DNA of 64,000 nucleotides from NCBI RefSeq assembly GCF_023736155.1, contig NZ_JAMLJJ010000003.1, forward strand, positions 310,001 through 374,000, given 5' to 3'. Below the pieces are notes generated by a model that did not search any database, was not told the origin of the DNA, and saw only the letters and a program-made list of their open reading frames with translations. The position numbers and the translations under genes were made by a program. This DNA is from Larsenimonas salina. Its GTDB lineage: Bacteria; Pseudomonadota; Gammaproteobacteria; Pseudomonadales; Halomonadaceae. Positions 1 through 64,000 of the stretch are shown here, in pieces (within the stretch, counting starts at the first letter, position 1; the number at the start of each line of letters is the position of its first letter).

Positions 1-578
1 TCGTCTTTTTTCTCACAGATGACATGGAGCTTGAACTCGGGAATACGTGAGAAAATGTGGATCAGCTCACGGTGATAGATGACATCACCGGGGGAGCGGG
101 CACTGTGGATGAAGTCGACATCGACTGATGCGTTCGTGTCGAAAAACCAGCGGGTCATCGACATCAACGGCGTCACACCGACACCGCCAGAGAGCAGCAG
201 TACCTTGTCAGCCGGGTAGTCGATTGCGTTGAAGTCACCGACCGGGCCGTGAACATGCAGTCGATCATTGATCGACAGATTGTCGTGCAGCCAGTTGGAT
301 ACATAGCCGCCCGGTACACGCTTGACCGTAATGGAGAAACTATAAGGTACCGAAGGTGAGCTCGAGATGGTATAAGAGCGCATGACCGTCTGACCATGAA
401 TCTCCAGCTCAACCGTGACAAACTGCCCCGGCTTGAAGAAGAACATCAGGGGCTGGTCAGCCATGAAGCAGAAAGTACGCACGTCGTGCGTTTCCTGAAT
501 TACCTTCACACAGCGCACTGCGTGACGGCCGTTGACCCAGGTTTGGGTCGTTACCGGATTAAAAAAGCTGGTAGTCAT
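1..578 (-). CDS. gbcB: Glycine betaine monooxygenase reductase subunit GbcB (3' end outside window)
   Basis: Ferredoxin-NADP reductase type electron donor that would pass electrons from NAD(P)H to the Rieske oxygenase GbcA during removal of the first methyl group of glycine betaine. The 192 visible residues, read on the minus strand from ATG at 578, start MTTSFFNPVTTQTWVNGRH. They show a flavin-binding RSYTISSSP motif near residue 75 and the nucleotide-binding start GGVGVTPLMSM near residue 137. The C-terminal plant-type [2Fe-2S] domain expected in this family would lie beyond base 1 and cannot be checked. The gene is divergent from gbcA across 354 bp, so the two probably share a regulated promoter region. 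The identification rests on the domain order plus the neighbouring gbcA; another Rieske-partner reductase is the only realistic alternative. Confidence 0.88.
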   Translation of the reverse strand, partial: MTTSFFNPVTTQTWVNGRHAVRCVKVIQETHDVRTFCFMADQPLMFFFKPGQFVTVELEIHGQTVMRSYTISSSPSVPYSFSITVKRVPGGYVSNWLHDNLSINDRLHVHGPVGDFNAIDYPADKVLLLSGGVGVTPLMSMTRWFFDTNASVDVDFIHSARSPGDVIYHRELIHIFSRIPEFKLHVICEKKD

Positions 579-932
579 GGTGGTCACTCTCTACAGGCCC
601 TGCAATGCAACGCAGTCAGGACACCCTTGTGCCCCGTTCGTGGACAAATTCTGGCGGCGCACCACCCTATCGACTTGTCCGGCTGCGACATCGGCATAAC
701 TCTCATAACCACCCCGCCCATTTTTTTTCCTATCTCACGTCGCGGGTGTGTCAGAGTATGTCGTCATCGGATAATCCACCCTCAGCCACCTAACGCAAAC
801 TTCATTTGTCACCCTTGGGCAAACGGCCTTCCCTGCGCGAAAAGGTCGCCTGCTGCAGAAGGAGACAAAATAAGAACAACGCCTGCTCACAATCCCCGTG
901 CCGGCGGCGACTTTTCATGAGGATTCCAGACT
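579..932. promoter_or_regulatory. Divergent gbcB/gbcA promoter region
   Basis: This 354 bp gap holds no convincing gene; the open frames across it lack family resemblance. It must contain both divergent promoters and probably operators for the GbdR-type activator encoded at 10507-11637, because gbcA and gbcB are GbdR targets in Pseudomonas. A TGCGACA heptamer near 685 also occurs upstream of the dipeptidase/dgc operon, which is only weak evidence for a shared site. A T-rich run lies near 720-730. Confidence 0.5.
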
Positions 933-2222
933 ATGCAACTGATTAACCACGAGCGGCTCGAAGACCCGCTTGGCGAAACCAAGAAAGCGTGCGCTCAGAT
1001 GCTGAATGAGCGTGACCCTTCGTTCACTTTACCGCAACCCTTTTATAAGGACGAGCGGGTTTTCGCAGTGGATATGCAGGAAATCTTCAGCAAAGAGTGG
1101 CTGTTCGCTGGAATGACCTGTGAGGTTCCCAAAAAGGGGAACTACCTGACGTTGACCGTAGGTGAAAACCCTATCGTTCTCGTCCGCGGCGACAAGGATG
1201 CCATTCACGGCTTCTATAACGTTTGCCGCCACCGCGGGTCAAAACTGTGTCTGCAAGAGCGTGGCAAGGCAGCCAAGCTGGTTTGCCCCTACCACCAGTG
1301 GACCTATGAGCTGGACGGTCGTCTGCTGTTCGCAGGCACCGACATGGGCGAAGATTTCGACATGAATGCCTACGGCCTCAAGCCGATTCATGTCCGCGTT
1401 GCCGGTGGATTCATTTTTGTATGCCTGTCCGAAGGCGAAGCGCCTGCGTTCGACGAGTTTGCCGAAACACTGGATCACTACCTCGAACCCTACGATATGG
1501 AAAATACCAAGATCGCGGTAGAGTCCAACATCGTCGAGGATGCGAACTGGAAGCTGGTCATCGAAAACAACCGTGAGTGCTACCACTGTAATGGTTCTCA
1601 CCCCGAGCTTCTGAACTCGCTGATCGAGTTCGATGACACCGACGACCCCCGTGCAACCGACGACTACAAGGCGCTGGTCGCCAAGAAGCAGTCCGACTGG
1701 TCCGCAGAAAGCGTTCCGTTCGAGCTCAAGCGTATCGGGCGTCGTAATCGTCTGACTCGTACTCCGCTGCTGAACGGCGTCGTTTCGATGACCATGGATG
1801 GCAAGCCGGGCTCCAAGAAGCTGATGGGCCGCCTGCAAAGTCCCGATATGGGCTCCTTGCGTATCCTGCACCTGCCAAACTCCTGGAACCACTTCATGGG
1901 CGACCATGCGATCGTGTTCCGCGTCCTGCCGCTGAGCGCGCAGAAAACGCTGGTCACGACCAAATGGCTCGTGCACAAGGACGCTGTCGAAGGTGAAGAT
2001 TACAACCCTGACGAGCTTCGCCGTGTATGGGACGCCACCAACGATCAGGACCGTAAACTGGCTGAAGAAAACCAGCGCGGTATCAACTCCCAGGCCTACC
2101 AGCCGGGCCCCTACTCAAAAACTTATGAGTTCGGCGTAATCGACTTCCTCGCGTGGTACAGCGGCCAGATGATCGACAACATCGAAGGCGATGTGCCCGA
2201 ACTCAAATTGGCCAAGGGCTAA
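933..2222 (+). CDS. gbcA: Glycine betaine monooxygenase, Rieske oxygenase subunit GbcA
   Basis: Rieske non-haem iron oxygenase of 429 residues that demethylates glycine betaine to dimethylglycine and formaldehyde, working with GbcB. The Rieske [2Fe-2S] ligands are visible as C98, H100, C118 and H121 (C-x-H-x17-C-x2-H). The mononuclear iron site is the NNRECYHCNGSHPE segment at 212-225, giving H218 and H223. An acidic third ligand is expected in the C-terminal half and I place it only tentatively near the NDQDRKLAEENQ stretch. Full length for the family. ATG at 933 follows a GAGG-type ribosome site. The gene is monocistronic, divergent from gbcB, and closed by a strong bidirectional hairpin at 2247-2280. 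It faces the convergent dgc/etf operon, which handles its product. Confidence 0.93.
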   Translation: MQLINHERLEDPLGETKKACAQMLNERDPSFTLPQPFYKDERVFAVDMQEIFSKEWLFAGMTCEVPKKGNYLTLTVGENPIVLVRGDKDAIHGFYNVCRHRGSKLCLQERGKAAKLVCPYHQWTYELDGRLLFAGTDMGEDFDMNAYGLKPIHVRVAGGFIFVCLSEGEAPAFDEFAETLDHYLEPYDMENTKIAVESNIVEDANWKLVIENNRECYHCNGSHPELLNSLIEFDDTDDPRATDDYKALVAKKQSDWSAESVPFELKRIGRRNRLTRTPLLNGVVSMTMDGKPGSKKLMGRLQSPDMGSLRILHLPNSWNHFMGDHAIVFRVLPLSAQKTLVTTKWLVHKDAVEGEDYNPDELRRVWDATNDQDRKLAEENQRGINSQAYQPGPYSKTYEFGVIDFLAWYSGQMIDNIEGDVPELKLAKG

Positions 2223-2246
2223 CGCACAAAGCCAAGTAGGCCACCA

Positions 2247-2280
2247 TAAAAAAGGCTCGTCCACGGACGAGCCTTTTTGT
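2247..2280. terminator. Bidirectional rho-independent terminator between gbcA and the dgc/etf operon
   Basis: A hairpin with arms AAAAAGGCTCGT and ACGAGCCTTTTT around a short CCACGG loop. A-tract and T-tract flanks let it serve gbcA from the left and the convergent minus-strand operon from the right. Confidence 0.9.
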
Positions 2281-2341
2281 TTCAAGCCCCTTTGACAGTA
2301 CATCCAACGCCAAGGGGGCCTGATTTCGACAATGTGGCCTC

Positions 2342-2587
2342 TCAGGTCTCGATGACCGGGCCCCACCAGCGCTGGATAGCATCAAGCACGACGGGATGAA
2401 TGGCATCGGCACAGGCAAGCCACTGCTCGAACAGCGGCTTGAGCCCATCGGCCTGCCCTGCCTTCCAGGCCTGGAGTGCCTCCTGAGCCATGACATCCAC
2501 CGACGCCTGAGGGTCCTGGATGGGCACGTTATGCACCTGGAGTGCCACCTTGAAGTCAACTTCGTCTATCAGATCGACCAGCATCAT
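2342..2587 (-). CDS. Small hypothetical protein, last gene of the dgc/etf operon
   Basis: An 81-residue protein starting MMLVDLIDEVDFKVALQVHN, with no signal peptide or membrane segment. It is acidic and tryptophan-bearing, with EALQAWKAG, FEQWLACADAIHP and QRWWGPV stretches suggesting a small helical fold. The start lies 13 bp past the etfB stop, and a G-rich ribosome site precedes the tandem ATG codons at 2587 and 2584. The position suggests co-transcription with etfB and a role in dimethylglycine demethylation or ETF maturation, but that is context only. I do not recognise a characterised family. A small partner or assembly factor for the ETF/DgcB complex would fit. Confidence 0.72.
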   Translation of the reverse strand: MMLVDLIDEVDFKVALQVHNVPIQDPQASVDVMAQEALQAWKAGQADGLKPLFEQWLACADAIHPVVLDAIQRWWGPVIET

Positions 2588-2600
2588 CGCTATATCCCCC

Positions 2601-3413
2601 TCACAGTTTCAGCACGTTCTCTTCCTGAAGAAGCTTGAATATCGCTTCAGCCCCCTCTTGAGCGCTGACATCAGAGAGCACCTGACCGCCGCCGCCGCCG
2701 GACTTGGCTGCGGCTGCCTTGAAACGATCCCTGGCAGAGGACGACTTGACGATCTTGAGACGCTTGGGCCGTACCCGAGCTTTCTTGATCTCAAAGCTGG
2801 CCAGCGTTTCATCAATATGGCTCGCTTCGCTGATCGTTTCAATCGTGCCGCGTCGGGCCGGTCCAAACGCGCTTTGACGCGCACGCTCGGCACTTTCATC
2901 GACGGTTGCGATGGCGGGCAGCCGCACTTTCAATCGCCGACGCTGACCACGCGGGAGCGCTTGAAGAATCGTTGCCTGGCCGTTTTCGACCGACTCGATG
3001 CTGACAAGCCCTGACACCAGAGACCACCCAAGCGACTCCGCAAGCAGAAAGGGGAGAAGACCGGAGCCTTCACCCTGTTCGGCTTGAGTACCCGCCAGAA
3101 CAAGCGATGGGTTCGAGGATTTCAGCGTCTTGGTAAGCACCTCGGTGATGTCGGCATGTTCAGACTGTTCGATCAGCGAAATGCGATCGATGCCCATGCC
3201 AAGATACCCCCGAAGCGCCTCCTTGCATTCCTCGGTTGGCTGGCCTGCGTGCAGCAAACTGACCGAGCCCCCCTGAAGGTTCATGGCAAGCTCGACCGCA
3301 CGGGAATCCTGATCGGCACGACCCGGTCGGCCGGTGATCGGATGACGACCGGTCGAGACCAGCACGGAAATAGAGAGCGAGGCACTTTTTTTATCGGATT
3401 CACGCGGCTTCAT
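2601..3413 (-). CDS. etfB: Electron transfer flavoprotein beta subunit (dimethylglycine pathway)
   Basis: A 270-residue EtfB homologue that forms a heterodimer with the EtfA encoded just upstream and carries electrons from dimethylglycine demethylase toward the respiratory chain. The family signature region is visible as AGTQAEQGEGSGLLPFLLAE near residue 107. The LPAIATVDES segment near 165 matches the usual end of the nucleotide-binding domain. The sequence is more divergent than housekeeping EtfB and fits the dedicated ETF next to dgcAB in pseudomonads. ATG at 3413 overlaps the etfA end by 14 bp and has a GGAG ribosome site inside etfA, suggesting translational coupling. It is followed after 13 bp by the small ORF. 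Confidence 0.9.
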   Translation of the reverse strand: MKPRESDKKSASLSISVLVSTGRHPITGRPGRADQDSRAVELAMNLQGGSVSLLHAGQPTEECKEALRGYLGMGIDRISLIEQSEHADITEVLTKTLKSSNPSLVLAGTQAEQGEGSGLLPFLLAESLGWSLVSGLVSIESVENGQATILQALPRGQRRRLKVRLPAIATVDESAERARQSAFGPARRGTIETISEASHIDETLASFEIKKARVRPKRLKIVKSSSARDRFKAAAAKSGGGGGQVLSDVSAQEGAEAIFKLLQEENVLKL

Positions 3414-4671
3414 GGTGCGACTCCTCGGACCGTTTCTGCTCTATAAGCTCAACCAGGGCTTCCAGCACGCCTTCGGCATCGCCAATGATGGCAAGATCGG
3501 CACGCTTGACCATGTCACAGCCGCCATCGTTGTTGATCGCAACCACCTTGTTGCAGCGCTCGATCCCCTGAAGGTGCTGAATGGCACCGGAGATGCCCAC
3601 TGCAATGTAGACCCGGGCACTAACCCACGTTCCCGTGGCACCAACCTGGCGTTCACGAGGCATGAATCCGTTATCCACCGCCACACGCGAGGCGCCTTCG
3701 GCAGCCCTGAGCTGGAGTGCTGCGTTGTGGAAGCGGTCCCAGTTCTTGACGCCATTCCCGCCGGAGAGGATGAATTCGGCCTCACCGAGTGCAACGCTTG
3801 CCGGGTCGACTTCCACCTGACCGAGGTTATCGATGCGAATCATCGTCTCGGGCGCCGTGGAACTCAGTTCAACCGGTTTCACTTCATACCGGTTTTCAGA
3901 GACCGGCTCTGCGCACTCTTCCAGCGCCAGAATGCAGCGGGGAAGTGATCGCACGATGTCAGAACGCTCACGTGCGCCACGGCACTCACAACGCCACTCG
4001 CCATCTTCAGACAAAAGTTGCCAGACGTGTGTCGCCGGACGCTCCTTGAGCCGTACGGACAGACGACGACCCAACTCGGCACCGCCGAGCTGGGAGTCCG
4101 GGAAGAGCCAACGCTCGGGCGTGAGCTCGCGCTCGATGTCCTCGAGGCGGTTCAAGCGGCGCTCCGGGCTGTAGCCTTCCAGCCGCTCGTCCTCCAGAAA
4201 GACCAACCGATCGATACCGGCATGCTCGAAGCGTGTTTCACGGTAGCTGCCAAACACCACGGCCAATACCGCGCCCTGGCGCTGCGGGTCGGCATCCGCC
4301 AATTGACGTGCCATACCGAGCACGTCCTTGTCGTGACTGGTCAGCTCGCCACCGGCCATGTCCGGAACGACCGCAACGATGAACGCCGGGTCATCGATCG
4401 TGATCAAGGGCTTTTGCGGCTCGGCCTTGGCCTGCTTACCGCCAGAGCCATAGGCCTGACCGGCCAGCAGACCGCTTCGGTCGATGCGCTTCAAGCCATT
4501 GGGACCCATACGCCCAACGCGGTGCGGGTCGCGCCGCAGGAGGCCGTTGGGGCCCATCCACTGAGACGGCGAGCTGGACGCATCCAGCTCGGCCATGACC
4601 TGCGCGTGCTCCGGGTGGAGCCGGTTACGTGCGATCCATTCCAGACGGGGGTTTTTTCGAGTCAGACTCAT
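3400..4671 (-). CDS. etfA: Electron transfer flavoprotein alpha subunit with N-terminal extension
   Basis: EtfA homologue of 423 residues, longer than the usual roughly 310. The C-terminal FAD-binding domain is clear: ILSGGNGVKNWDRFHNA, RERQVGATGTW and YIAVGISGAIQHL, then a typical INNDGGCDM end segment. The extra length is an N-terminal extension of about 88 residues holding two MGPNGL motifs (39-44 and 55-60), each followed by basic residues, and a Gly/Lys-rich linker before the ETF fold starts near LITIDDPAFIVAVVP. The start overlaps the dgcB stop by 4 bp (ATGA), so the genes are coupled. It pairs with EtfB to accept electrons from DgcA/DgcB. The extension resembles what I remember of the dgc-linked pseudomonad EtfA, but that could not be verified here. 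Confidence 0.9.
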   Translation of the reverse strand: MSLTRKNPRLEWIARNRLHPEHAQVMAELDASSSPSQWMGPNGLLRRDPHRVGRMGPNGLKRIDRSGLLAGQAYGSGGKQAKAEPQKPLITIDDPAFIVAVVPDMAGGELTSHDKDVLGMARQLADADPQRQGAVLAVVFGSYRETRFEHAGIDRLVFLEDERLEGYSPERRLNRLEDIERELTPERWLFPDSQLGGAELGRRLSVRLKERPATHVWQLLSEDGEWRCECRGARERSDIVRSLPRCILALEECAEPVSENRYEVKPVELSSTAPETMIRIDNLGQVEVDPASVALGEAEFILSGGNGVKNWDRFHNAALQLRAAEGASRVAVDNGFMPRERQVGATGTWVSARVYIAVGISGAIQHLQGIERCNKVVAINNDGGCDMVKRADLAIIGDAEGVLEALVELIEQKRSEESHHEAA

Positions 4672-6623
4672 GCGACCACCTCCACGGGTTCCTTGTTATC
4701 GGCGTGGGAGCGCGGTGCCGGCGTATCCGACAACGCATCGGCGACCAACTCAGCGATGTCCTTGACGTCAGGACGCGGCTCGACCACCCCTTCAAGCATG
4801 GCCGTGCACTGTGGGCAGCCTACGGCAACGATTTCCGCGCCAGTTTCTCGGATGTCTTCCATCCGCATGTCAGGAATACGCTGCTTGCCGGGTACGTCCA
4901 CGACCGGTGCACCACCGCCCCCACCGCAGCAACGAGAGCGATAGCCAGACCGCGCCATTTCATTGACTTCAAGGCCAAGCGCCTTGAGAACGGAGCGCGG
5001 CGCGTCATACTCACCGTTGTAGCGACCGAGGTAGCAGGGGTCGTGATAGGTCACTGTGCCAACATCAGCCTTGTTCAACGATACGCGACCGGAATCGATC
5101 AAGAGGTTCAAGTAGCCGCTGTGATGATAGACCTCGTAGTGTCCGCCAAAGTCGCCGTACTCGTTTTTGAGCACATGGAAGCTGTGTGGATCACAGGTCA
5201 CGATGCAGTCGAACGAATGCTTGGCAAGCGTTGCGATATTGCGCTTGGCAAGCGACTGGAACGTGGCTTCATCACCAAGACGGCGCGCCAGATCACCGCT
5301 GTCACGCTCATCGTTACCAAGAACGGCGAAATCGACGTTGCCTGCCCGCAGCACCTTGATCAACGCGCGAAGCGTACGCTGGTTGCGCATGTCGAACACG
5401 CCATCGCCGAGCCACAAAAGCACTTCGGCGTGATCACGATCCTTGAGCATCGGAAGCTCAAGATCGGTTGCCCAGTTCATGCGTGAGTTGGGCGAGAACC
5501 CGCCAGGGTTGTCGGTCGCGATCAGGTTGTTCAGTACGTCTGCGCCCTTGCCCGGTGTTTCACCGTGCTCGAGCGTCAAATGACGACGAATATCGACCAC
5601 CGCATCCACGTGCTCGATCATCATCGGGCACTCTTCGACACAGGCACGGCAGGTGGTGCAGGACCACAGCGTATCGGCATCAACCAGCGCCTTGCCTTCA
5701 CGGGCCACCAGGACGCCCCCCGGACCGACTTCGTGCGTTCCGGTCTGACCGGGGTAGTTGGAGCCGGCGTAGTTGGCGTCCGTTCCGGTGGTCATGCTCG
5801 CCACCATGTCCTGGATCAGCTTCTTGGGGTTAAGAGGCTGACCGGCTGCAAACGCCGGGCATACCGCCTCACAGCGCCCACACTGCACGCAGGCATCGAA
5901 GCCCAGCCGCTGATTCCAGGTAAATTCTTCCGGCTTGATCACGCCCAGAGGCGAGGACTCGTCATCGAGGTTGAGCGGTTTGAGCCCGGTCGAGCGGCCG
6001 CCACCGAAACGCTCCTGACGGCGGTGAAACCCGAGATGAAGCGCACCGGCAAAGGCGTGCTTCATGGGGCCGCCCCAGGTCATGCCGAAGACGAGCTCAG
6101 ACACACCCCAGGCAACCAGTACGACCAATACCAGCGCAAACACCCAACTTCCGGCATTTTCAGGCATCAAGCCGACCGCAGGCAGGGTGGTCAGGAACAT
6201 GCCGACCGAAAACGCGATCAAGCTTTTCGGCAGGCGCTGAAACGGCCCCTTGGACAAGCGCGCCGGCGGATTGATGCGGCGGCGATAGACCAGCACGCTA
6301 CCCACGAACATGATCGCCGTGAACAGCAGCAGCAGCCAGCCAAGAATGCCACTGGCCAGATCAAAGCCATGCACGATGATGGCAAGCACCATGGACGCCA
6401 CAAAACCACCGGCGGTGGCTACGTGCGTGTGGGCAATATATTTATCACGTTCGACGACGTGGTGAAGATCGACCAGGTAACGCTTGGGGATCGAGGTCAG
6501 CCCTTTCATGATATTGACGGGGGATGGTCGACCACGGCGCCACATGGCGATGCGTCGAAACGCACCGACTACGGCCAACACGAGGGCCGCAGCCAAAAGC
6601 AGCGGCATCAGGATATCCAGCAT
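4668..6623 (-). CDS. dgcB: Dimethylglycine demethylase subunit DgcB, membrane iron-sulfur protein
   Basis: A 651-residue membrane-anchored iron-sulfur protein that should link the flavoprotein DgcA to the electron carriers. N-terminal hydrophobic segments lie near 5-22, 70-86, 92-113, 135-152 and 160-180. Two ferredoxin-type [4Fe-4S] motifs follow: C245, C248, C251, C255 and C322, C325, C328, C332. The C-terminal half has CCG-type heterodisulfide-reductase-like segments, including DPCYLGRYN near 535 and RCCGGGGGAP near 570. The layout matches DgcB of Pseudomonas. ATG at 6623 has a GGGAGG site. The gene is 48 bp from dgcA and overlaps etfA by 4 bp, so membrane protein and ETF are made together. 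Confidence 0.91.
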   Translation of the reverse strand: MLDILMPLLLAAALVLAVVGAFRRIAMWRRGRPSPVNIMKGLTSIPKRYLVDLHHVVERDKYIAHTHVATAGGFVASMVLAIIVHGFDLASGILGWLLLLFTAIMFVGSVLVYRRRINPPARLSKGPFQRLPKSLIAFSVGMFLTTLPAVGLMPENAGSWVFALVLVVLVAWGVSELVFGMTWGGPMKHAFAGALHLGFHRRQERFGGGRSTGLKPLNLDDESSPLGVIKPEEFTWNQRLGFDACVQCGRCEAVCPAFAAGQPLNPKKLIQDMVASMTTGTDANYAGSNYPGQTGTHEVGPGGVLVAREGKALVDADTLWSCTTCRACVEECPMMIEHVDAVVDIRRHLTLEHGETPGKGADVLNNLIATDNPGGFSPNSRMNWATDLELPMLKDRDHAEVLLWLGDGVFDMRNQRTLRALIKVLRAGNVDFAVLGNDERDSGDLARRLGDEATFQSLAKRNIATLAKHSFDCIVTCDPHSFHVLKNEYGDFGGHYEVYHHSGYLNLLIDSGRVSLNKADVGTVTYHDPCYLGRYNGEYDAPRSVLKALGLEVNEMARSGYRSRCCGGGGGAPVVDVPGKQRIPDMRMEDIRETGAEIVAVGCPQCTAMLEGVVEPRPDVKDIAELVADALSDTPAPRSHADNKEPVEVVA

Positions 6624-6671
6624 TGGAAAAGCCTCCCGGACAGCCCGCGCGGCGCACCGCGCGGGCAGATC

Positions 6672-8744
6672 TTAGAAATCCTTGCAGAGACGCAAGGCGT
6701 CATAGATGGCGGCGTGCGTGTTGCGTGGCGCAGTGCAATCGCCAATCCGGAACAGCAAGAAGCCCTCACCTGACTCGCTCAGGCTCGGTTGCGGCTCAAT
6801 CGCGTACAACGCTTCCAGGTCGATCTGACCCTTGTTGCGCGACTGTGATTTGAGGGCGTAGTACAGCTCTTCGTTGGGTTTGACCCCGTTTTCGACGACG
6901 ATCTGATCGACCACGCGCTCTTCCATCTCGCCGGTGTACTCGTTTTCAAGTACGGCCACGAGCGCGGGACCTTCACGGTAGACCTTATGCAGTGCGAGGT
7001 CAGACGTCATGATGACTTCTTTCTCGTAAAGCGTACGGTAGTAGGTCGGGAAGGTAGTGCCGCCTACGGCAGCGCCCGGCTTGATGTCGTCGGTCACGAT
7101 CTCGACCTTGGAGCCCTTGTCAGCCATGTAATCGGCTACAGACACGCCCGAGAATTCACAGATCGTATCGAAGACCAGTACGTTCTTGCTGGGCTCGACC
7201 TTGCCGTCGAGGATGTCCCAGCTGCTGACGACCAGGCTCTTTTCGGGATCGGGATCAAAGCCCCAGTCCGGCACCTGCGTTACGTGCGGCGTGCCGCCGG
7301 TGGCGAGCATGACGATGTCCGGACGCAGGTCCTTAATGGTTGCTTCATCAGCCGGTGTGTTCAGGCGAACATCTACGCCCAGACGATCAAGCTCAAGCTG
7401 GTACCAGCGCGTGATACCGGCCATCTGATCGCGACCCGGCGCACGAGAGGCCGTTGTGATCTGTCCACCGATCTGGTCCTTGGCTTCAAAAAGCGTCACA
7501 TCGTGGCCGCGCTCGGCGCTGACACGTGCAGCTTCCATACCACCAGGGCCACCACCGACAACCACGACCTTGCGGAGCGGGCCCTTGGTCTTTTCGATGA
7601 TGTGCGGCAGCCCCATGTACTCACGAGACGTCGCGCCGTTCTGGATACAAAGAACGTCAAGACCCTGGTACTGACGGTCGATGCAGTAGTTCGCACCAAC
7701 GCACTGACGGATCTGGTCGGTCTGACCCATTTTGATCTTGGTGATCAAATGCGGGTCGGCGATGTGGGCACGGGTCATGCCGACGAGGTCGACGTGGCCG
7801 GCTTCCAGAATACGGCTGGCCTGGTTCGGGTCCTTGATGTTCTGCGCATGGATTACAGGCACATTGACGACAGTCTTGATGCCCGCAGCCAGGTGCAGGA
7901 ACGGCTCCGGCGGATAGCTCATGTTCGGAATGACGTTGGCAAGCGTGTTGTGCGTGTCACACCCGGAGCCCACGACACCGAAGAAATCGACCTTGCCGGT
8001 CGCGTCGTAATAGGCCGCGATCCGCTTCATTTCTTCGTGATCAAGACCGTCCGGATGGAACTCGTCACCAGTGATACGCATGCCAACCACGAAGTCGTCG
8101 CCGACTTCTTCGCGAACGGCTTTTAGAACTTCCATACCAAATCGCATGCGGTTTTCAAAGCTGCCGCCCCATTGGTCGGTTCGCTTGTTGACGCGCGGGC
8201 TCCAGAACTGGTCGACCAGATGCTGGTGAACCGCAGAAAGCTCGACCCCATCAAGGCCGCCTTCTTTTGCACGGCGCGCCGCCTGGGCGAAATCACCGAT
8301 GATGCGCCAGATCTCTTCTTCCTCGATCGTCTTACAGGTCGAACGGTGGACCGGCTCACGGATGCCGGACGGCGACAGCAGTGTTGACCAGTTGAAACCA
8401 TCCCAACGTGAGCGACGGCCCATGTGAGTGATCTGGATCATGATCTTGCCGCCATGCTTGTGCACGGCATCGGCCAGATTCTGGAAGTGCGGGATGATGC
8501 GGTCGGTCGACAGGTTGACCGAGCTCCACCAGGCCTGCGGGCTGTCGATCGATACGACCGAGGAACCCCCGCAAATGCAAAGGCCACAGCCGCCCTTCGC
8601 CTTCTCTTCGTAATATTTGACGTAGCGGTCGGTGGTCATGCCCCCGTCGGTTGCATAGACCTCAGCGTGCGCTGTGCTGACCACTCGGTTACGAATGGTC
8701 TGGCTGCCGATCTGAATCGGCTCGAACATTGCTTCAAAAGCCAT
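6672..8744 (-). CDS. dgcA: Dimethylglycine demethylase subunit DgcA
   Basis: A 690-residue flavoprotein of the trimethylamine dehydrogenase / 2,4-dienoyl-CoA reductase family that oxidatively demethylates dimethylglycine to sarcosine. An old-yellow-enzyme type FMN barrel spans about 1-340. The iron-sulfur segment has C348, C354 and C366, but the position expected for another Cys is A351. A Rossmann domain then begins with VVVGGGPGGMEAA (394-406). Length is normal for the family. ATG at 8744 has an AGGAGAG ribosome site 11 bp after the preceding gene. With DgcB and EtfAB it forms the second step of betaine breakdown. The Ala at 351 may be typical of the demethylase subgroup rather than a defect. 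Related betaine or proline-betaine demethylases are the main alternative. Confidence 0.91.
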   Translation of the reverse strand: MAFEAMFEPIQIGSQTIRNRVVSTAHAEVYATDGGMTTDRYVKYYEEKAKGGCGLCICGGSSVVSIDSPQAWWSSVNLSTDRIIPHFQNLADAVHKHGGKIMIQITHMGRRSRWDGFNWSTLLSPSGIREPVHRSTCKTIEEEEIWRIIGDFAQAARRAKEGGLDGVELSAVHQHLVDQFWSPRVNKRTDQWGGSFENRMRFGMEVLKAVREEVGDDFVVGMRITGDEFHPDGLDHEEMKRIAAYYDATGKVDFFGVVGSGCDTHNTLANVIPNMSYPPEPFLHLAAGIKTVVNVPVIHAQNIKDPNQASRILEAGHVDLVGMTRAHIADPHLITKIKMGQTDQIRQCVGANYCIDRQYQGLDVLCIQNGATSREYMGLPHIIEKTKGPLRKVVVVGGGPGGMEAARVSAERGHDVTLFEAKDQIGGQITTASRAPGRDQMAGITRWYQLELDRLGVDVRLNTPADEATIKDLRPDIVMLATGGTPHVTQVPDWGFDPDPEKSLVVSSWDILDGKVEPSKNVLVFDTICEFSGVSVADYMADKGSKVEIVTDDIKPGAAVGGTTFPTYYRTLYEKEVIMTSDLALHKVYREGPALVAVLENEYTGEMEERVVDQIVVENGVKPNEELYYALKSQSRNKGQIDLEALYAIEPQPSLSESGEGFLLFRIGDCTAPRNTHAAIYDALRLCKDF

Positions 8745-8755
8745 ACCATCTCTCC

Positions 8756-9325
8756 TCAGCTAACAGGGGTCACTTTGAAACGACCGACATCGCAGCCCGT
8801 CTCGGCGGCGCTTTGTGTTTGCTCGGCCACGGTGCGCAAATCATTGCCCTGGGCCTGAAGGATCTGGTCCATCGCGCCTGCGAACCAGCCGGTAAACATG
8901 TATTCGATCTTCCGGTTCACCTTGCCCATCTGATAGACGAAGGCGCTGTGTTCAAGACGTACGCTTGCCGTACCGGCGTCCAGGTCGAACTCTTCGGTAA
9001 TGAACAAACCCCAGCCACGCTGAGACAGACGGTTCATGTAGTGTTCGAATACGTCACGGCCTTCAAGGCCATGCATTTCGGCTTCTTTTTCACACCAGTG
9101 CCAAGCGCTCTTGTAACCGGCGTGATAAAGGATTTCGGCGTATTTCTCGGCGCCGAGGGCTTCTTCTATAGCGACGTGGTTATTGACGAAGAAATGGCGC
9201 GGAACATACAGCATCGGCAGAGCATCCGTTGTCCAGATGCCTGTTTCACTGTCGACTTCGATCGGTAATTGCGGGGCGGTAGTAGTCACAGTCGTCAACC
9301 TCAAATTTTTGTCGTTGTTACACAT
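8756..9325 (-). CDS. DUF5943-like protein of the betaine operon
   Basis: A 189-residue soluble protein of unknown function. It resembles the conserved hypothetical that lies between the dipeptidase-like gene and dgcA in pseudomonads (I believe DUF5943). The segment LYVPRHFFVNNHVAIEEALG and the Cys/Trp-rich AGYKSAWHWCEKEAEMHG near 75-95 faintly recall 4-vinyl-reductase (V4R) ligand-binding domains; this is a weak impression. ATG at 9325 has no obvious ribosome site. A GTG at 9289 lies about 9 bases after GAGG and would give MTTTAPQLPIEVDSETG, which may be the true start. The gene is 21 bp from the upstream stop and 11 bp from dgcA, so it is clearly in the operon. Confidence 0.82.
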   Translation of the reverse strand: MCNNDKNLRLTTVTTTAPQLPIEVDSETGIWTTDALPMLYVPRHFFVNNHVAIEEALGAEKYAEILYHAGYKSAWHWCEKEAEMHGLEGRDVFEHYMNRLSQRGWGLFITEEFDLDAGTASVRLEHSAFVYQMGKVNRKIEYMFTGWFAGAMDQILQAQGNDLRTVAEQTQSAAETGCDVGRFKVTPVS

Positions 9326-9346
9326 GAATCGGTGATGGTGTTGCTA

Positions 9347-10324
9347 TCAGGCACCCCAAACATCGCGGAGTACGCGCACCCAGTTCTCGCCCATGATCTT
9401 GCGAACCTGCTTCTCGCTCATTCCGCGGCGAAGCAGGGCTTCGGTCAGGTTGGGGAATTCACCGACCGTACGAATGCCTTTCGGGTTAATGATTTCACCA
9501 AAGCGCGTCAGACGACGTGCGTACCCCTTGTCGTGGGTCAGCCACTCGAAGAACTGCTGATCGTGACCTTGGGTAAAGTCGGTGCCGATGCCGATGGCGT
9601 CTTCACCCACGATATTCATGACGTACTCGATCGCTTCGACGTAGTCGTCGACGGTGGCATTGACGCCAGCGCGCAGGAACGGCGTAAACATGGTGACACC
9701 GACAAAGCCACCGTTATCGGCGATGAACTTGAGCTCTTCGTCGGACTTGTTGCGCGGGTGTTCTTTCAGGCCAGAGGGCAGGCAGTGGGAGTAGCAGACC
9801 GGCTTCTTGGATTCGAGAATGACTTCCTGACTGGTCTTGGAACCGACGTGGGACAGGTCGCACATCATGCCAACGCGATTCATTTCGGCAACGATTTCAC
9901 GACCGAAGCCAGATAGGCCGCCGTCACGCTCGTAGCACCCGGTACCGACCAGGTTCTGAGTGTTGTAGCACATCTGAACGATGCCAACGCCGAGCTTCTT
10001 GAAGATTTCAACGTAGCCGATCTGGTCTTCGAACGCGTGGGCATTTTGAAAACCGAAGATAATGCCGGTCTTGCCTTCTTCCTTGGCACGGGTGATGTCT
10101 TCAGTGGTGTGAACCGGGCGGACCAGATCGCTGCACTCATCCATCAGCTTCTGAGTGCTGACGATATTGTCGACGGTGGCCTTGAACCCTTCCCATACGG
10201 AAACCGTACAGTTCGCTGCAGTCAGACCGCCTTTGCGCATATCTTCCAGCAGTTCGCGTTCCCATTTGGCAATAATCAGGCCATCGATAACGATAGCGTC
10301 GTTGTGCAGTTCGGACGGGGTCAT
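9347..10324 (-). CDS. Membrane-dipeptidase-like (M19 family) protein of the betaine operon
   Basis: A 325-residue protein with the fold signatures of renal dipeptidase, first gene of the dgc operon. Family landmarks are IVIDGL near 11-16, CDLSHVG (H159), VCYSHC (H180) and AIGIGTDF (243-250). The expected N-terminal HxD metal pair is replaced by L16 and I18, and the bridging Glu of the GGH-type segment is Q93 (FQNAHAF). The canonical di-zinc site therefore looks incomplete and peptidase activity is doubtful. An in-frame upstream methionine at 10459 exists, but ATG at 10324 has the GGAG-type ribosome site and matches the family start. No signal peptide is seen, so it is probably cytoplasmic. 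The equivalent pseudomonad gene sits in the same place, which suggests a real role in betaine or sarcosine metabolism. Confidence 0.87.
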   Translation of the reverse strand: MTPSELHNDAIVIDGLIIAKWERELLEDMRKGGLTAANCTVSVWEGFKATVDNIVSTQKLMDECSDLVRPVHTTEDITRAKEEGKTGIIFGFQNAHAFEDQIGYVEIFKKLGVGIVQMCYNTQNLVGTGCYERDGGLSGFGREIVAEMNRVGMMCDLSHVGSKTSQEVILESKKPVCYSHCLPSGLKEHPRNKSDEELKFIADNGGFVGVTMFTPFLRAGVNATVDDYVEAIEYVMNIVGEDAIGIGTDFTQGHDQQFFEWLTHDKGYARRLTRFGEIINPKGIRTVGEFPNLTEALLRRGMSEKQVRKIMGENWVRVLRDVWGA

Positions 10325-10457
10325 GACTTTCTCCACTCTCTGGTTGTGGGGGTCAGCATATCCCCGCCTAGTTGCTAAGCGACGTTTGGATGCGACAACC
10401 TTTATTCCAAAAGCGTCAGTCGGGCCGGTAGCACTGGACGACCAAACGCGTTCTGAC
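10325..10457 (-). promoter_or_regulatory. Promoter region of the dipeptidase-dgc-etf operon
   Basis: The gap between the gbdR terminator and the first operon gene. It should hold the operon promoter and a site for the GbdR-type activator. AAGCGACG and ATGCGACA lie about 13 bp apart near 10376-10395 and form an imperfect direct repeat, an arrangement compatible with an AraC-family operator but unproven. Confidence 0.4.
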
Positions 10458-10489
10458 ATAAAAACGCCTGACTGAGTGCCAGGCGTTTA
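10458..10489 (-). terminator. Rho-independent terminator of gbdR
   Basis: Inverted arms AAACGCCTG and CAGGCGTTT around a 9-base loop, directly after the gbdR stop. On the minus strand the stem runs into a T-rich tail. Confidence 0.82.
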
Positions 10490-10506
10490 CGAGTGAAAAA
10501 GACGTT

Positions 10507-11637
10507 TTAGCGAGGAATCCGAATCGTGGCGTAGGTGGGCTCGCCCTTGGCATTCGATAGGGCCAACTGCGCGCTTGAAAACGTGGCCGCCGCCAGGACG
10601 ACCGGCTCCTGACTGGGCAACACATCAACGGGCTTGTGATGCGCTCGCGAAAGCAGCTCAATGCGCTCATCACGCGGCGGGGTACCGTAGTACTCGCGGT
10701 AGCATTTCGAAAAGTGCGGCGTCGAGACAAACCCACAGGCCGAGGCAACTTCGATAATTGAAAGCGAGGTTTGCTTCAGAAGTTGCCGTGCGCGGGTGAG
10801 GCGCAGTTTGAGATAGTAACGGGATGGCGAGCAGTGCAGGTATTTCTGGAACAGCCGCTCGAGCTGACGCCTTGACACATCAACGTAACGCGCGAGTTCG
10901 GCCAGGCTGATCGGTTCTTCCAGATTCGATTCCATCAGCGCAACGATTTCCAAAAGCTTGGGCTGTGTCGTGCCTAGGATATGTTTGAGCGGTACGCGCT
11001 GCATGTCCTGTTCGCTTCGCATGCGCTCGTAGATAAACATCTCCGAGATACCGACGGACAATTCGCGTCCATGATCGTGGCCGATCATGTTGAGCATCAT
11101 GTCAAGTGGCGCGGTTCCGCCTGAGGCGGTAAAGCGGTCTTGATCAATGGAAAAGAGTCGCGTAGTCAGTTCTACCTTGGGAAATGCTTCCTGCATTGAG
11201 GCCAGACATTCCCAATGGACGCTCGTTTCCACCCCATCCAGCAAGCCGGCACGAGCAAGCGCCCAGCTTCCGGTACAAATCGCGCCCATGCGCGCTGAAG
11301 CGCGGGCCTGTTTCTGAAGCCACAGCACATGGTCCCGTGTCACACTGACCTGAGGCGCAACACCACCACAGACGATGACGCCATCGAGCTCCGGCACCTG
11401 AGTCATCGACGCATCAGGAGTGACCATCAAGCCATCGCTTGCTCGAAGCGGCGCTCCATCGATGCTGATCGTGTACCACCGGTAAAGCTCCTCTCCCGCT
11501 AGCTGGTTTGCCATACGAAGAGGCTCGATGGCCGATGCCAGCGAGATCAGGGTGAAATTTTCCAACAACAAAAACCCGATGCACTGCCCTTTTTGAGACG
11601 GGATCTCTCTTGAACGATCATTGATATTCGTTACCAT
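10507..11637 (-). CDS. gbdR: GbdR-type transcriptional activator (GATase1-like plus AraC domains)
   Basis: A 376-residue regulator with an N-terminal DJ-1/PfpI-like amidotransferase domain (about 18-195, with the nucleophile-elbow segment GAICTGSWALA, C121) and a C-terminal AraC/XylS double helix-turn-helix (about 235-335, IVALMESNLEEPISLAELAR then ASACGFVSTPHFSKCYREY). This is the GlxA/GbdR architecture. In Pseudomonas GbdR senses betaine or dimethylglycine and activates gbcA, gbcB and dgcAB. Its position immediately upstream of the dgc operon and near gbcAB supports that role. ATG at 11637 follows AGGAGTGACCT. CdhR or SouR (carnitine, sarcosine) share the architecture and cannot be fully excluded. 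Confidence 0.87.
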   Translation of the reverse strand: MVTNINDRSREIPSQKGQCIGFLLLENFTLISLASAIEPLRMANQLAGEELYRWYTISIDGAPLRASDGLMVTPDASMTQVPELDGVIVCGGVAPQVSVTRDHVLWLQKQARASARMGAICTGSWALARAGLLDGVETSVHWECLASMQEAFPKVELTTRLFSIDQDRFTASGGTAPLDMMLNMIGHDHGRELSVGISEMFIYERMRSEQDMQRVPLKHILGTTQPKLLEIVALMESNLEEPISLAELARYVDVSRRQLERLFQKYLHCSPSRYYLKLRLTRARQLLKQTSLSIIEVASACGFVSTPHFSKCYREYYGTPPRDERIELLSRAHHKPVDVLPSQEPVVLAAATFSSAQLALSNAKGEPTYATIRIPR

Positions 11638-11951
11638 AGGTCACTCCTCATTGCTTGTTGTTATGTTTATTGCGCGGCTGATGGTTCACGTCGCTGCCCA
11701 CCAGGTGGCGGGACACGTATATTATTAAGAATTGATGACACGCACACTTATACGTTATTAGACTCCAGTCTGCTCGAAGACATCTATGGAATCTGGCAAT
11801 CCGGTTCTATCATTGAAATAGTTAATATTGATGCCGGTTTATTTTCAACGGCCTGCACTGCATAAATTTGCTTTCTCTTAAGCGACAATTAGTGTTTTAA
11901 GACCGACAGGTTTACTGTTTATTCCAGAAGCGACCCAAAAGGCCACACACG
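11638..11951. promoter_or_regulatory. Divergent gbdR/gmhB intergenic region
   Basis: 314 bp without a gene, noticeably AT-rich from about 11710 onward. It must hold the divergent promoters of gbdR and gmhB. I see no strong hairpin, repeat or clearly recognisable operator in it. Confidence 0.45.
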
Positions 11952-12518
11952 ATGGGCAATCTGATCATTCTCGACCGAGATGGCACGATTAATGAGGACT
12001 CCGCTAGCTACATCAAATCCAGCGATGAGTGGCAGCCCATCCCCGGGTCTATCGAAGCTATCGCCCGGCTATCTCAGGCGGGCCACACCATCGCCATCGC
12101 GACTAATCAATCCGGTCTGGCGCGAGGATTGTTCGATGAAGCGGCGCTGGCGGCCATGCATACCAAGATGACCGCTTTGATCGAGGATGCCGGCGGGCGC
12201 ATCGCCCATATCGCTTACTGTCCTCACGGCCCGGACGATCAATGCGAGTGCCGAAAACCCGGTACCGGGCTTCTGGAAAACATCCGTGACCATTTAGGCT
12301 ACACGACACTCAATAACAGCTGGATGGTGGGCGACACCCTGAGAGACCTTCAAGCCGGTGAGGCCATGGGGTGTCGGTTGGCACTGGTCAAGACAGGCAA
12401 GGGCAAGGATGCAGAGAAAGAATTGACGGCATTGCGTCATCCAAGCTCTGTTGTGGTGTCCCGCTGCCTGCAAGAATTCGCTGACACCCTGATCGCAAAT
12501 ACTCATCAAAATGCATAA
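11952..12518 (+). CDS. gmhB: D-glycero-beta-D-manno-heptose 1,7-bisphosphate 7-phosphatase
   Basis: HAD-superfamily phosphatase of 188 residues that removes the 7-phosphate of heptose bisphosphate on the way to ADP-heptose for lipopolysaccharide inner core. The HAD nucleophile motif is ILDRDGTIN, with D8 and D10. The family zinc loop is complete: C90, H92, C98 and C100 in CPHGPDDQCECRKPG. Motif III/IV is MVGDTLRDLQAG near 143-154. Full length for GmhB; ATG at 11952 follows AAAGG. It stands alone on the plus strand, convergent with argC. In many proteobacteria gmhB lies near glyS and plsC; here it abuts the gyrB-dnaA region. Confidence 0.93.
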   Translation: MGNLIILDRDGTINEDSASYIKSSDEWQPIPGSIEAIARLSQAGHTIAIATNQSGLARGLFDEAALAAMHTKMTALIEDAGGRIAHIAYCPHGPDDQCECRKPGTGLLENIRDHLGYTTLNNSWMVGDTLRDLQAGEAMGCRLALVKTGKGKDAEKELTALRHPSSVVVSRCLQEFADTLIANTHQNA

Positions 12519-12576
12519 ACCAAAATACATGTATACCGTGCTTTAACGCAGGGCGTTCAATGGCACTTCTTAACCA

Positions 12577-12604
12577 GTAGGGTGTTTCATGTGAAACACC
12601 CTAC
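12577..12604. other. parS-like site within a 28 bp palindrome
   Basis: TGTTTCATGTGAAACA at 12583-12598 differs from the consensus parS TGTTTCACGTGAAACA at one central base. It is embedded in a larger inverted repeat (GTAGGGTGTTTCAT / GTGAAACACCCTAC) with a single mismatched central pair. It lies between the convergent gmhB and argC genes. No T-tract follows on either strand, so a centromere-like ParB site is more likely than a terminator. Confidence 0.7.
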
Positions 12605-12608
12605 TCGA

Positions 12609-13571
12609 TCACGCGTCGAGCCCTGACGTCAGCCCCATCGATTCGTCAAGCCCCAGTGCGATGTTCATGCACTGCACTGCCGCGCCCGCGGCTCCTTTAC
12701 CCAGGTTGTCCAGGCGAGCCATGAGCGTGAGTCGTTCGCCATTACCAAACACGAACAGATCCGCTCGGTTGGTATCATTGCACCCTTGAACATCGAAAAA
12801 GCCCTGATCAAGATTGGTCGCATCCTCGTCGAACGCCATCACTCGAATGAAAGGCTCGTCGCGATAATGCATTCTGAGTGCCGAGACCACCGATTCAGGT
12901 GTGACACCACGCGCCATCTGACCGATATGAAGCGGGATGCTCACCGTCAGGCCTTTCAAAAAGTTTCCGACCACGGGCGTGAATACGGGTGCGGCCTCGA
13001 GATGGCCGTGCTGGGTCATTTCAGGCAGATGCTTGTGCATCAACCCAAGTGCGTACATTCGGGGACTTTGAAGCTTGGGATCACTGCTCGATTCATAGTC
13101 GGCAATCATCTGTTTGCCGCCGCCGCTGTAGCCTGTCAGCGAGAAGGCCGAAAGGGGCGTTGAGGCCGGCAAAAGCCCCGCCTCGACCAGCGGCCGCACC
13201 AATAGAATGAATGCGCTGGCGTGGCATCCCGGGTTCGCAATACGCCGACTGCCCCGAATTGCCTCCCGCTGCCCTCGCGTCAACTCCGGCAAACCATAGG
13301 CCCAGTCATCGTTTGTTCGAAAAGCCGTGCTGGCATCGATGATGGTGGTATCCGGGTTATCCAGTATAGCCACCGCCTCACGTGACGCATCATCCGGCAA
13401 ACACAGAAAGGTCACATCGGAGGCATTAATCAGCCGTGCTCGTTCCCGAGCATCGCGTCGCTGATTTTCATCGATCCGAAGGATTTCAAGATCATCACGC
13501 GCCTTGAGATAATCCATCAATCTGAGCCCTGCGGTACCCGACTGACCATCCACGTACACTTTCGGTGCCAT
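12609..13571 (-). CDS. argC: N-acetyl-gamma-glutamyl-phosphate reductase, type 2
   Basis: Arginine biosynthesis enzyme of 320 residues that reduces N-acetylglutamyl phosphate to the semialdehyde with NADPH. The short type-2 form starts [20 protein letters not shown], the NADP-binding segment, and the catalytic cysteine is C116 in [20 protein letters not shown] and [11 protein letters not shown] segments further on fit the family. The upstream in-frame ATG at 13622 is less likely than ATG at 13571, which has AAAGAGG and matches the family N-terminus. It is single-gene, convergent with gmhB and separated from gyrB by a terminator and a parS site. Confidence 0.93.
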
Positions 13572-13667
13572 TACCTGACCTCTTTCAACCAGTTCGATTC
13601 GTTGTTGCTTATCATAACGCACCTGGCTCCATCACGCCGAGCGGCGTAACCGGCATTCAGCCTCTAC

Positions 13668-13694
13668 TAAAAAAAGCCGGCATAAGCCGGCTTT
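13668..13694 (-). terminator. Rho-independent terminator of gyrB
   Basis: Arms AAAGCCGGC and GCCGGCTTT with a 4-base ATAA loop. Read on the minus strand downstream of gyrB the stem is followed by a run of T. Confidence 0.88.
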
Positions 13695-13701
13695 CAATCG
13701 A

Positions 13702-13717
13702 TGTTTCACGTGAAACA
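13702..13717. other. Chromosomal parS site (perfect consensus)
   Basis: An exact TGTTTCACGTGAAACA 16-mer, the canonical ParB-binding centromere. It lies 9 bp past the gyrB stop codon in the gyrB-argC gap, about 6 kb from the dnaA-rpmH gap. The cognate ParA and ParB are encoded at 55.7-57.4 kb. Confidence 0.95.
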
Positions 13718-13725
13718 TCATATCG

Positions 13726-16161
<2,436 letters not shown>

Positions 16162-17247
16162 TCACGCCGCCGTCAATCGTCCATCGCTGATGTGAAAATG
16201 CGCCATGTCTGTAGGCCCACGCCACACATCATCGAGCAAATGCCGATCAATGCCGGTAAGAAAAATCTGACATGTCATCTGTTCGAGAAGCCCGCAGAAT
16301 GCCTGCCGATGCGTCTCGTCCAGTTCGGCCGCCAGGTCGTCGATCAGATAGATGCACTGTCGCCCGGTGGCTTCTTCAAGCCAGTGCCCCTGTGCCAATT
16401 TCATGGCACTGACCACCAGTTTTTGCTGACCGCGAGACAACACCTGCGCCGCCGGATATTTTCCAACCCGAAGACGAAGATCCGCGCGCTGCGGTCCTTG
16501 TTGGGTGAAGCCCATCTGCCGGTCGGTATCGATGCTTTGAGACAGCACGTCGTCCAGCGGTCGAGCCTTGTCCCACCCGCGGTAGTAGCGGAGCTGAAGC
16601 CCGGGCAGATCAACCAGTTCGGCCAGAATGCGTTCGAACACCGGCCGAAAGGCCTGGATGTACTCCTGGCGCATCTGGTCAAGCCTTTGCCCCCAGCGGG
16701 CCAGCTCGGCGCTCCAAACCGCGATGGCCTGACGGTCCATTCTATCATGTCTTAAAAGCGCGTTCCGATGTTTCAACGCCCGGCGAGTCGCGCGCCAGAG
16801 GTCGAAAAATTCGGAATTGACGTGAAAGACGCCCCAATCGAGAAACTCTCGCCGAGACGCAGGCGCCCCCTCGATCAAGCGAAAGGCATCCGGATTGATC
16901 ACCTGCATGGGCAGCTTTTCAGCAAGGGTGGCAATCCGGTCGACGCGCTCTCCCGATACACGAAGCTCGACCCCATCACCGCTTCGCTGCCGGCGCACGC
17001 CAAGCGGGACCGGCACCGTTCCGGCCAGCCGGCCGAAGACAGTCAACCCGTCCGCCTCGTGATGGATTGCGTGCTTGAGCTGATGAGTGCGAAACGAGCG
17101 CGCCATCCCGAGGATGTGCAGCCCTTCCAACACACTGGTCTTGCCGCTGCCATTGGCGCCGGTAATCAGATTGATGTGGTTGCTGGGGGTGATGTCGATC
17201 GGCGCCAGATTGCGAAGGCCCGTACACCGAAACTGATCAAGGGGCAT
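16162..17247 (-). CDS. recF: DNA replication and repair protein RecF
   Basis: SMC-like ATPase of 361 residues that loads RecA at gaps and helps replication-fork restart. Walker A is GANGSGKTSVLEGLHILG near 30-47; the signature segment is QVLSRGQQKLVVSAMKLA near 280; Walker B is YLIDDLAAELD near 310. ATG at 17247 gives the family N-terminus MPLDQFRCTGLRNLAPIDI; an in-frame methionine at 17310 adds a basic tail not typical of RecF. It sits 64 bp after dnaN in the conserved dnaA-dnaN-recF-gyrB order. Confidence 0.95.
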   Translation of the reverse strand: MPLDQFRCTGLRNLAPIDITPSNHINLITGANGSGKTSVLEGLHILGMARSFRTHQLKHAIHHEADGLTVFGRLAGTVPVPLGVRRQRSGDGVELRVSGERVDRIATLAEKLPMQVINPDAFRLIEGAPASRREFLDWGVFHVNSEFFDLWRATRRALKHRNALLRHDRMDRQAIAVWSAELARWGQRLDQMRQEYIQAFRPVFERILAELVDLPGLQLRYYRGWDKARPLDDVLSQSIDTDRQMGFTQQGPQRADLRLRVGKYPAAQVLSRGQQKLVVSAMKLAQGHWLEEATGRQCIYLIDDLAAELDETHRQAFCGLLEQMTCQIFLTGIDRHLLDDVWRGPTDMAHFHISDGRLTAA

Positions 17248-17311
17248 AGTGGCTCGAAGAGATAGAATCGCTTGGGGTCGATCCGGCGACGAACGCCGCC
17301 GGAGAAACACA

Positions 17312-18415
17312 TCAAAGGCGCATCGGCATGACCACGTACAGCGCGTCGCTGCCGCCGGTGGCCTCCATGAGTGCGCTGGAATTGGGGTCGGACAGAGTCA
17401 TCTGAACCTGCTCGGTGCCAAGCACGCTCAAGACATCGACCAGATACCCGACGTTGAACCCGATTTCCAGGGGCGCGCCACTGTACTCGACAGAGACGAT
17501 CTCTTCGGCTTCTTCCTGGTCGGGGTTGTTGGCCGTAACCCGTAGCGTGCCCTCTTCCAGGTTCAACCGAACGCCTCGGTACTTCTCGTTTGAGAGGATT
17601 GCAGTACGCGACAGCACCTGGCGCAGCTCGGCCCGGTCGGCCATGAACTGCTTGTCACCGTTTTTCGGCACGACCCGCTCATAATCCGGGAACTTGCCGT
17701 CGACCAGTTTCGAGGTGAACGTGTAATTGCCCGTGCGAGCACGCAGATGGTTGTCACCGATGATCAGGGTCAGCGGCTCATCGCTGTCATCAAGCAAACG
17801 CGACAGTTCGATGACGCCCTTGCGGGGCAGGATCATCTTGGTTGGCGTCTCGAGTGCAAACTCGGCAGGTTTTGCGCACATGGCCAGCCGGTGGCCATCG
17901 GTCGCAACAGCGCGCACCAGCTGGTCACTCAGATCGATCAACATACCATTGAGGTAATAGCGAACGTCCTGCTGCGCCATCGCAAAGGACGTCGCATCGA
18001 TCAAGTGCTTGACCGTACCGCGAGTCAACGTGATCTCGGCCTTACTCTGACCTTCATCGATATTGGGAAACTCGGCAACCGGCAGCGTCGACAGCGTGAA
18101 CCGAGAGCGTCCGGCCCGCACAACCGCACGGCTATCCTCGACCGTGACCGAGATTACCGAACCTTCAGGCAGCGACTTGCAGATGTCCATCAGCTTACGC
18201 GCGGGAACCGTGGCGCTGCCCGGCTGCTCCACCGAATCCGGTACGGTGCGCCCGACCAGCTCAACCTCAAGATCGGTGCCGGTCAGAGACAGCTCATGCT
18301 CATCAACGCTCAAAAGAACGTTCGACAGCACCGGCAGCGTCTGACGGCGTTCGACCACGCCCGCAACCAGAGTTAGCGGACGCAGCAGGGCTTCACGGGA
18401 AATGGAAAATTTCAT
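17312..18415 (-). CDS. dnaN: DNA polymerase III sliding clamp, beta subunit
   Basis: Processivity clamp of 367 residues, the normal length, that encircles DNA as a dimer. It starts MKFSISREALLRPLTLVAGV and ends in the family C-terminus DALYVVMPMRL. Three repeated clamp domains span the length, with AVATDGHRLAMC near 170 marking the second. It is 59 bp downstream of dnaA and co-oriented with it, matching the conserved operon. The gap to dnaA has no terminator, so co-transcription is likely. Confidence 0.97.
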   Translation of the reverse strand: MKFSISREALLRPLTLVAGVVERRQTLPVLSNVLLSVDEHELSLTGTDLEVELVGRTVPDSVEQPGSATVPARKLMDICKSLPEGSVISVTVEDSRAVVRAGRSRFTLSTLPVAEFPNIDEGQSKAEITLTRGTVKHLIDATSFAMAQQDVRYYLNGMLIDLSDQLVRAVATDGHRLAMCAKPAEFALETPTKMILPRKGVIELSRLLDDSDEPLTLIIGDNHLRARTGNYTFTSKLVDGKFPDYERVVPKNGDKQFMADRAELRQVLSRTAILSNEKYRGVRLNLEEGTLRVTANNPDQEEAEEIVSVEYSGAPLEIGFNVGYLVDVLSVLGTEQVQMTLSDPNSSALMEATGGSDALYVVMPMRL

Positions 18416-18474
18416 GAAACGTCACTCTTGTCGTGTGCAACATATAACGCGCGCAATACCTCAGTGCCGCGGCG

Positions 18475-19992
18475 TTAACTGGTCAGTAGCCGCATGAGGT
18501 TCTTGTAATCCTCACGAATGTCGGCATTTTCGGTTTGAAGCTCGGCCACCTTACGACACGCGTGCAGTACCGTTGTGTGGTCTCGGCCACCAAACGCATC
18601 GCCGATTTCCGGCAGGCTATGATTGGTCAGCTCTTTGGCAAGGGCCATCGCAACCTGCCGAGGCCGTGCAATCGAGCGGGTGCGACGCTTGGAATGCAGA
18701 TCGGCCACCTTGATCTTGTAGTACTCGGCGACGGTGCGCTGGATATTATCAACGCCGACCTGCTTGTCCTGCAGGGCCAACAGATCCTTGAGCGACTCAC
18801 GAATAAATTCCTGATCGATGTGGCGCCCGGTAAAGTGTGAGTCGGCGATGACCTTCTTGAGCGCGCCTTCAAGCTCACGCACGTTGGAGCGAATTTTCTG
18901 GGCAATGAAAAAGGCCGCGTCGTGGGGCAGATCGACCTGAGCCTGGTCGGCCTTTTTCATCAAGATCGCCACGCGAGTCTCGAGCTCCGGCGGCTCGATC
19001 GCGACCGTTAGCCCCCACCCGAAACGAGACTTCAATCGTTCCTCCACGCCGCTGATCTCTTTTGGATAGCGGTCGGAGGTCAAAATCATCTGCTGTCCGC
19101 CTTCAAGCAGGGCATTGAAGGTATAAAAGAACTCTTCCTGCGAGCGTTCCTTGCCGGCAAAGAACTGGATGTCATCGATCAGAAGCGCATCGACGCTTCG
19201 ATAGAAGCGCTTGAAGTCGTTGATGGCATTGAGCTGAAGCGCTTTGACCATATCCGCCACGAAGCGCTCGGAGTGCAAATACACCACGCGAGCGTTATCA
19301 CGAAGTCCAGCCAGGTGGTTACCGACCGCATGCATCAAGTGCGTTTTACCCAGGCCAACACCGCCATAAAGAAACAAGGGGTTATAAGCGCCCCCCGGAT
19401 TCTCGGCGACCTGGCGTGACGCCGCGCGCGCAAGCTGGTTTGACTTGCCCTCGACAAAGGTTTCAAAGGTGAAATTGGGGTTCAAGCCGCTCTGGTGCTT
19501 GAGGCTGCCCTCAACCTGAACATGGCGCTCGCCGCTTGAGGAGCGCTGATTCTGGCCACTCGTGCCCGAGCCCGACGGCATTGCCGGTTCGCTGGCCGGC
19601 CGTGGGGCGTCCTGCCGATTTGACATGTTCATGCGCCCGGCGGATGGCATCTTGGGGGGAACCGGCGCGGCGGGTGCCTCATCGTTTGACGTTCGCGTCG
19701 AACCCGCCGCTGCAGATGTCACAGCAGGATTTGATACACTGCGCCGGCTGCCGATACCAAGGCTGACCTTGGGCGGCTTGCCCGGCGACAGTTCGCGCAT
19801 CATTTCGTTGATGCGCTTTAGATACTTGTCGTTGACCCAATCGCGCACGAACCGGTTGGGCGCAAGCAGCTCAACCTCGTTCGCGTCTTCGACGGCCTCG
19901 GCCTGCAATGGACGAATCCAGGTATTGAACTGCTGTGAGCTCAACTCGTCCTGCAGATAATCAAGGCATTTTTGCCACAAAGCGATAGACAC
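18475..19992 (-). CDS. dnaA: Chromosomal replication initiator DnaA
   Basis: AAA+ initiator of 505 residues that binds DnaA boxes and melts oriC. Domain I is at about 1-85 ([20 protein letters not shown]). A long Pro/Ser-rich domain II linker runs about 88-165. Domain III has Walker [12 protein letters not shown] and the sensor/Walker [12 protein letters not shown]. Domain IV carries the DNA-binding signature [16 protein letters not shown]. The start codon is GTG at 19992 with a GAGG ribosome site. It is first in the dnaA-dnaN-recF-gyrB operon and divergent from rpmH; DnaA boxes in its upstream gap suggest autoregulation and possible origin function. Confidence 0.97.
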
Positions 19993-20385
19993 ACGACCTC
20001 ACCAGGGTTTGACCGATGCAAAGCCGGCATTGTAGCGATTCACACTCAGGTTATCCACATCCCGTCGCGCACCGGCTCGGGGTGTGGATAATTAATTTGG
20101 GAACAACCTTATGATTCTGCTAACAATCATTGAGCTTACACGCACACCCTTCCAGAGTTTTCCTTTTTTAGTACACAAAACTGTCCACAGGGTCTAAGCA
20201 CCAGGGTGTGCTGAACACGCGCCTCCCAGCGGAAAAAATCACGTATCGATCAGTGAATTAACAGCGAATTAAAATTGCACGGCTGCGTCTAATTCACTAG
20301 AATCCTCGCCCTTGATCGGAATTTGCAAAAAGGCAAGTGCCGCTAATCACCTGTTTTCATACCAACCACTTCCTGGGAATCAGCT
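19993..20385. other. dnaA-rpmH intergenic region, candidate origin and dnaA regulatory region
   Basis: 393 bp with no gene. It has two perfect DnaA boxes in opposite orientation, TTATCCACA at 20051-20059 and TGTGGATAA at 20083-20091, plus a looser TGTCCACAG near 20182. AT-rich stretches run about 20092-20180 and 20250-20300. In pseudomonads this gap is a functional origin. The divergent dnaA and rpmH promoters must also lie here. A competing box cluster is found upstream of mnmG. Confidence 0.65.
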
Positions 20386-20520
20386 ATGAAACGTACATTT
20401 CAGCCCAGCGTGCTCAAACGCAAGCGCAACCACGGTTTCCGTGCCCGCATGGCAACCAAAAACGGCCGTCAGGTCATCGCTCGTCGTCGCGCGAAAGGTC
20501 GTAAGCGCCTCAGCGCTTAA
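20386..20520 (+). CDS. rpmH: 50S ribosomal protein L34
   Basis: A 44-residue, highly basic ribosomal protein beginning [20 protein letters not shown] and ending KGRKRLSA, the invariant family pattern. It is the first gene of the rpmH-rnpA-yidC run, divergent from dnaA, and overlooked easily because it is so short. The rnpA start lies 11 bp downstream, so the two are co-expressed. Confidence 0.98.
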
Positions 20521-20531
20521 TCGGTCCTTGG

Positions 20532-20912
20532 ATGGAGTCGCATGGGTTTGCACGCGCTCTAAGGCTACTCAGTAGCCGAGAGTATCAGCACGTATTCGAT
20601 AATGCGTGTTACAAGGTGCATGGCAAAGGCGTCCTCGCCCTCGCCTTCCCCAATGATTTGAACCATGCCCGTGTGGGAATGGTTTTTAGCAAGAAAACCA
20701 TGCGTCGCGCCGTTGACCGAAATCGATTGAAACGTCTGACACGCGAATCCATTCGCCTTCGTCAGCACTGGCTCCCCGCTGTGGATATCGTAGTTCTTTC
20801 CAAGCGTGGTGTTGCAGACCTGGACAACGAGACCCTCAAGCGCCAGTTTCACGGCATGTGGAGGCGACTCGAACAGGACGTCAAACGGAACCGTTCGAAA
20901 AAGTCCGCTTGA
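20532..20912 (+). CDS. rnpA: Ribonuclease P protein component
   Basis: Basic protein of 126 residues that binds the RNase P RNA and aids 5' maturation of tRNAs. The family RNR signature is in AVDRNRLKRLTRESIR near 60-75. The N-terminal ARALRLLSSREYQHVFD helix and GVLALAFP strand fit the fold. ATG at 20532 is 11 bp after rpmH. The usual next gene yidD is missing here; instead a GC-rich hairpin precedes yidC. Confidence 0.95.
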   Translation: MESHGFARALRLLSSREYQHVFDNACYKVHGKGVLALAFPNDLNHARVGMVFSKKTMRRAVDRNRLKRLTRESIRLRQHWLPAVDIVVLSKRGVADLDNETLKRQFHGMWRRLEQDVKRNRSKKSA

Positions 20913-20954
20913 TTATGCGAGTACGAAGGTCATGGCCACAAGACGTCAGAGACT

Positions 20955-20992
20955 CCGCCCGACCAGCATGTTGCAATGACTGGCTCGGGCGG
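20955..20992 (+). promoter_or_regulatory. GC-rich hairpin between rnpA and yidC
   Basis: Arms CCGCCCGA (20955-20962) and TCGGGCGG (20985-20992) pair perfectly, with an inner CCAG/CTGG pairing, followed by TTCTTCG. It sits in the 127 bp spacer where yidD is normally found and could attenuate or stabilise the transcript ahead of yidC. Not a classical terminator, since the T-run is short. Confidence 0.5.
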
Positions 20993-21039
20993 TTCTTCGT
21001 CTGGACCCGACATACACACCCTTACCGGGCAAAACACGC

Positions 21040-22704
21040 ATGGATCTGAAACGACTCCTTTTCGTGATACCTCTCGCCGTGGTGACCTATCTCATGGTCA
21101 TCCAGTGGAATCAGGACTATCACCAGCCCAAGACACCGCAGCCCGAAACGCCGGCGCTTGCAAGCCAGGGCAGCGACGCCAAGCAATCCAACAGCCTCGA
21201 TGCACCGTCAACGACCAGTGAACTAAGCGTAGATGCGACCAAAGAACCTGCCTCCTCCGGCAGCAGCACGCTGATTTCCGTCGACACTGACGTTTTGAAT
21301 CTGCGCATCGATTCTCGTGGCGGCGACATCGTCTACGCCTCACTGCCCAAGCACACCCAGCAACTCGGCGGCAATCAGCCCTTTGTGCTGCTCGCCAACG
21401 AACAGGCCTTGAACTATGTGGCCAAGTCCGGCCTCGAGCTCAGCAATCACAAGGGCCGGATCACCTTCTCGCCCGAGAAGACGGCGTATCGTTTAAGCGA
21501 TGATCAAAAGACTCTGACCGTGGACCTTAAGGCCACGCTCAAGGGCCTCGACATCACCAAGCGGTTTACGTTCGAGCGTGACAGCTACGAAGTAAAGGTG
21601 GATTACCTGGTCAAGAACGGTGGCACGCAACCGGTTTCGGCGCGCTTCATCGGCCAGCTCGTTCGTGATAACAGCGACGACCCGACCAGCGGCGCCGGTG
21701 TCGGAATGCACTCCTATCTAGGTGCGGCGTTCTCTACAGCCGAAGAGCCTTACCAGAAAGTCAGTTTCAAAGACATCAAGGAAGGCAACTTCAAGCGCAC
21801 CGAAAGCGAGGGCGGCTGGGTTGCGATCATTCAGCACTACTTTGTTGCCGCCTGGGTGCCAGACGCCAAGCAGCAGAACCTGTTCTACGCCACCGAAGAC
21901 AGCCAAAAACGCAACGTCGCCGCTTTCGCAAGCCCCAGTACGCAGATCGGCGCGGGCGAGGAAGCGACGCTTGACGCCTCTCTCTACGCCGGGCCGAAGA
22001 TCCATGAGCGTCTGGAAGCGATCGCGCCCAAACTCGACCGCACCATCGATTTCGGCTGGCTGTGGTTTTTGGCGACCCCACTGTTTCTGGTCCTGAAGTT
22101 CATCCATGGACTCATCGGCAACTGGGGCTGGTCGATCATCCTGTTGACCTGCTTCGTCAAGGCCGTGCTGTTCCCGCTGTCGGCCAAGGCCTACAAGTCG
22201 ATGGCCAAGATGCGCAAGATGCAGCCCGAAATGCAGCGCATCAAGGAAGCGCATGGCGATGATCGCCAGAAGATGTCGCAGGAAATGATGAAGTTCTACC
22301 AGAAGGAGAAGATCAATCCGCTGGGCGGATGTCTCCCGATGGTCATTCAGATGCCGGTCTTCATCGCGCTCTACTGGATGCTGATGGAGTCCATCGAACT
22401 GCGTCATGCGCCGTTCATGCTCTGGATTCACGATCTTTCCGCGCAGGATCCCTACTTCATCCTGCCGATTCTGATGGGTCTGTCGATGTTCCTGCAGCAG
22501 CAGCTGAACCCGACGCCCCCGGACCCCACTCAGGCCAAGATCATGAAGATGCTGCCGATCATCTTCACGTTCTTCTTCCTATGGTTCCCGGCGGGTTTGG
22601 TCCTTTACTGGATCACCAACAACTGCCTGTCGATCGCGCAGCAGTACTACGTGACGCGCCAGATCGAAAAGCAGGATCAGAAGAAGCAGGAAATCAGCAA
22701 GTAA
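21040..22704 (+). CDS. yidC: Membrane protein insertase YidC
   Basis: Inner-membrane insertase of 554 residues that places membrane proteins such as ATP synthase subunits, alone or with SecYEG. The N-terminal TM segment is LLFVIPLAVVTYLMVI (6-21); a large periplasmic domain runs about 70-330. The conserved insertase core follows with hydrophobic segments from FGWLWFLATPLFLVLKFIH, through NWGWSIILLTCFVKAVLFP, MVIQMPVFIALYWMLM, ILPILMGLSMFLQQQL and IIFTFFFLWFPAGLVLYW. The family signature GGCLPMVIQMP is intact. It is third in the rpmH-rnpA-yidC run and closed by a terminator. Confidence 0.97.
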   Translation: MDLKRLLFVIPLAVVTYLMVIQWNQDYHQPKTPQPETPALASQGSDAKQSNSLDAPSTTSELSVDATKEPASSGSSTLISVDTDVLNLRIDSRGGDIVYASLPKHTQQLGGNQPFVLLANEQALNYVAKSGLELSNHKGRITFSPEKTAYRLSDDQKTLTVDLKATLKGLDITKRFTFERDSYEVKVDYLVKNGGTQPVSARFIGQLVRDNSDDPTSGAGVGMHSYLGAAFSTAEEPYQKVSFKDIKEGNFKRTESEGGWVAIIQHYFVAAWVPDAKQQNLFYATEDSQKRNVAAFASPSTQIGAGEEATLDASLYAGPKIHERLEAIAPKLDRTIDFGWLWFLATPLFLVLKFIHGLIGNWGWSIILLTCFVKAVLFPLSAKAYKSMAKMRKMQPEMQRIKEAHGDDRQKMSQEMMKFYQKEKINPLGGCLPMVIQMPVFIALYWMLMESIELRHAPFMLWIHDLSAQDPYFILPILMGLSMFLQQQLNPTPPDPTQAKIMKMLPIIFTFFFLWFPAGLVLYWITNNCLSIAQQYYVTRQIEKQDQKKQEISK

Positions 22705-22721
22705 GTGCACTTGCCCGCATG

Positions 22722-22750
22722 AAACGCCCTCGCTTGCGAGGGCGTTTTTG
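22722..22750 (+). terminator. Rho-independent terminator of yidC
   Basis: Arms AACGCCCTCGC and GCGAGGGCGTT around a TT loop with a TTTT tail. Confidence 0.92.
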
Positions 22751-22916
22751 TATGTAGCAGAAGGCCCGCGGATCAACCGGGCCTATACTGCGAGCACGCA
22801 GTCGCGGCAAGAAGGCTTGAACGCCGTTATCGGCGGGCAGGCACATCGACGTCATGACGACCCTGATACACTTGACGCGACATGACGCAGACACGCCCTC
22901 ACCAAAGGAATGCATG

Positions 22917-24581
22917 ATGAGTATCGATCCCAATGCCGGGCACGCGCCCAAGGAAGACCAGCTTGCCAATCTGCCGCGCCTGGTCGCGCGCTATTACAGT
23001 GAGCGCCCCGACGCATCGAACCCCGCTCAGCAGGTCTCCTTCGGCACTTCCGGCCATCGCGGTTCGTCGCTGAAAACCAGTTTCAACGAATGGCACATCC
23101 TGGCCACCACCCAGGCCATCTGTGACTACCGGTATAACGAAAGCATCGGTGGCCCGCTGTTCATTGGCATGGACACACACGCCCTGTCCGAGCCGGCCTT
23201 CATTTCCGCACTGGAAGTATTGGCGGCCAATGGCGTTGAGGTCCGTATTGACGCAGGCTGTGAGGAAACCGGTGGTGAACCCGGCTACACGCCGACTCCT
23301 GCCGTATCGAATGCCATCCTGAACCACAATGACGGCCTCATCACCGGCCTTGCTGATGGCATCGTAATCACGCCATCCCACAATCCGCCGACGGATGGGG
23401 GCTTCAAGTACAACCCCACCAACGGCGGCCCTGCCGGCGGCGACATCACCAAGTGGATTCAAAATCGCGCCAACGAGCTGCTCGAAGCCGAACTCGAAGG
23501 CGTCAGACGCATCAGCTATCAGGAAGCGCTCGAGGCACCGACCACCCAACCCTTCGATTTCATCGACAGTTATATCCAGGGCCTGGATAAGGTCATCGAC
23601 ATGGACGCCATCCGCAAGAGCGGTCGGACGTTCGCAGTCGACCCGCTCGGCGGCGCCGGTGTCCACTACTGGCCGCGCATTGCCAAGCACTTTGATCTGC
23701 CGCTCGAGGTCCTCTCTACCACCGTCGATCCGACCTTCCGCTTCATGCGCCTGGACTGGGACGGCAAGATCCGTATGGACTGCTCGTCACCCCATGCCAT
23801 GGCCGGGCTGATCGAAAACAAGGACCGCTTCGACGTGGCGTTTGCCTGCGACACCGACCACGACCGCCACGGCATCGTCACGCGCTCCAACGGCCTGATG
23901 AACCCGAACCACTATCTGGCGGTCGCCATCGAGTACCTGTTCACGCATCGCCCGAACTGGGGTGAACAGATGGCCATCGGCAAAACGCTGGTATCCTCCT
24001 CCATGATCGACCGTGTCGCCGAAGGTCTTGGCCGGACGGTGACCGAGGTGCCCGTCGGTTTCAAATGGTTTGTCGACGGCCTGACCGATGGCACGCTCGG
24101 CTTCGGCGGTGAAGAATCGGCCGGCGCCTCCTTCCAGACGTTTGACGGCAAGGCGTGGTCGACCGACAAGGACGGCATTATCCTCGGGCTTCTGGCCGCC
24201 GAGATTACTGCGGTCACCGGCGACGACCCGGGTGAGCGTTACCAGAAGCTGACCGAGAAGTACGGCGCGCCCGTGTATGAGCGTATCGACGCCCCGGCCG
24301 ACCGCGAGCAGAAAGCAAAGCTTGGCAAGCTGACGCCAGAGCAGGTGACCGCCGATACGCTCGCGGGCCACCCCATCACCCGCATCCTGACCGAAGCGCC
24401 CGGTAACGGCGCGGCCATCGGCGGGCTCAAGGTGGAAACCGATGCGGGCTGGTTCGCCGCACGGCCCTCCGGCACTGAAGACGTCTACAAGATCTACGCG
24501 GAAAGCTTCGAAGGCGAAGCGCACTTGAAGCAGCTTCAACAGGAAGCCAAGGCGCTGGTCGACGGCGTGCTGGCCGGCTGA
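22917..24581 (+). CDS. pgm: Phosphoglucomutase (alpha-D-glucose phosphate-specific)
   Basis: Interconverts glucose 1-phosphate and glucose 6-phosphate, feeding sugar nucleotides for envelope polysaccharides. 554 residues, full length. The N-terminal [12 protein letters not shown] motif, the phosphoserine loop [15 protein letters not shown], the sugar-binding [12 protein letters not shown] and the C-terminal phosphate site [16 protein letters not shown] are all intact. Tandem ATG codons at 22914 and 22917 follow AAGGAA; the second gives the better spacing and the family start [11 protein letters not shown]. The gene lies between yidC and mnmE, not its usual location in pseudomonads, flanked by its own terminators. 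Confidence 0.94.
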
Positions 24582-24602
24582 CGCCAATTGCGCGTGTAAA
24601 TG

Positions 24603-24633
24603 AAAAAGCCGGCACTGAGTGCCGGCTTTTTTT
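24603..24633. terminator. Bidirectional rho-independent terminator between pgm and the flavin reductase gene
   Basis: Arms AAAGCCGGCAC and GTGCCGGCTTT with A-rich and T-rich flanks, usable from both convergent genes. Confidence 0.92.
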
Positions 24634-24636
24634 GGC

Positions 24637-25272
24637 TCATCCGCCCGGGGCGGCCCCTGGTCGCGCCATGTCAAACCGCTCGTTGTCGCTGATCGTATAG
24701 TAGGTGGTCGGGCCGCCGGCACGCATGATCGGCTCGGCCGCCGCGGTCTGATAGATGCCTTCCTCAAGAAGAGCCGGGTCGATATGAACGCCCACGACCT
24801 CCCCCATCACTAGCCACGTATCCACCGCCGTACCGTCAGCGGTTTCAAGCCTTAGAAGCTGCGTTAGCCGACACTCAAACGACACGGGCGCTTCCTGAAC
24901 CCGCGTCGCCGAGATCACGCTCGATGCCGCCGGCGTGAGCCCCGCCAGCTCGAACTCATCGACCGCCGCGTCCACCGCGTCGCAGCTCGTATTCATCGCC
25001 GCCGCCAGCGAGCGCGTGCTCAGATTCCAGCAGAACTCGCCGGTGGCCTCGATGTTACGTACCGAATCCTTCCAGCCCGCACTTGCAAACCCGATGATCG
25101 GGGGCGCCGCACAGAAGGCATTGAAAAAGCTGTAAGGCGCCAGATTGCGCACCCCGTTTTGATCCTGCGAGGAGATCCAGCCGATCGGCCGCGGCGCGAT
25201 GATCGATTTAAACGGATCATGAGGTAGCCCATGGCCATGTTTGGGTTCGTAGAAATACGCATCCTGAGACAT
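24637..25272 (-). CDS. Flavin reductase / flavoredoxin family protein
   Basis: A 211-residue FMN-binding split-barrel protein starting MSQDAYFYEPKHGHG. The characteristic flavin-binding N-terminal stretch is FKSIIAPRPIGWISSQDQNG, followed by NLAPYSFFNAFCAAPPIIGF. This family reduces or carries FMN, often for oxygenases or as small flavin stores; no partner gene is adjacent, so its substrate is unknown. ATG at 25272 has an AAGGTG ribosome site; the GTG at 25281 in the same frame is a weaker choice. It is single-gene, divergent from mnmE and convergent with pgm. Confidence 0.88.
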   Translation of the reverse strand: MSQDAYFYEPKHGHGLPHDPFKSIIAPRPIGWISSQDQNGVRNLAPYSFFNAFCAAPPIIGFASAGWKDSVRNIEATGEFCWNLSTRSLAAAMNTSCDAVDAAVDEFELAGLTPAASSVISATRVQEAPVSFECRLTQLLRLETADGTAVDTWLVMGEVVGVHIDPALLEEGIYQTAAAEPIMRAGGPTTYYTISDNERFDMARPGAAPGG

Positions 25273-25398
25273 TGAAGACACCTTGTTGCACTGTATCGCC
25301 CAACTGTAGCAGGGCCACGGGCGTCCGGCGCTTGCGACGGCTCAGGCCAGCGCCGACAATAGCGTCCATTGCCTTACTGTCATCACACAGGACATTTC

Positions 25399-26760
25399 AT
25401 GCTCGATCAGGACACGATTGCCGCGCTCGCAAGCCCACCCGGACGCGGCGGCGTCGGTGTGATTCGCTTCTCAGGCCCTCGTGTGCCGGAGCTTGCCGAA
25501 CAGTTTCTCGGCTTCATGCCGACGCCCCGTCATGCGCATTACGGCCCGTTCGTGGGCACGAACCAGCAGGTGCTCGACGAAGGGCTTGCGCTCTACTTTC
25601 CCGCCCCGCACTCCTTTACCGGCGAGCACGTGCTGGAGCTTCAAGGACACGGCGGCCCGGTCATCATGGATACTCTGCTCGAGCACGCCATCACCCGGGG
25701 CGTCCGACTGGCGCGGCCGGGTGAATTTTCCGAGCGCGCCTTTTTGAACGACAAGCTGGATCTCGCCCAGGCCGAGGCCATCGCGGATCTGATCGAGGCC
25801 AGCTCCCGTCAGGCGGCTGAAAATGCCCTACGCTCGCTTCAGGGCGAGTTCTCGACGCGCGTCGGCACCCTGGTGCAACAGCTCATTGAGCTTCGGGTCT
25901 ACGTCGAGGCCGCCATCGATTTCCCCGAAGAGGAAATCGACTTTCTGAGCGATGGCCATGTGGCCAACAAGCTCAGTCAGGTCAAGACCGCTCTCGGCGA
26001 GGTTCGCGCCGCGGCCGCGCAGGGCACCCTGATGCGCGAGGGCATGACCGTGGTCATCGCCGGCCGGCCCAACGCCGGTAAATCAAGCCTCTTGAACCGG
26101 CTGACGGAGCAGGATACCGCGATCGTCACCGACATCGCCGGCACCACCCGAGACGTTTTGAAGGAATACATTCATCTGGATGGCATGCCCCTGCACGTGG
26201 TCGATACCGCCGGACTTCGGGATACGCCGGACGCGGTCGAGCGCATTGGCGTACAGCGTGCGTGGCAGGAGATCGAGACGGCCGACCGGGTGCTTTTGAT
26301 GGTCGATGCCGCCGAGACCGAGGCCACCGACCCTATGACCATCTGGCCCGAATTTGTCTCTCGCCTACCCGACCGGAGCCGGCTGACGCTGGTGCGCAAC
26401 AAGGTCGACACCACTGGTGAAGCCCTCGGCTCGGAGTTAACCGCCACCCCGCCGGTGGTCCGGATGTCGGCCCACACCGGGGCAGGCGTGGACACACTAA
26501 AGGACCATTTGAAAACCGTAATGGGATACTCCGCGACCACCGAAGGCCGCTTCTCGGCACGGAGGCGCCACCTCGAAGCGCTTGACCGTGCCAGGGTCGC
26601 GCTCGACAACGGCGAGGCGCAGCTTTTTGGGGCCGCTGCGGGTGAGCTTCTGGCCGAAGACCTGCGCGCTGCACAGGAAGCACTCGGCGAAATCACCGGC
26701 GAATTCAGCGCCGATGACCTGCTCGGTGAGATCTTCAGCAGTTTCTGCATCGGAAAGTGA
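25399..26760 (+). CDS. mnmE: tRNA uridine-5-carboxymethylaminomethyl modification GTPase MnmE
   Basis: GTPase of 453 residues that works with MnmG to modify the wobble uridine of several tRNAs. The N-terminal tetrahydrofolate-binding domain begins [18 protein letters not shown]. The inserted G domain has P-loop GRPNAGKS (222-229), DIAGTTRDV, the G3 motif DTAGLRDT and NKVD. The C-terminus ends in the diagnostic FCIGK. ATG at 25399 gives the family N-terminus; the methionine at 25369 is out of pattern. Its partner mnmG is 26 kb away here. Confidence 0.96.
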
Positions 26761-26788
26761 TTACACACATTGCCTTACATATCGATGA

Positions 26789-28078
26789 CTACTGCACCAT
26801 CGGTATTTGAAGAGGCAGGGGCAACCGAGAGGCGCCCAAACGGCGGTAGGCGGTTTCCGGGGTCATTTTGGCTGAAAAAGCGCGAAGCTGATTGATGATC
26901 GTCTCAAGCGCGGGGGTCAGTACGTCATCGGCGCGGCGCGTGATACCGATCGAACGGCGGGTGCCTTCCAGGGCGATGGGAAGAACACACAGCTCGCCGC
27001 TTTCGATTTCATAATGAAGCTGGTGAAGAGAGGCCACTGCAACTCGCTGGCTGTACTGCAGTAATGACCTGAGCATGCCTAGATTGCCGGTTTCGATCTC
27101 CACCTTGGGCGAGGCTAGGCCTGCATGGTCGAACACGCGCTCGAACGCCTCACGAGAAGGTGTGCCTGCACGAGGCGTGATCCATTCGGCTGTCTCCAAT
27201 TCCTTGAGTGATACCCGCAGTCGGCGCGCCAGAGGGTGCGTTCGGTGAGTGACGATGGACAGGCAGTCATCGAACAGCGCTTCCTGCTCGAGTTCCTTGC
27301 CAGGCGCTTCCGGGCGCAGGGCGCCGATCAGTAGGTCGATTTCGCCGCAGCGAAGCGCCTCGACCAGTCCGTCGTAGGTACCGTCGATCACGGACACACT
27401 GACCTCGGGCAGGCTCTTGCGCAGGGCATCGATGGCCATCGGCACCAGCTGGGTGGCTGCCAGTGGAAGACAGCCGATGACCACGTGCCCCTTGATCCGC
27501 CCTTGAAGGGCGATCAAATCCTGACATGCCATGGTCAGCTCACGAAGAGCCAACCGCGCATGACGCGCCAGAATTTCGCCGCTGTCGGTCAAAAGCATGC
27601 CACGGCGGGTACGCATGAAAAGCTCCATACCCACATGGCTCTCCAACTGACGAAGACTTGCACTGATCGCGGGCTGAGTAAGTCCCAGCGCACGTGCGGC
27701 CCGGGGCTCACTGTGCACCCGCGCAAGCGTGACCAAAGTCATCAGTTGACGCTGATTGAGATGCTGGATAAGCCGCTCACACCCACTTTTATTGGAGTGC
27801 AACGCGTTAAGCGCCGCCTCGGCAGAGGCGAATTGATCTAGGGCGCGCCTGAAGCGAGTGATCACTAATCTACCTGACGGCGTCGCGGTCATACCCCGGT
27901 GATGACGTTCGAACAACGCACAACCGAGTTCCTGCTCCAACTCTTGGATCGCACGAGTGACAGCCGGCTGTGAATAGTGAAGGTGCACCGAGGCCCGGTT
28001 GACACTCCCCGTGTCGTCCACCGCCAGCACCGCTCTGATTCGGCGCCAATTCGGCTCGAATTGAATGTCGCGTTGCAC
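26789..28078 (-). CDS. LysR-type regulator with two N-terminal helix-turn-helix domains
   Basis: A 429-residue regulator, about 120 residues longer than normal LysR proteins because it has two complete LysR DNA-binding domains. The first spans about 10-85 (SVNRASVHLHYSQPAVTRAI, then LFERHHRGMTATPSG). The second spans about 107-185 (RAARALGLTQPAISASLRQL, then LFMRTRRGMLLTDSG). A LysR substrate-binding domain follows from about 195 to 400. GTG at 28078 has a perfect AGGAGG spaced six bases; the TTG at 28093 is less likely. It is divergent from the galB-like gene, so it probably controls the aromatic cluster with a pathway intermediate as coinducer. The effector is unknown. Confidence 0.9.
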   Translation of the reverse strand: MQRDIQFEPNWRRIRAVLAVDDTGSVNRASVHLHYSQPAVTRAIQELEQELGCALFERHHRGMTATPSGRLVITRFRRALDQFASAEAALNALHSNKSGCERLIQHLNQRQLMTLVTLARVHSEPRAARALGLTQPAISASLRQLESHVGMELFMRTRRGMLLTDSGEILARHARLALRELTMACQDLIALQGRIKGHVVIGCLPLAATQLVPMAIDALRKSLPEVSVSVIDGTYDGLVEALRCGEIDLLIGALRPEAPGKELEQEALFDDCLSIVTHRTHPLARRLRVSLKELETAEWITPRAGTPSREAFERVFDHAGLASPKVEIETGNLGMLRSLLQYSQRVAVASLHQLHYEIESGELCVLPIALEGTRRSIGITRRADDVLTPALETIINQLRAFSAKMTPETAYRRLGASRLPLPLQIPMVQ

Positions 28079-28306
28079 GGCTCGCCTCCTCAACGCATCC
28101 CATCCGCTCGCTGCGGCTCGCGTTAAGCCATTATTAAGTTATTAAGCAGGCTGTATCTTACTGGCGACCGCCTGACCGAAGTATTCAACAAAGGACGTAT
28201 AAGCAAAGTGCATGTCTGATTCGATCAAATGCATTACGCCCGGCGCGGCACTCGGTGAGAGTCTACGACTCAACACCCGTTTATTGACATTGGAAAGGAT
28301 CTTTCG
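28079..28306. promoter_or_regulatory. LysR regulator/galB divergent promoter with tandem 8-mers
   Basis: The control region of the aromatic cluster. Two perfect head-to-tail TTATTAAG copies (28131-28138 and 28139-28146) lie just right of a GTTAAG, forming a likely regulator-binding block, though AT-rich repeats can arise by chance. The divergent promoters are expected here. Confidence 0.5.
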
Positions 28307-29044
28307 ATGAGCATGCCCCTACAGCAACGTGCAGGATTGGTGGTAAGCGCACACTCAGCCGATTTCGTCTGGCGGGCAGGCGGCGCGATCGCCCAGCATC
28401 GCGGTCAAGGTATTGATATGCATGTCGTCTGCTTGTCCTACGGTGAGCGCGGTGAATCTGCAAAGCTGTGGCGCAAAGGCATGTCGCTTGATCAGGTCAA
28501 GCAGACGCGTCAGGAGGAGGCGCTCAAAGCCGCCGAGGTGCTCGGGGCCAAAGTGACGTTTCTCGATCTCGGCGATTACCCTCTTCATGTCGACGATGAA
28601 GCGCTGTTCAAACTGGCCGACATCTACCGCAAGGTTCAGCCGGAGTTTGTGCTGACTCACTCGCAGCATGACCCTTACAACTATGACCACCCCCGCGCCA
28701 CCGATGCCGCGCAGGAAGCGCGCATTATCGCTCAAGCTGAAGGCTATCGCCCTGGCGAAAAGATCCTTCATGCGCCCCCGGTGTTCTGCTTCGAACCGCA
28801 CCAACCCGAACAGTGTCACTGGCGACCGGACGTTCTCTTGGACATCACGGAGGTCTGGGACAAGAAACGACAGGCCATCGAGTGCATGGCCGGCCAAGAA
28901 CACCTGTGGGAGTACTACACCCGTGTCGCGCTTCAACGGGGCGTTCAGGCCAAGCGAAATATCGGTATTACTTCCGGCAAGGACATTCAATACGGCGAAG
29001 GCTATCAACGCATCCTGCCGCAGGTCGTGGAGACGCTGTCATGA
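28307..29044 (+). CDS. galB: PIG-L family hydratase, GalB-like (4-oxalomesaconate hydratase)
   Basis: A 245-residue LmbE/PIG-L metalloprotein. The first metal motif is AHSADFVWR (H16, D19); a second histidine-rich segment is [20 protein letters not shown] (116-135). In Pseudomonas putida a protein of this family, GalB, hydrates 4-oxalomesaconate in gallate catabolism. The adjoining galC- and galD-like genes supply the flanking steps, so the same role is the best inference. ATG at 28307 follows GGAAAGGA. Its stop overlaps the next start by 4 bp (ATGA). Without the neighbours it could only be called a PIG-L deacetylase. Confidence 0.82.
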
Positions 29045-29742
29045 CACGTAATCTGGTCGTTCAAAACCCGCCTCGAGTGGATCAAGCTCACTGCGACGCT
29101 TTGGCAGGCTACGGGGTCGCTACGGTACACGAGGCCATGGGCCGAATCGGCCTTCTGGATGCGGGCATTCGACCGATCCAATCCGGCACCAGAATTGCTG
29201 GCAATGCCGTTACCGTGCTGGCAGCGCCGGGCGACAACTGGATGCTCCACGTCGGCGTAGAGCAGTGCCGGCCAGGCGATATTTTAGTCGTGGCCACCAC
29301 GTCACCCTGCACCGATGGTTATTTCGGCGATCTCCTGGCGACGTCACTGATGAGCAAAGGCGTTCAAGGCTTGATCATCGATGCCGGCTGCCGTGACGTC
29401 ATGGATCTGCGGGAGATGGGGTTCCCGGTCTGGTCACGGGCGATTTCCGCTCAAGGTACCGTCAAGGCAACGCTTGGCTCGGTCAACGTGCCGGTCGTCT
29501 GTGCTGGCCAACAGGTTCGAGCCGGCGACGTTATCGTTGCCGACGACGATGGTGTTGTGTGTGTGCGGCGTGAGGACGTAGTCACCAGCATCGAGGCGTC
29601 CAAGGCCCGTGAAGCGCGCGAAGCGGAAAAGCGTGGCCGTCTGGCTGCCGGTGAGCTGGGGCTCGACATCTATAATATGCGCGAGAGTCTTGAGCGCGCC
29701 GGACTCGAATACGTCGATTACGCAAGCGAATACGGAGCCTAG
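29041..29742 (+). CDS. galC: RraA-fold aldolase, GalC-like (4-carboxy-4-hydroxy-2-oxoadipate aldolase)
   Basis: A 233-residue protein of the RraA / class II pyruvate aldolase group. It would cleave 4-carboxy-4-hydroxy-2-oxoadipate to pyruvate and oxaloacetate, the last step of gallate or protocatechuate 4,5-cleavage. The key metal/substrate segment is [17 protein letters not shown], with R118, D119 and D122; GDLLATS and IVADDDGVV segments fit the family. ATG at 29041 overlaps the galB stop by 4 bp, indicating coupling. A methionine in the same frame far upstream lies inside galB and is disregarded. RraA-like RNase E inhibitors share the fold but the context favours the aldolase. Confidence 0.86.
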
Positions 29743-29744
29743 TT

Positions 29745-30824
29745 ATGCAGACGGCGATTCCTTGCATGCAGATACGCGGCGGCACCTCGAAAGGCGTGTA
29801 CTTTCTTGAGCAGGATCTCCCTCCAGAGGGCGCGCTCAGAGACCACGTCTTGCTGGCGGTCATGGGCTCGCCTGATCGCCGTCAGATCGATGGTCTGGGA
29901 GGCGGGACCTCTCTGACCAGCAAGGTCGCTATCGTCTCGCCCTCCTCTCACCCCATGGCCGATGTCGACTATCTGTTCGCACAGGTTGTCGTTGATGACG
30001 CGCACGTCGATTACGGTCAGAACTGTGGCAACATTTTGGCCGGAGTGGCCCCGTTCGCGCTCGAGTCTGGGTTGATCGATGCACACACGCCGACAACGTC
30101 CGTGCGGGTGCATATGGTCAACTCCGGTCAGTTGGCGACCATCGATGTTGCAACGCCGAACGGCAAAATCGAGTATCAGGGTACGACTCACATCTCCGGG
30201 GTACCCGGAGAGGCCGCAGCGCTGACGGTCTATTTCGAAGACACCGCCGGTGCCAATTGTGGGGCACTGATGCCCACCGGGCACGTCAGGGATCGACTGG
30301 CCGAGACCGATGTGACGTGCATCGACAACGGCATGCCCGTAGTGCTCATTCGGGCCGAAGATCTTGGCATTAGTGGCCACGAGTCACCGCAAGACCTCGA
30401 GCGCAACGACACGCTACGGGCCAGACTGGAAGCGATTCGACTCGAGGCTGGCCCCGTGATGAACCTGGGCAATGTGAAAGCACGCACCGTACCAAAGCTC
30501 TCAATCATTGCCCCAGCCACCGGCTCAGGCACTCTGACAACACGAACGTTCATACCTCACCGATGCCACGAGGCCATCGGTGTACTGGGCGCCGTAAGCG
30601 TTGCAAGCGCGTGTCTGATCGAAGGATCGGTAGCCGCGAGCTATTTCGATGCGCCACCTTCTGGTCGGGCCGAGATATCGATCGAACACCCGACCGGTGA
30701 CTTCACGGTATCACTTATGACCAATGATCAGGGGCAAATCGAGCAAAGCGGTGTCATTCGCACGGCCCGATTGCTGTCTAAGGGGCATGTGTATATTCCG
30801 AGCGCCGTATGGCCTGGCGTTTGA
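29745..30824 (+). CDS. galD: PrpF-family isomerase, GalD-like (4-oxalomesaconate tautomerase)
   Basis: A 359-residue PrpF/diaminopimelate-epimerase-fold isomerase. It begins MQTAIPCMQIRGGTSKGVYF, the signature of the family, and has DGLGGGTSLTSKVAIV near 45-60 and NCGNILAGVAPFALE near 90. GalD in pseudomonads converts keto and enol forms of 4-oxalomesaconate before the hydratase acts. ATG at 29745, two bases after the galC stop, has GGAG. PrpF proteins also isomerise aconitate, but the galB-galC neighbours favour the aromatic pathway. Confidence 0.88.
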   Translation: MQTAIPCMQIRGGTSKGVYFLEQDLPPEGALRDHVLLAVMGSPDRRQIDGLGGGTSLTSKVAIVSPSSHPMADVDYLFAQVVVDDAHVDYGQNCGNILAGVAPFALESGLIDAHTPTTSVRVHMVNSGQLATIDVATPNGKIEYQGTTHISGVPGEAAALTVYFEDTAGANCGALMPTGHVRDRLAETDVTCIDNGMPVVLIRAEDLGISGHESPQDLERNDTLRARLEAIRLEAGPVMNLGNVKARTVPKLSIIAPATGSGTLTTRTFIPHRCHEAIGVLGAVSVASACLIEGSVAASYFDAPPSGRAEISIEHPTGDFTVSLMTNDQGQIEQSGVIRTARLLSKGHVYIPSAVWPGV

Positions 30825-30903
30825 AGCCCACGCCATCAGCGCTCATGTCACGCACGAGGCAGACTTCGAACCGTCTGGACAAGCCATTCATGGAGCACAA
30901 ACA

Positions 30904-31881
30904 ATGACAAATTCATCCACCTCAAGCGTGTTTCAAGAGCCTTGCTTCGACCTGGCGCATTTAGCGCACGTCGAAATGCTGACGCCGACCCCGGAAAAAA
31001 GCCTCTGGTTCTTTACCGAGGTTATGGGCCTGACCGTCAGTGCCACTAAAAGCAATTCAGTCTACCTGCGCGGATGGGACGACTATGAGCATCACACCCT
31101 CAAGCTGACCGGCTCGAACACCTCCGGCATCAAGCATCATGCCTTTCGAACCACAAGCCAAGCCGCGCTCGAGCGGCGCGTCGAGGCGCTGAAACGCCAC
31201 AACACCGAGTTCGAATGGACCGAGGGAGACCTAGGACACGGCCCAGCCTGCCGGTTCAGAAACCCGGACGGGCACGTCGTTGAGCTTTATTACGACACCC
31301 AATGGTATCAGGCGACCGATGGCACTCGGCCCTCACTTAAGAATCAGGCCGCTCGCATTCCCGGTCGGGGTGCCAACCTTCGGCGTCTGGATCACCTCAA
31401 CCTATTGGCAAGCGACGTTAAGAAAACCCGAATTTTCATGCAGGATGTGCTTGGGTGTCGACTGACAGAGCAAATCGTATTTAATGATGGCTCGGAAAAG
31501 GGAGCATGGTTTAGCGTCAACAACAAAAGTTACGACCTTGCTATTTCCGAAGATCATAGCGGCTCGAGCGGGCGCTTTCACCACATGACTTACGCGGTAG
31601 ACAGCCGCGAGGAAGTGCTTCGCGCCGCAGACATATGCCTGGACAACGGCGTCTACATCGAAACGGGCCCTCACAAGCACGCCGTGCAGCAAACGTTTTT
31701 CCTCTACGTCTAGGAACCCGGCGGCAACCGCTTCGAAATCTGCAACGCTGGCGCCCGGCTGATTCTAGCCCCGGACTGGCAGACCGTTATCTGGAACGAA
31801 GAAGAGCGCAAGAAAGGTCAAGCCTGGGGGCTTCAAACCATCAAATCGTTTCATACCCACGGTACACCGCCGGTCGAATAA
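30904..31881 (+). pseudogene. Type I extradiol dioxygenase (VOC family) interrupted by in-frame TAG
   Basis: A catechol 2,3-dioxygenase-like gene of 325 codons broken by an amber codon at 31711-31713 (codon 270). ATG at 30904 has GGAG. The N-terminal VOC domain starts near AHLAHVEMLTPTPEKS; the catalytic C-terminal domain has H164 (RRLDHLNLLAS) and the HH pair at 226-227. The third iron ligand would be E278 in EPGGNRFEIC, which lies after the TAG. The same frame continues for another 55 codons to a normal TAA at 31879 with unmistakable family sequence. A Tyr codon (TAC or TAT) to TAG, or a sequencing error, is the simplest explanation. If real, the truncated product should lack ring-cleavage activity. 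The substrate is unknown; gallate, protocatechuate or a catechol are candidates. Confidence 0.88.
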
Positions 31882-31906
31882 CTGGCAGTTCGAGTCTGCA
31901 ACGCTT

Positions 31907-31938
31907 AAGGCATTCATCTCGCATGAATGCCTTTTTAG
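31907..31938 (+). terminator. Rho-independent terminator of the gal-like operon
   Basis: Arms AAGGCATTCAT and ATGAATGCCTT around a 5-base loop followed by TTT, 25 bp after the final stop of the dioxygenase gene. Confidence 0.88.
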
Positions 31939-32069
31939 TTTGCGGCGCGCCTATATCTGCGGCATAGCCATAGTGAATGACTTATCGGTAAAAAACATAT
32001 TTCTTGAACACTTTTAAAGCACACTGAGCAAGCGCACTGCACCCTGTTTTTCGACTCTGGAGACCCGAC

Positions 32070-33896
32070 ATGCACAGCCCTTTCAGGCAACAATCCTATT
32101 GGCGGCACGCCCTCCTATCACTAGCGATATTTATCCTTTCACCGCTCGCAGCACAGGCAAGCCCGGACTACGCCTTTTCAAGCGACAAGACGCCGCCGGC
32201 CATGATAACCATCGCGTCATTGCCGGTTGTGCCCGCTCAAGCCAGCTGCGCTGATCTCGCACATGTCTCGTTGACCGAACTGGGGGGCAGTGGCAGCCAG
32301 GTGGACAAAACCCAACAGACTACCATCAACGATCACGCGGTCTGTCAGGTTCAAGGAACGCTTGCCAAGAACATTCATTTCGAGGTCCGACTGCCGGTCG
32401 ATACGTGGGCGCAGCGCTATCTTCAGCTCGGTTGCGGAGGCTTGTGTGGCCAAATCACGCTGGAGGCCGGTGCCGCAGACGGATGCATACCGCTTGATAA
32501 CGGCAATTTCGTGACGGCTGCAACCGACATGGCCGGTGGCAACGACGGTACCTTTGGCAAGAACGAAGCCCGACGCCGAGACTTTGCCTACAAAAGTCAA
32601 CATCTTACAGCCCTGGCGGCCAAGGCATTGATCAAGACCTATTACGGAAAAGCGCCGACCTATGCCTATTTCGACGGTTGCTCAGACGGCGGGCGCGAGG
32701 CGCTGATCGAAGCGCAGCGTTTCCCTGACGATTTCGATGGCATCATCGCAGGCGCGCCCGCCATGAACTTCGTGATTCAAAACGGGCTCTACCACGCATG
32801 GCAAGCTCGAACCAATACTGATAAAAACGGCAAGGCGATTCTTACTGCCGACAAACTGCCCATGCTGCATAACGCGGTAGTGGCACAGTGCGATGGCCTT
32901 GATGGCCAAGTAGATGGGTTGATTTCCGCCCCCAGCCTCTGCCAGTTCAACCCGGCAACGCTTCAATGCCCTGCCGATCTCAAAGACACAAGCCACTGCC
33001 TGACCGCGCCCGAAGTGGCGGTCGTGCGTAAATTCTACGAAGGCCCGCTCGACCCTGACACGGGCGAGCACCTTTCTCTTGGCGGGCCGATGCCCGGTTC
33101 CGAGTTGAATTGGCAAGGCATTTACGTACCCGAAACCCATTCCGATCCGCTGTTCAGTCGCTCGATCGCACTGGGAGCACTGCGCTATGTGATTTTCAAG
33201 AACAATCCGAGCAAGAACTTCTCACTCGATGACATCACCTTCGACAAGGCGTATGTAGAAAAGCTGACGTCGCTTCATACGCTTTACGATGCGACCAGCC
33301 CCGACCTTTCAGCTTTCAAACAGGCCGGTGGAAAGCTGATTCTATGGCAGGGTTGGGCCGACCCTCATATTTCGCCAGCCTATCTGGTCGCTTATCATGA
33401 GGCGATTGCCAAGACGATGGGCAAAAAGACGGCCCATCAGTTCGAGCGGCTCTATATGCTGCCGGGGGTATCGCACTGTTCCGGTGGTGAAGGTCCAAGC
33501 AAGATCGATCTATTGACACCGATGATGGCGTGGGTTGAACGGGGCCATGCTCCAAAGGCCATCAATACCTACGCCGTTCAATCCAGCACCCAGAATAGCT
33601 TCGGCCAACCGACCGGTACCGCCTCAGCTGCCTCCAAGGACAGCGATGCTGGAAATGACGAACACGGCGATAAAGACGCTCACGGCCCAAGCCCAGCAGC
33701 TCGACAGAGCGACCGTAACGCGCTCGTCACTCAGTCGCGGCCGGTATTTCCTTATCCGTTCGTTGCCAAATACGACGGCAAGGGCGACCCGAACAATGCC
33801 AGCAGTTACATTCAGGGTCCGCCCTTGCAGAGCATGTCGTTCAAGAATTGGGCTGGGGCAGCTCTTTATACTCCTTATAGAGGTCAAACCAACTAA
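32070..33896 (+). CDS. Secreted tannase / feruloyl esterase family protein
   Basis: A 608-residue esterase with a signal peptide (ALLSLAIFILSPLAAQA, cleavage near A30), so it acts in the periplasm or outside. The family CS-D-HC catalytic set is complete: C204-S205 in FDGCSDGGREALIE, D431 in WQGWADPHISP, and H469-C470 in PGVSHCSGGEGPS. Tannases of this family release gallate from gallotannins; others release ferulate. Its position beside galBCD-like genes points to aromatic-acid esters. ATG at 32070 follows GGAG. A terminator separates it from the gal-like genes, so it has its own promoter. A low-complexity Asp/Gly/Ala linker (about 525-560) precedes a C-terminal tail. Confidence 0.88.
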   Translation: MHSPFRQQSYWRHALLSLAIFILSPLAAQASPDYAFSSDKTPPAMITIASLPVVPAQASCADLAHVSLTELGGSGSQVDKTQQTTINDHAVCQVQGTLAKNIHFEVRLPVDTWAQRYLQLGCGGLCGQITLEAGAADGCIPLDNGNFVTAATDMAGGNDGTFGKNEARRRDFAYKSQHLTALAAKALIKTYYGKAPTYAYFDGCSDGGREALIEAQRFPDDFDGIIAGAPAMNFVIQNGLYHAWQARTNTDKNGKAILTADKLPMLHNAVVAQCDGLDGQVDGLISAPSLCQFNPATLQCPADLKDTSHCLTAPEVAVVRKFYEGPLDPDTGEHLSLGGPMPGSELNWQGIYVPETHSDPLFSRSIALGALRYVIFKNNPSKNFSLDDITFDKAYVEKLTSLHTLYDATSPDLSAFKQAGGKLILWQGWADPHISPAYLVAYHEAIAKTMGKKTAHQFERLYMLPGVSHCSGGEGPSKIDLLTPMMAWVERGHAPKAINTYAVQSSTQNSFGQPTGTASAASKDSDAGNDEHGDKDAHGPSPAARQSDRNALVTQSRPVFPYPFVAKYDGKGDPNNASSYIQGPPLQSMSFKNWAGAALYTPYRGQTN

Positions 33897-34097
33897 TGCT
33901 TGACGCCGGGCACAGTCCCGTTGCTTTGGCGCGCTTCAGTTGAGGCGCGCCGAAACGCGTACATGCATCTTGAGCATCATCGCATTAAGAGCGGTCTATC
34001 GTGTAACAATGCTTTTCAGACTGCTGCCATCATGGCAGTCTCAACACTCCTTGTGCCTACACCAGCCCACTGGATACGTCTTTCAAGAGCCTTGCCG

Positions 34098-35408
34098 ATG
34101 ACTGCATCGAGTCCACCGTCAGTTCCCTCTTCACTGCATGTTCGCGCATGCCTTGAGTGTGACTTGATCAGTGAAGTGCCCCGATTATCACCGGGCGAAG
34201 CCGCACACTGCCCACGCTGTCACCATGTGCTGGCTCAGCGCCACAACAAGCCTGCCACTCATGTGGTGGCTTACGCCCTGAGCGCTCTAATTGCGCTGGG
34301 ACTTGCGCTGCCGTTTACGTTCATTTCGTTCGAGGCGCGCGGCGTGAAACGCGACATGGGGCTGAGCGAAGCAGCCAATACGTTGCTGCAACAGCACTAC
34401 GAAGCACTGTCGTTTCTGATCTGGTGGGGCATCATCATCCTGCCGGCGATCTATCTGAGCGTCAGCATCTATCTGCACTTGGGACCGCTCTGGAACTATA
34501 CTCCGGTGGCGCGCCGTGGCTTCGGCAGGCTCTTGAAGCGCATGGAGCCCTGGATGATGGCCGATGTCTTTCTGATCGGGGTGCTGGTCAGCATGGTCAA
34601 GATTCTGGCCCTTGCCGAGATCGGCTTCGGCGTGTCGTTCTGGGCCTACTCCGCCTTCGTGATCTTGGTGCTTAAAACGACGCGAGTGATGGACCACGAC
34701 TGGCTCTGGACCTTCATTGGCGGGCCCGACCGGCCGCTAAGACACGCCCGCGCCGGCAGGACAGGCCGCCAGCAGAACATGACGGGCTGCCCGGTGTGCT
34801 ACACCTTGAATGAGCTTGATTCGGATCAACGCGGACACTGTCGTCGCTGTAGTGGCGCCCTGCGGCTTCGCAAGTACAGAAGCCTTCAGACCACGCTTGC
34901 CCTGCTGGTTACATCAATCATTCTTTACATTCCGGCCATGACGCTTCCGATCATGACCGTAACCACCCTCGGCGACAGCTCTCCCCAGACCGTGATCGCG
35001 GGTGTGATGCACCTTTGGGGCTCCGGTGACTGGCCTATCGCCCTGATCATTTTCGTGGCAAGCGTGGTCATCCCCATTGCCAAGATTCTGGCGCTTGGGT
35101 GGCTGAGCTGGAAGGTCTGGCGGCCTTATCCCTCCAGGCCGCTGCTGCGCCATCGGCTTTACAGCATGACCGAGCTGATCGGACGGTGGTCGATGATCGA
35201 TGTGTTCGTGGTGGCACTTCTGGTCGCCCTGGTGCGCCTTGGGTCTGTCATGTCGGTCTACCCGGGTTTAGGCGTGATCGCCTTTGCCGGGGTCGTCATT
35301 CTTACTATGCTGGCAGCTATCTGCTTCGATCCCCGCTTACTGTGGGACAACCCTCGAGATCAACAGGACAGTGTGAATGAGTTCGTCGCTCCCACAAGCA
35401 CTTCGTAA
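34098..35408 (+). CDS. pqiA: PqiA-type integral membrane protein
   Basis: A 436-residue inner-membrane protein of the paraquat-inducible PqiA family, which partners MCE proteins in lipid transport across the envelope. Two repeats each begin with a zinc-ribbon-like pair: CLECD with CPRCHH near 20-40, and CPVC with CRRCSG near 230-255. Each is followed by four hydrophobic segments. ATG at 34098 is preferred over an in-frame ATG at 33900, which would add an unrelated basic tail. The gene overlaps pqiB by 32 bp. Confidence 0.91.
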   Translation: MTASSPPSVPSSLHVRACLECDLISEVPRLSPGEAAHCPRCHHVLAQRHNKPATHVVAYALSALIALGLALPFTFISFEARGVKRDMGLSEAANTLLQQHYEALSFLIWWGIIILPAIYLSVSIYLHLGPLWNYTPVARRGFGRLLKRMEPWMMADVFLIGVLVSMVKILALAEIGFGVSFWAYSAFVILVLKTTRVMDHDWLWTFIGGPDRPLRHARAGRTGRQQNMTGCPVCYTLNELDSDQRGHCRRCSGALRLRKYRSLQTTLALLVTSIILYIPAMTLPIMTVTTLGDSSPQTVIAGVMHLWGSGDWPIALIIFVASVVIPIAKILALGWLSWKVWRPYPSRPLLRHRLYSMTELIGRWSMIDVFVVALLVALVRLGSVMSVYPGLGVIAFAGVVILTMLAAICFDPRLLWDNPRDQQDSVNEFVAPTSTS

Positions 35409-37023
35409 ACGGCAAAAATCGATCTCTCCCGTATGGCTGGTACCACTTCTGGCCGTGCTCATCGGGGGGTGGATGCTCTACCACACCTTCACCTCACGCG
35501 GGCCCGAGATCACCCTGATCATGGATAACGCCGAAGGCATCGAGGCCGGCAAGACACTGATCAAGGCGCGCAACGTCGAAGTGGGCCGGGTCAATTCGGT
35601 GTCGTTGTCCGACGATACCAGTCACGCAGTGGTCACGGCGCGCATGCATGAAGACGCCGAAAACCTGTTGAAGACCGACAGCCGGTTCTGGGTAGTCAAG
35701 CCGCGCGTCGGTCGTGAGGGCATCAGTGGCCTGAATACCGTGCTTTCCGGCCCCTACATTCAGCTCCAGCCCGGGCGCGCCGAGCAAACCAAACGCCGCT
35801 TTGACATGCTCGAAAAGCCACCGGTCGCACCCCCGGATGCCGGCGGCCTTCGCATCAACCTGACCAGCGCCAACGCCAACGCACTGAGCGTGGGCGACCC
35901 GGTCATCTTTCAGGGCTTCACGGTGGGCCGAGTCGAGGCGTCCAACTTCGACACCTCGGACCGCCAGATGCATTATCGCCTCTACATTTTCAAACCCTAT
36001 CGCTCACTTGTAACGACCAATACCCGTTTTTGGTCCGCTTCAGGCGTGCGGTTCGATCTGAGCACGGAAGGCTTTACCCTGGATCTGGCCTCGATCGAGT
36101 CCCTGATCAGTGGGGGCGTCACCTTTGGTGTGCCTGAAGACATTGCCCCCGGCAATCCCATCGCGCAGACCGACAATACGTTCGAGCTCTACGGCGATGA
36201 AGAAACCGCGCGGCAGGGCAGCTTCAGCCATTACCTCAAGTACATCGTGATGGTCGATGACACGGTACGCGGCCTGCACAAGGGGGCACCGGTCGAGTAC
36301 CGAGGAGTTCGTATCGGCACCGTCGATACCGTGGCGTACCATTTGATCAAGGTCGAAAAACGCTCGCTGACCAACTTCAGCATTCCGGTACTGATTCGCA
36401 TCGAGCCTCAGCGCATCCAAAGCAACCTCGATAAGCAAGGCATCGAGCAGTGGCGCGCTCGGGTCAACCGCCTGGTCAAGGAAGGGCTTCGTGCCTCACT
36501 CAAGGCGGGTAATCTCTTTACCGGCGCGCTGTTTGTGGATCTGAACTTCGACGACAGCGCAGAGCCTGTCGATACGATTAATCAGTTTGAAGGCATCGAT
36601 ATTCTGCCAAGCCAGCCGGGCAGCTTCGCGCAGATCGAACAGAAGGTATCGGCGCTGCTCGACAAGCTCAATGATCTTCAAATCGAGCCTGCCCTGAATC
36701 ACCTGGATCAGACGCTTGCAAGCTCCGATGCGCTGGTCAAGGAGCTGACGGCGACCAGTACGCGCCTCAATGAGCTATTGGATGATCCATCCACTCGCGC
36801 GCTGCCCTCAGAGACGCGCCAGACCCTTGAATCGGTCCAGGGCACGCTGGATAGCTATTCACAGGATACACCGGCCTACGGCGAGCTGACGCAGACGCTC
36901 AAGTCACTGCAGCAGCTTCTGAACGACTTGCAGCCCGCGGCGCGCACGCTGAGCGAAAAGCCGAACGCCCTCTTGTTCAACCGAGAGGTCATCACCGACC
37001 CCCAACCCAAGGCGGCCCCATGA
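35377..37023 (+). CDS. pqiB: PqiB-type MCE protein
   Basis: A 548-residue MCE (mammalian cell entry) protein with one N-terminal TM helix (VWLVPLLAVLIGGWMLYHTF, near 19-38). MCE repeats follow, starting RGPEITLIMDNAEGIEAGKT, LRINLTSANANALSVGDPVI and a third near YIVMVDDTVRGLHKG. A long helical C-terminal stretch (about 440-535) is rich in Leu/Gln and probably forms the trans-envelope needle. With PqiA and PqiC it forms a lipid-transport tunnel in E. coli. ATG at 35377 lies inside the end of pqiA, and its stop overlaps the pqiC start. Confidence 0.93.
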   Translation: MSSSLPQALRKRQKSISPVWLVPLLAVLIGGWMLYHTFTSRGPEITLIMDNAEGIEAGKTLIKARNVEVGRVNSVSLSDDTSHAVVTARMHEDAENLLKTDSRFWVVKPRVGREGISGLNTVLSGPYIQLQPGRAEQTKRRFDMLEKPPVAPPDAGGLRINLTSANANALSVGDPVIFQGFTVGRVEASNFDTSDRQMHYRLYIFKPYRSLVTTNTRFWSASGVRFDLSTEGFTLDLASIESLISGGVTFGVPEDIAPGNPIAQTDNTFELYGDEETARQGSFSHYLKYIVMVDDTVRGLHKGAPVEYRGVRIGTVDTVAYHLIKVEKRSLTNFSIPVLIRIEPQRIQSNLDKQGIEQWRARVNRLVKEGLRASLKAGNLFTGALFVDLNFDDSAEPVDTINQFEGIDILPSQPGSFAQIEQKVSALLDKLNDLQIEPALNHLDQTLASSDALVKELTATSTRLNELLDDPSTRALPSETRQTLESVQGTLDSYSQDTPAYGELTQTLKSLQQLLNDLQPAARTLSEKPNALLFNREVITDPQPKAAP

Positions 37024-37664
37024 TGCGATCGCTTTCACACTTCACGCGCGGCTGCACGCTGGCGATTACAGCGCTCACTCTAACCGGGTGCGTCAGCGGT
37101 GGCAGCACTGAATTTCATCGCTATGCGCTTGCAGAAGTGCCGAGCAGCTCGGCGCCCTCCCCGGCGCTGCATGTATTGGCGGTGCCCGGTGTCCGCCTTT
37201 CGGGCATGCTGGCAGGCAATGGCATCGTCATGCAGGTGAGCGACATCGAATTGCAGGCGGCCCAGCAGAATTTGTGGGCGGGTGAGCTGGGCCACCAGCT
37301 CACCCAGCGCCTTCAATCGTCGCTTCAACACGCGTTGCCCGCGACACGCATAGATTCACAGCCAGGCGATGGAATGACCCTGACAGTCGATGTGGAGCAG
37401 TTTCAGGGGCGCTTCGATGGCCAGGCGGTTGCTTCCGGCCAGTACCGTGTCACGAATGCTGATGGCGATGTGCGAATTCAGGACCGGTTTCAACATACCG
37501 TGCCTCTTGCCGAAGACGGCTATCCGGCTCTGGTTCGGGCCCTCGGCACGGCCTGGTCGCGCAGCAGCGACCAGATTGCTGCGCGCATCAAAGCAGTACA
37601 GAGCACGCCTTCACCAACCAGCTCGCCTAACACAGAAACCGCCACGGAAGAGCAATCTCAATAA
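37020..37664 (+). CDS. pqiC: PqiC-type outer-membrane lipoprotein
   Basis: A 214-residue lipoprotein with an N-terminal signal and lipobox LTGC (cleavage before the Cys near residue 23). The rest is an ABC-type-transport-associated auxiliary (DUF330/PqiC) domain: FHRYALAEV, GVRLSGMLAGNGIVMQ, and the LTVDVEQFQGRFDG strand. The Ser/Thr-rich tail TPSPTSSPNTETATEEQ is disordered. The start overlaps pqiB by 4 bp (ATGATG), so pqiABC is one coupled operon. It should anchor the PqiB needle at the outer membrane. Confidence 0.9.
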   Translation: MMRSLSHFTRGCTLAITALTLTGCVSGGSTEFHRYALAEVPSSSAPSPALHVLAVPGVRLSGMLAGNGIVMQVSDIELQAAQQNLWAGELGHQLTQRLQSSLQHALPATRIDSQPGDGMTLTVDVEQFQGRFDGQAVASGQYRVTNADGDVRIQDRFQHTVPLAEDGYPALVRALGTAWSRSSDQIAARIKAVQSTPSPTSSPNTETATEEQSQ

Positions 37665-37767
37665 CAGCCATTTCCTTTCGCGCTCGCATGCTGATAGCCA
37701 CTTGCTTAGTGGCGGCAGTTCAACACGACAGGCAGCGGGCGCAACGAAACATACGCTGAAAGCGCAA

Positions 37768-38619
37768 CTATTCCGGGCAAAGCCAAGTGCCGTGATGGCG
37801 AGCCGAGCCGCCCCACACACGAGCAACGCTCGTATACGCCTCGGTGAGCGTCTCCGGGCACTGCCAGGGCGGATTCGCGATCAAAAGACCTGAACCATGC
37901 ATGCCTCGCGTATGGCCTTCAGGCCAGCGCATCAGCTCACTTTTCCAGATTTTCTTGTGTCCCGATGCCTTTACGTGATCCAGAAGAACCTGATGACGGC
38001 CATCCGGCAACAAGGGATACCAGACCATCACGACCGCGTGCCGCGACTTGCTGAGTAATTTGCCAAGCGTCGAAGCCACCTGCTGATAATCCGTTTTAAC
38101 CTCGTAAGATGGGTCAATCACGCAAAGTAGACGCGGCGTGGCAACCGGCTGCATCGCAACGACGTCGTTCAGCCCATCACGCTGGTAACAATGCGCACTG
38201 CCAACAAATGACTGCGCCTCGAGGTGCTTGAACTCTCCTGGATGCAACTCGAAGAAATGCGCCTGATCGCCTGAACGCAGACCACGAGCCAGCCACCAGG
38301 GTGAGCCGGGATAACGCTTGAAGCGCAGAGACGGTGAAGAATTACCACTGGCTTGTAGCGTATCGAGCGCGGCAAGCCATGAGGCGACGTCAGAATGATC
38401 GGTGGCGTGCTTCAACAGCGGAACGATGCCGTCTTGATACTCTGCACCCCGTGTCATCTCCTTACCGGAGAGCGGATACAGGCCACGTCCTGCATGCGTG
38501 TCTATATACGTAATGGATGATTTTTTACGTAAAAGATGTTCCATCATGACGTGGACACCGAGGTGCTTATGGACATCCGCAAAATTACCTGCGTGATAGG
38601 CATGCTGGTAGGAAAGCAC
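37768..38619 (-). CDS. rlmJ: 23S rRNA (adenine(2030)-N6)-methyltransferase RlmJ
   Basis: A 283-residue SAM-dependent methyltransferase that methylates A2030 of 23S rRNA. The family N-terminus MLSYQHAYHAGNFADVHKH is intact, and YIDTHAGRGLYPL near 38-50 is the SAM-binding segment. The catalytic N6-adenine motif is CVIDPSYEVKTDY, a DPxY variant. The start codon is GTG at 38619. It is convergent with pqiC and preceded by the terminator of the OmpA-like gene, so it has its own promoter in the 80 bp gap. Confidence 0.94.
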   Translation of the reverse strand: MLSYQHAYHAGNFADVHKHLGVHVMMEHLLRKKSSITYIDTHAGRGLYPLSGKEMTRGAEYQDGIVPLLKHATDHSDVASWLAALDTLQASGNSSPSLRFKRYPGSPWWLARGLRSGDQAHFFELHPGEFKHLEAQSFVGSAHCYQRDGLNDVVAMQPVATPRLLCVIDPSYEVKTDYQQVASTLGKLLSKSRHAVVMVWYPLLPDGRHQVLLDHVKASGHKKIWKSELMRWPEGHTRGMHGSGLLIANPPWQCPETLTEAYTSVARVWGGSARHHGTWLCPE

Positions 38620-38651
38620 GGTGTTGATTCCTTGATGAAAACACGAGAGTC

Positions 38652-38684
38652 AAAAAAAGAGGCGCCTTAACAGGCGCCTCTTTT
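38652..38684 (-). terminator. Rho-independent terminator of the OmpA-like gene
   Basis: Arms AAAAGAGGCGCCT and AGGCGCCTCTTTT around a TAAC loop. The T-run on the minus strand faces the end of the OmpA-like gene. Confidence 0.93.
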
Positions 38685-38699
38685 CGAGGGAAAACGCAA

Positions 38700-39362
38700 T
38701 CAGCCTTGTTTGGGCGTCAACGTCAGCTCGACACGCCGATTTTGAGCGCGACCCGATTCCGTATCGTTGCTTGCAATCGGGTTTTGCTCGCCGCCGCCAC
38801 GAATATTGAGGCGATTATAATCGACGCCGCTTTGCGCCAGGTAATTTCCAACCGACTGTGCGCGCTGCTCGGACAGACGCTGGTTGTAGGACGCCGCCCC
38901 GGTGGAGTCGGTGTAGCCTGTGATGTTGATGTTGGTATCGCCGTACTCTTTAAGTACTTCGTTGACGCCATTGAGCGCGTTTTGAATCTGCGGCGTCAGT
39001 TGGGTCGAATCGGAGGCGAACGTGATGCTGCCCGGCATGTTCAGGATGATCTGGTCACCAGAGCGGGTCACGCTTACACCGGTGCCCTGCATTTTCTGAC
39101 GCAGCTGCGCTTCCTGACGGTCCATATAGTACCCAATGCCACTGCCGGCCGCCGCGCCGAGGGCTGCGCCGATCAGGGCCTTGTCGGTACGATGGTTGCC
39201 ACTTTTGGTCGCACCGGCCACGGCGCCGACTGCTGCACCAATACCGGCACCCTTGGCAAGGCTCGAGGTCTGCTGCTCGTTGGTATAGGGGTTATAGGTA
39301 CTACACCCGGCCAAACCGACTGCCATGGTCAGAGGTAGCGCAATCCAGGCTATTTTTTTCAT
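38700..39362 (-). CDS. OmpA-family lipoprotein (YiaD-like)
   Basis: A 220-residue envelope protein. Signal peptide and lipobox VGLAGC put it on the outer membrane as a lipoprotein (Cys near 20). A glycine-zipper segment (GAGIGAAVGAVAGATKSG and ALIGAALGAAAGSGIGYY, about 38-78) is followed by a C-terminal OmpA-like peptidoglycan-binding domain (about 100-215) with the TGYTDSTGAASYNQRLSEQR and GRAQNRRVEL motifs. This is the layout of E. coli YiaD. Function is presumably envelope stability. It is single-gene with its own terminator. Confidence 0.92.
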   Translation of the reverse strand: MKKIAWIALPLTMAVGLAGCSTYNPYTNEQQTSSLAKGAGIGAAVGAVAGATKSGNHRTDKALIGAALGAAAGSGIGYYMDRQEAQLRQKMQGTGVSVTRSGDQIILNMPGSITFASDSTQLTPQIQNALNGVNEVLKEYGDTNINITGYTDSTGAASYNQRLSEQRAQSVGNYLAQSGVDYNRLNIRGGGEQNPIASNDTESGRAQNRRVELTLTPKQG

Positions 39363-39372
39363 CCTTACTCCA

Positions 39373-40545
39373 TCAGGTTGGGGTGCTGTCGCAAAGTTCG
39401 AGCACGTCGTTCAAAAAGAGCAATCCCTTCTCGTTCGCCTGTATAACAGCGTCGTTATCATTTATGAGCCCACGCATTCGGGCCTGACTCAAGTGCGCAC
39501 GCAGCGTGTCGTGCGAAAGACCTGTGTGTTCATACCATAGCGATGATGGAACCCCATCCACAAGGCGCAACGCATTCATCAGAAACTCGGTCGGGATCTC
39601 TTCTGTCTCAAGCATCCGTGATCCGGCCAGAAACCCTCTCGGATCATTGCGGCGACGAAGATAGGCTTCCGGCTGACGCGTCTTCCAGTAACGCTCGATC
39701 AAAAGTGTTTGGTCCTGGGCGCGGCTGACTTTACCGTGGGCACCGGCACCGATGCCGAGATAGTCGCCAAAGCGCCAATAATTGAGGTTATGCCTTGAGC
39801 GCAGCGCATCGCTTTTTGCATAGGCCGAGATTTCGTAGCGTTTGAAACCGGCCTGCTCAAGGTGCTGATGTCCAAGCTCTTGAATATCGATCAGACTGTC
39901 TTCGTCGGGAAGCTCCGGCGGCTGGGAGTAAAACGCAGTGTTCGGTTCAAACGTCAGTTGATACCAGGAGAGATGTTCAGGGAAAAGGCCGATCGCCGTA
40001 TCGAGGTCCTCGAGCGCTTGCTCGACACTCTGCTGTGGCAAACCGTGCATGAGATCAAGATTTAAATTATCAAACCCTGCCCGGCGCGCATCGTCAACGG
40101 CGCTGAGCGCCTCACCTCGACCATGGATACGCCCAAGTGCCGAAAGCGCCTGCTCATTGAAACTTTGCACACCAAGAGACAATCGATTGATACCGGCATG
40201 GCGATACCCGGCTAAATAGCGACGCTCGGTGGTGCCAGGGTTGGCTTCAAGCGTTATCTCGGCGCCTGCCTCAAGCGTTGCCATGCTTGAAACCGCCTCG
40301 AGCAGCCGGCCATAGGCTGCGTCAGAGAAAAGGCTCGGCGTTCCCCCACCAATGAAAATCGAATTGATGCGTCGACCGTTCAGCAGCTCAGCATCGCGCT
40401 TAAAATCAGCAATCAGCGCCTCGACGTAATCGGTTTCATTGTTTACTCCATGAGCGCCTACCTCATGTGAGTTAAAGTCACAATAAGGACACTTTCTGAT
40501 ACACCAAGGCACATGTATATAGAGTGAAATAGAAGGTAAGATCAT
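39373..40545 (-). CDS. hemW: Radical SAM family haem chaperone HemW
   Basis: A 390-residue radical SAM protein. The [4Fe-4S] motif is CIRKCPYCDFNSHE (C-x3-C-x2-C) near residues 15-28, and the FIGGGTPSLF glycine motif follows. HemW proteins bind haem and deliver it to respiratory enzymes; they lack the extra cysteine of oxygen-independent coproporphyrinogen oxidase HemN, with which they are often confused. ATG at 40545 overlaps the rdgB stop by 4 bp, as in many gammaproteobacteria, so the pair is an operon. Confidence 0.95.
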   Translation of the reverse strand: MILPSISLYIHVPWCIRKCPYCDFNSHEVGAHGVNNETDYVEALIADFKRDAELLNGRRINSIFIGGGTPSLFSDAAYGRLLEAVSSMATLEAGAEITLEANPGTTERRYLAGYRHAGINRLSLGVQSFNEQALSALGRIHGRGEALSAVDDARRAGFDNLNLDLMHGLPQQSVEQALEDLDTAIGLFPEHLSWYQLTFEPNTAFYSQPPELPDEDSLIDIQELGHQHLEQAGFKRYEISAYAKSDALRSRHNLNYWRFGDYLGIGAGAHGKVSRAQDQTLLIERYWKTRQPEAYLRRRNDPRGFLAGSRMLETEEIPTEFLMNALRLVDGVPSSLWYEHTGLSHDTLRAHLSQARMRGLINDNDAVIQANEKGLLFLNDVLELCDSTPT

Positions 40546-41138
40546 CGGGTTGAAAGCATCTTGAGCAGTTCTTGCATGGCCCGGCCCCTGTGGCTGAGTC
40601 TGTTTTTTTCAACTGACTCGAGTTCGGCCGCCGTCCGTCCAAGCTCCGGAAGATAGAAAAGAGGATCGTAGCCGAAGCCGTTATTACCTTGAGGCACTGT
40701 CAGAATCCGGCCTGTCCATGAGGTTTGAACGATCGATGGAACCGGGTCATCAGCATGAGCGAGATAGACTAGAACACACCAGTAACGTGCCCGACGATTA
40801 TCGGGAGCTGTGCCGCTAAGCGCCTTCAGCAAGGCATCATTGTTTTGCGCGTCCGTCGCATTTACGCCGCTAAAGCGTGCCGAAAAAATACCAGGCGCGC
40901 CGTTCAAGGCATCGACCGCCAACCCCGAATCGTCAGCGAGAGCTGGTAATCCAGAAAGTCGTGATGCATGGCGTGCTTTCAACAAGGCATTTTCGACAAA
41001 GGTAAGACCAGTCTCTTCGACAGAATCGATATTAAATTCAGACTGAGCGTGAACACGGACACCAAGTGGCGCAAGCAGTTGATGAAATTCGTCGAGTTTG
41101 CCCTTGTTACCACTTGCAAGAACCAGTGAAGAAGACAT
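40542..41138 (-). CDS. rdgB: Non-canonical purine NTP pyrophosphatase (dITP/XTP)
   Basis: A 198-residue HAM1/RdgB housecleaning enzyme that hydrolyses dITP, ITP and XTP so deaminated bases are not used. The N-terminal LVLASGNKGKLDEFHQLL is the family substrate-binding start; ADDSGLAVDALNGAPGIFSARF and GYDPLFYLPELGRTAAEL are the other conserved blocks. The HRGRAMQEL end is typical. It is directly upstream of hemW with a 4 bp overlap, and divergent from the first CsgD-like gene. Confidence 0.96.
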   Translation of the reverse strand: MSSSLVLASGNKGKLDEFHQLLAPLGVRVHAQSEFNIDSVEETGLTFVENALLKARHASRLSGLPALADDSGLAVDALNGAPGIFSARFSGVNATDAQNNDALLKALSGTAPDNRRARYWCVLVYLAHADDPVPSIVQTSWTGRILTVPQGNNGFGYDPLFYLPELGRTAAELESVEKNRLSHRGRAMQELLKMLSTR

Positions 41139-41468
41139 GCATGGGGCCTTTTGTCTGTTGATGAGCCATACCAGCTCTGCGAAAGCCCTCCTCGAAAATG
41201 CTCAAAAAGCGGGGGTGCGATAAACTTTCCGCTTTAAAATGGCATAGATGTGCCGTAATAGCATCATGAGCTAAAGGGCGATCGCTGGATCCGGCATTAG
41301 AAAATATCGGGAGCGCTTTGAGCACTCCGGCATGCTTTCGTGAAGCGATGGCCTCGAAAAAATGTTACTTTAATTTACAAACTAGGCGTATGATCCAAGT
41401 AAATGGATATTCTTTCCTCCGCTGGAGCAAGTGATCTTCCTTTGCGCCTACAGCATTCAGGAGGCTGT
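41139..41468. promoter_or_regulatory. Divergent rdgB/CsgD-like intergenic region
   Basis: 330 bp. No gene supported; an in-frame ATG at 41403 could extend the downstream regulator. AT-rich sequence lies near 41360-41400 and probably contains its promoter. Confidence 0.4.
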
Positions 41469-42134
41469 GTGGAAACAGATATCAACGTCACTGTTCTTCT
41501 CGTGACAGAAATCAATCCCCAAAGCGAGCTTTTCGTACAGTACGTACGTGACAAGCTGAATTGCGACGTAGAAGCAATGGGGCCAAAGGATAACGTACCC
41601 GAAGATCTGGAAACACACTTCGTGGTGCTGTTGGACGCCGACCACGTCAATGAAAAAGACATGCATCAGTGGGAAGAGTGCACGGCGAAAGAAGACTCGA
41701 ACATGACGATGGCCGCATTCAACCTGGGCGATGAAAACCAGGCGCTGACGCTGGCCACCACGTTTAGGCTTCAAGGTGTCTTCTATCGCCGAGATAGCTT
41801 GGCCTTGATCTGTAAGGGCATTGCCAAGCTTATCAACAGCGAATTATGGATGTCGCGGACTCTGATGACACGGTTGATCAAATTCTATCGCCGTCAACAG
41901 ATCAATGCCTATCGGCCATCATGTGGTCTGACCCATCGTGAACTCGAGATTCTTCGCTTACTGGGGACAGGCGCATCGAATACCGAGATCGCGAATCAGC
42001 TTTTTGTCAGTGAGCATACGGTCAAGTCTCACTTGTACAATATTTTTAGAAAGCTGAAGGTCAAAAATCGCATTCAAGCAATGAACTGGGTCCGACAAAA
42101 CCTTGGATATACCTCATCTGCCAATAATGGCTGA
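41469..42134 (+). CDS. CsgD-like LuxR-family regulator, copy 1
   Basis: A 221-residue regulator with an N-terminal receiver-like domain (about 8-130, [20 protein letters not shown] and [10 protein letters not shown]) and a C-terminal LuxR/FixJ helix-turn-helix ([20 protein letters not shown], then [20 protein letters not shown]). The order and linker segment [11 protein letters not shown] match CsgD, the curli and biofilm activator of enterobacteria. GTG at 41469 has AGGAGG four bases upstream and aligns with the paralogue at 44848; the in-frame ATG at 41403 is a less likely start. No curli genes are in the window, so its targets are unknown. Confidence 0.86.
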
Positions 42135-42348
42135 CAAGTGTTACACCCCCTGAATGCCTCGTCGCGACATTTTGGGCCAAAGCAGCTTACGACAATCGCA
42201 AAATCGAACTGACCGGCATCACGTCTAGTATTAAGCCAAGGCTGATGACGCTGGAATCTTCATACAGTCCCTGTCTCGTTCTTAAGAAGGCCAGTCGTTC
42301 TTGGCCTGACACAGCGCTCTACTACTCTTGATGCTTTGACCGTATCGC

Positions 42349-42382
42349 CAAAAACACGCCCCCGTTTTAAACCCCGGGGGCG
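42349..42382 (-). terminator. Rho-independent terminator of the SulP transporter gene
   Basis: Arms CGCCCCCG and CGGGGGCG around a 10-base loop. On the minus strand it ends in a TGTTTTTGG tail, about 30 bp past the sulP stop. Confidence 0.85.
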
Positions 42383-42412
42383 AGCGGTCGCATCACCCTA
42401 TACTGGTTGACT

Positions 42413-43951
42413 TCAAGCCGCGTGCTGCAAACGCAGCGTCTGTGGAGAGAAGGTCGCCGTCACACCATCTAAGGACTGAAGTTCGACGGTAATGTCTCGC
42501 CTTTCTGCCGCCGCAATGAAAGCATCCATGTCCTCCTGAATGTCGGGGTCAATAAAGGAGGCGTTGCGCGCATCGATGACCAGATGACTTCCTTCGGGCA
42601 CTAAATCCAGGTATTGCCGCATTCGAGCACGGTTGATGAAGGAAATACCCTGATGAATCTTCAAGACACATTGCTTGCCGTTCTTGGTAAAGGAGATCGT
42701 CGAACGGTGGCTTGATTTAAGAAGGAAAAACAACCCGCAGATAACACCGGCGGCCACACCCTTGATTAAATCGGTCATCACGACCGTACCAACAGTCACA
42801 ATGAAGGGAATGAAACGATTCCACCCGGCGCGATAAAGCGACGCTATCATGCCAGGTTTGGCAAGCTTGAATCCTGTATGAATCAAGATTGCCGCGAGAC
42901 AGGCAAGTGGAATCCATTCAAGCGCAAAGGCCAGAAACATTGCACTAATCAGCAAGAGCCCGCCGTGAATAAAGCTTGCAAGGCGTGTCCGCCCCCCAGC
43001 TTGCACATTGGCCGAACTTCTGACAATGACGGCTGTGATAGGAAGCGCCCCAATGAGACCACACACAAAGTTACCCACCCCCTGTGCCTTTAATTCCTGG
43101 TTGGGCGGCGAATGGCGCGCAAGGGGATCTATCTTATCCACAGCCTCAATGCTCAAAAGCGTTTCAAGGCTTGCAATAAGCGCAATGGTCAAGGCGGTGG
43201 TCAGTACCGCCGGGTCCAAAAGGGCGCTCGGGTCAGGTAACGCGATCTGAGAAAGAAACGAGGCAGGCCCCTCAAGACCCGGTAAAGAGACGTGTTGATT
43301 GGCCGAGAGCGCGCCAAGCCCCATCATTGGTCCGAGATGATCGAGCGCAAGCGCAACCAACACAGCTAAAAGCGGTGCCGGTATCCGCCGAAGTGGGCCA
43401 AGCACACGGCTGGCCGGCTGCTCCCAGAACCAGAGTATTGCCAACGACACGCCCGCAATCAGGATAGCCAGCGGCGCCATCGCGCTCAGCCATTGTGCAG
43501 GCGCACTCAGATCAAGTGCTGCATCGACATCGAGCCCAAACGCAGTAGGCAGCTGATTCATGATGAGAATCAGGCCAATAGCCGCAAGCATCCCCTTGAT
43601 GACGGCATTGGGCACGTACGAGCCGATCTTGCCAAGGCGCAGATAGCCACATACCACTTGAATAACGCCGGCCAGAGCCGTCGCGATCATCAGCTTTTCG
43701 AACCCGACGGTCGATATGGCCCCGAGCACGATGACGGTAAGGCCTGCAGCAGGACCACTGACACTTAACGCAGAGCCACTGAACAGGGATACTACAACGC
43801 CTCCGACAATACCGGCCAAAAGCCCCGAGATCGGCGGTGCTCCAGAGGCGAGCGCGATTCCCAAACACAGGGGAATCGCTACAAGAAACACCACTGCGCC
43901 AGCGGGTATATCGCGAGCACAGTGCTTGAGCGTAAACGGAAAGGCAGGCAT
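42413..43951 (-). CDS. SulP family anion transporter with STAS domain
   Basis: A 512-residue membrane transporter of the SLC26/SulP family. It starts MPAFPFTLKHCARDIPAGAVV, with about a dozen hydrophobic segments and the conserved VFLVAIPLCLGIALASGAPP entrance. A C-terminal STAS domain (about 425-505) ends with SLDGVTATFSPQTLRL. The family moves sulfate, bicarbonate, chloride or C4-dicarboxylates, and the substrate cannot be told here. ATG at 43951 has a strong AAAGGAGGG ribosome site; the in-frame ATG at 43990 is disfavoured. It sits between two CsgD-like regulator genes, with its own terminator. Confidence 0.9.
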   Translation of the reverse strand: MPAFPFTLKHCARDIPAGAVVFLVAIPLCLGIALASGAPPISGLLAGIVGGVVVSLFSGSALSVSGPAAGLTVIVLGAISTVGFEKLMIATALAGVIQVVCGYLRLGKIGSYVPNAVIKGMLAAIGLILIMNQLPTAFGLDVDAALDLSAPAQWLSAMAPLAILIAGVSLAILWFWEQPASRVLGPLRRIPAPLLAVLVALALDHLGPMMGLGALSANQHVSLPGLEGPASFLSQIALPDPSALLDPAVLTTALTIALIASLETLLSIEAVDKIDPLARHSPPNQELKAQGVGNFVCGLIGALPITAVIVRSSANVQAGGRTRLASFIHGGLLLISAMFLAFALEWIPLACLAAILIHTGFKLAKPGMIASLYRAGWNRFIPFIVTVGTVVMTDLIKGVAAGVICGLFFLLKSSHRSTISFTKNGKQCVLKIHQGISFINRARMRQYLDLVPEGSHLVIDARNASFIDPDIQEDMDAFIAAAERRDITVELQSLDGVTATFSPQTLRLQHAA

Positions 43952-44847
43952 GCGCCCTCCTTTGATAAGTAATGAACAGGTAGCTCTCATCGAGCCAGCT
44001 TGTATCCAGGCTTTCTAAGCGTTCCCGCGCCTCGTATAAACTATGCGCTTTGCCCCTTGCTCAACGCTTTCTTTACTGCCTTAAAATCGAGCAACTTGAA
44101 GTAAGCACAATCCTGGCCCGCTCTTTTATTTTTTATATTTAAAAAGGACTCACCTTTTTAATGGCACCACTCAATAAATTAAATAATAAATTCTAAAAGA
44201 AGACGCTCAACAAACCAGTGCTGCGGCCTAATAAACGCGATTTTCATCTTCATTATTATCTATAACGTTTTCGAGCATGCGTCCTCAAAGGCAAATTAAC
44301 CAAACAAAGCATCAGGCTTAACTAATTCTCATCCACTGCTTCCTTAGTTAATCACTGTAACTGGCCTGTGTTGATCAACATAAACCGGAGTATGCAATAC
44401 CACTTTTTTTATCAGACCTGCTCTAACAGATCGGACTTGGTTTTCAATGAAATACGTCGTCTAAGTAGGCGTGCCACCCACCTTATGACGATAGCATTCA
44501 TCTTTTCTTCTGAGCCCTATCAAGACATACAACGCTTTTTCATGAGGACTCCCACTTTGCCTTGTGCCTATTGCGCCATTTGAACCGAAAATTTGCGCAA
44601 ACTCTGGGGTTACGCTCTTTTTAAAGTATAATTACTCAAGTGCTTAACTTGTCTACAAAACAGCTCGGAGTGATTACCTTTATTCAAAATGATCTTCTAG
44701 GCTAGATCAAAGTACTTAAACAGAGTTTAACTATATAAATTAAAAAATCAGATTAAATTAAACTTTTATAATTTACAGGTTAAATGTTAACGCAGGTATC
44801 TTAATGGTCTTGTTCAGCATCCAGCCTAAGAAAAGTTAGAGCCGAAA
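43952..44847. promoter_or_regulatory. Long AT-rich intergenic region upstream of CsgD-like copy 2
   Basis: An 896 bp stretch without a supported gene, markedly richer in A and T than its surroundings (especially 44120-44200 and 44640-44790). A perfect 12 bp palindrome TGTTGATCAACA lies at 44369-44380. An open frame at 44368-44583 lacks a ribosome site and homology. Long upstream regions are typical of csgD, a gene integrating many signals, so this is probably a large control region. A small RNA or decayed mobile DNA cannot be ruled out. Confidence 0.5.
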
Positions 44848-45492
44848 ATGACTCAAGAATCTTTTGTCATCGTGATGGTGACGTCTAAAAATCCGCAAAA
44901 CGAGTTGTTTCTCGACTATTTGAGAAGCGAACAGGATTGTCAGGTCATGGATTTGGAGCCGGACGCACAAGAAGCGGCGCCGGATGCCGACAGGATGCTC
45001 GTACTGCTGGATCAGGATTATGTTGATGACAACATTGCTCAAGCCTGGTCACGGCGCGCGCACGGCGATACCCGCATCATCCTCTCCGGATTCAACATCG
45101 ACTCCGAAGAGCATGCCATGCAGTTGATGATGCGCTTTCCGCTGCAAGGCATTTTCTATCGACGCGATCCCTTGAAGCTTATTTCGAAAGGCATCAATGC
45201 GCTGTTCAACGAAGAAATGTGGCTATCGCGCACCTTGATGGAAAAGCTGCTGACAGCCTACTGGCAGCGCCAACGTAACGACAATATGCCGTTCAAGAGC
45301 TTGACGCGCCGAGAGGTGGAAATTCTTCAGCTTTTGAAAACAGGCGCGAGCAATTTCGACATCGCGCAGGAACTGAGCATCAGTGAACATACCGTAAAAT
45401 CGCACCTGTACCACATCTTTCGAAAGCTGAAAGTGAAAAACCGCGCACAGGCGCTCAATCTTTTACGCCAACAAGCGGATACGCCGGTCTAA
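44848..45492 (+). CDS. CsgD-like LuxR-family regulator, copy 2
   Basis: A 214-residue paralogue of the protein at 41469, close to E. coli CsgD in length. The N-terminal receiver-like domain (FVIVMVTSKNPQNELFLDYL, then MLVLLDQDYVDDN) leads through LQGIFYRRDPLKLISKG to a C-terminal LuxR helix-turn-helix ([40 protein letters not shown]). The receiver lacks an obvious complete phosphorylation pocket, as in CsgD. ATG at 44848 has a weak AGAG site. It lies after the 0.9 kb AT-rich region, convergent with the kinase gene. A biofilm or extracellular-matrix role is inferred from family only. Confidence 0.88.
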   Translation: MTQESFVIVMVTSKNPQNELFLDYLRSEQDCQVMDLEPDAQEAAPDADRMLVLLDQDYVDDNIAQAWSRRAHGDTRIILSGFNIDSEEHAMQLMMRFPLQGIFYRRDPLKLISKGINALFNEEMWLSRTLMEKLLTAYWQRQRNDNMPFKSLTRREVEILQLLKTGASNFDIAQELSISEHTVKSHLYHIFRKLKVKNRAQALNLLRQQADTPV

Positions 45493-45519
45493 ATCGTCAG
45501 ACGACCGACGCATCGCGAC

Positions 45520-47091
45520 TCATGCAAGCTGCAGATGCTCTTTTATCAAAGCAACAAGCGTTAAATTGGCATCTTCGGCCGTGGTATCCAGGTGCACCAG
45601 ATGCGCTTGTTCATCGGGTGTGAATGGCTCGAAGGAACGAAGCTGATGCTCCAGGACGTCTAATCCCGCATCCGAAACCGAATCGCGGCGCTGGCTGCGC
45701 TTGGTAATCCGCCGTTTCAAAGTTGCCTCGTCGGCCTCGAAACTGATCAAAAGCATGGGCAGACCACGCGATTCGGCTTCGAATCGAAGCTGTTCACGCT
45801 GAGCATGCGATAGACAGGTGCCATCGACGCACACACTGTGTCCGGCCTGCAACAGCATGCCACTGAGTGCTGAAAGTCGATCGTACGTACTTCGTGTCGC
45901 TTCTGGTGAGTACAATCCACGTCCGAGTTCATGGCTCTTTGCGGGTGCAAAGGGATCAATACCATGCAGCCGCTTGCGCTCCACATCAGAGCGTACCCGG
46001 ATCCCTCCAAGCTGCCGCACGGCCTGCTCGGTAAAACGGCTCTTGCCACTGCCGGACACACCGACTGCAATCAGCATATAAGGCATACTGAATTCGCTGT
46101 AGCGCTCGGCAAGGGTCAGGTAGCGTCTAAAGTCAGCCAATACCGCGTCCCGGTCCACAGGGTGAAGATCCGGTTGCTGATAGCGGAACATGGCCACCTT
46201 GGCTCGCACCATCGCACGATAGGCCTTATAAAAAGGCAGCAGCTTGACCAGCTCGAAATCCCCGCTTCGTTCCAGGTAACGGTCCAAAGCCCGGTTGGCA
46301 AGCTCCTGCTCACCACGGGCCTCCAGGTCCATCAGCAAGAACGCCAGTTCGCAACATACGTCGTTCCAACGAAAATGATCGTTGAACTCGATGCAGTCAA
46401 AAATCAGGGCGTGACCTTCATGCATAACGGCATTGGCCAGGTGGATATCGCCGTGGTTGTTGCGGATGAAACCTTGATCATGGCGTTGCTTAAACAGGGG
46501 CGTAAACCGCTCGAACAGATTCTGTGTCCACGCTTCGAGCTCTGAAAGACGCTTCAGATCATCAGCGTCTGACAAAAGCGGCTTGAGCTGATCAAAGTTT
46601 TCCTGCGCCGGATGAATAACCGCCTCGGGCGTTCCGAATTCGCTGTCGGCCCCGGCTCGCTCTGCCCGGGCGTGAAACGCCACCAGTTGATCGACCAGAT
46701 CATCCATCATAGTTTGAGTGAGCTGTCCGGTGGCCTGCAGGGTGCTGAACAAGCCTTCATCATCGAACTGCTCCATACACACTGCGTACTCGAATGGCTC
46801 GCCCAAACCACCGATGACCGGTGCCTCGGGAGAACCGGTGATCGGGACAACGGACTGGTAAAGATCGCCTGCCAGTCGTGCGTTGAGTCGAATCTCTTCA
46901 TCGCAGCAATGGCGGCGTTTTTCGAGCGTCGAAAAATCAAGAAACCCAAAATCCAGCGGTTTCTTGATCTTATAGGCGTAGCGCCCAGTCATCACGATCC
47001 ACGAAATATGCGTTTCTCGAAGATCAAAGCCCTCGACGGGGTGGGGGTAACACTTTGCCTGCTGCAAAGCGTTGATCAGCGTCTGGCTCAA
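45520..47091 (-). CDS. Two-domain kinase: APH-like N-terminus plus P-loop C-terminus
   Basis: A 523-residue protein of the aminoglycoside-phosphotransferase-like / AAA type found in many proteobacteria. The N-terminal APH/choline-kinase-like half carries NNHGDIHLANAV (H213, D215) and LIFDCIEFND (D232), the catalytic and metal motifs. The C-terminal half starts with a P-loop, GVSGSGKS (344-351), like small-molecule kinases. The substrate is unknown. The start is TTG at 47091 with an upstream GGGAG; the ATG slightly upstream is out of frame. It is the last gene of the leftward clc-hemJ-thiD-thiE-hemL run, 38 bp after hemL. Confidence 0.86.
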   Translation of the reverse strand: MSQTLINALQQAKCYPHPVEGFDLRETHISWIVMTGRYAYKIKKPLDFGFLDFSTLEKRRHCCDEEIRLNARLAGDLYQSVVPITGSPEAPVIGGLGEPFEYAVCMEQFDDEGLFSTLQATGQLTQTMMDDLVDQLVAFHARAERAGADSEFGTPEAVIHPAQENFDQLKPLLSDADDLKRLSELEAWTQNLFERFTPLFKQRHDQGFIRNNHGDIHLANAVMHEGHALIFDCIEFNDHFRWNDVCCELAFLLMDLEARGEQELANRALDRYLERSGDFELVKLLPFYKAYRAMVRAKVAMFRYQQPDLHPVDRDAVLADFRRYLTLAERYSEFSMPYMLIAVGVSGSGKSRFTEQAVRQLGGIRVRSDVERKRLHGIDPFAPAKSHELGRGLYSPEATRSTYDRLSALSGMLLQAGHSVCVDGTCLSHAQREQLRFEAESRGLPMLLISFEADEATLKRRITKRSQRRDSVSDAGLDVLEHQLRSFEPFTPDEQAHLVHLDTTAEDANLTLVALIKEHLQLA

Positions 47092-47129
47092 AATCCGTCT
47101 CCCATGACGTGCGTCGTGCGTTCTTGTCG

Positions 47130-48416
47130 TTAAAGCGTAAGCGTTGCGAAAACGCGCTCAGCAGCGTCGAGCGTCGCTTGAAGATCATCCTCGCTGTGCG
47201 CGCTGGACATGAACCCGGCTTCATAATTTGACGGCGCGAGATAGACGCCCTCTTCAAGCATGCCCAAGAAGAACTGACGAAACGCTTCGGTATTGCAACC
47301 AGTCGCCTCGGTGAAGTTCTGCACCTGCTCTGCGTCCGTGAAGAACAGACCGAACATACCCCCGGCACGCTGGGTGATCATGTTGATGCCGTGCGCCTTC
47401 GCGCGGGCCTCGAGTCCGTCACACAGCGTGTCGACTCGCTGAGTCAGCGCGTCATGAAAGCCGGGCGCTCGCACTTTTTTAAGCAGCGCGATGCCCGCCG
47501 CCATGGCCAGCGGGTTGCCCGCCAGCGTGCCCGCTTGATAGACCGGCCCCAGTGGCGAGATGTACTCCATGATCTTGCGCTTGCCACCAAAGGCCCCCAC
47601 CGGCATACCGCCACCAACGATCTTGCCAAGGCAGGTGAGGTCAGGCGTTACCTGATAGTGGGCCTGAGCCCCCCCAAGCGCTACACGAAAACCGGTCATG
47701 ACTTCGTCGAAGATCAATACGCTGCCGTGTTGATCGCACACCTCGCGCAGCGCCTCCAGAAAGCCGGGGACGGGCGGAATGCAGTTCATGTTGCCGGCCA
47801 CCGGCTCGACGATGATGGCCGCGACCCGATCGCCTTCGACATCGAAATAGCGTTTGACGCCTTCAATATCGTTGTAATCGAGCGTGACGGTGTGCTCGGC
47901 AAGCGAGGCCGGTACGCCCGGTGAACTCGGCTCGCCGTGCGTCAGGGCCCCGGAGCCGGCCTTGACCAGCAGTGAGTCCACATGGCCATGGTAGTTGCCT
48001 TCGAATTTGACGATTCTATCCCGGCCGGTGTAGCCCCGTGCCAGTCGCACCGCAGACATGGTCGCCTCGGTACCGGAATTGACCATGCGCACCAGGTCGA
48101 TCGAGGGAATGATGTCGCAGATCAGATCCGCCATATCCGTTTCGATGGCGGTCGGCGTACCGAACGACAAGCCGTCGTCCAGTCGGCTTCGAACGGCGTC
48201 CAATACGTCCGGGTCAGCGTGGCCGGTAATCATCGGGCCCCAGGAGCCGACGTAATCGATGTAACGCTTGCCTTCGACATCAAACAGATAAGCATGTTGG
48301 GCACGCTCGATGAACAGCGGCGCTCTGGAAAGCCCCTTGAATGCACGCACCGGTGAATTGACGCCGCCTGGAATGTGGCGCTGCGCTTGGGTAAAGAGCT
48401 GTTCAGAAGTCGTCAT
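47130..48416 (-). CDS. hemL: Glutamate-1-semialdehyde 2,1-aminomutase
   Basis: PLP enzyme of 428 residues that makes 5-aminolevulinate in the C5 haem pathway. Family blocks: [18 protein letters not shown] near 111, [19 protein letters not shown] near 138, [11 protein letters not shown] near 234 and the PLP lysine K265 in [17 protein letters not shown]. Full length, ATG at 48416. It lies 48 bp downstream of thiE, an arrangement shared with pseudomonads (thiD-thiE-hemL). Confidence 0.96.
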
Positions 48417-48464
48417 AACGTATCCATGAATAAGCGATAAAAAAGTGAATCAGGTCTCAAAAGA

Positions 48465-49097
48465 TTAGCAGCCCAGCACTCGCCTGAGCCGCTCGACATT
48501 ATCGGCAGGGCCGCCGCCACCAAAGACAGCGCCCACCACCGCAATCAGATCGGCCCCGGCCTCTCGAACCTGTGGCGTGGTCCGATGGTCGATGCCGCCG
48601 ATCGCCACGACCGGGCACCCAAGTGTGCGCGCCTCGGTCAGCACCGAGAGCGCGGCCGGCGGGGTATCGGGTTTGGTATGAGAGTCAAAGAACCGGCCGA
48701 ACGCGACGTAATCCGCTCCTTCATCGAGAGCTGCACGCGCAAACTCAAGCGAATCGTGGCAGGTGGCACCGATGATGGCGTCAGGTCCAAGCCGCAACCG
48801 GGCGTCTCGAATCGAGCCGTCGCCTTGCCCCAGGTGCACTCCGGCGCCGACGGTATACGCCAGTTCAACGTCATCATTAATGATCAGCGGCGTGCCTGCC
48901 GCTTGAGCGCGCGCGTAAAGCCCTTGCGCCTGACGAAGCCGCTCGTCGGCGCTGCCACGTTTATTACGATATTGAAGCAGGGCAATGCCTGCCGCCAGCA
49001 CCTCATCGACGGCGTTGAACAAACGCTCGTCATCCGGCAAAAGCGTTTCATCGGTCAGCACGTAGAGTCCGCGCTGCCAGGAAAGGGACTCAGTCAT
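48465..49097 (-). CDS. thiE: Thiamine-phosphate synthase
   Basis: A 210-residue TIM-barrel enzyme that joins HMP pyrophosphate and thiazole phosphate to give thiamine phosphate. Conserved blocks are GIALLQYRNKRGSADERL near 36, PLIINDDVELAYTVGAGVHLGQ, and IIGATCHDSLE; the phosphate end segment is VVAIGGIDH. ATG at 49097 has GGAG and overlaps thiD by 8 bp, so the two are coupled. The frame extends upstream to 49340 inside thiD, but that start does not match the family. No thiamine riboswitch is seen. Confidence 0.95.
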   Translation of the reverse strand: MTESLSWQRGLYVLTDETLLPDDERLFNAVDEVLAAGIALLQYRNKRGSADERLRQAQGLYARAQAAGTPLIINDDVELAYTVGAGVHLGQGDGSIRDARLRLGPDAIIGATCHDSLEFARAALDEGADYVAFGRFFDSHTKPDTPPAALSVLTEARTLGCPVVAIGGIDHRTTPQVREAGADLIAVVGAVFGGGGPADNVERLRRVLGC

Positions 49098-49893
49098 CGT
49101 TATGCTCCGTGGCTGACAGAGGGTAACGCCAGAATCGGCCGGGCATGAATTGCCCGCCGCCGAGTCCGATGCCGTGTTCGAGCGCATGCCAGGTGTAGTT
49201 CTGGGCACGCGCGCAGGCGCGCTCGATGGAACACCCCTTTGCCAGTAGCGCCGCACAGCTTGCCGCCAGCGTACACCCCGATCCATGGTAGCTGCCGGGC
49301 AGGCGCGGCCAGGACCAGTGTTCGATCGCACGGCCGGCATGAAAGAGAGAATGCGTAACTCGGTCAGTGCTCGGATCGACGTCGGTTCCAGTGACCAGTA
49401 CGTGCGCGTTCTGCGCTGAAAGCCGCTCGATGGCGCGTTCTGTGTCGGGCGCCACGCTCATGCGCAGTAGCTCCGCCGTATTTGGAGTAGTCAGTGTCAC
49501 GTTATCGAGCAACGCTCGAAGCGCACCGGGAGGCACATTGCTATTCATCGCCTGCCCCGTGCCGGATGCCACGACCGGGTCAAGCACGCTTGGCAGCGCG
49601 CTGTAACGGGCAAGCACCTTAGCCACGAACTCGAGCACCTCGGCGTCCGCAATCAGCCCGATCTTTATGGCATCAAATGCTATATCGGCTTCCAGCGCCG
49701 ACAGCTGCCGTTCCAACGCCGCTACCGGGGTAGGCCAGACGGCCTCGACCCCGTAGGTGTTCTGAGCGGTCATGGCGGTTGCAAGAGTCACCGGCCACCC
49801 ACCATTGGCCGCGATTGCCTCGGCATCGGCCATTAGCCCGGCGCCGCCCGTGGGGTCGTGCCCGCTGAGTACAAGAATGACCGGACGAGTCAA
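49090..49893 (-). CDS. thiD: Hydroxymethylpyrimidine/phosphomethylpyrimidine kinase
   Basis: Ribokinase-fold kinase of 267 residues that makes HMP pyrophosphate for ThiE. Start region VILVLSGHDPTGGAGLMADA and the anion-hole LPGSYHGSGCTLAASCAALL near 215-235 are diagnostic. The start codon is TTG at 49893, overlapping the hemJ stop by 4 bp (TTGA). Co-transcription with thiE and hemJ is likely. Confidence 0.94.
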   Translation of the reverse strand: MTRPVILVLSGHDPTGGAGLMADAEAIAANGGWPVTLATAMTAQNTYGVEAVWPTPVAALERQLSALEADIAFDAIKIGLIADAEVLEFVAKVLARYSALPSVLDPVVASGTGQAMNSNVPPGALRALLDNVTLTTPNTAELLRMSVAPDTERAIERLSAQNAHVLVTGTDVDPSTDRVTHSLFHAGRAIEHWSWPRLPGSYHGSGCTLAASCAALLAKGCSIERACARAQNYTWHALEHGIGLGGGQFMPGRFWRYPLSATEHNDD

Positions 49894-50321
49894 AACGGCT
49901 TGACCACGCTCAAAATCGCCACGCTGACCAAAACGAGGATGGGAACACCATTGAGCAGTTGGTAAAACACTTTTTTTCTCGGCGCTTCATCGGCTGCAAG
50001 CCGTTTCACCTGCGCAAGGCACATATGATGAAACCCGATCAACGCCACGACCAGGGCAAGCTTTGCGTAGAACCACCCCTGTTGCAGTACGCCGGGCGCA
50101 AGCACCACCAGCCAGAGCCCGAATACGAGCGTCGCGATCATGCCCGGCGTCATGATGCCGCGATAGAGCTTGCGCTCCATCAGCTTGAATCGCTCACCGC
50201 CCTGCACGTCACCTTGCTTAAGGGCACTTGTGTGATATACGAACAGGCGCGGTAGATAAAAGAGCGCCGCAAACCACACCACCAGTGAGATGAGGTGAAA
50301 CGCCTTGACCCAAAGAAACAT
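49890..50321 (-). CDS. hemJ: Protoporphyrinogen oxidase HemJ
   Basis: A 143-residue integral membrane protein of the HemJ/UPF0093 family that oxidises protoporphyrinogen IX. It starts MFLWVKAFHLISLVVWFAALF, with four hydrophobic segments; a conserved histidine (H9) and the FYLPRLFVYH segment fit the family. ATG at 50321 has GAGGAG. Its neighbours hemL and thiDE suggest a cofactor-biosynthesis operon. Confidence 0.92.
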   Translation of the reverse strand: MFLWVKAFHLISLVVWFAALFYLPRLFVYHTSALKQGDVQGGERFKLMERKLYRGIMTPGMIATLVFGLWLVVLAPGVLQQGWFYAKLALVVALIGFHHMCLAQVKRLAADEAPRKKVFYQLLNGVPILVLVSVAILSVVKPF

Positions 50322-50351
50322 GCCTTCTCCTCAACAAGACCCGACTGCTGT

Positions 50352-52109
50352 TCAGCGCCGGTATCGATAATAGTTTTCTATGGCTTCCCGCGTGATGATA
50401 CCTGAGATTTTACGCACGAGGGGCGCCGTGGTGTGCTCGACATATAAGGCATCGACGCCATATTCGTTGAGCTGATCAAACGCCTCGGAAAGCGTTGCTT
50501 GCAGATCGATCGGAGCCAGTGCTAGTCGCTGCGCGGGGATATCCATCAGATCGATCGACTCAACTTCTTCCCAGTGCTCATCAAGCAATACACGCGCCAG
50601 ATCCGCTGCTGCCAGGGCCACCGACGATTTATCGTCGTCGTCCGGAGTGACAATGATCCAAACCGGTTTGCCTTCCATTAACCGCTGCGCCTTAGCCCGC
50701 TCAATAACAGGTACTGCCCGCGCGATCGATCGATCCATCACGGCGGGTACGGCTACCCTAGACAGCGCCTGCATGAGCGGCTGTTGGAGCGGATGCAGGC
50801 CTTCTTGGGTCAGTGTCGAAATGAAAAACCCTCGGCAATGCCAGAACTGGCGACTGGTCAAACCCGATACGACCACCGCCAGCATGCCGTAGAGAATGAT
50901 TTCGGTATTGTGAGTCAGCTCGATCAACACCATCAGCGCCGCCAGCGGCGCCTGCAGCACGGCGCCAAGCATTGCCGCCATGCCAAGCATCGTATAAAGA
51001 TCATGGTCAGAGGCAAGCGACGGGAAAAGTGCCACACCGGCCATACCACAAAGGGCCCCGGCGGTCGCACCGATCACCATAATGGGACCGATCACGCCGA
51101 TGGGAATGCCCCAAGCGAAGGTCAGAGCAGTCAATATCAACTTACCGCCGGCTACGACCAACAAAAGACCAAGCGAGGGGTCTTTGGTCAGCGTAAAACC
51201 GACCGTATCGTAGCCAATGCCTTGAACTTCCGGATACCACCATGCAACGGCTGCAGTCGCCACGCCGATCACTAAAGCTCTCAAAGACCAGTGAATACCA
51301 CTTTTACGTTGAGCAAAGCGTACTAATCGAATGAAGCATCCGGCCAGAAACCCAATAACCAGTGCCATAACGATAATCCAGGGCAGATCGATCAAGTGGC
51401 CGGTAATGTTGTCTGGAACCGTGAAAGCTGGCTCCACGCCATAGGTCAACTGAGCCACGACCGCCCCCATCGTCGAAGCAAGAATAATCGGCATGAACCC
51501 TGTCAGGGTATAGCTCATCATGACCACTTCCATGGCAAAGATGACGCCAGTGATTGGCGTATTGAAAGACGCCGATATTCCGGCGGCGGTACCGCAGCCA
51601 ACCAGCACCTGCAAACTGTTATGAGGTAGACGCAATCGCTCGCCCATCCAACTCGACGCACCCGCGCCTAAATGTATGGCGGGCCCTTCGCGGCCCGCAG
51701 AGAGACCACCTAGTACAGACAGTACGCCCACCCACCACTGGTTGAGCCAATTAGTGCTCGGCATTTGGCCTTGGTTATAAGTAAGGCGTTCGATAACGTG
51801 ACCAATGCCGAGCTTTCGGTGCTTCATAGGCTGCCAGGCAAGACCGGTCATGATGAGTAGTGCAGCAAGAATCGGAAGTCCGATGCGGATATATGGATTC
51901 AAAAGCTCAAATGCTTCTGAGCTGCCATTGGGCATAAACAATGCGGCCCCGAACGAAATGACCTTTCGAAAACCGACCATGATGGCGCCTGTCAATGCAC
52001 CAGAAAGCACGCCGAGAATGCATAATTGGGGAAGCGCGTCGATACTGGCTAATTGTCGCCGGAACGTATCCAGCGTGAAGGAATAGGACCTATTAAGGCG
52101 GCGACGCAC
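50352..52109 (-). CDS. CLC-family chloride channel/transporter with CBS domain
   Basis: A 585-residue CLC protein. Core motifs: GREGPAIHLGAG (139-150) with the gating glutamate E141, FAMEVVM with E194 in the proton-glutamate position, and GVIGPIMVIGATAG. The first anion-selectivity block, usually GSGIP, reads GIGHV (101-105). A C-terminal CBS-type region (about 450-580) ends ISGIITREAIENYYRYRR. The start codon is GTG at 52109 with AAAGGAG. It may exchange chloride for protons or conduct chloride or another anion. It is first in the leftward run, 30 bp before hemJ. Confidence 0.9.
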   Translation of the reverse strand: MRRRLNRSYSFTLDTFRRQLASIDALPQLCILGVLSGALTGAIMVGFRKVISFGAALFMPNGSSEAFELLNPYIRIGLPILAALLIMTGLAWQPMKHRKLGIGHVIERLTYNQGQMPSTNWLNQWWVGVLSVLGGLSAGREGPAIHLGAGASSWMGERLRLPHNSLQVLVGCGTAAGISASFNTPITGVIFAMEVVMMSYTLTGFMPIILASTMGAVVAQLTYGVEPAFTVPDNITGHLIDLPWIIVMALVIGFLAGCFIRLVRFAQRKSGIHWSLRALVIGVATAAVAWWYPEVQGIGYDTVGFTLTKDPSLGLLLVVAGGKLILTALTFAWGIPIGVIGPIMVIGATAGALCGMAGVALFPSLASDHDLYTMLGMAAMLGAVLQAPLAALMVLIELTHNTEIILYGMLAVVVSGLTSRQFWHCRGFFISTLTQEGLHPLQQPLMQALSRVAVPAVMDRSIARAVPVIERAKAQRLMEGKPVWIIVTPDDDDKSSVALAAADLARVLLDEHWEEVESIDLMDIPAQRLALAPIDLQATLSEAFDQLNEYGVDALYVEHTTAPLVRKISGIITREAIENYYRYRR

Positions 52110-52231
52110 ACTGTTCTCCTTTGACGCCGGACACGTGACCGACGTACTAAATTATCTGGCATCCAGTTTGACCCACTGCGACAAAGCCCACGATAATGTT
52201 CATCATTTCCACGCGAACGCAGGAGTCTGCA

Positions 52232-52585
52232 ATGAGCGGGGTAAGTTCATTTGTTCCTACGCCCTTGATATTAACGGATCGGGCCATTGCCCGCGTCCAA
52301 TTGCTGATGCAAGAACAGCAAAATGTCGCTCTCAAGCTTAGAGTGTACGTAACTGGTGGGGGTTGCTCTGGATTCCAATACGGTTTCGACCTAACCGAGG
52401 CGACCGCCGAAGACGATACGCTAATTACACGCGAGAACGTAACACTCGCAGTTGATCCACTGAGTTATCAATATCTAGTTGGCTCTACCGTCGATTACGA
52501 AGAAGGGCTCGCCGGTGCGCGGTTTCTGATCCAGAACCCCAATGCCACCACGACCTGTGGTTGTGGAGCTTCATTCATGGTCTAA
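52232..52585 (+). CDS. erpA: Iron-sulfur cluster insertion protein ErpA
   Basis: An A-type Fe-S carrier of 117 residues that hands clusters to isoprenoid and respiratory enzymes. The three cluster cysteines are visible, one in [11 protein letters not shown] and two in TTCGCGASF at the C-terminus. ATG at 52232 has an AGGAG site; the in-frame ATG at 52196 is not matched by the family. It is single-gene with its own terminator. Confidence 0.95.
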
Positions 52586-52614
52586 CCCTCATCGGTAGAC
52601 TCAAGTACGCATAT

Positions 52615-52645
52615 AAAAGCGGGCCTTATGGCCCGCTTTTTTTAT
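52615..52645 (+). terminator. Rho-independent terminator of erpA
   Basis: Arms AAAAGCGGGCC and GGCCCGCTTTT around TTAT, followed by a long T-rich tail. Confidence 0.94.
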
Positions 52646-53147
52646 TTTTTCCTCATTTTTCGCAAATTATTTCGCAAACCCCCTGTGGATAACTTTTCAG
52701 GCGTGTTTCGTATTTCCCGCGCCATACAGGCGATGCAGCCCCGATTTCAGGATACTCGTAATTCTTGAAAACCCTGGTAACAGACATGGTATGTGCACGT
52801 TGATAAACACGTGGACAATTTTCCTGTGGATGAAACGGCAACTCATACACAACTTATTAGAACGTCTTCACCAGGGCTTAACGCAGTTTTTTGCCTCATT
52901 TTGAACAGTCTAATCCATTGTTATGTGGGTAAAAAGGGGAGTTAACCACAAGAAATAGCGTCCCCTACAATCACAACCACTACAAAACTTCTTTATATAA
53001 TTCTCTTTATATTTAATAGAAAGGTCGTTCAGACGTAGAGCCAGGAAGGTGTGGAAAAGACTGACGGTTACACACAGGGACGTTATAATGCGCGTTATTC
53101 AGGTACACAGTTATCCCCACTCCCATTCGTATTGACGAGGTCGCGCC
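52646..53147. other. mnmG upstream region with DnaA-box cluster, candidate origin
   Basis: A 502 bp gap, AT-rich in part (around 52985-53025). It has a perfect TGTGGATAA box (52684-52692) and several one-mismatch boxes: TGTGGATGA (52825-52833), TGTGGGTAA (52924-52932), TTAACCACA (52942-52950), TGTGGAAAA (53049-53057) and TTATCCCCA (53111-53119). Gap and order match the gidA-side origins of E. coli and the second origin proposed in pseudomonads. GATC sites are scarce, unlike E. coli oriC. The mnmG promoter must also lie here. Confidence 0.6.
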
Positions 53148-55040
53148 GTGGATTATCCGGACCGCTTTGATGTCATCATCATCGGCGGTGGCCATGCAGG
53201 AACCGAAGCCGCACTTGCCGCCGCTCGTACAGGATCCAAAACCCTACTTCTGACACACAACATCGAGACGCTCGGACAGATGTCCTGCAATCCTGCTATC
53301 GGGGGCATCGGAAAAAGCCACCTGGTCAAGGAAATCGATGCGCTCGGTGGCGCCATGGGACTTGCCACGGATCAAGGGGGTATCCAGTTTCGTGTACTGA
53401 ACGCACGCAAGGGCCCTGCTGTTCGTGCAACGCGCGTTCAGGCCGATCGAGTGCGTTACAAGGCAGCAATCCGGCATATGCTGGAAAACCAAGAGAATCT
53501 GACGCTATTTCAACAAGCTGCCGATGACCTGATCGTTGAAAGCGGAAGTGTCAAAGGCGTTGTGACCAGCGGCGGCATTCGGTTTACAAGTCAAACCGTT
53601 GTGCTCTGCACCGGGACCTTCCTAGGCGGCATTATCCATATCGGTATGGAGCGTCAAACCGGGGGGCGCGCGGGCGACCCTCCAGCCAATGCACTGGCAC
53701 AACGACTCAGAGCATTACCGTTCAACGTCGGTCGTCTCAAGACAGGCACGCCGCCCAGAATCGACGCCCGTACCGTGGATTTCTCAAGGCTTGCCGAGCA
53801 ACCGGGCGATACACCCGTCCCAGTCATGTCCTACATGGCCTCGCGGAATCAACATCCGGCTCAGGTCAGCTGCCACATTGCCTACACCAATGAGCGCACT
53901 CACGACATCATTCGTAAGAATCTGGACCGCTCTCCGATGTACTCGGGCAGCATCGAAAGCGTAGGGCCGAGGTACTGTCCGTCGATCGAAGACAAGATCC
54001 ATCGATTTGCTGACAAGACGAGCCACCAGATCTTTCTGGAACCCGAAGGGCTCGATACCCATGAGCTCTATCCGAACGGTATTTCGACGTCGTTACCCTT
54101 CGATGTGCAGCTGGCACTGGTGCGCTCCATCGAGGGATTGGAAAACGCGCACATCACGCGTCCCGGCTACGCCATCGAGTATGATTTCTTCGACCCCCGC
54201 GACTTGAAGCACTCGCTGGAAACGAAGTTCATCGACAACCTGTATTTTGCCGGTCAAATCAACGGCACTACGGGCTACGAAGAAGCCGGCGCGCAGGGAC
54301 TTCTGGCGGGTTTGAATGCTGCACGGCGTGCCCAGGGCAAGGACGCGTGGACGCCACGCCGAGATGAAGCGTATCTCGGTGTGATGGTTGATGATCTGAT
54401 CCGCATGGGGACTCAAGAGCCTTATCGGATGTTCACCTCGCGCGCCGAGTATCGTTTGCTGCTTCGTGAAGACAACGCCGATCTTCGACTGACACCAATC
54501 GGCCGTGAGCTAGGGCTTGTCGATGACACCCGGTTCACCCGATTCGAGCAGAAGCGGGCACAAATGGAAGCGGAAACCGAGCGTCTGGCATCGACCTGGG
54601 TCCAGGCAGGCAGTGACCAGGCCAAACAGCTTGAACCCAAAATCGGTACACTGCCTCGCGAATATCGGCTTATTGATCTCTTGAAACGCCCCGAACTCGA
54701 CTACCACGATGTGGCGTCGGTTACCGGCGAACAGCTCGAGGATGAAGCCGTCATCGAGCAGGTGCAGATCCAGGCGAAATACGAGGGCTACATCGTTCGC
54801 CAGCAACAGGACATCGACAAACTGCGTCGACACGAGTCCATGACTCTGCCGGCATCGCTTGATTACACCCGTATCGACGGGCTATCGAACGAAATCCGAC
54901 AAAAGCTTGACGCCGCCCGTCCCGAGACCCTCGCTCAGGCCAGCCGAATTTCAGGCGTGACGCCCGCGGCCGTATCCCTTCTGCTGGTGCATCTAAAAAA
55001 GCACGGTTTGGTGGCAACGTCTCAGGAACGGTCGGCATGA
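53148..55040 (+). CDS. mnmG: tRNA uridine-5-carboxymethylaminomethyl modification enzyme MnmG
   Basis: FAD enzyme of 630 residues, partner of MnmE in wobble-uridine modification. The FAD-binding [20 protein letters not shown] (residues about 10-30) and [23 protein letters not shown] follow at the N-terminus; TGTFLGG and [20 protein letters not shown] are intact. Start codon GTG at 53148 with GAGG. Overlaps rsmG by 4 bp. Confidence 0.97.
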
Positions 55041-55666
55041 CCAGCATCAAGACTCGGCTTGAGCAAGGCATTGATGCGATGGGCTGTCCGCTATCGAGCG
55101 AGGCCATCGAGCAAATGAGTGAATTCGTGGCCTTGTTGCATAAGTGGAATAGGGCTTATAACCTCACCGCCGTACGAGACCCTGACCAGATGGTGTCGCG
55201 TCATGTACTGGATAGCCTCAGCGTGCTGCCCTGGGTGAAAGGGCCTGGTGTGCTCGATGTGGGTTCAGGCGCAGGCATCCCCGGTATCCTTTTGGCCATC
55301 GCCCGACCGGAGCTTCAGGTAACGCTGCTTGACGGTAATGGCAAGAAGGTGCGCTTTCAGCAGCATGCCTGCCGGACTCTGGGTCTTGAAAACGTCGAAC
55401 CCGTGCACGAGCGTCTTGAGCAGTACCACCCCGAACAGGGGTTCGATCAGATCATCAGTCGCGCGTTTTCCACGTTGAGTCAGTTCACCGAGACGAGTCA
55501 GCATCTGCTTGCAGCCGACGGAGAATGGCTTGCGATGAAAGGGCGGCTGGACTCTGAGCCCGACGAACTTCCTTTGGGCATCGAGCTGATCGAGACGATC
55601 GAACTGAACGTGCCGAACGAATCAGGGCAACGCCACTTGATCCGGGTGCGTCAATTATCGGCCTGA
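55037..55666 (+). CDS. rsmG: 16S rRNA (guanine(527)-N7)-methyltransferase RsmG
   Basis: A 209-residue methyltransferase of the GidB family. The SAM-binding glycine motif is [20 protein letters not shown] near 72-91; the upstream [15 protein letters not shown] segment is a family hallmark. Coupled to mnmG by a 4 bp overlap, as in most gammaproteobacteria. Confidence 0.96.
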
Positions 55667-55708
55667 CCACCGTGCGTGCAGATCGGCCTGTCAATAAGGA
55701 ATGTAAAC

Positions 55709-56479
55709 GTGTCCCACATCATTGCCCTAACCAACCAGAAAGGCGGTGTCGGCAAGACCACTACGGCGGTTAATCTGGCGGCCGGACTTGCCGGATTGAA
55801 GCACCGTATTCTGTTGGTGGATCTGGATCCGCAGGGACATGCCACCATGGGCAGTGGCATCGATAAGCACGACCTCAGTGCTGGTAGCGTGTTGGATGTT
55901 CTTCTGGGAGAACGCCAGGCGAAGGACGTGATCGTTTCTGCAGAAGAAGCAGGCTACGACGTTCTTCCCGGTAACGGTGACCTGACCGCAGCCGAAGTGG
56001 ATCTGCTTGATCAGCAGGGCCGAGAACGGCGCCTTGATGGCGCACTTGGCGAGGTTGCCGACGAGTACGATGTGATCTTGATCGACTGTCCACCGTCGTT
56101 GAACATGCTCACGGTCAATGCGCTGACGGCCTCCCATGGCGTTCTGATTCCCCTCCAATGCGAATTTTATGCCCTTGAAGGCCTTTCTGCGCTTTTGGAT
56201 ACCGTCGAACAGATTCGCGACAGCGTGAATCCGACACTTGAGATCTACGGCATCATCCGGACCATGTTCGATAATCGGAACAGTTTGACGCGCGATGTCA
56301 GCAAACAGCTGTCGGACTATTTTGGAGAGGCGCTCTTCAAGACCGCCATCCCTCGAAATGTCCGGGTCGCCGAGGCGCCAAGCCATGGTCTGCCCGTTAC
56401 CAAGTACGCCAAGCTATCGCGAGGCAGCCATGCCTATCGCGTGCTTGCCAAAGAATTAAGTCGTCGTCTTTCGCTTTGA
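55709..56479 (+). CDS. parA: Chromosome partitioning ATPase ParA (Soj)
   Basis: A 256-residue deviant-Walker ATPase that moves ParB-parS complexes and so segregates origins. Start region SHIIALTNQKGGVGKTTTAV has the KGGVGKTT P-loop; the ILVDLDPQGHATMGSG and VILIDCPPSLN motifs follow. GTG at 55709 has AAGGA eight bases upstream; the in-frame ATG at 55676 adds an untypical leader. Pairs with parB, 14 bp downstream, and with the parS sites at 12.6 and 13.7 kb. Confidence 0.95.
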   Translation: MSHIIALTNQKGGVGKTTTAVNLAAGLAGLKHRILLVDLDPQGHATMGSGIDKHDLSAGSVLDVLLGERQAKDVIVSAEEAGYDVLPGNGDLTAAEVDLLDQQGRERRLDGALGEVADEYDVILIDCPPSLNMLTVNALTASHGVLIPLQCEFYALEGLSALLDTVEQIRDSVNPTLEIYGIIRTMFDNRNSLTRDVSKQLSDYFGEALFKTAIPRNVRVAEAPSHGLPVTKYAKLSRGSHAYRVLAKELSRRLSL

Positions 56480-56493
56480 CGTGAGGAATTCCA

Positions 56494-57435
56494 ATGACAC
56501 GTAAGCGCGGTCTAGGCAGAGGTTTGGATGCCCTTATCGGTTCCGGTGCCAAACAACGCTCTCAAATGCAGGCCCCTCTGGAACACGACGCCTCAACGCC
56601 CTTGTTGACCCCCGTTGAAGAAACCGCCTCCGATACCGGCGACCAGGGCGATACATTGACATCTATCCCGGTCAATCAGTTGCGCCGTGGCAAATACCAA
56701 CCGCGACGCGATATTCAACCTGAACGACTTGAGGAACTGGCCGATTCCATCCGTGCTCAGGGTGTGATGCAGCCGATTGTCGTGCGCCCGGTCACCGACC
56801 GCGGCGCGGTCAACTACGAAATCATTGCTGGAGAGCGGCGCTGGCGGGCTGCTCAGCTCGCCGAGCTAAACGTGATTCCTGCCATTGTGCGCAGCATGGA
56901 TGATGAAACGGCGCTTGCAATGGCGCTGATCGAAAACATCCAGCGGGAAAACCTCAATGTCATCGAAGAGGCGGTCGCACTCAAGCGTTTGATCGATGAG
57001 TTCGAACTGACACAGCAGCAGGCTGCTCATGCCGTGGGGCGTTCCCGAGCACAAATCGCCAATCTATTGAGGCTTTTGGCCCTTGATGACGAGGTTCAGA
57101 TGCTCCTAGAGCGAGGGGATCTGGATATGGGGCATGCCCGGGCGCTGTTAGCGCTCAAGGGACTAAAGCAGCGTCACGCGGCCAGAGATGTAGTGGCTCG
57201 CGGCCTGACCGTTCGGCAGACCGAGGAGCTGGTCAAGCGCATCCAGGCCGACTCGAAACCACAGGCTACACAGGAAGCGCCGGGCTCATCTGACGTCAAG
57301 AAACTGGAAGGGCAGTTGGGGGATCTGTTGGGCGCGGCCGTGCAAATCAATCATGGCAAGACTGGCAAGGGCCGACTGACGATCCGCTACTCAAGCCTTG
57401 ATGAGCTTGATGGCATTTTGTCGCACATAAAATAA
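56494..57435 (+). CDS. parB: Chromosome partitioning protein ParB (Spo0J)
   Basis: A 313-residue centromere-binding CTPase clamp. Key segments are RGLGRGLDALIGSG at the N-terminus, GKYQPRRDIQPERL, the CTP-binding IIAGERRWRAAQL near 107-120, ALIENIQRENLNVIEEA, and the helix-turn-helix TQQQAAHAVGRSRAQIANLL. A C-terminal dimerisation domain ends the protein. Should bind the perfect parS at 13702-13717. Lies between parA and atpI. Confidence 0.96.
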   Translation: MTRKRGLGRGLDALIGSGAKQRSQMQAPLEHDASTPLLTPVEETASDTGDQGDTLTSIPVNQLRRGKYQPRRDIQPERLEELADSIRAQGVMQPIVVRPVTDRGAVNYEIIAGERRWRAAQLAELNVIPAIVRSMDDETALAMALIENIQRENLNVIEEAVALKRLIDEFELTQQQAAHAVGRSRAQIANLLRLLALDDEVQMLLERGDLDMGHARALLALKGLKQRHAARDVVARGLTVRQTEELVKRIQADSKPQATQEAPGSSDVKKLEGQLGDLLGAAVQINHGKTGKGRLTIRYSSLDELDGILSHIK

Positions 57436-57441
57436 GGTGTT

Positions 57442-57456
57442 TTAAGGCGGCCTTAA
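57442..57456. repeat. 15 bp palindrome after parB
   Basis: TTAAGGC-G-GCCTTAA, directly after the parB stop. No T-run, so probably not a full terminator; could be an operator or transcript-end stabiliser. Confidence 0.35.
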
Positions 57457-57642
57457 TTGACAAAAGGGATTTCGGGGCAAGGTTTTGGAGATTGATGGAC
57501 TTTGGTGGTAACCGAACGAAAAATCACGGAATTTAGGCCCTTTTGCATTGAAGCACTGACGCCGCTCTCTTATAATCCGCCGAGCTTTGCCCATTGGATG
57601 CAAGGTAAGTGCACTGGGCCTTAGTAACCGAGCATCGACGAC

Positions 57643-58041
57643 ATGGCGAATCAACAACCCGCTGCGATCAGACGACCGATAGTCGTTCGTCTCCTGGCAG
57701 TACAAATAGCAGTCGTCGTACTCATGATCGGCGTGAGTGGATGGACACATGGTGCATCAGGTGCACTATCGTCGCTTAAGGGCGGCCTGGTCTGTCTCTT
57801 GCCCGGTTTCTACTTTGCATGGCGTGCATTCAGACTTCAGGGCGCGCGACATGCTCGACAAATCATGACCAACTTCTACCGTGCAGAAGCCGGTAAGTTC
57901 GGTTTGACGGTGGCGTTGTTCATCTTGATCTTCGCTGCAGTGCCGCCCTCAAACCCAGCTTATTTTTTTTGCGCATACGTGGCGGCACTGGGCGTTCACT
58001 GGTTAAGTCCCTTACTGGTGAAGCGCACTACGTCGCCCTAG
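57643..58041 (+). CDS. atpI: ATP synthase subunit I (AtpI)
   Basis: A 132-residue membrane protein with four hydrophobic segments, first gene of the atp operon. AtpI helps assemble the c-ring and is the least conserved member. ATG at 57643; atpB follows after 15 bp. Name based mainly on position and hydrophobic pattern; the operon promoter lies in the 207 bp gap after parB. Confidence 0.88.
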   Translation: MANQQPAAIRRPIVVRLLAVQIAVVVLMIGVSGWTHGASGALSSLKGGLVCLLPGFYFAWRAFRLQGARHARQIMTNFYRAEAGKFGLTVALFILIFAAVPPSNPAYFFCAYVAALGVHWLSPLLVKRTTSP

Positions 58042-58923
<882 letters not shown>

Positions 58924-58951
58924 CGTTGATCGGATAACCGTTAACCCTTAA

Positions 58952-59236
<285 letters not shown>

Positions 59237-59300
59237 TGGCACCGGGGCCTAAGGCCATCGGAAAGTCACTCACCCTATAAACGAAGCGAGAGGTACTGGC

Positions 59301-59771
59301 GTGAACCTGAACCTAACCATTATCGGTCAGTCCATCGCCTTCGCCGTTTTCGTCTGGTTTTGCATGAAGTACGTGTGGCCGCCGGTCACCAAAGCACTTT
59401 ATGAGCGCCAGAAGAAAATCGAAGATGGTCTGAACGCGGCGAGCCACGCCGAGCAAAAGCTCGAAGAGGCGAACCAGCAAGCTGAGCAGACCTTGCGCGA
59501 AAGCCGGGACGAAGCTGCAAAGATTCTTGAACAGGCACGTACACGATCCAATCAGATGATTGAAGAAGCTCGTGAACAGGCGCGTGCCGAAGGCGAACGA
59601 ATGGTTGCCAATGCACGAAGCGAGATCGAGCAGGAAATCAATCGTGCCAAGGAAGATTTGCGGTCCCAGGTATCTGCCTTGGCGATCGCTGGTGCAGAGC
59701 GCGTGTTGGAATCCTCTGTAGACGAACAGTCGCATCGCGAAATGCTGAACAAGCTCGCGGCTGAACTCTAA
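59301..59771 (+). CDS. atpF: ATP synthase F0 subunit b
   Basis: A 156-residue peripheral-stalk subunit: an N-terminal TM helix ([21 protein letters not shown]) followed by a long charged coiled coil to the C-terminus. Start codon GTG at 59301 with a GAGAGG ribosome site. Confidence 0.96.
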
Positions 59772-59782
59772 GGGGAGGCCAC

Positions 59783-60319
59783 ATGGCTGATACGTCACAA
59801 CTTGCTCGTCCCTATGCCAAGGCCGCATTTGATTTGGCCCGGGAGTCCGCAAGCCTGGATCAGTGGTCAGCCATGCTGACCACGGTCGCCAGCGTCACGT
59901 TGGAAGACAAGATTCACGAGATTCTGCATGACCCACGCAAGTCCCGTGAAGAGAAAGCGGAGCTTTTGATCGACGTTTGCGGTAATGATCTCGAGGAGCG
60001 TGCCAGGAATTTCATTCATGTCTTGGCTCAGCAAGGGCGCCTTGCGTTATTACCCGAAATCGCTGAACTGTTCGAGCACGAACGTGCCGAGTATGAGCAG
60101 CGTATCGATGTGGTCATCATCTCAGCGTATCCGTTGGATGACGAGCAAAAGAACACGTTGGCAAGCGCGCTTAAAAAGCGTTTGAACCGCGAAATCTCTA
60201 TTACTACTCAGGTAGACAAGTCGCTGCTGGGCGGTGTCGTCATTCACGCAGGGGATACCGTTATCGACGGTTCCGTGCGGGGTCGACTGGCCAAACTAGC
60301 AAGCACTTTGAATATCTGA
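59783..60319 (+). CDS. atpH: ATP synthase F1 subunit delta
   Basis: A 178-residue stalk subunit that caps the F1 head. N-terminal helical start [14 protein letters not shown] and the C-terminal [26 protein letters not shown] block are typical. Spaced 11 bp from atpF. Confidence 0.96.
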
Positions 60320-60335
60320 GTTCGAGGGACATGGC

Positions 60336-61880
60336 ATGCAGCAACTGAATCCTTCCGAAATTAGCGACGTTATCAAAAGTCGCATCGAAAACCTGAACGT
60401 TGATGCCGAAGCGCGCAATGAAGGCACGATCGTCAGCGTGGCAGACGGCATCATCCAGATGCATGGCCTGAACGACGTCATGTTTGGTGAAATGATCGAG
60501 TTTCCCGGCGACGTCTTCGGTATGGCATTGAACCTCGAGCGTGACAGCGTTGGCGTTGTTGTGCTCGGCGATTACCTGAGCCTTCAGGAAGGTATGACAG
60601 GTAAATGTACCGGCCGCATTCTTGAAGTGCCGGTCGGCAAGGAGCTTGTCGGTCGCGTTGTGGACGCACTCGGTAACCCGATTGACGGCAAGGGCGATCT
60701 CAAGACCACTGAAACCGACGCGGTTGAAAAGGTCGCGCCGGGCGTTATCACGCGTCAGGGCGTTGACCAGCCGGTGCAGACCGGTTTGAAAGCGATCGAC
60801 GCCATGGTGCCGATCGGTCGTGGTCAGCGTGAGTTGATCATCGGTGACCGCCAGATCGGTAAGTCGGCGATCGCGATCGATGCCATCATCAACCAGAAAG
60901 GCAAAGGCGTTACGTGCGTCTATGTAGCCGTTGGTCAGAAGCAGTCCACGATCGCCAACATCGTTCGTAAGCTCGAAGAGCACGGTGCGATGGAGCACAC
61001 GATCATTGTTGTCGCTGGCGCTGCCGATCCGGCCGCGATGCAGTTCCTGGCGCCTTACGCCGGCTGCACCATGGGCGAATACTTCCGTGATCGTGGCGAA
61101 GACGGCCTGATCGTTTATGACGATCTGACCAAACAGGCATGGGCATACCGCCAGATTTCGCTGCTGCTCAAGCGCCCGCCGGGCCGTGAAGCCTATCCGG
61201 GTGATGTGTTCTATCTCCACTCTCGTCTGCTCGAGCGCGCTGCTCGCGTTAACGTAGAGTACGTTGAGAAGTTCACCGACGGTAAAGTCAAGGGCAAGAC
61301 TGGTTCTCTGACGGCGCTGCCGATCATCGAAACCCAGGGCGGTGACGTTTCCGCGTTCGTTCCGACCAACGTGATCTCGATCACCGACGGTCAGATCTTC
61401 TTGGAAACCAACCTCTTCAACTCGGGCGTTCGTCCGGCGATCAACGCGGGTCTCTCCGTATCGCGTGTCGGTGGCTCGGCCCAGACCAAGATCATCAAGA
61501 AACTGGGTGGCGGTGTGCGTCTGGCACTGGCTCAGTATCGCGAACTGGCCGCGTTTTCTCAGTTCGCCTCCGATCTTGACGAAGCGACACGTAAGCAGCT
61601 TGAGCATGGTCAGCGCGTAACTGAACTCATGAAACAGAAACAGTACTCTCCCATGTCTGTTTCTGAGATGGCTGTGTCGCTTTATGCCGCCAACGAAGGC
61701 TTCCTTGAAGACGTGCCCGTCGACAAGGTTCTGGACTTCGAACGTGCGCTGCTTGAGTACATGAAATCTCAGCATTCAAGCCTTCTTGCCAAGATTGACG
61801 AGAAAGGTGGATATGATGACGAAATCCAGCAGGGCCTCAAGTCGGGCGTCGAAGGTTTCAAGTCGACCCAGAGCTACTAA
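60336..61880 (+). CDS. atpA: ATP synthase F1 subunit alpha
   Basis: A 514-residue non-catalytic nucleotide-binding subunit. P-loop [15 protein letters not shown] near 168-182 and the [17 protein letters not shown] signature near 365-380. ATG at 60336 with GAGGG upstream; a nearby ATG at 60331 is out of frame. Followed by a 59 bp gap with a hairpin. Confidence 0.98.
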
Positions 61881-61888
61881 CGACTCGA

Positions 61889-61914
61889 GAGAACCCGCCC
61901 TGCGGGTTCTTTCC
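61889..61914 (+). promoter_or_regulatory. Intra-operon hairpin between atpA and atpG
   Basis: Perfect 9-bp arms AGAACCCGC (61890-61898) and GCGGGTTCT (61902-61910) with a 3-base CCT loop and short TT tail. Could set relative expression by partial termination or mRNA processing. Confidence 0.65.
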
Positions 61915-61939
61915 AAAGTTGCTCGAATAGGATAACGCT

Positions 61940-62824
61940 ATGGCAGCCGGAAAAGAGATTAAATCCCAGATCGGGAGCGTCAAGAATACGCAGAAGATTA
62001 CCAGTGCCATGGAAATGGTTGCTGCGTCTAAAATGCGTAAGGCGCAAGATCGCATGGCAGCCAGTCAGCCTTATGCCCGCCAGATTCGAAAGGTCGTTGG
62101 CCATGTGTCCAAGGCTAACCCTGAGTACCACCACCCCTACATGCAGCCTCGAGATGTGCAGCGTGTTGGTTACATCGTCGTGACATCCGATCGCGGACTG
62201 TGTGGTGGCTTGAACGTCAATTTGCTTAAAACGGTCATGCGTGACGTGAAGCAGTGGCGTGATCAGGGCGCGGAAGTACGCTTTTGCACCGTAGGTAGCA
62301 AGGGCAGTACCTTCTTCCGCAAGTACAATGCCAGTGAGCTATTGGCGGCCAAGACCGGAGTCGGTGACGCGCCTACCACCCAGGATCTGATTGGTAGCGT
62401 TAAGGTCATGCTGGATGCTTTTGATAACGGCGAATTGGATCGACTCAACGTCGTCTGCAACGAATTCGTCAATACCATGACCCAAAAACCCATCGTCCGT
62501 CAGTTGTTGCCTCTTACGGTGGACGAGCCCGCGAACGATGACGCCTCCGATACTCGTGAGCGCGCATTGTGGGATTACCTGTACGAGCCGGACGCAAAGG
62601 CGTTGCTCGATAAACTGCTTGTGCGCTATGTCGAATCCCAGGTCTATCAGGCCGTCGTGGAAAACATTGCCTGTGAGCAGGCTGCTCGAATGATCGCCAT
62701 GAAGAACGCGACAGATAACGCAGGCAACATGATCGATGAGCTGCAGTTGGAATACAACAAGGCTCGTCAGGCAGCGATCACACAGGAAATCTCCGAGATC
62801 GTGAGCGGCGCAGCCGCCGTTTAA
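61940..62824 (+). CDS. atpG: ATP synthase F1 subunit gamma
   Basis: A 294-residue central-shaft subunit. N-terminal helix [20 protein letters not shown] and the C-terminal [20 protein letters not shown] are family hallmarks. Starts 59 bp after atpA. Confidence 0.97.
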
Positions 62825-62848
62825 CGGTTGGGGTCTACAGGTTTTTAA

Positions 62849-64000
<1,152 letters not shown>

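Follow-up and report, generated by a model that had tools for sequence, protein, structure and literature searches.

Organization of the locus

The window, by which we mean the whole 64,000-nucleotide stretch of DNA analysed here from the salt-loving bacterium Larsenimonas salina, carries genes in the order galB-galC-galD-dioxygenase, with a tannase gene after them and a divergent LysR gene before them. The plus-strand series begins with a galB-like gene for a PIG-L-family protein, a candidate hydratase (28307-29044; PF02585, 87 bits) that is 75% identical in Phytohalomonas tamaricis. It continues with a galC/ligK-like gene for 4-carboxy-4-hydroxy-2-oxoadipate aldolase (29041-29742; its scores pass the cut-offs of NF006731, at 373 bits, and of TIGR02798, at 347 bits) and a galD-like gene for 4-oxalomesaconate tautomerase (29745-30824; NF033377, 510 bits, cut-off 440). 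The markers of a gallate-type operon, that is, tautomerase, aldolase and PIG-L-type hydratase genes, are all present adjacent to the dioxygenase frame (30904-31881, plus strand). A terminator-like hairpin with a T run, a consensus match only, follows at 31907-31933 on the same strand and probably marks the end of the gal operon, with the dioxygenase as its final gene. The tannase/feruloyl esterase family gene beyond it (32070-33896, plus strand; PF07519, 463 bits) is intact and encodes 608 aa.

The galB, galC, galD and tannase products match their family models over nearly the whole length, in keeping with the statement in the first-pass annotation that the later genes of the pathway look intact. 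These three gal genes lie upstream in the operon, yet act later in the proposed pathway. The LysR-type regulator gene, divergent from galB (26789-28093, minus strand), has PcaQ as its best NCBIfam match (237 bits, below the cut-off of 303.8). Its product is long, at 434 aa in the window and 409 aa in P. tamaricis (L038, 2928-4157, minus strand), and HTH_1 stretches occur twice in the window protein, as though its DNA-binding domain had undergone duplication.

The cluster occupies an island of about 7.4 kb between mnmE and a pqiA-like gene (26757-34142, delimited by congener alignment), absent from both congeners compared. Alignment to congener G001 runs to 26756 and resumes at 34163; alignment to congener G002 likewise runs to 26756 and resumes at 34143. 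The mnmE/pqiA junction spans 338 bp in G002, and in G001 it is filled by other ORFs over about 3 kb, which indicates that the island was gained or lost within the genus; the junction is a variable spot there. Gal-type genes sought in the compared G001 and G002 stretches at this junction gave no match.

An in-frame TAG separates the dioxygenase from its predicted third iron ligand

The type I extradiol dioxygenase frame opens with an ATG that has a Shine-Dalgarno-like GGAG upstream. It is interrupted at codon 270 by an in-frame TAG (31711-31713, plus strand), as read from the window sequence, and consists of a 269-residue open part and a 55-codon tail (31714-31881) that ends in TAA at 31879-31881. 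In a profile search, the tail alone matched TIGR03211 (E = 1.2e-10). The 269-residue part covers profile positions 2-252 and the tail positions 254-303. The truncated protein scores 272.3 bits against this model, compared with 329.6 bits when read through (cut-off 320.2) and 350.4 bits for the intact P. tamaricis orthologue. A TAG-interrupted extradiol dioxygenase gene followed by family sequence, as the first-pass annotation described it, is thus a real observation at both the stop and the tail. A separate tail peptide made from an internal start was ruled out: the reading frame of the tail holds no ATG, GTG or TTG, and the sole alternative is a CTG at 31759.

Alignment places the iron ligands at His164 (31393-31395), His227 (31582-31584) and Glu278 (31735-31737), all on the plus strand, the first two upstream of the stop and the third eight codons past it. 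Counted by eye, they line up with positions 155, 214 and 267 of homoprotocatechuate 2,3-dioxygenase, the iron ligands of that enzyme. The assignment of E278 as the third ligand, made earlier from the motif, agrees with this alignment. The 2-His-1-Glu site is in frame and is present in 53/53 aligned rows, the window's own E278 standing after the stop. Tyr210 (31531-31533, plus strand) occupies the column of residue 200 of homoprotocatechuate 2,3-dioxygenase, its acid-base His; the canonical acid-base His is therefore absent from the window enzyme.

Homologues and constraint on the tail

Homologues were collected by a scan of named genomes, which yielded 44 loci, and by searching 275 genomes from the family, 9 of which (own genome counted) gave a match at E 1e-60 or better; the resulting 53 rows probably hold the P. 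tamaricis gene twice (L038 and L010, on contigs of equal length). At column 270, the window alone has a stop. The remaining rows carry Y (37), F (9), W (3) or I (3), so that the same TAG, whose conservation in many relatives would have counted against the first-pass inference, occurs in 0/52. The nearest homologue, from P. tamaricis, is 83% identical and uninterrupted, with a sense codon at this column; the comparison with a close relative's orthologue suggested in the first-pass annotation thus returned an intact gene. The two congeners compared yielded no orthologue, only a paralogue at 27-29% identity.

The tail is conserved as closely as the sequence before it. The window departs at 0 of 78 columns that are invariant in 37 relatives, and 21 of these columns lie in the tail. 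Against P. tamaricis, pN is 0.075 in the tail and 0.077 in codons 160-269, and synonymous sites approach saturation in either stretch; 7 amino-acid changes were counted among 39 base differences, lower than in all 5000 random placements. About 183 unchanged nonsynonymous sites give, by the rule of three, a rough 95% bound of about 1.6% neutral divergence since constraint ended. For scale, the island flanks diverge by 3.6-5.6% from G001. The absence of departures, this bound and a tail pN like that of the adjoining codons together indicate that constraint ended recently, if at all, and they put numbers on the earlier argument that an undamaged tail implies a very recent event.

A relaxation of constraint that preceded the stop was not seen in the dioxygenase itself, where unique changes number 5 in the window and 3 in P. 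tamaricis (p 0.73). Elsewhere in the operon, galD has 46 unique changes in the window versus 21 in P. tamaricis (p 0.003), and the window galD departs at 8/120 columns invariant in the others. This excess speaks mildly against a wholly unrelaxed operon. The longer tree branch of the window (0.16, versus 0.051 for P. tamaricis) likewise counts mildly against full constraint.

Origin of the stop codon

The explanation that we consider probable is that the TAG is a real, very recent nonsense mutation, which produced a null allele of an otherwise intact gal-operon dioxygenase gene on an island absent from the congeners. Of the three options offered in the first-pass annotation (recent loss of function, sequencing error, or suppression of a single stop), recent loss is the best supported, given the conserved tail and the sense codon in all 52 other rows. 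A sequencing or assembly error, in a strain that has a sense codon and a working enzyme, is unlikely but deserves the most weight among the alternatives: the stop is the sole lesion in the gene, no invariant column is lost, and the assembly is a draft of 21 contigs in which a single wrong base could suffice. Against it stand a genome completeness of 99.88% and the scarcity of internal stops relative to G001, and modern short-read assemblies seldom carry substitution errors in their consensus. A first, unfiltered count had found in-frame stops in 29/298 matched G001 ORFs, by eye 8 TAG, 13 TAA and 22 TGA (8/43 TAG). Filtering removed 33 ORFs in which third positions did not account for most of the differences, as well as ORFs aligned over <80%, and disregarded stops lying up to 50 codons from the start or 20 from the end. 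The filtered 404-kb comparison retained internal stops in 5/258 comparable genes (4 TGA, 3 TAA, 0 TAG), with 1/276 in the reverse direction; all 8 TAGs of the unfiltered count were removed by the filters, and the dropped ORFs may include true pseudogenes. At least two of the five remaining cases look like over-extended ORF starts and would be artefactual: the RNase P gene case is one such start, and in the PLP-enzyme case the stop precedes the domain. The filtered counts led us to reject an error-ridden or heavily decayed genome and indicate that the assembly is not riddled with errors.

Decoding of the TAG by suppression or programmed read-through, such that some full-length enzyme is made, would account for a tail fully conserved at its invariant columns, and a neighbouring DUF1932 gene in the same cluster of P. 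tamaricis is likewise interrupted by one in-frame TAG ahead of an intact tail. This explanation is nevertheless very improbable. Pattern scans for tRNAs with a CUA anticodon, which require a purine following the anticodon as well as a standard T-arm and which an odd tRNA could escape, returned 8 loci here and 7 in genome G010, and ARAGORN recognized no such tRNA in any of the 15. TAG is an ordinary terminator, ending 32/307 coding-like ORFs sampled over 464 kb of this genome and 33/244 in G010. Coding-like extensions after the stop follow 5/32 TAG codons here (the dioxygenase being one), 13/95 TAA and 18/180 TGA, with no clear TAG excess, and no other row shares the stop. On terminator usage, tRNA searches and extensions alike, a change of genetic code or an amber suppressor was rejected; recoding of TAG is unlikely, and the suggested suppression of a single stop is disfavoured. 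An RNA element near the stop was also rejected, since an Rfam scan within 1.6 kb of it gave no match up to E 0.5 and the fold of the 80 nt after it is not unusual (z -0.03). Retention of the 269-residue product for a new, non-catalytic role is more remote still, its sole support being the intact upstream part. The truncation is absent from all relatives compared and would be expected to break the metal-binding domain, and the still-conserved tail makes it too new for long selection. The evidence as a whole thus favours a recent nonsense mutation, and the case looks like gene loss of the ordinary kind.

The P. tamaricis DUF1932 dehydrogenase gene lies between galD and the dioxygenase (L038, NZ_PVRV01000012.1, 6986-7906), with its TAG at 7274-7276 and its tail intact. 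The TAG column is Gln in 4/4 aligned homologues. In the window, the gap between galD and the dioxygenase is too small for a DUF1932 gene. Separate nonsense mutations that arose independently in two genes suffice to account for the window and P. tamaricis stops. Elsewhere in the L. salina genome, two genes that are open in G001 may be further pseudogenes: an FhuF-like gene (G000, contig C15, 145850-147103), which has two in-frame stops, and a gene for a short-chain dehydrogenase (same contig, 120411-121136), which has one.

Other ring-cleavage enzymes in the genome

A search of the L. salina genome (G000) for the LigA domain (PF07746), which GalA and LigAB carry, gave 0 matches. Its two LigB matches score as HpaD_Fe (442 bits, over cut-off) and as 4,5-DOPA dioxygenase (208 bits, under the cut-off of 233). 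The other full-length type I homologue is HpaD, the homoprotocatechuate 2,3-dioxygenase (427 bits), present in one copy on contig C17, where the HpaD_Fe gene lies about 2.6 kb away. This HpaD belongs to the same superfamily as the interrupted enzyme but is 28% identical to it and has His at column 210. With no LigA match, and with the LigB proteins and the type I homologue fitting other enzymes, no other candidate for making 4-oxalomesaconate is visible.

A clade with Tyr in place of the acid-base His

Column 210 divides the homologues into two groups, with Tyr in 39/53 rows (own counted) and His in 14/53. All Tyr rows are at least 58% identical to the window, and all His rows fall below 50%. 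In a tree of 55 rows, which carries a long-branch warning, the Tyr210 rows form one side of a single branch (support 99/97).

The two groups also differ in their neighbours. At least one PIG-L, galC or galD homologue lies near the gene at 27/34 named Tyr loci versus 0/10 His loci (Fisher p 8e-6, a value that ignores relatedness). DUF1932 dehydrogenase genes occur near 15/34 Tyr loci, and DUF6282 genes near 7/34, namely Thermus and Meiothermus loci and one Chloroflexota locus. In Thermus brockianus (L040, 9217-10512), the DUF6282 gene sits between the dioxygenase and PIG-L genes. A LigA-domain match is absent in 13/15 genomes with a Tyr-clade gene, a set made up of the L. salina genome and the genomes of 14/34 named Tyr loci; 14 control genomes likewise gave none. 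The sole positives of this search are two matches, one of 101 bits in a Microvirga genome with the cluster and a weak one of 26 bits in an Actinomadura genome.

From this gene content, the Tyr-clade dioxygenase may be a type I enzyme that cleaves gallate or protocatechuate. Where galD and tannase occur, we infer that 4-oxalomesaconate would be formed directly from gallate; where DUF1932 and DUF6282 occur, it would instead arise from protocatechuate via a dehydrogenase and a lactone hydrolase, and the DUF6282 protein of the Thermus-type clusters could be that hydrolase. The broader proposal is that the clade is undescribed and that its members carry out the native ring cleavage in a 4-oxalomesaconate-type pathway, acting on gallate or at the 4,5 position of protocatechuate. 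They would do so in Deinococcota, Chloroflexota, Actinomycetota, Alphaproteobacteria, some Halomonadaceae and probably Acidobacteriota, as a non-homologous replacement of the type II enzymes LigAB, GalA and DesB. We regard this proposal as evenly poised. Against a gallate reading, 7/34 named Tyr loci carry none of the three gal-type genes, some on contigs that end nearby; the halomonad loci L115 and L116 lack gal-type genes; Thermus-type loci carry DUF6282 with no galD match; and one Microvirga genome has the cluster plus a LigA protein. The substrate may therefore differ between members, protocatechuate being one example. Searches of open-licence literature, mostly at the level of titles and the opening parts of abstracts, showed no recognizable description of a type I gallate or protocatechuate 4,5-dioxygenase, nor of the Tyr clade itself.

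Fold and closest known systems

The model of the P. tamaricis orthologue (pLDDT 87.2) shows a two-domain VOC fold. Its top matches in fold searches are type I enzymes, the nearest PDB entries being 3lm4 and 7q2a, and it superimposes on 3lm4_D with Z 43.3 and an rmsd of 1.8 over 314 residues at 36% identity. The interrupted enzyme resembles the catechol 2,3-dioxygenase family TIGR03211 (XylE, 1mpy; LapB; AphC, 7q2a; the RHA1 enzyme, 3lm4) in fold, in its two His and one Glu ligands and in the C-terminal EPGGNR.E motif; against the family cut-off, the frame scores just above when read through and below as truncated. It differs from that family in the Tyr that replaces the acid-base His, in its 4-oxalomesaconate-route neighbours and, in the window copy, in the stop.

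The closest solved sequence is PDB 9wgj chain A (E 2.9e-111), which likewise carries Tyr in the acid-base column, resembles the interrupted enzyme in a C-terminal stretch and is not among the fold-search matches listed. It is deposited as 'Catechol 1,2-dioxygenase', a name ill-suited to a vicinal-oxygen-chelate protein. The gallate dioxygenases GalA and DesB, together with LigAB, are comparable in the proposed reaction and in the downstream-pathway genes galB, galC and galD. They belong to the type II LigB superfamily, whose fold is unrelated, and the L. salina genome gave no LigA-domain match. AromaDeg places gallate dioxygenases in the LigB superfamily (PMC4250580).

Consequences of the lesion and implications

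Judged from its neighbours, the gene in its intact state most likely fed the pathway with 4-oxalomesaconate made from gallate that the tannase set free, and its aromatic substrate probably came from plant tannins. The truncated protein, which ends before the Glu iron ligand and is 56 residues short at its C terminus, would be expected neither to bind Fe(II) properly nor to cleave the ring, and later pathway enzymes would then be left with no ring-cleavage product as substrate. GalR of Pseudomonas is reported to respond to 4-oxalomesaconate as its effector (PMC12314914). If the LysR regulator of the window answers to 4-oxalomesaconate in the same way, the operon would stay uninduced and the lesion would be hidden from selection. 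By analogy with GalR, dioxygenase loss that silences the operon would also relax selection on the remaining genes.

The nonsense lesion is unremarkable in itself: it shows a catabolic gene shortly after being lost, while the remaining pathway genes are still present. If the proposal for the Tyr clade is true, these enzymes would represent a second solution to the reaction performed by the type II enzymes and a natural test of the role of the acid-base His, and annotations that read 'catechol 2,3-dioxygenase' would need correction.
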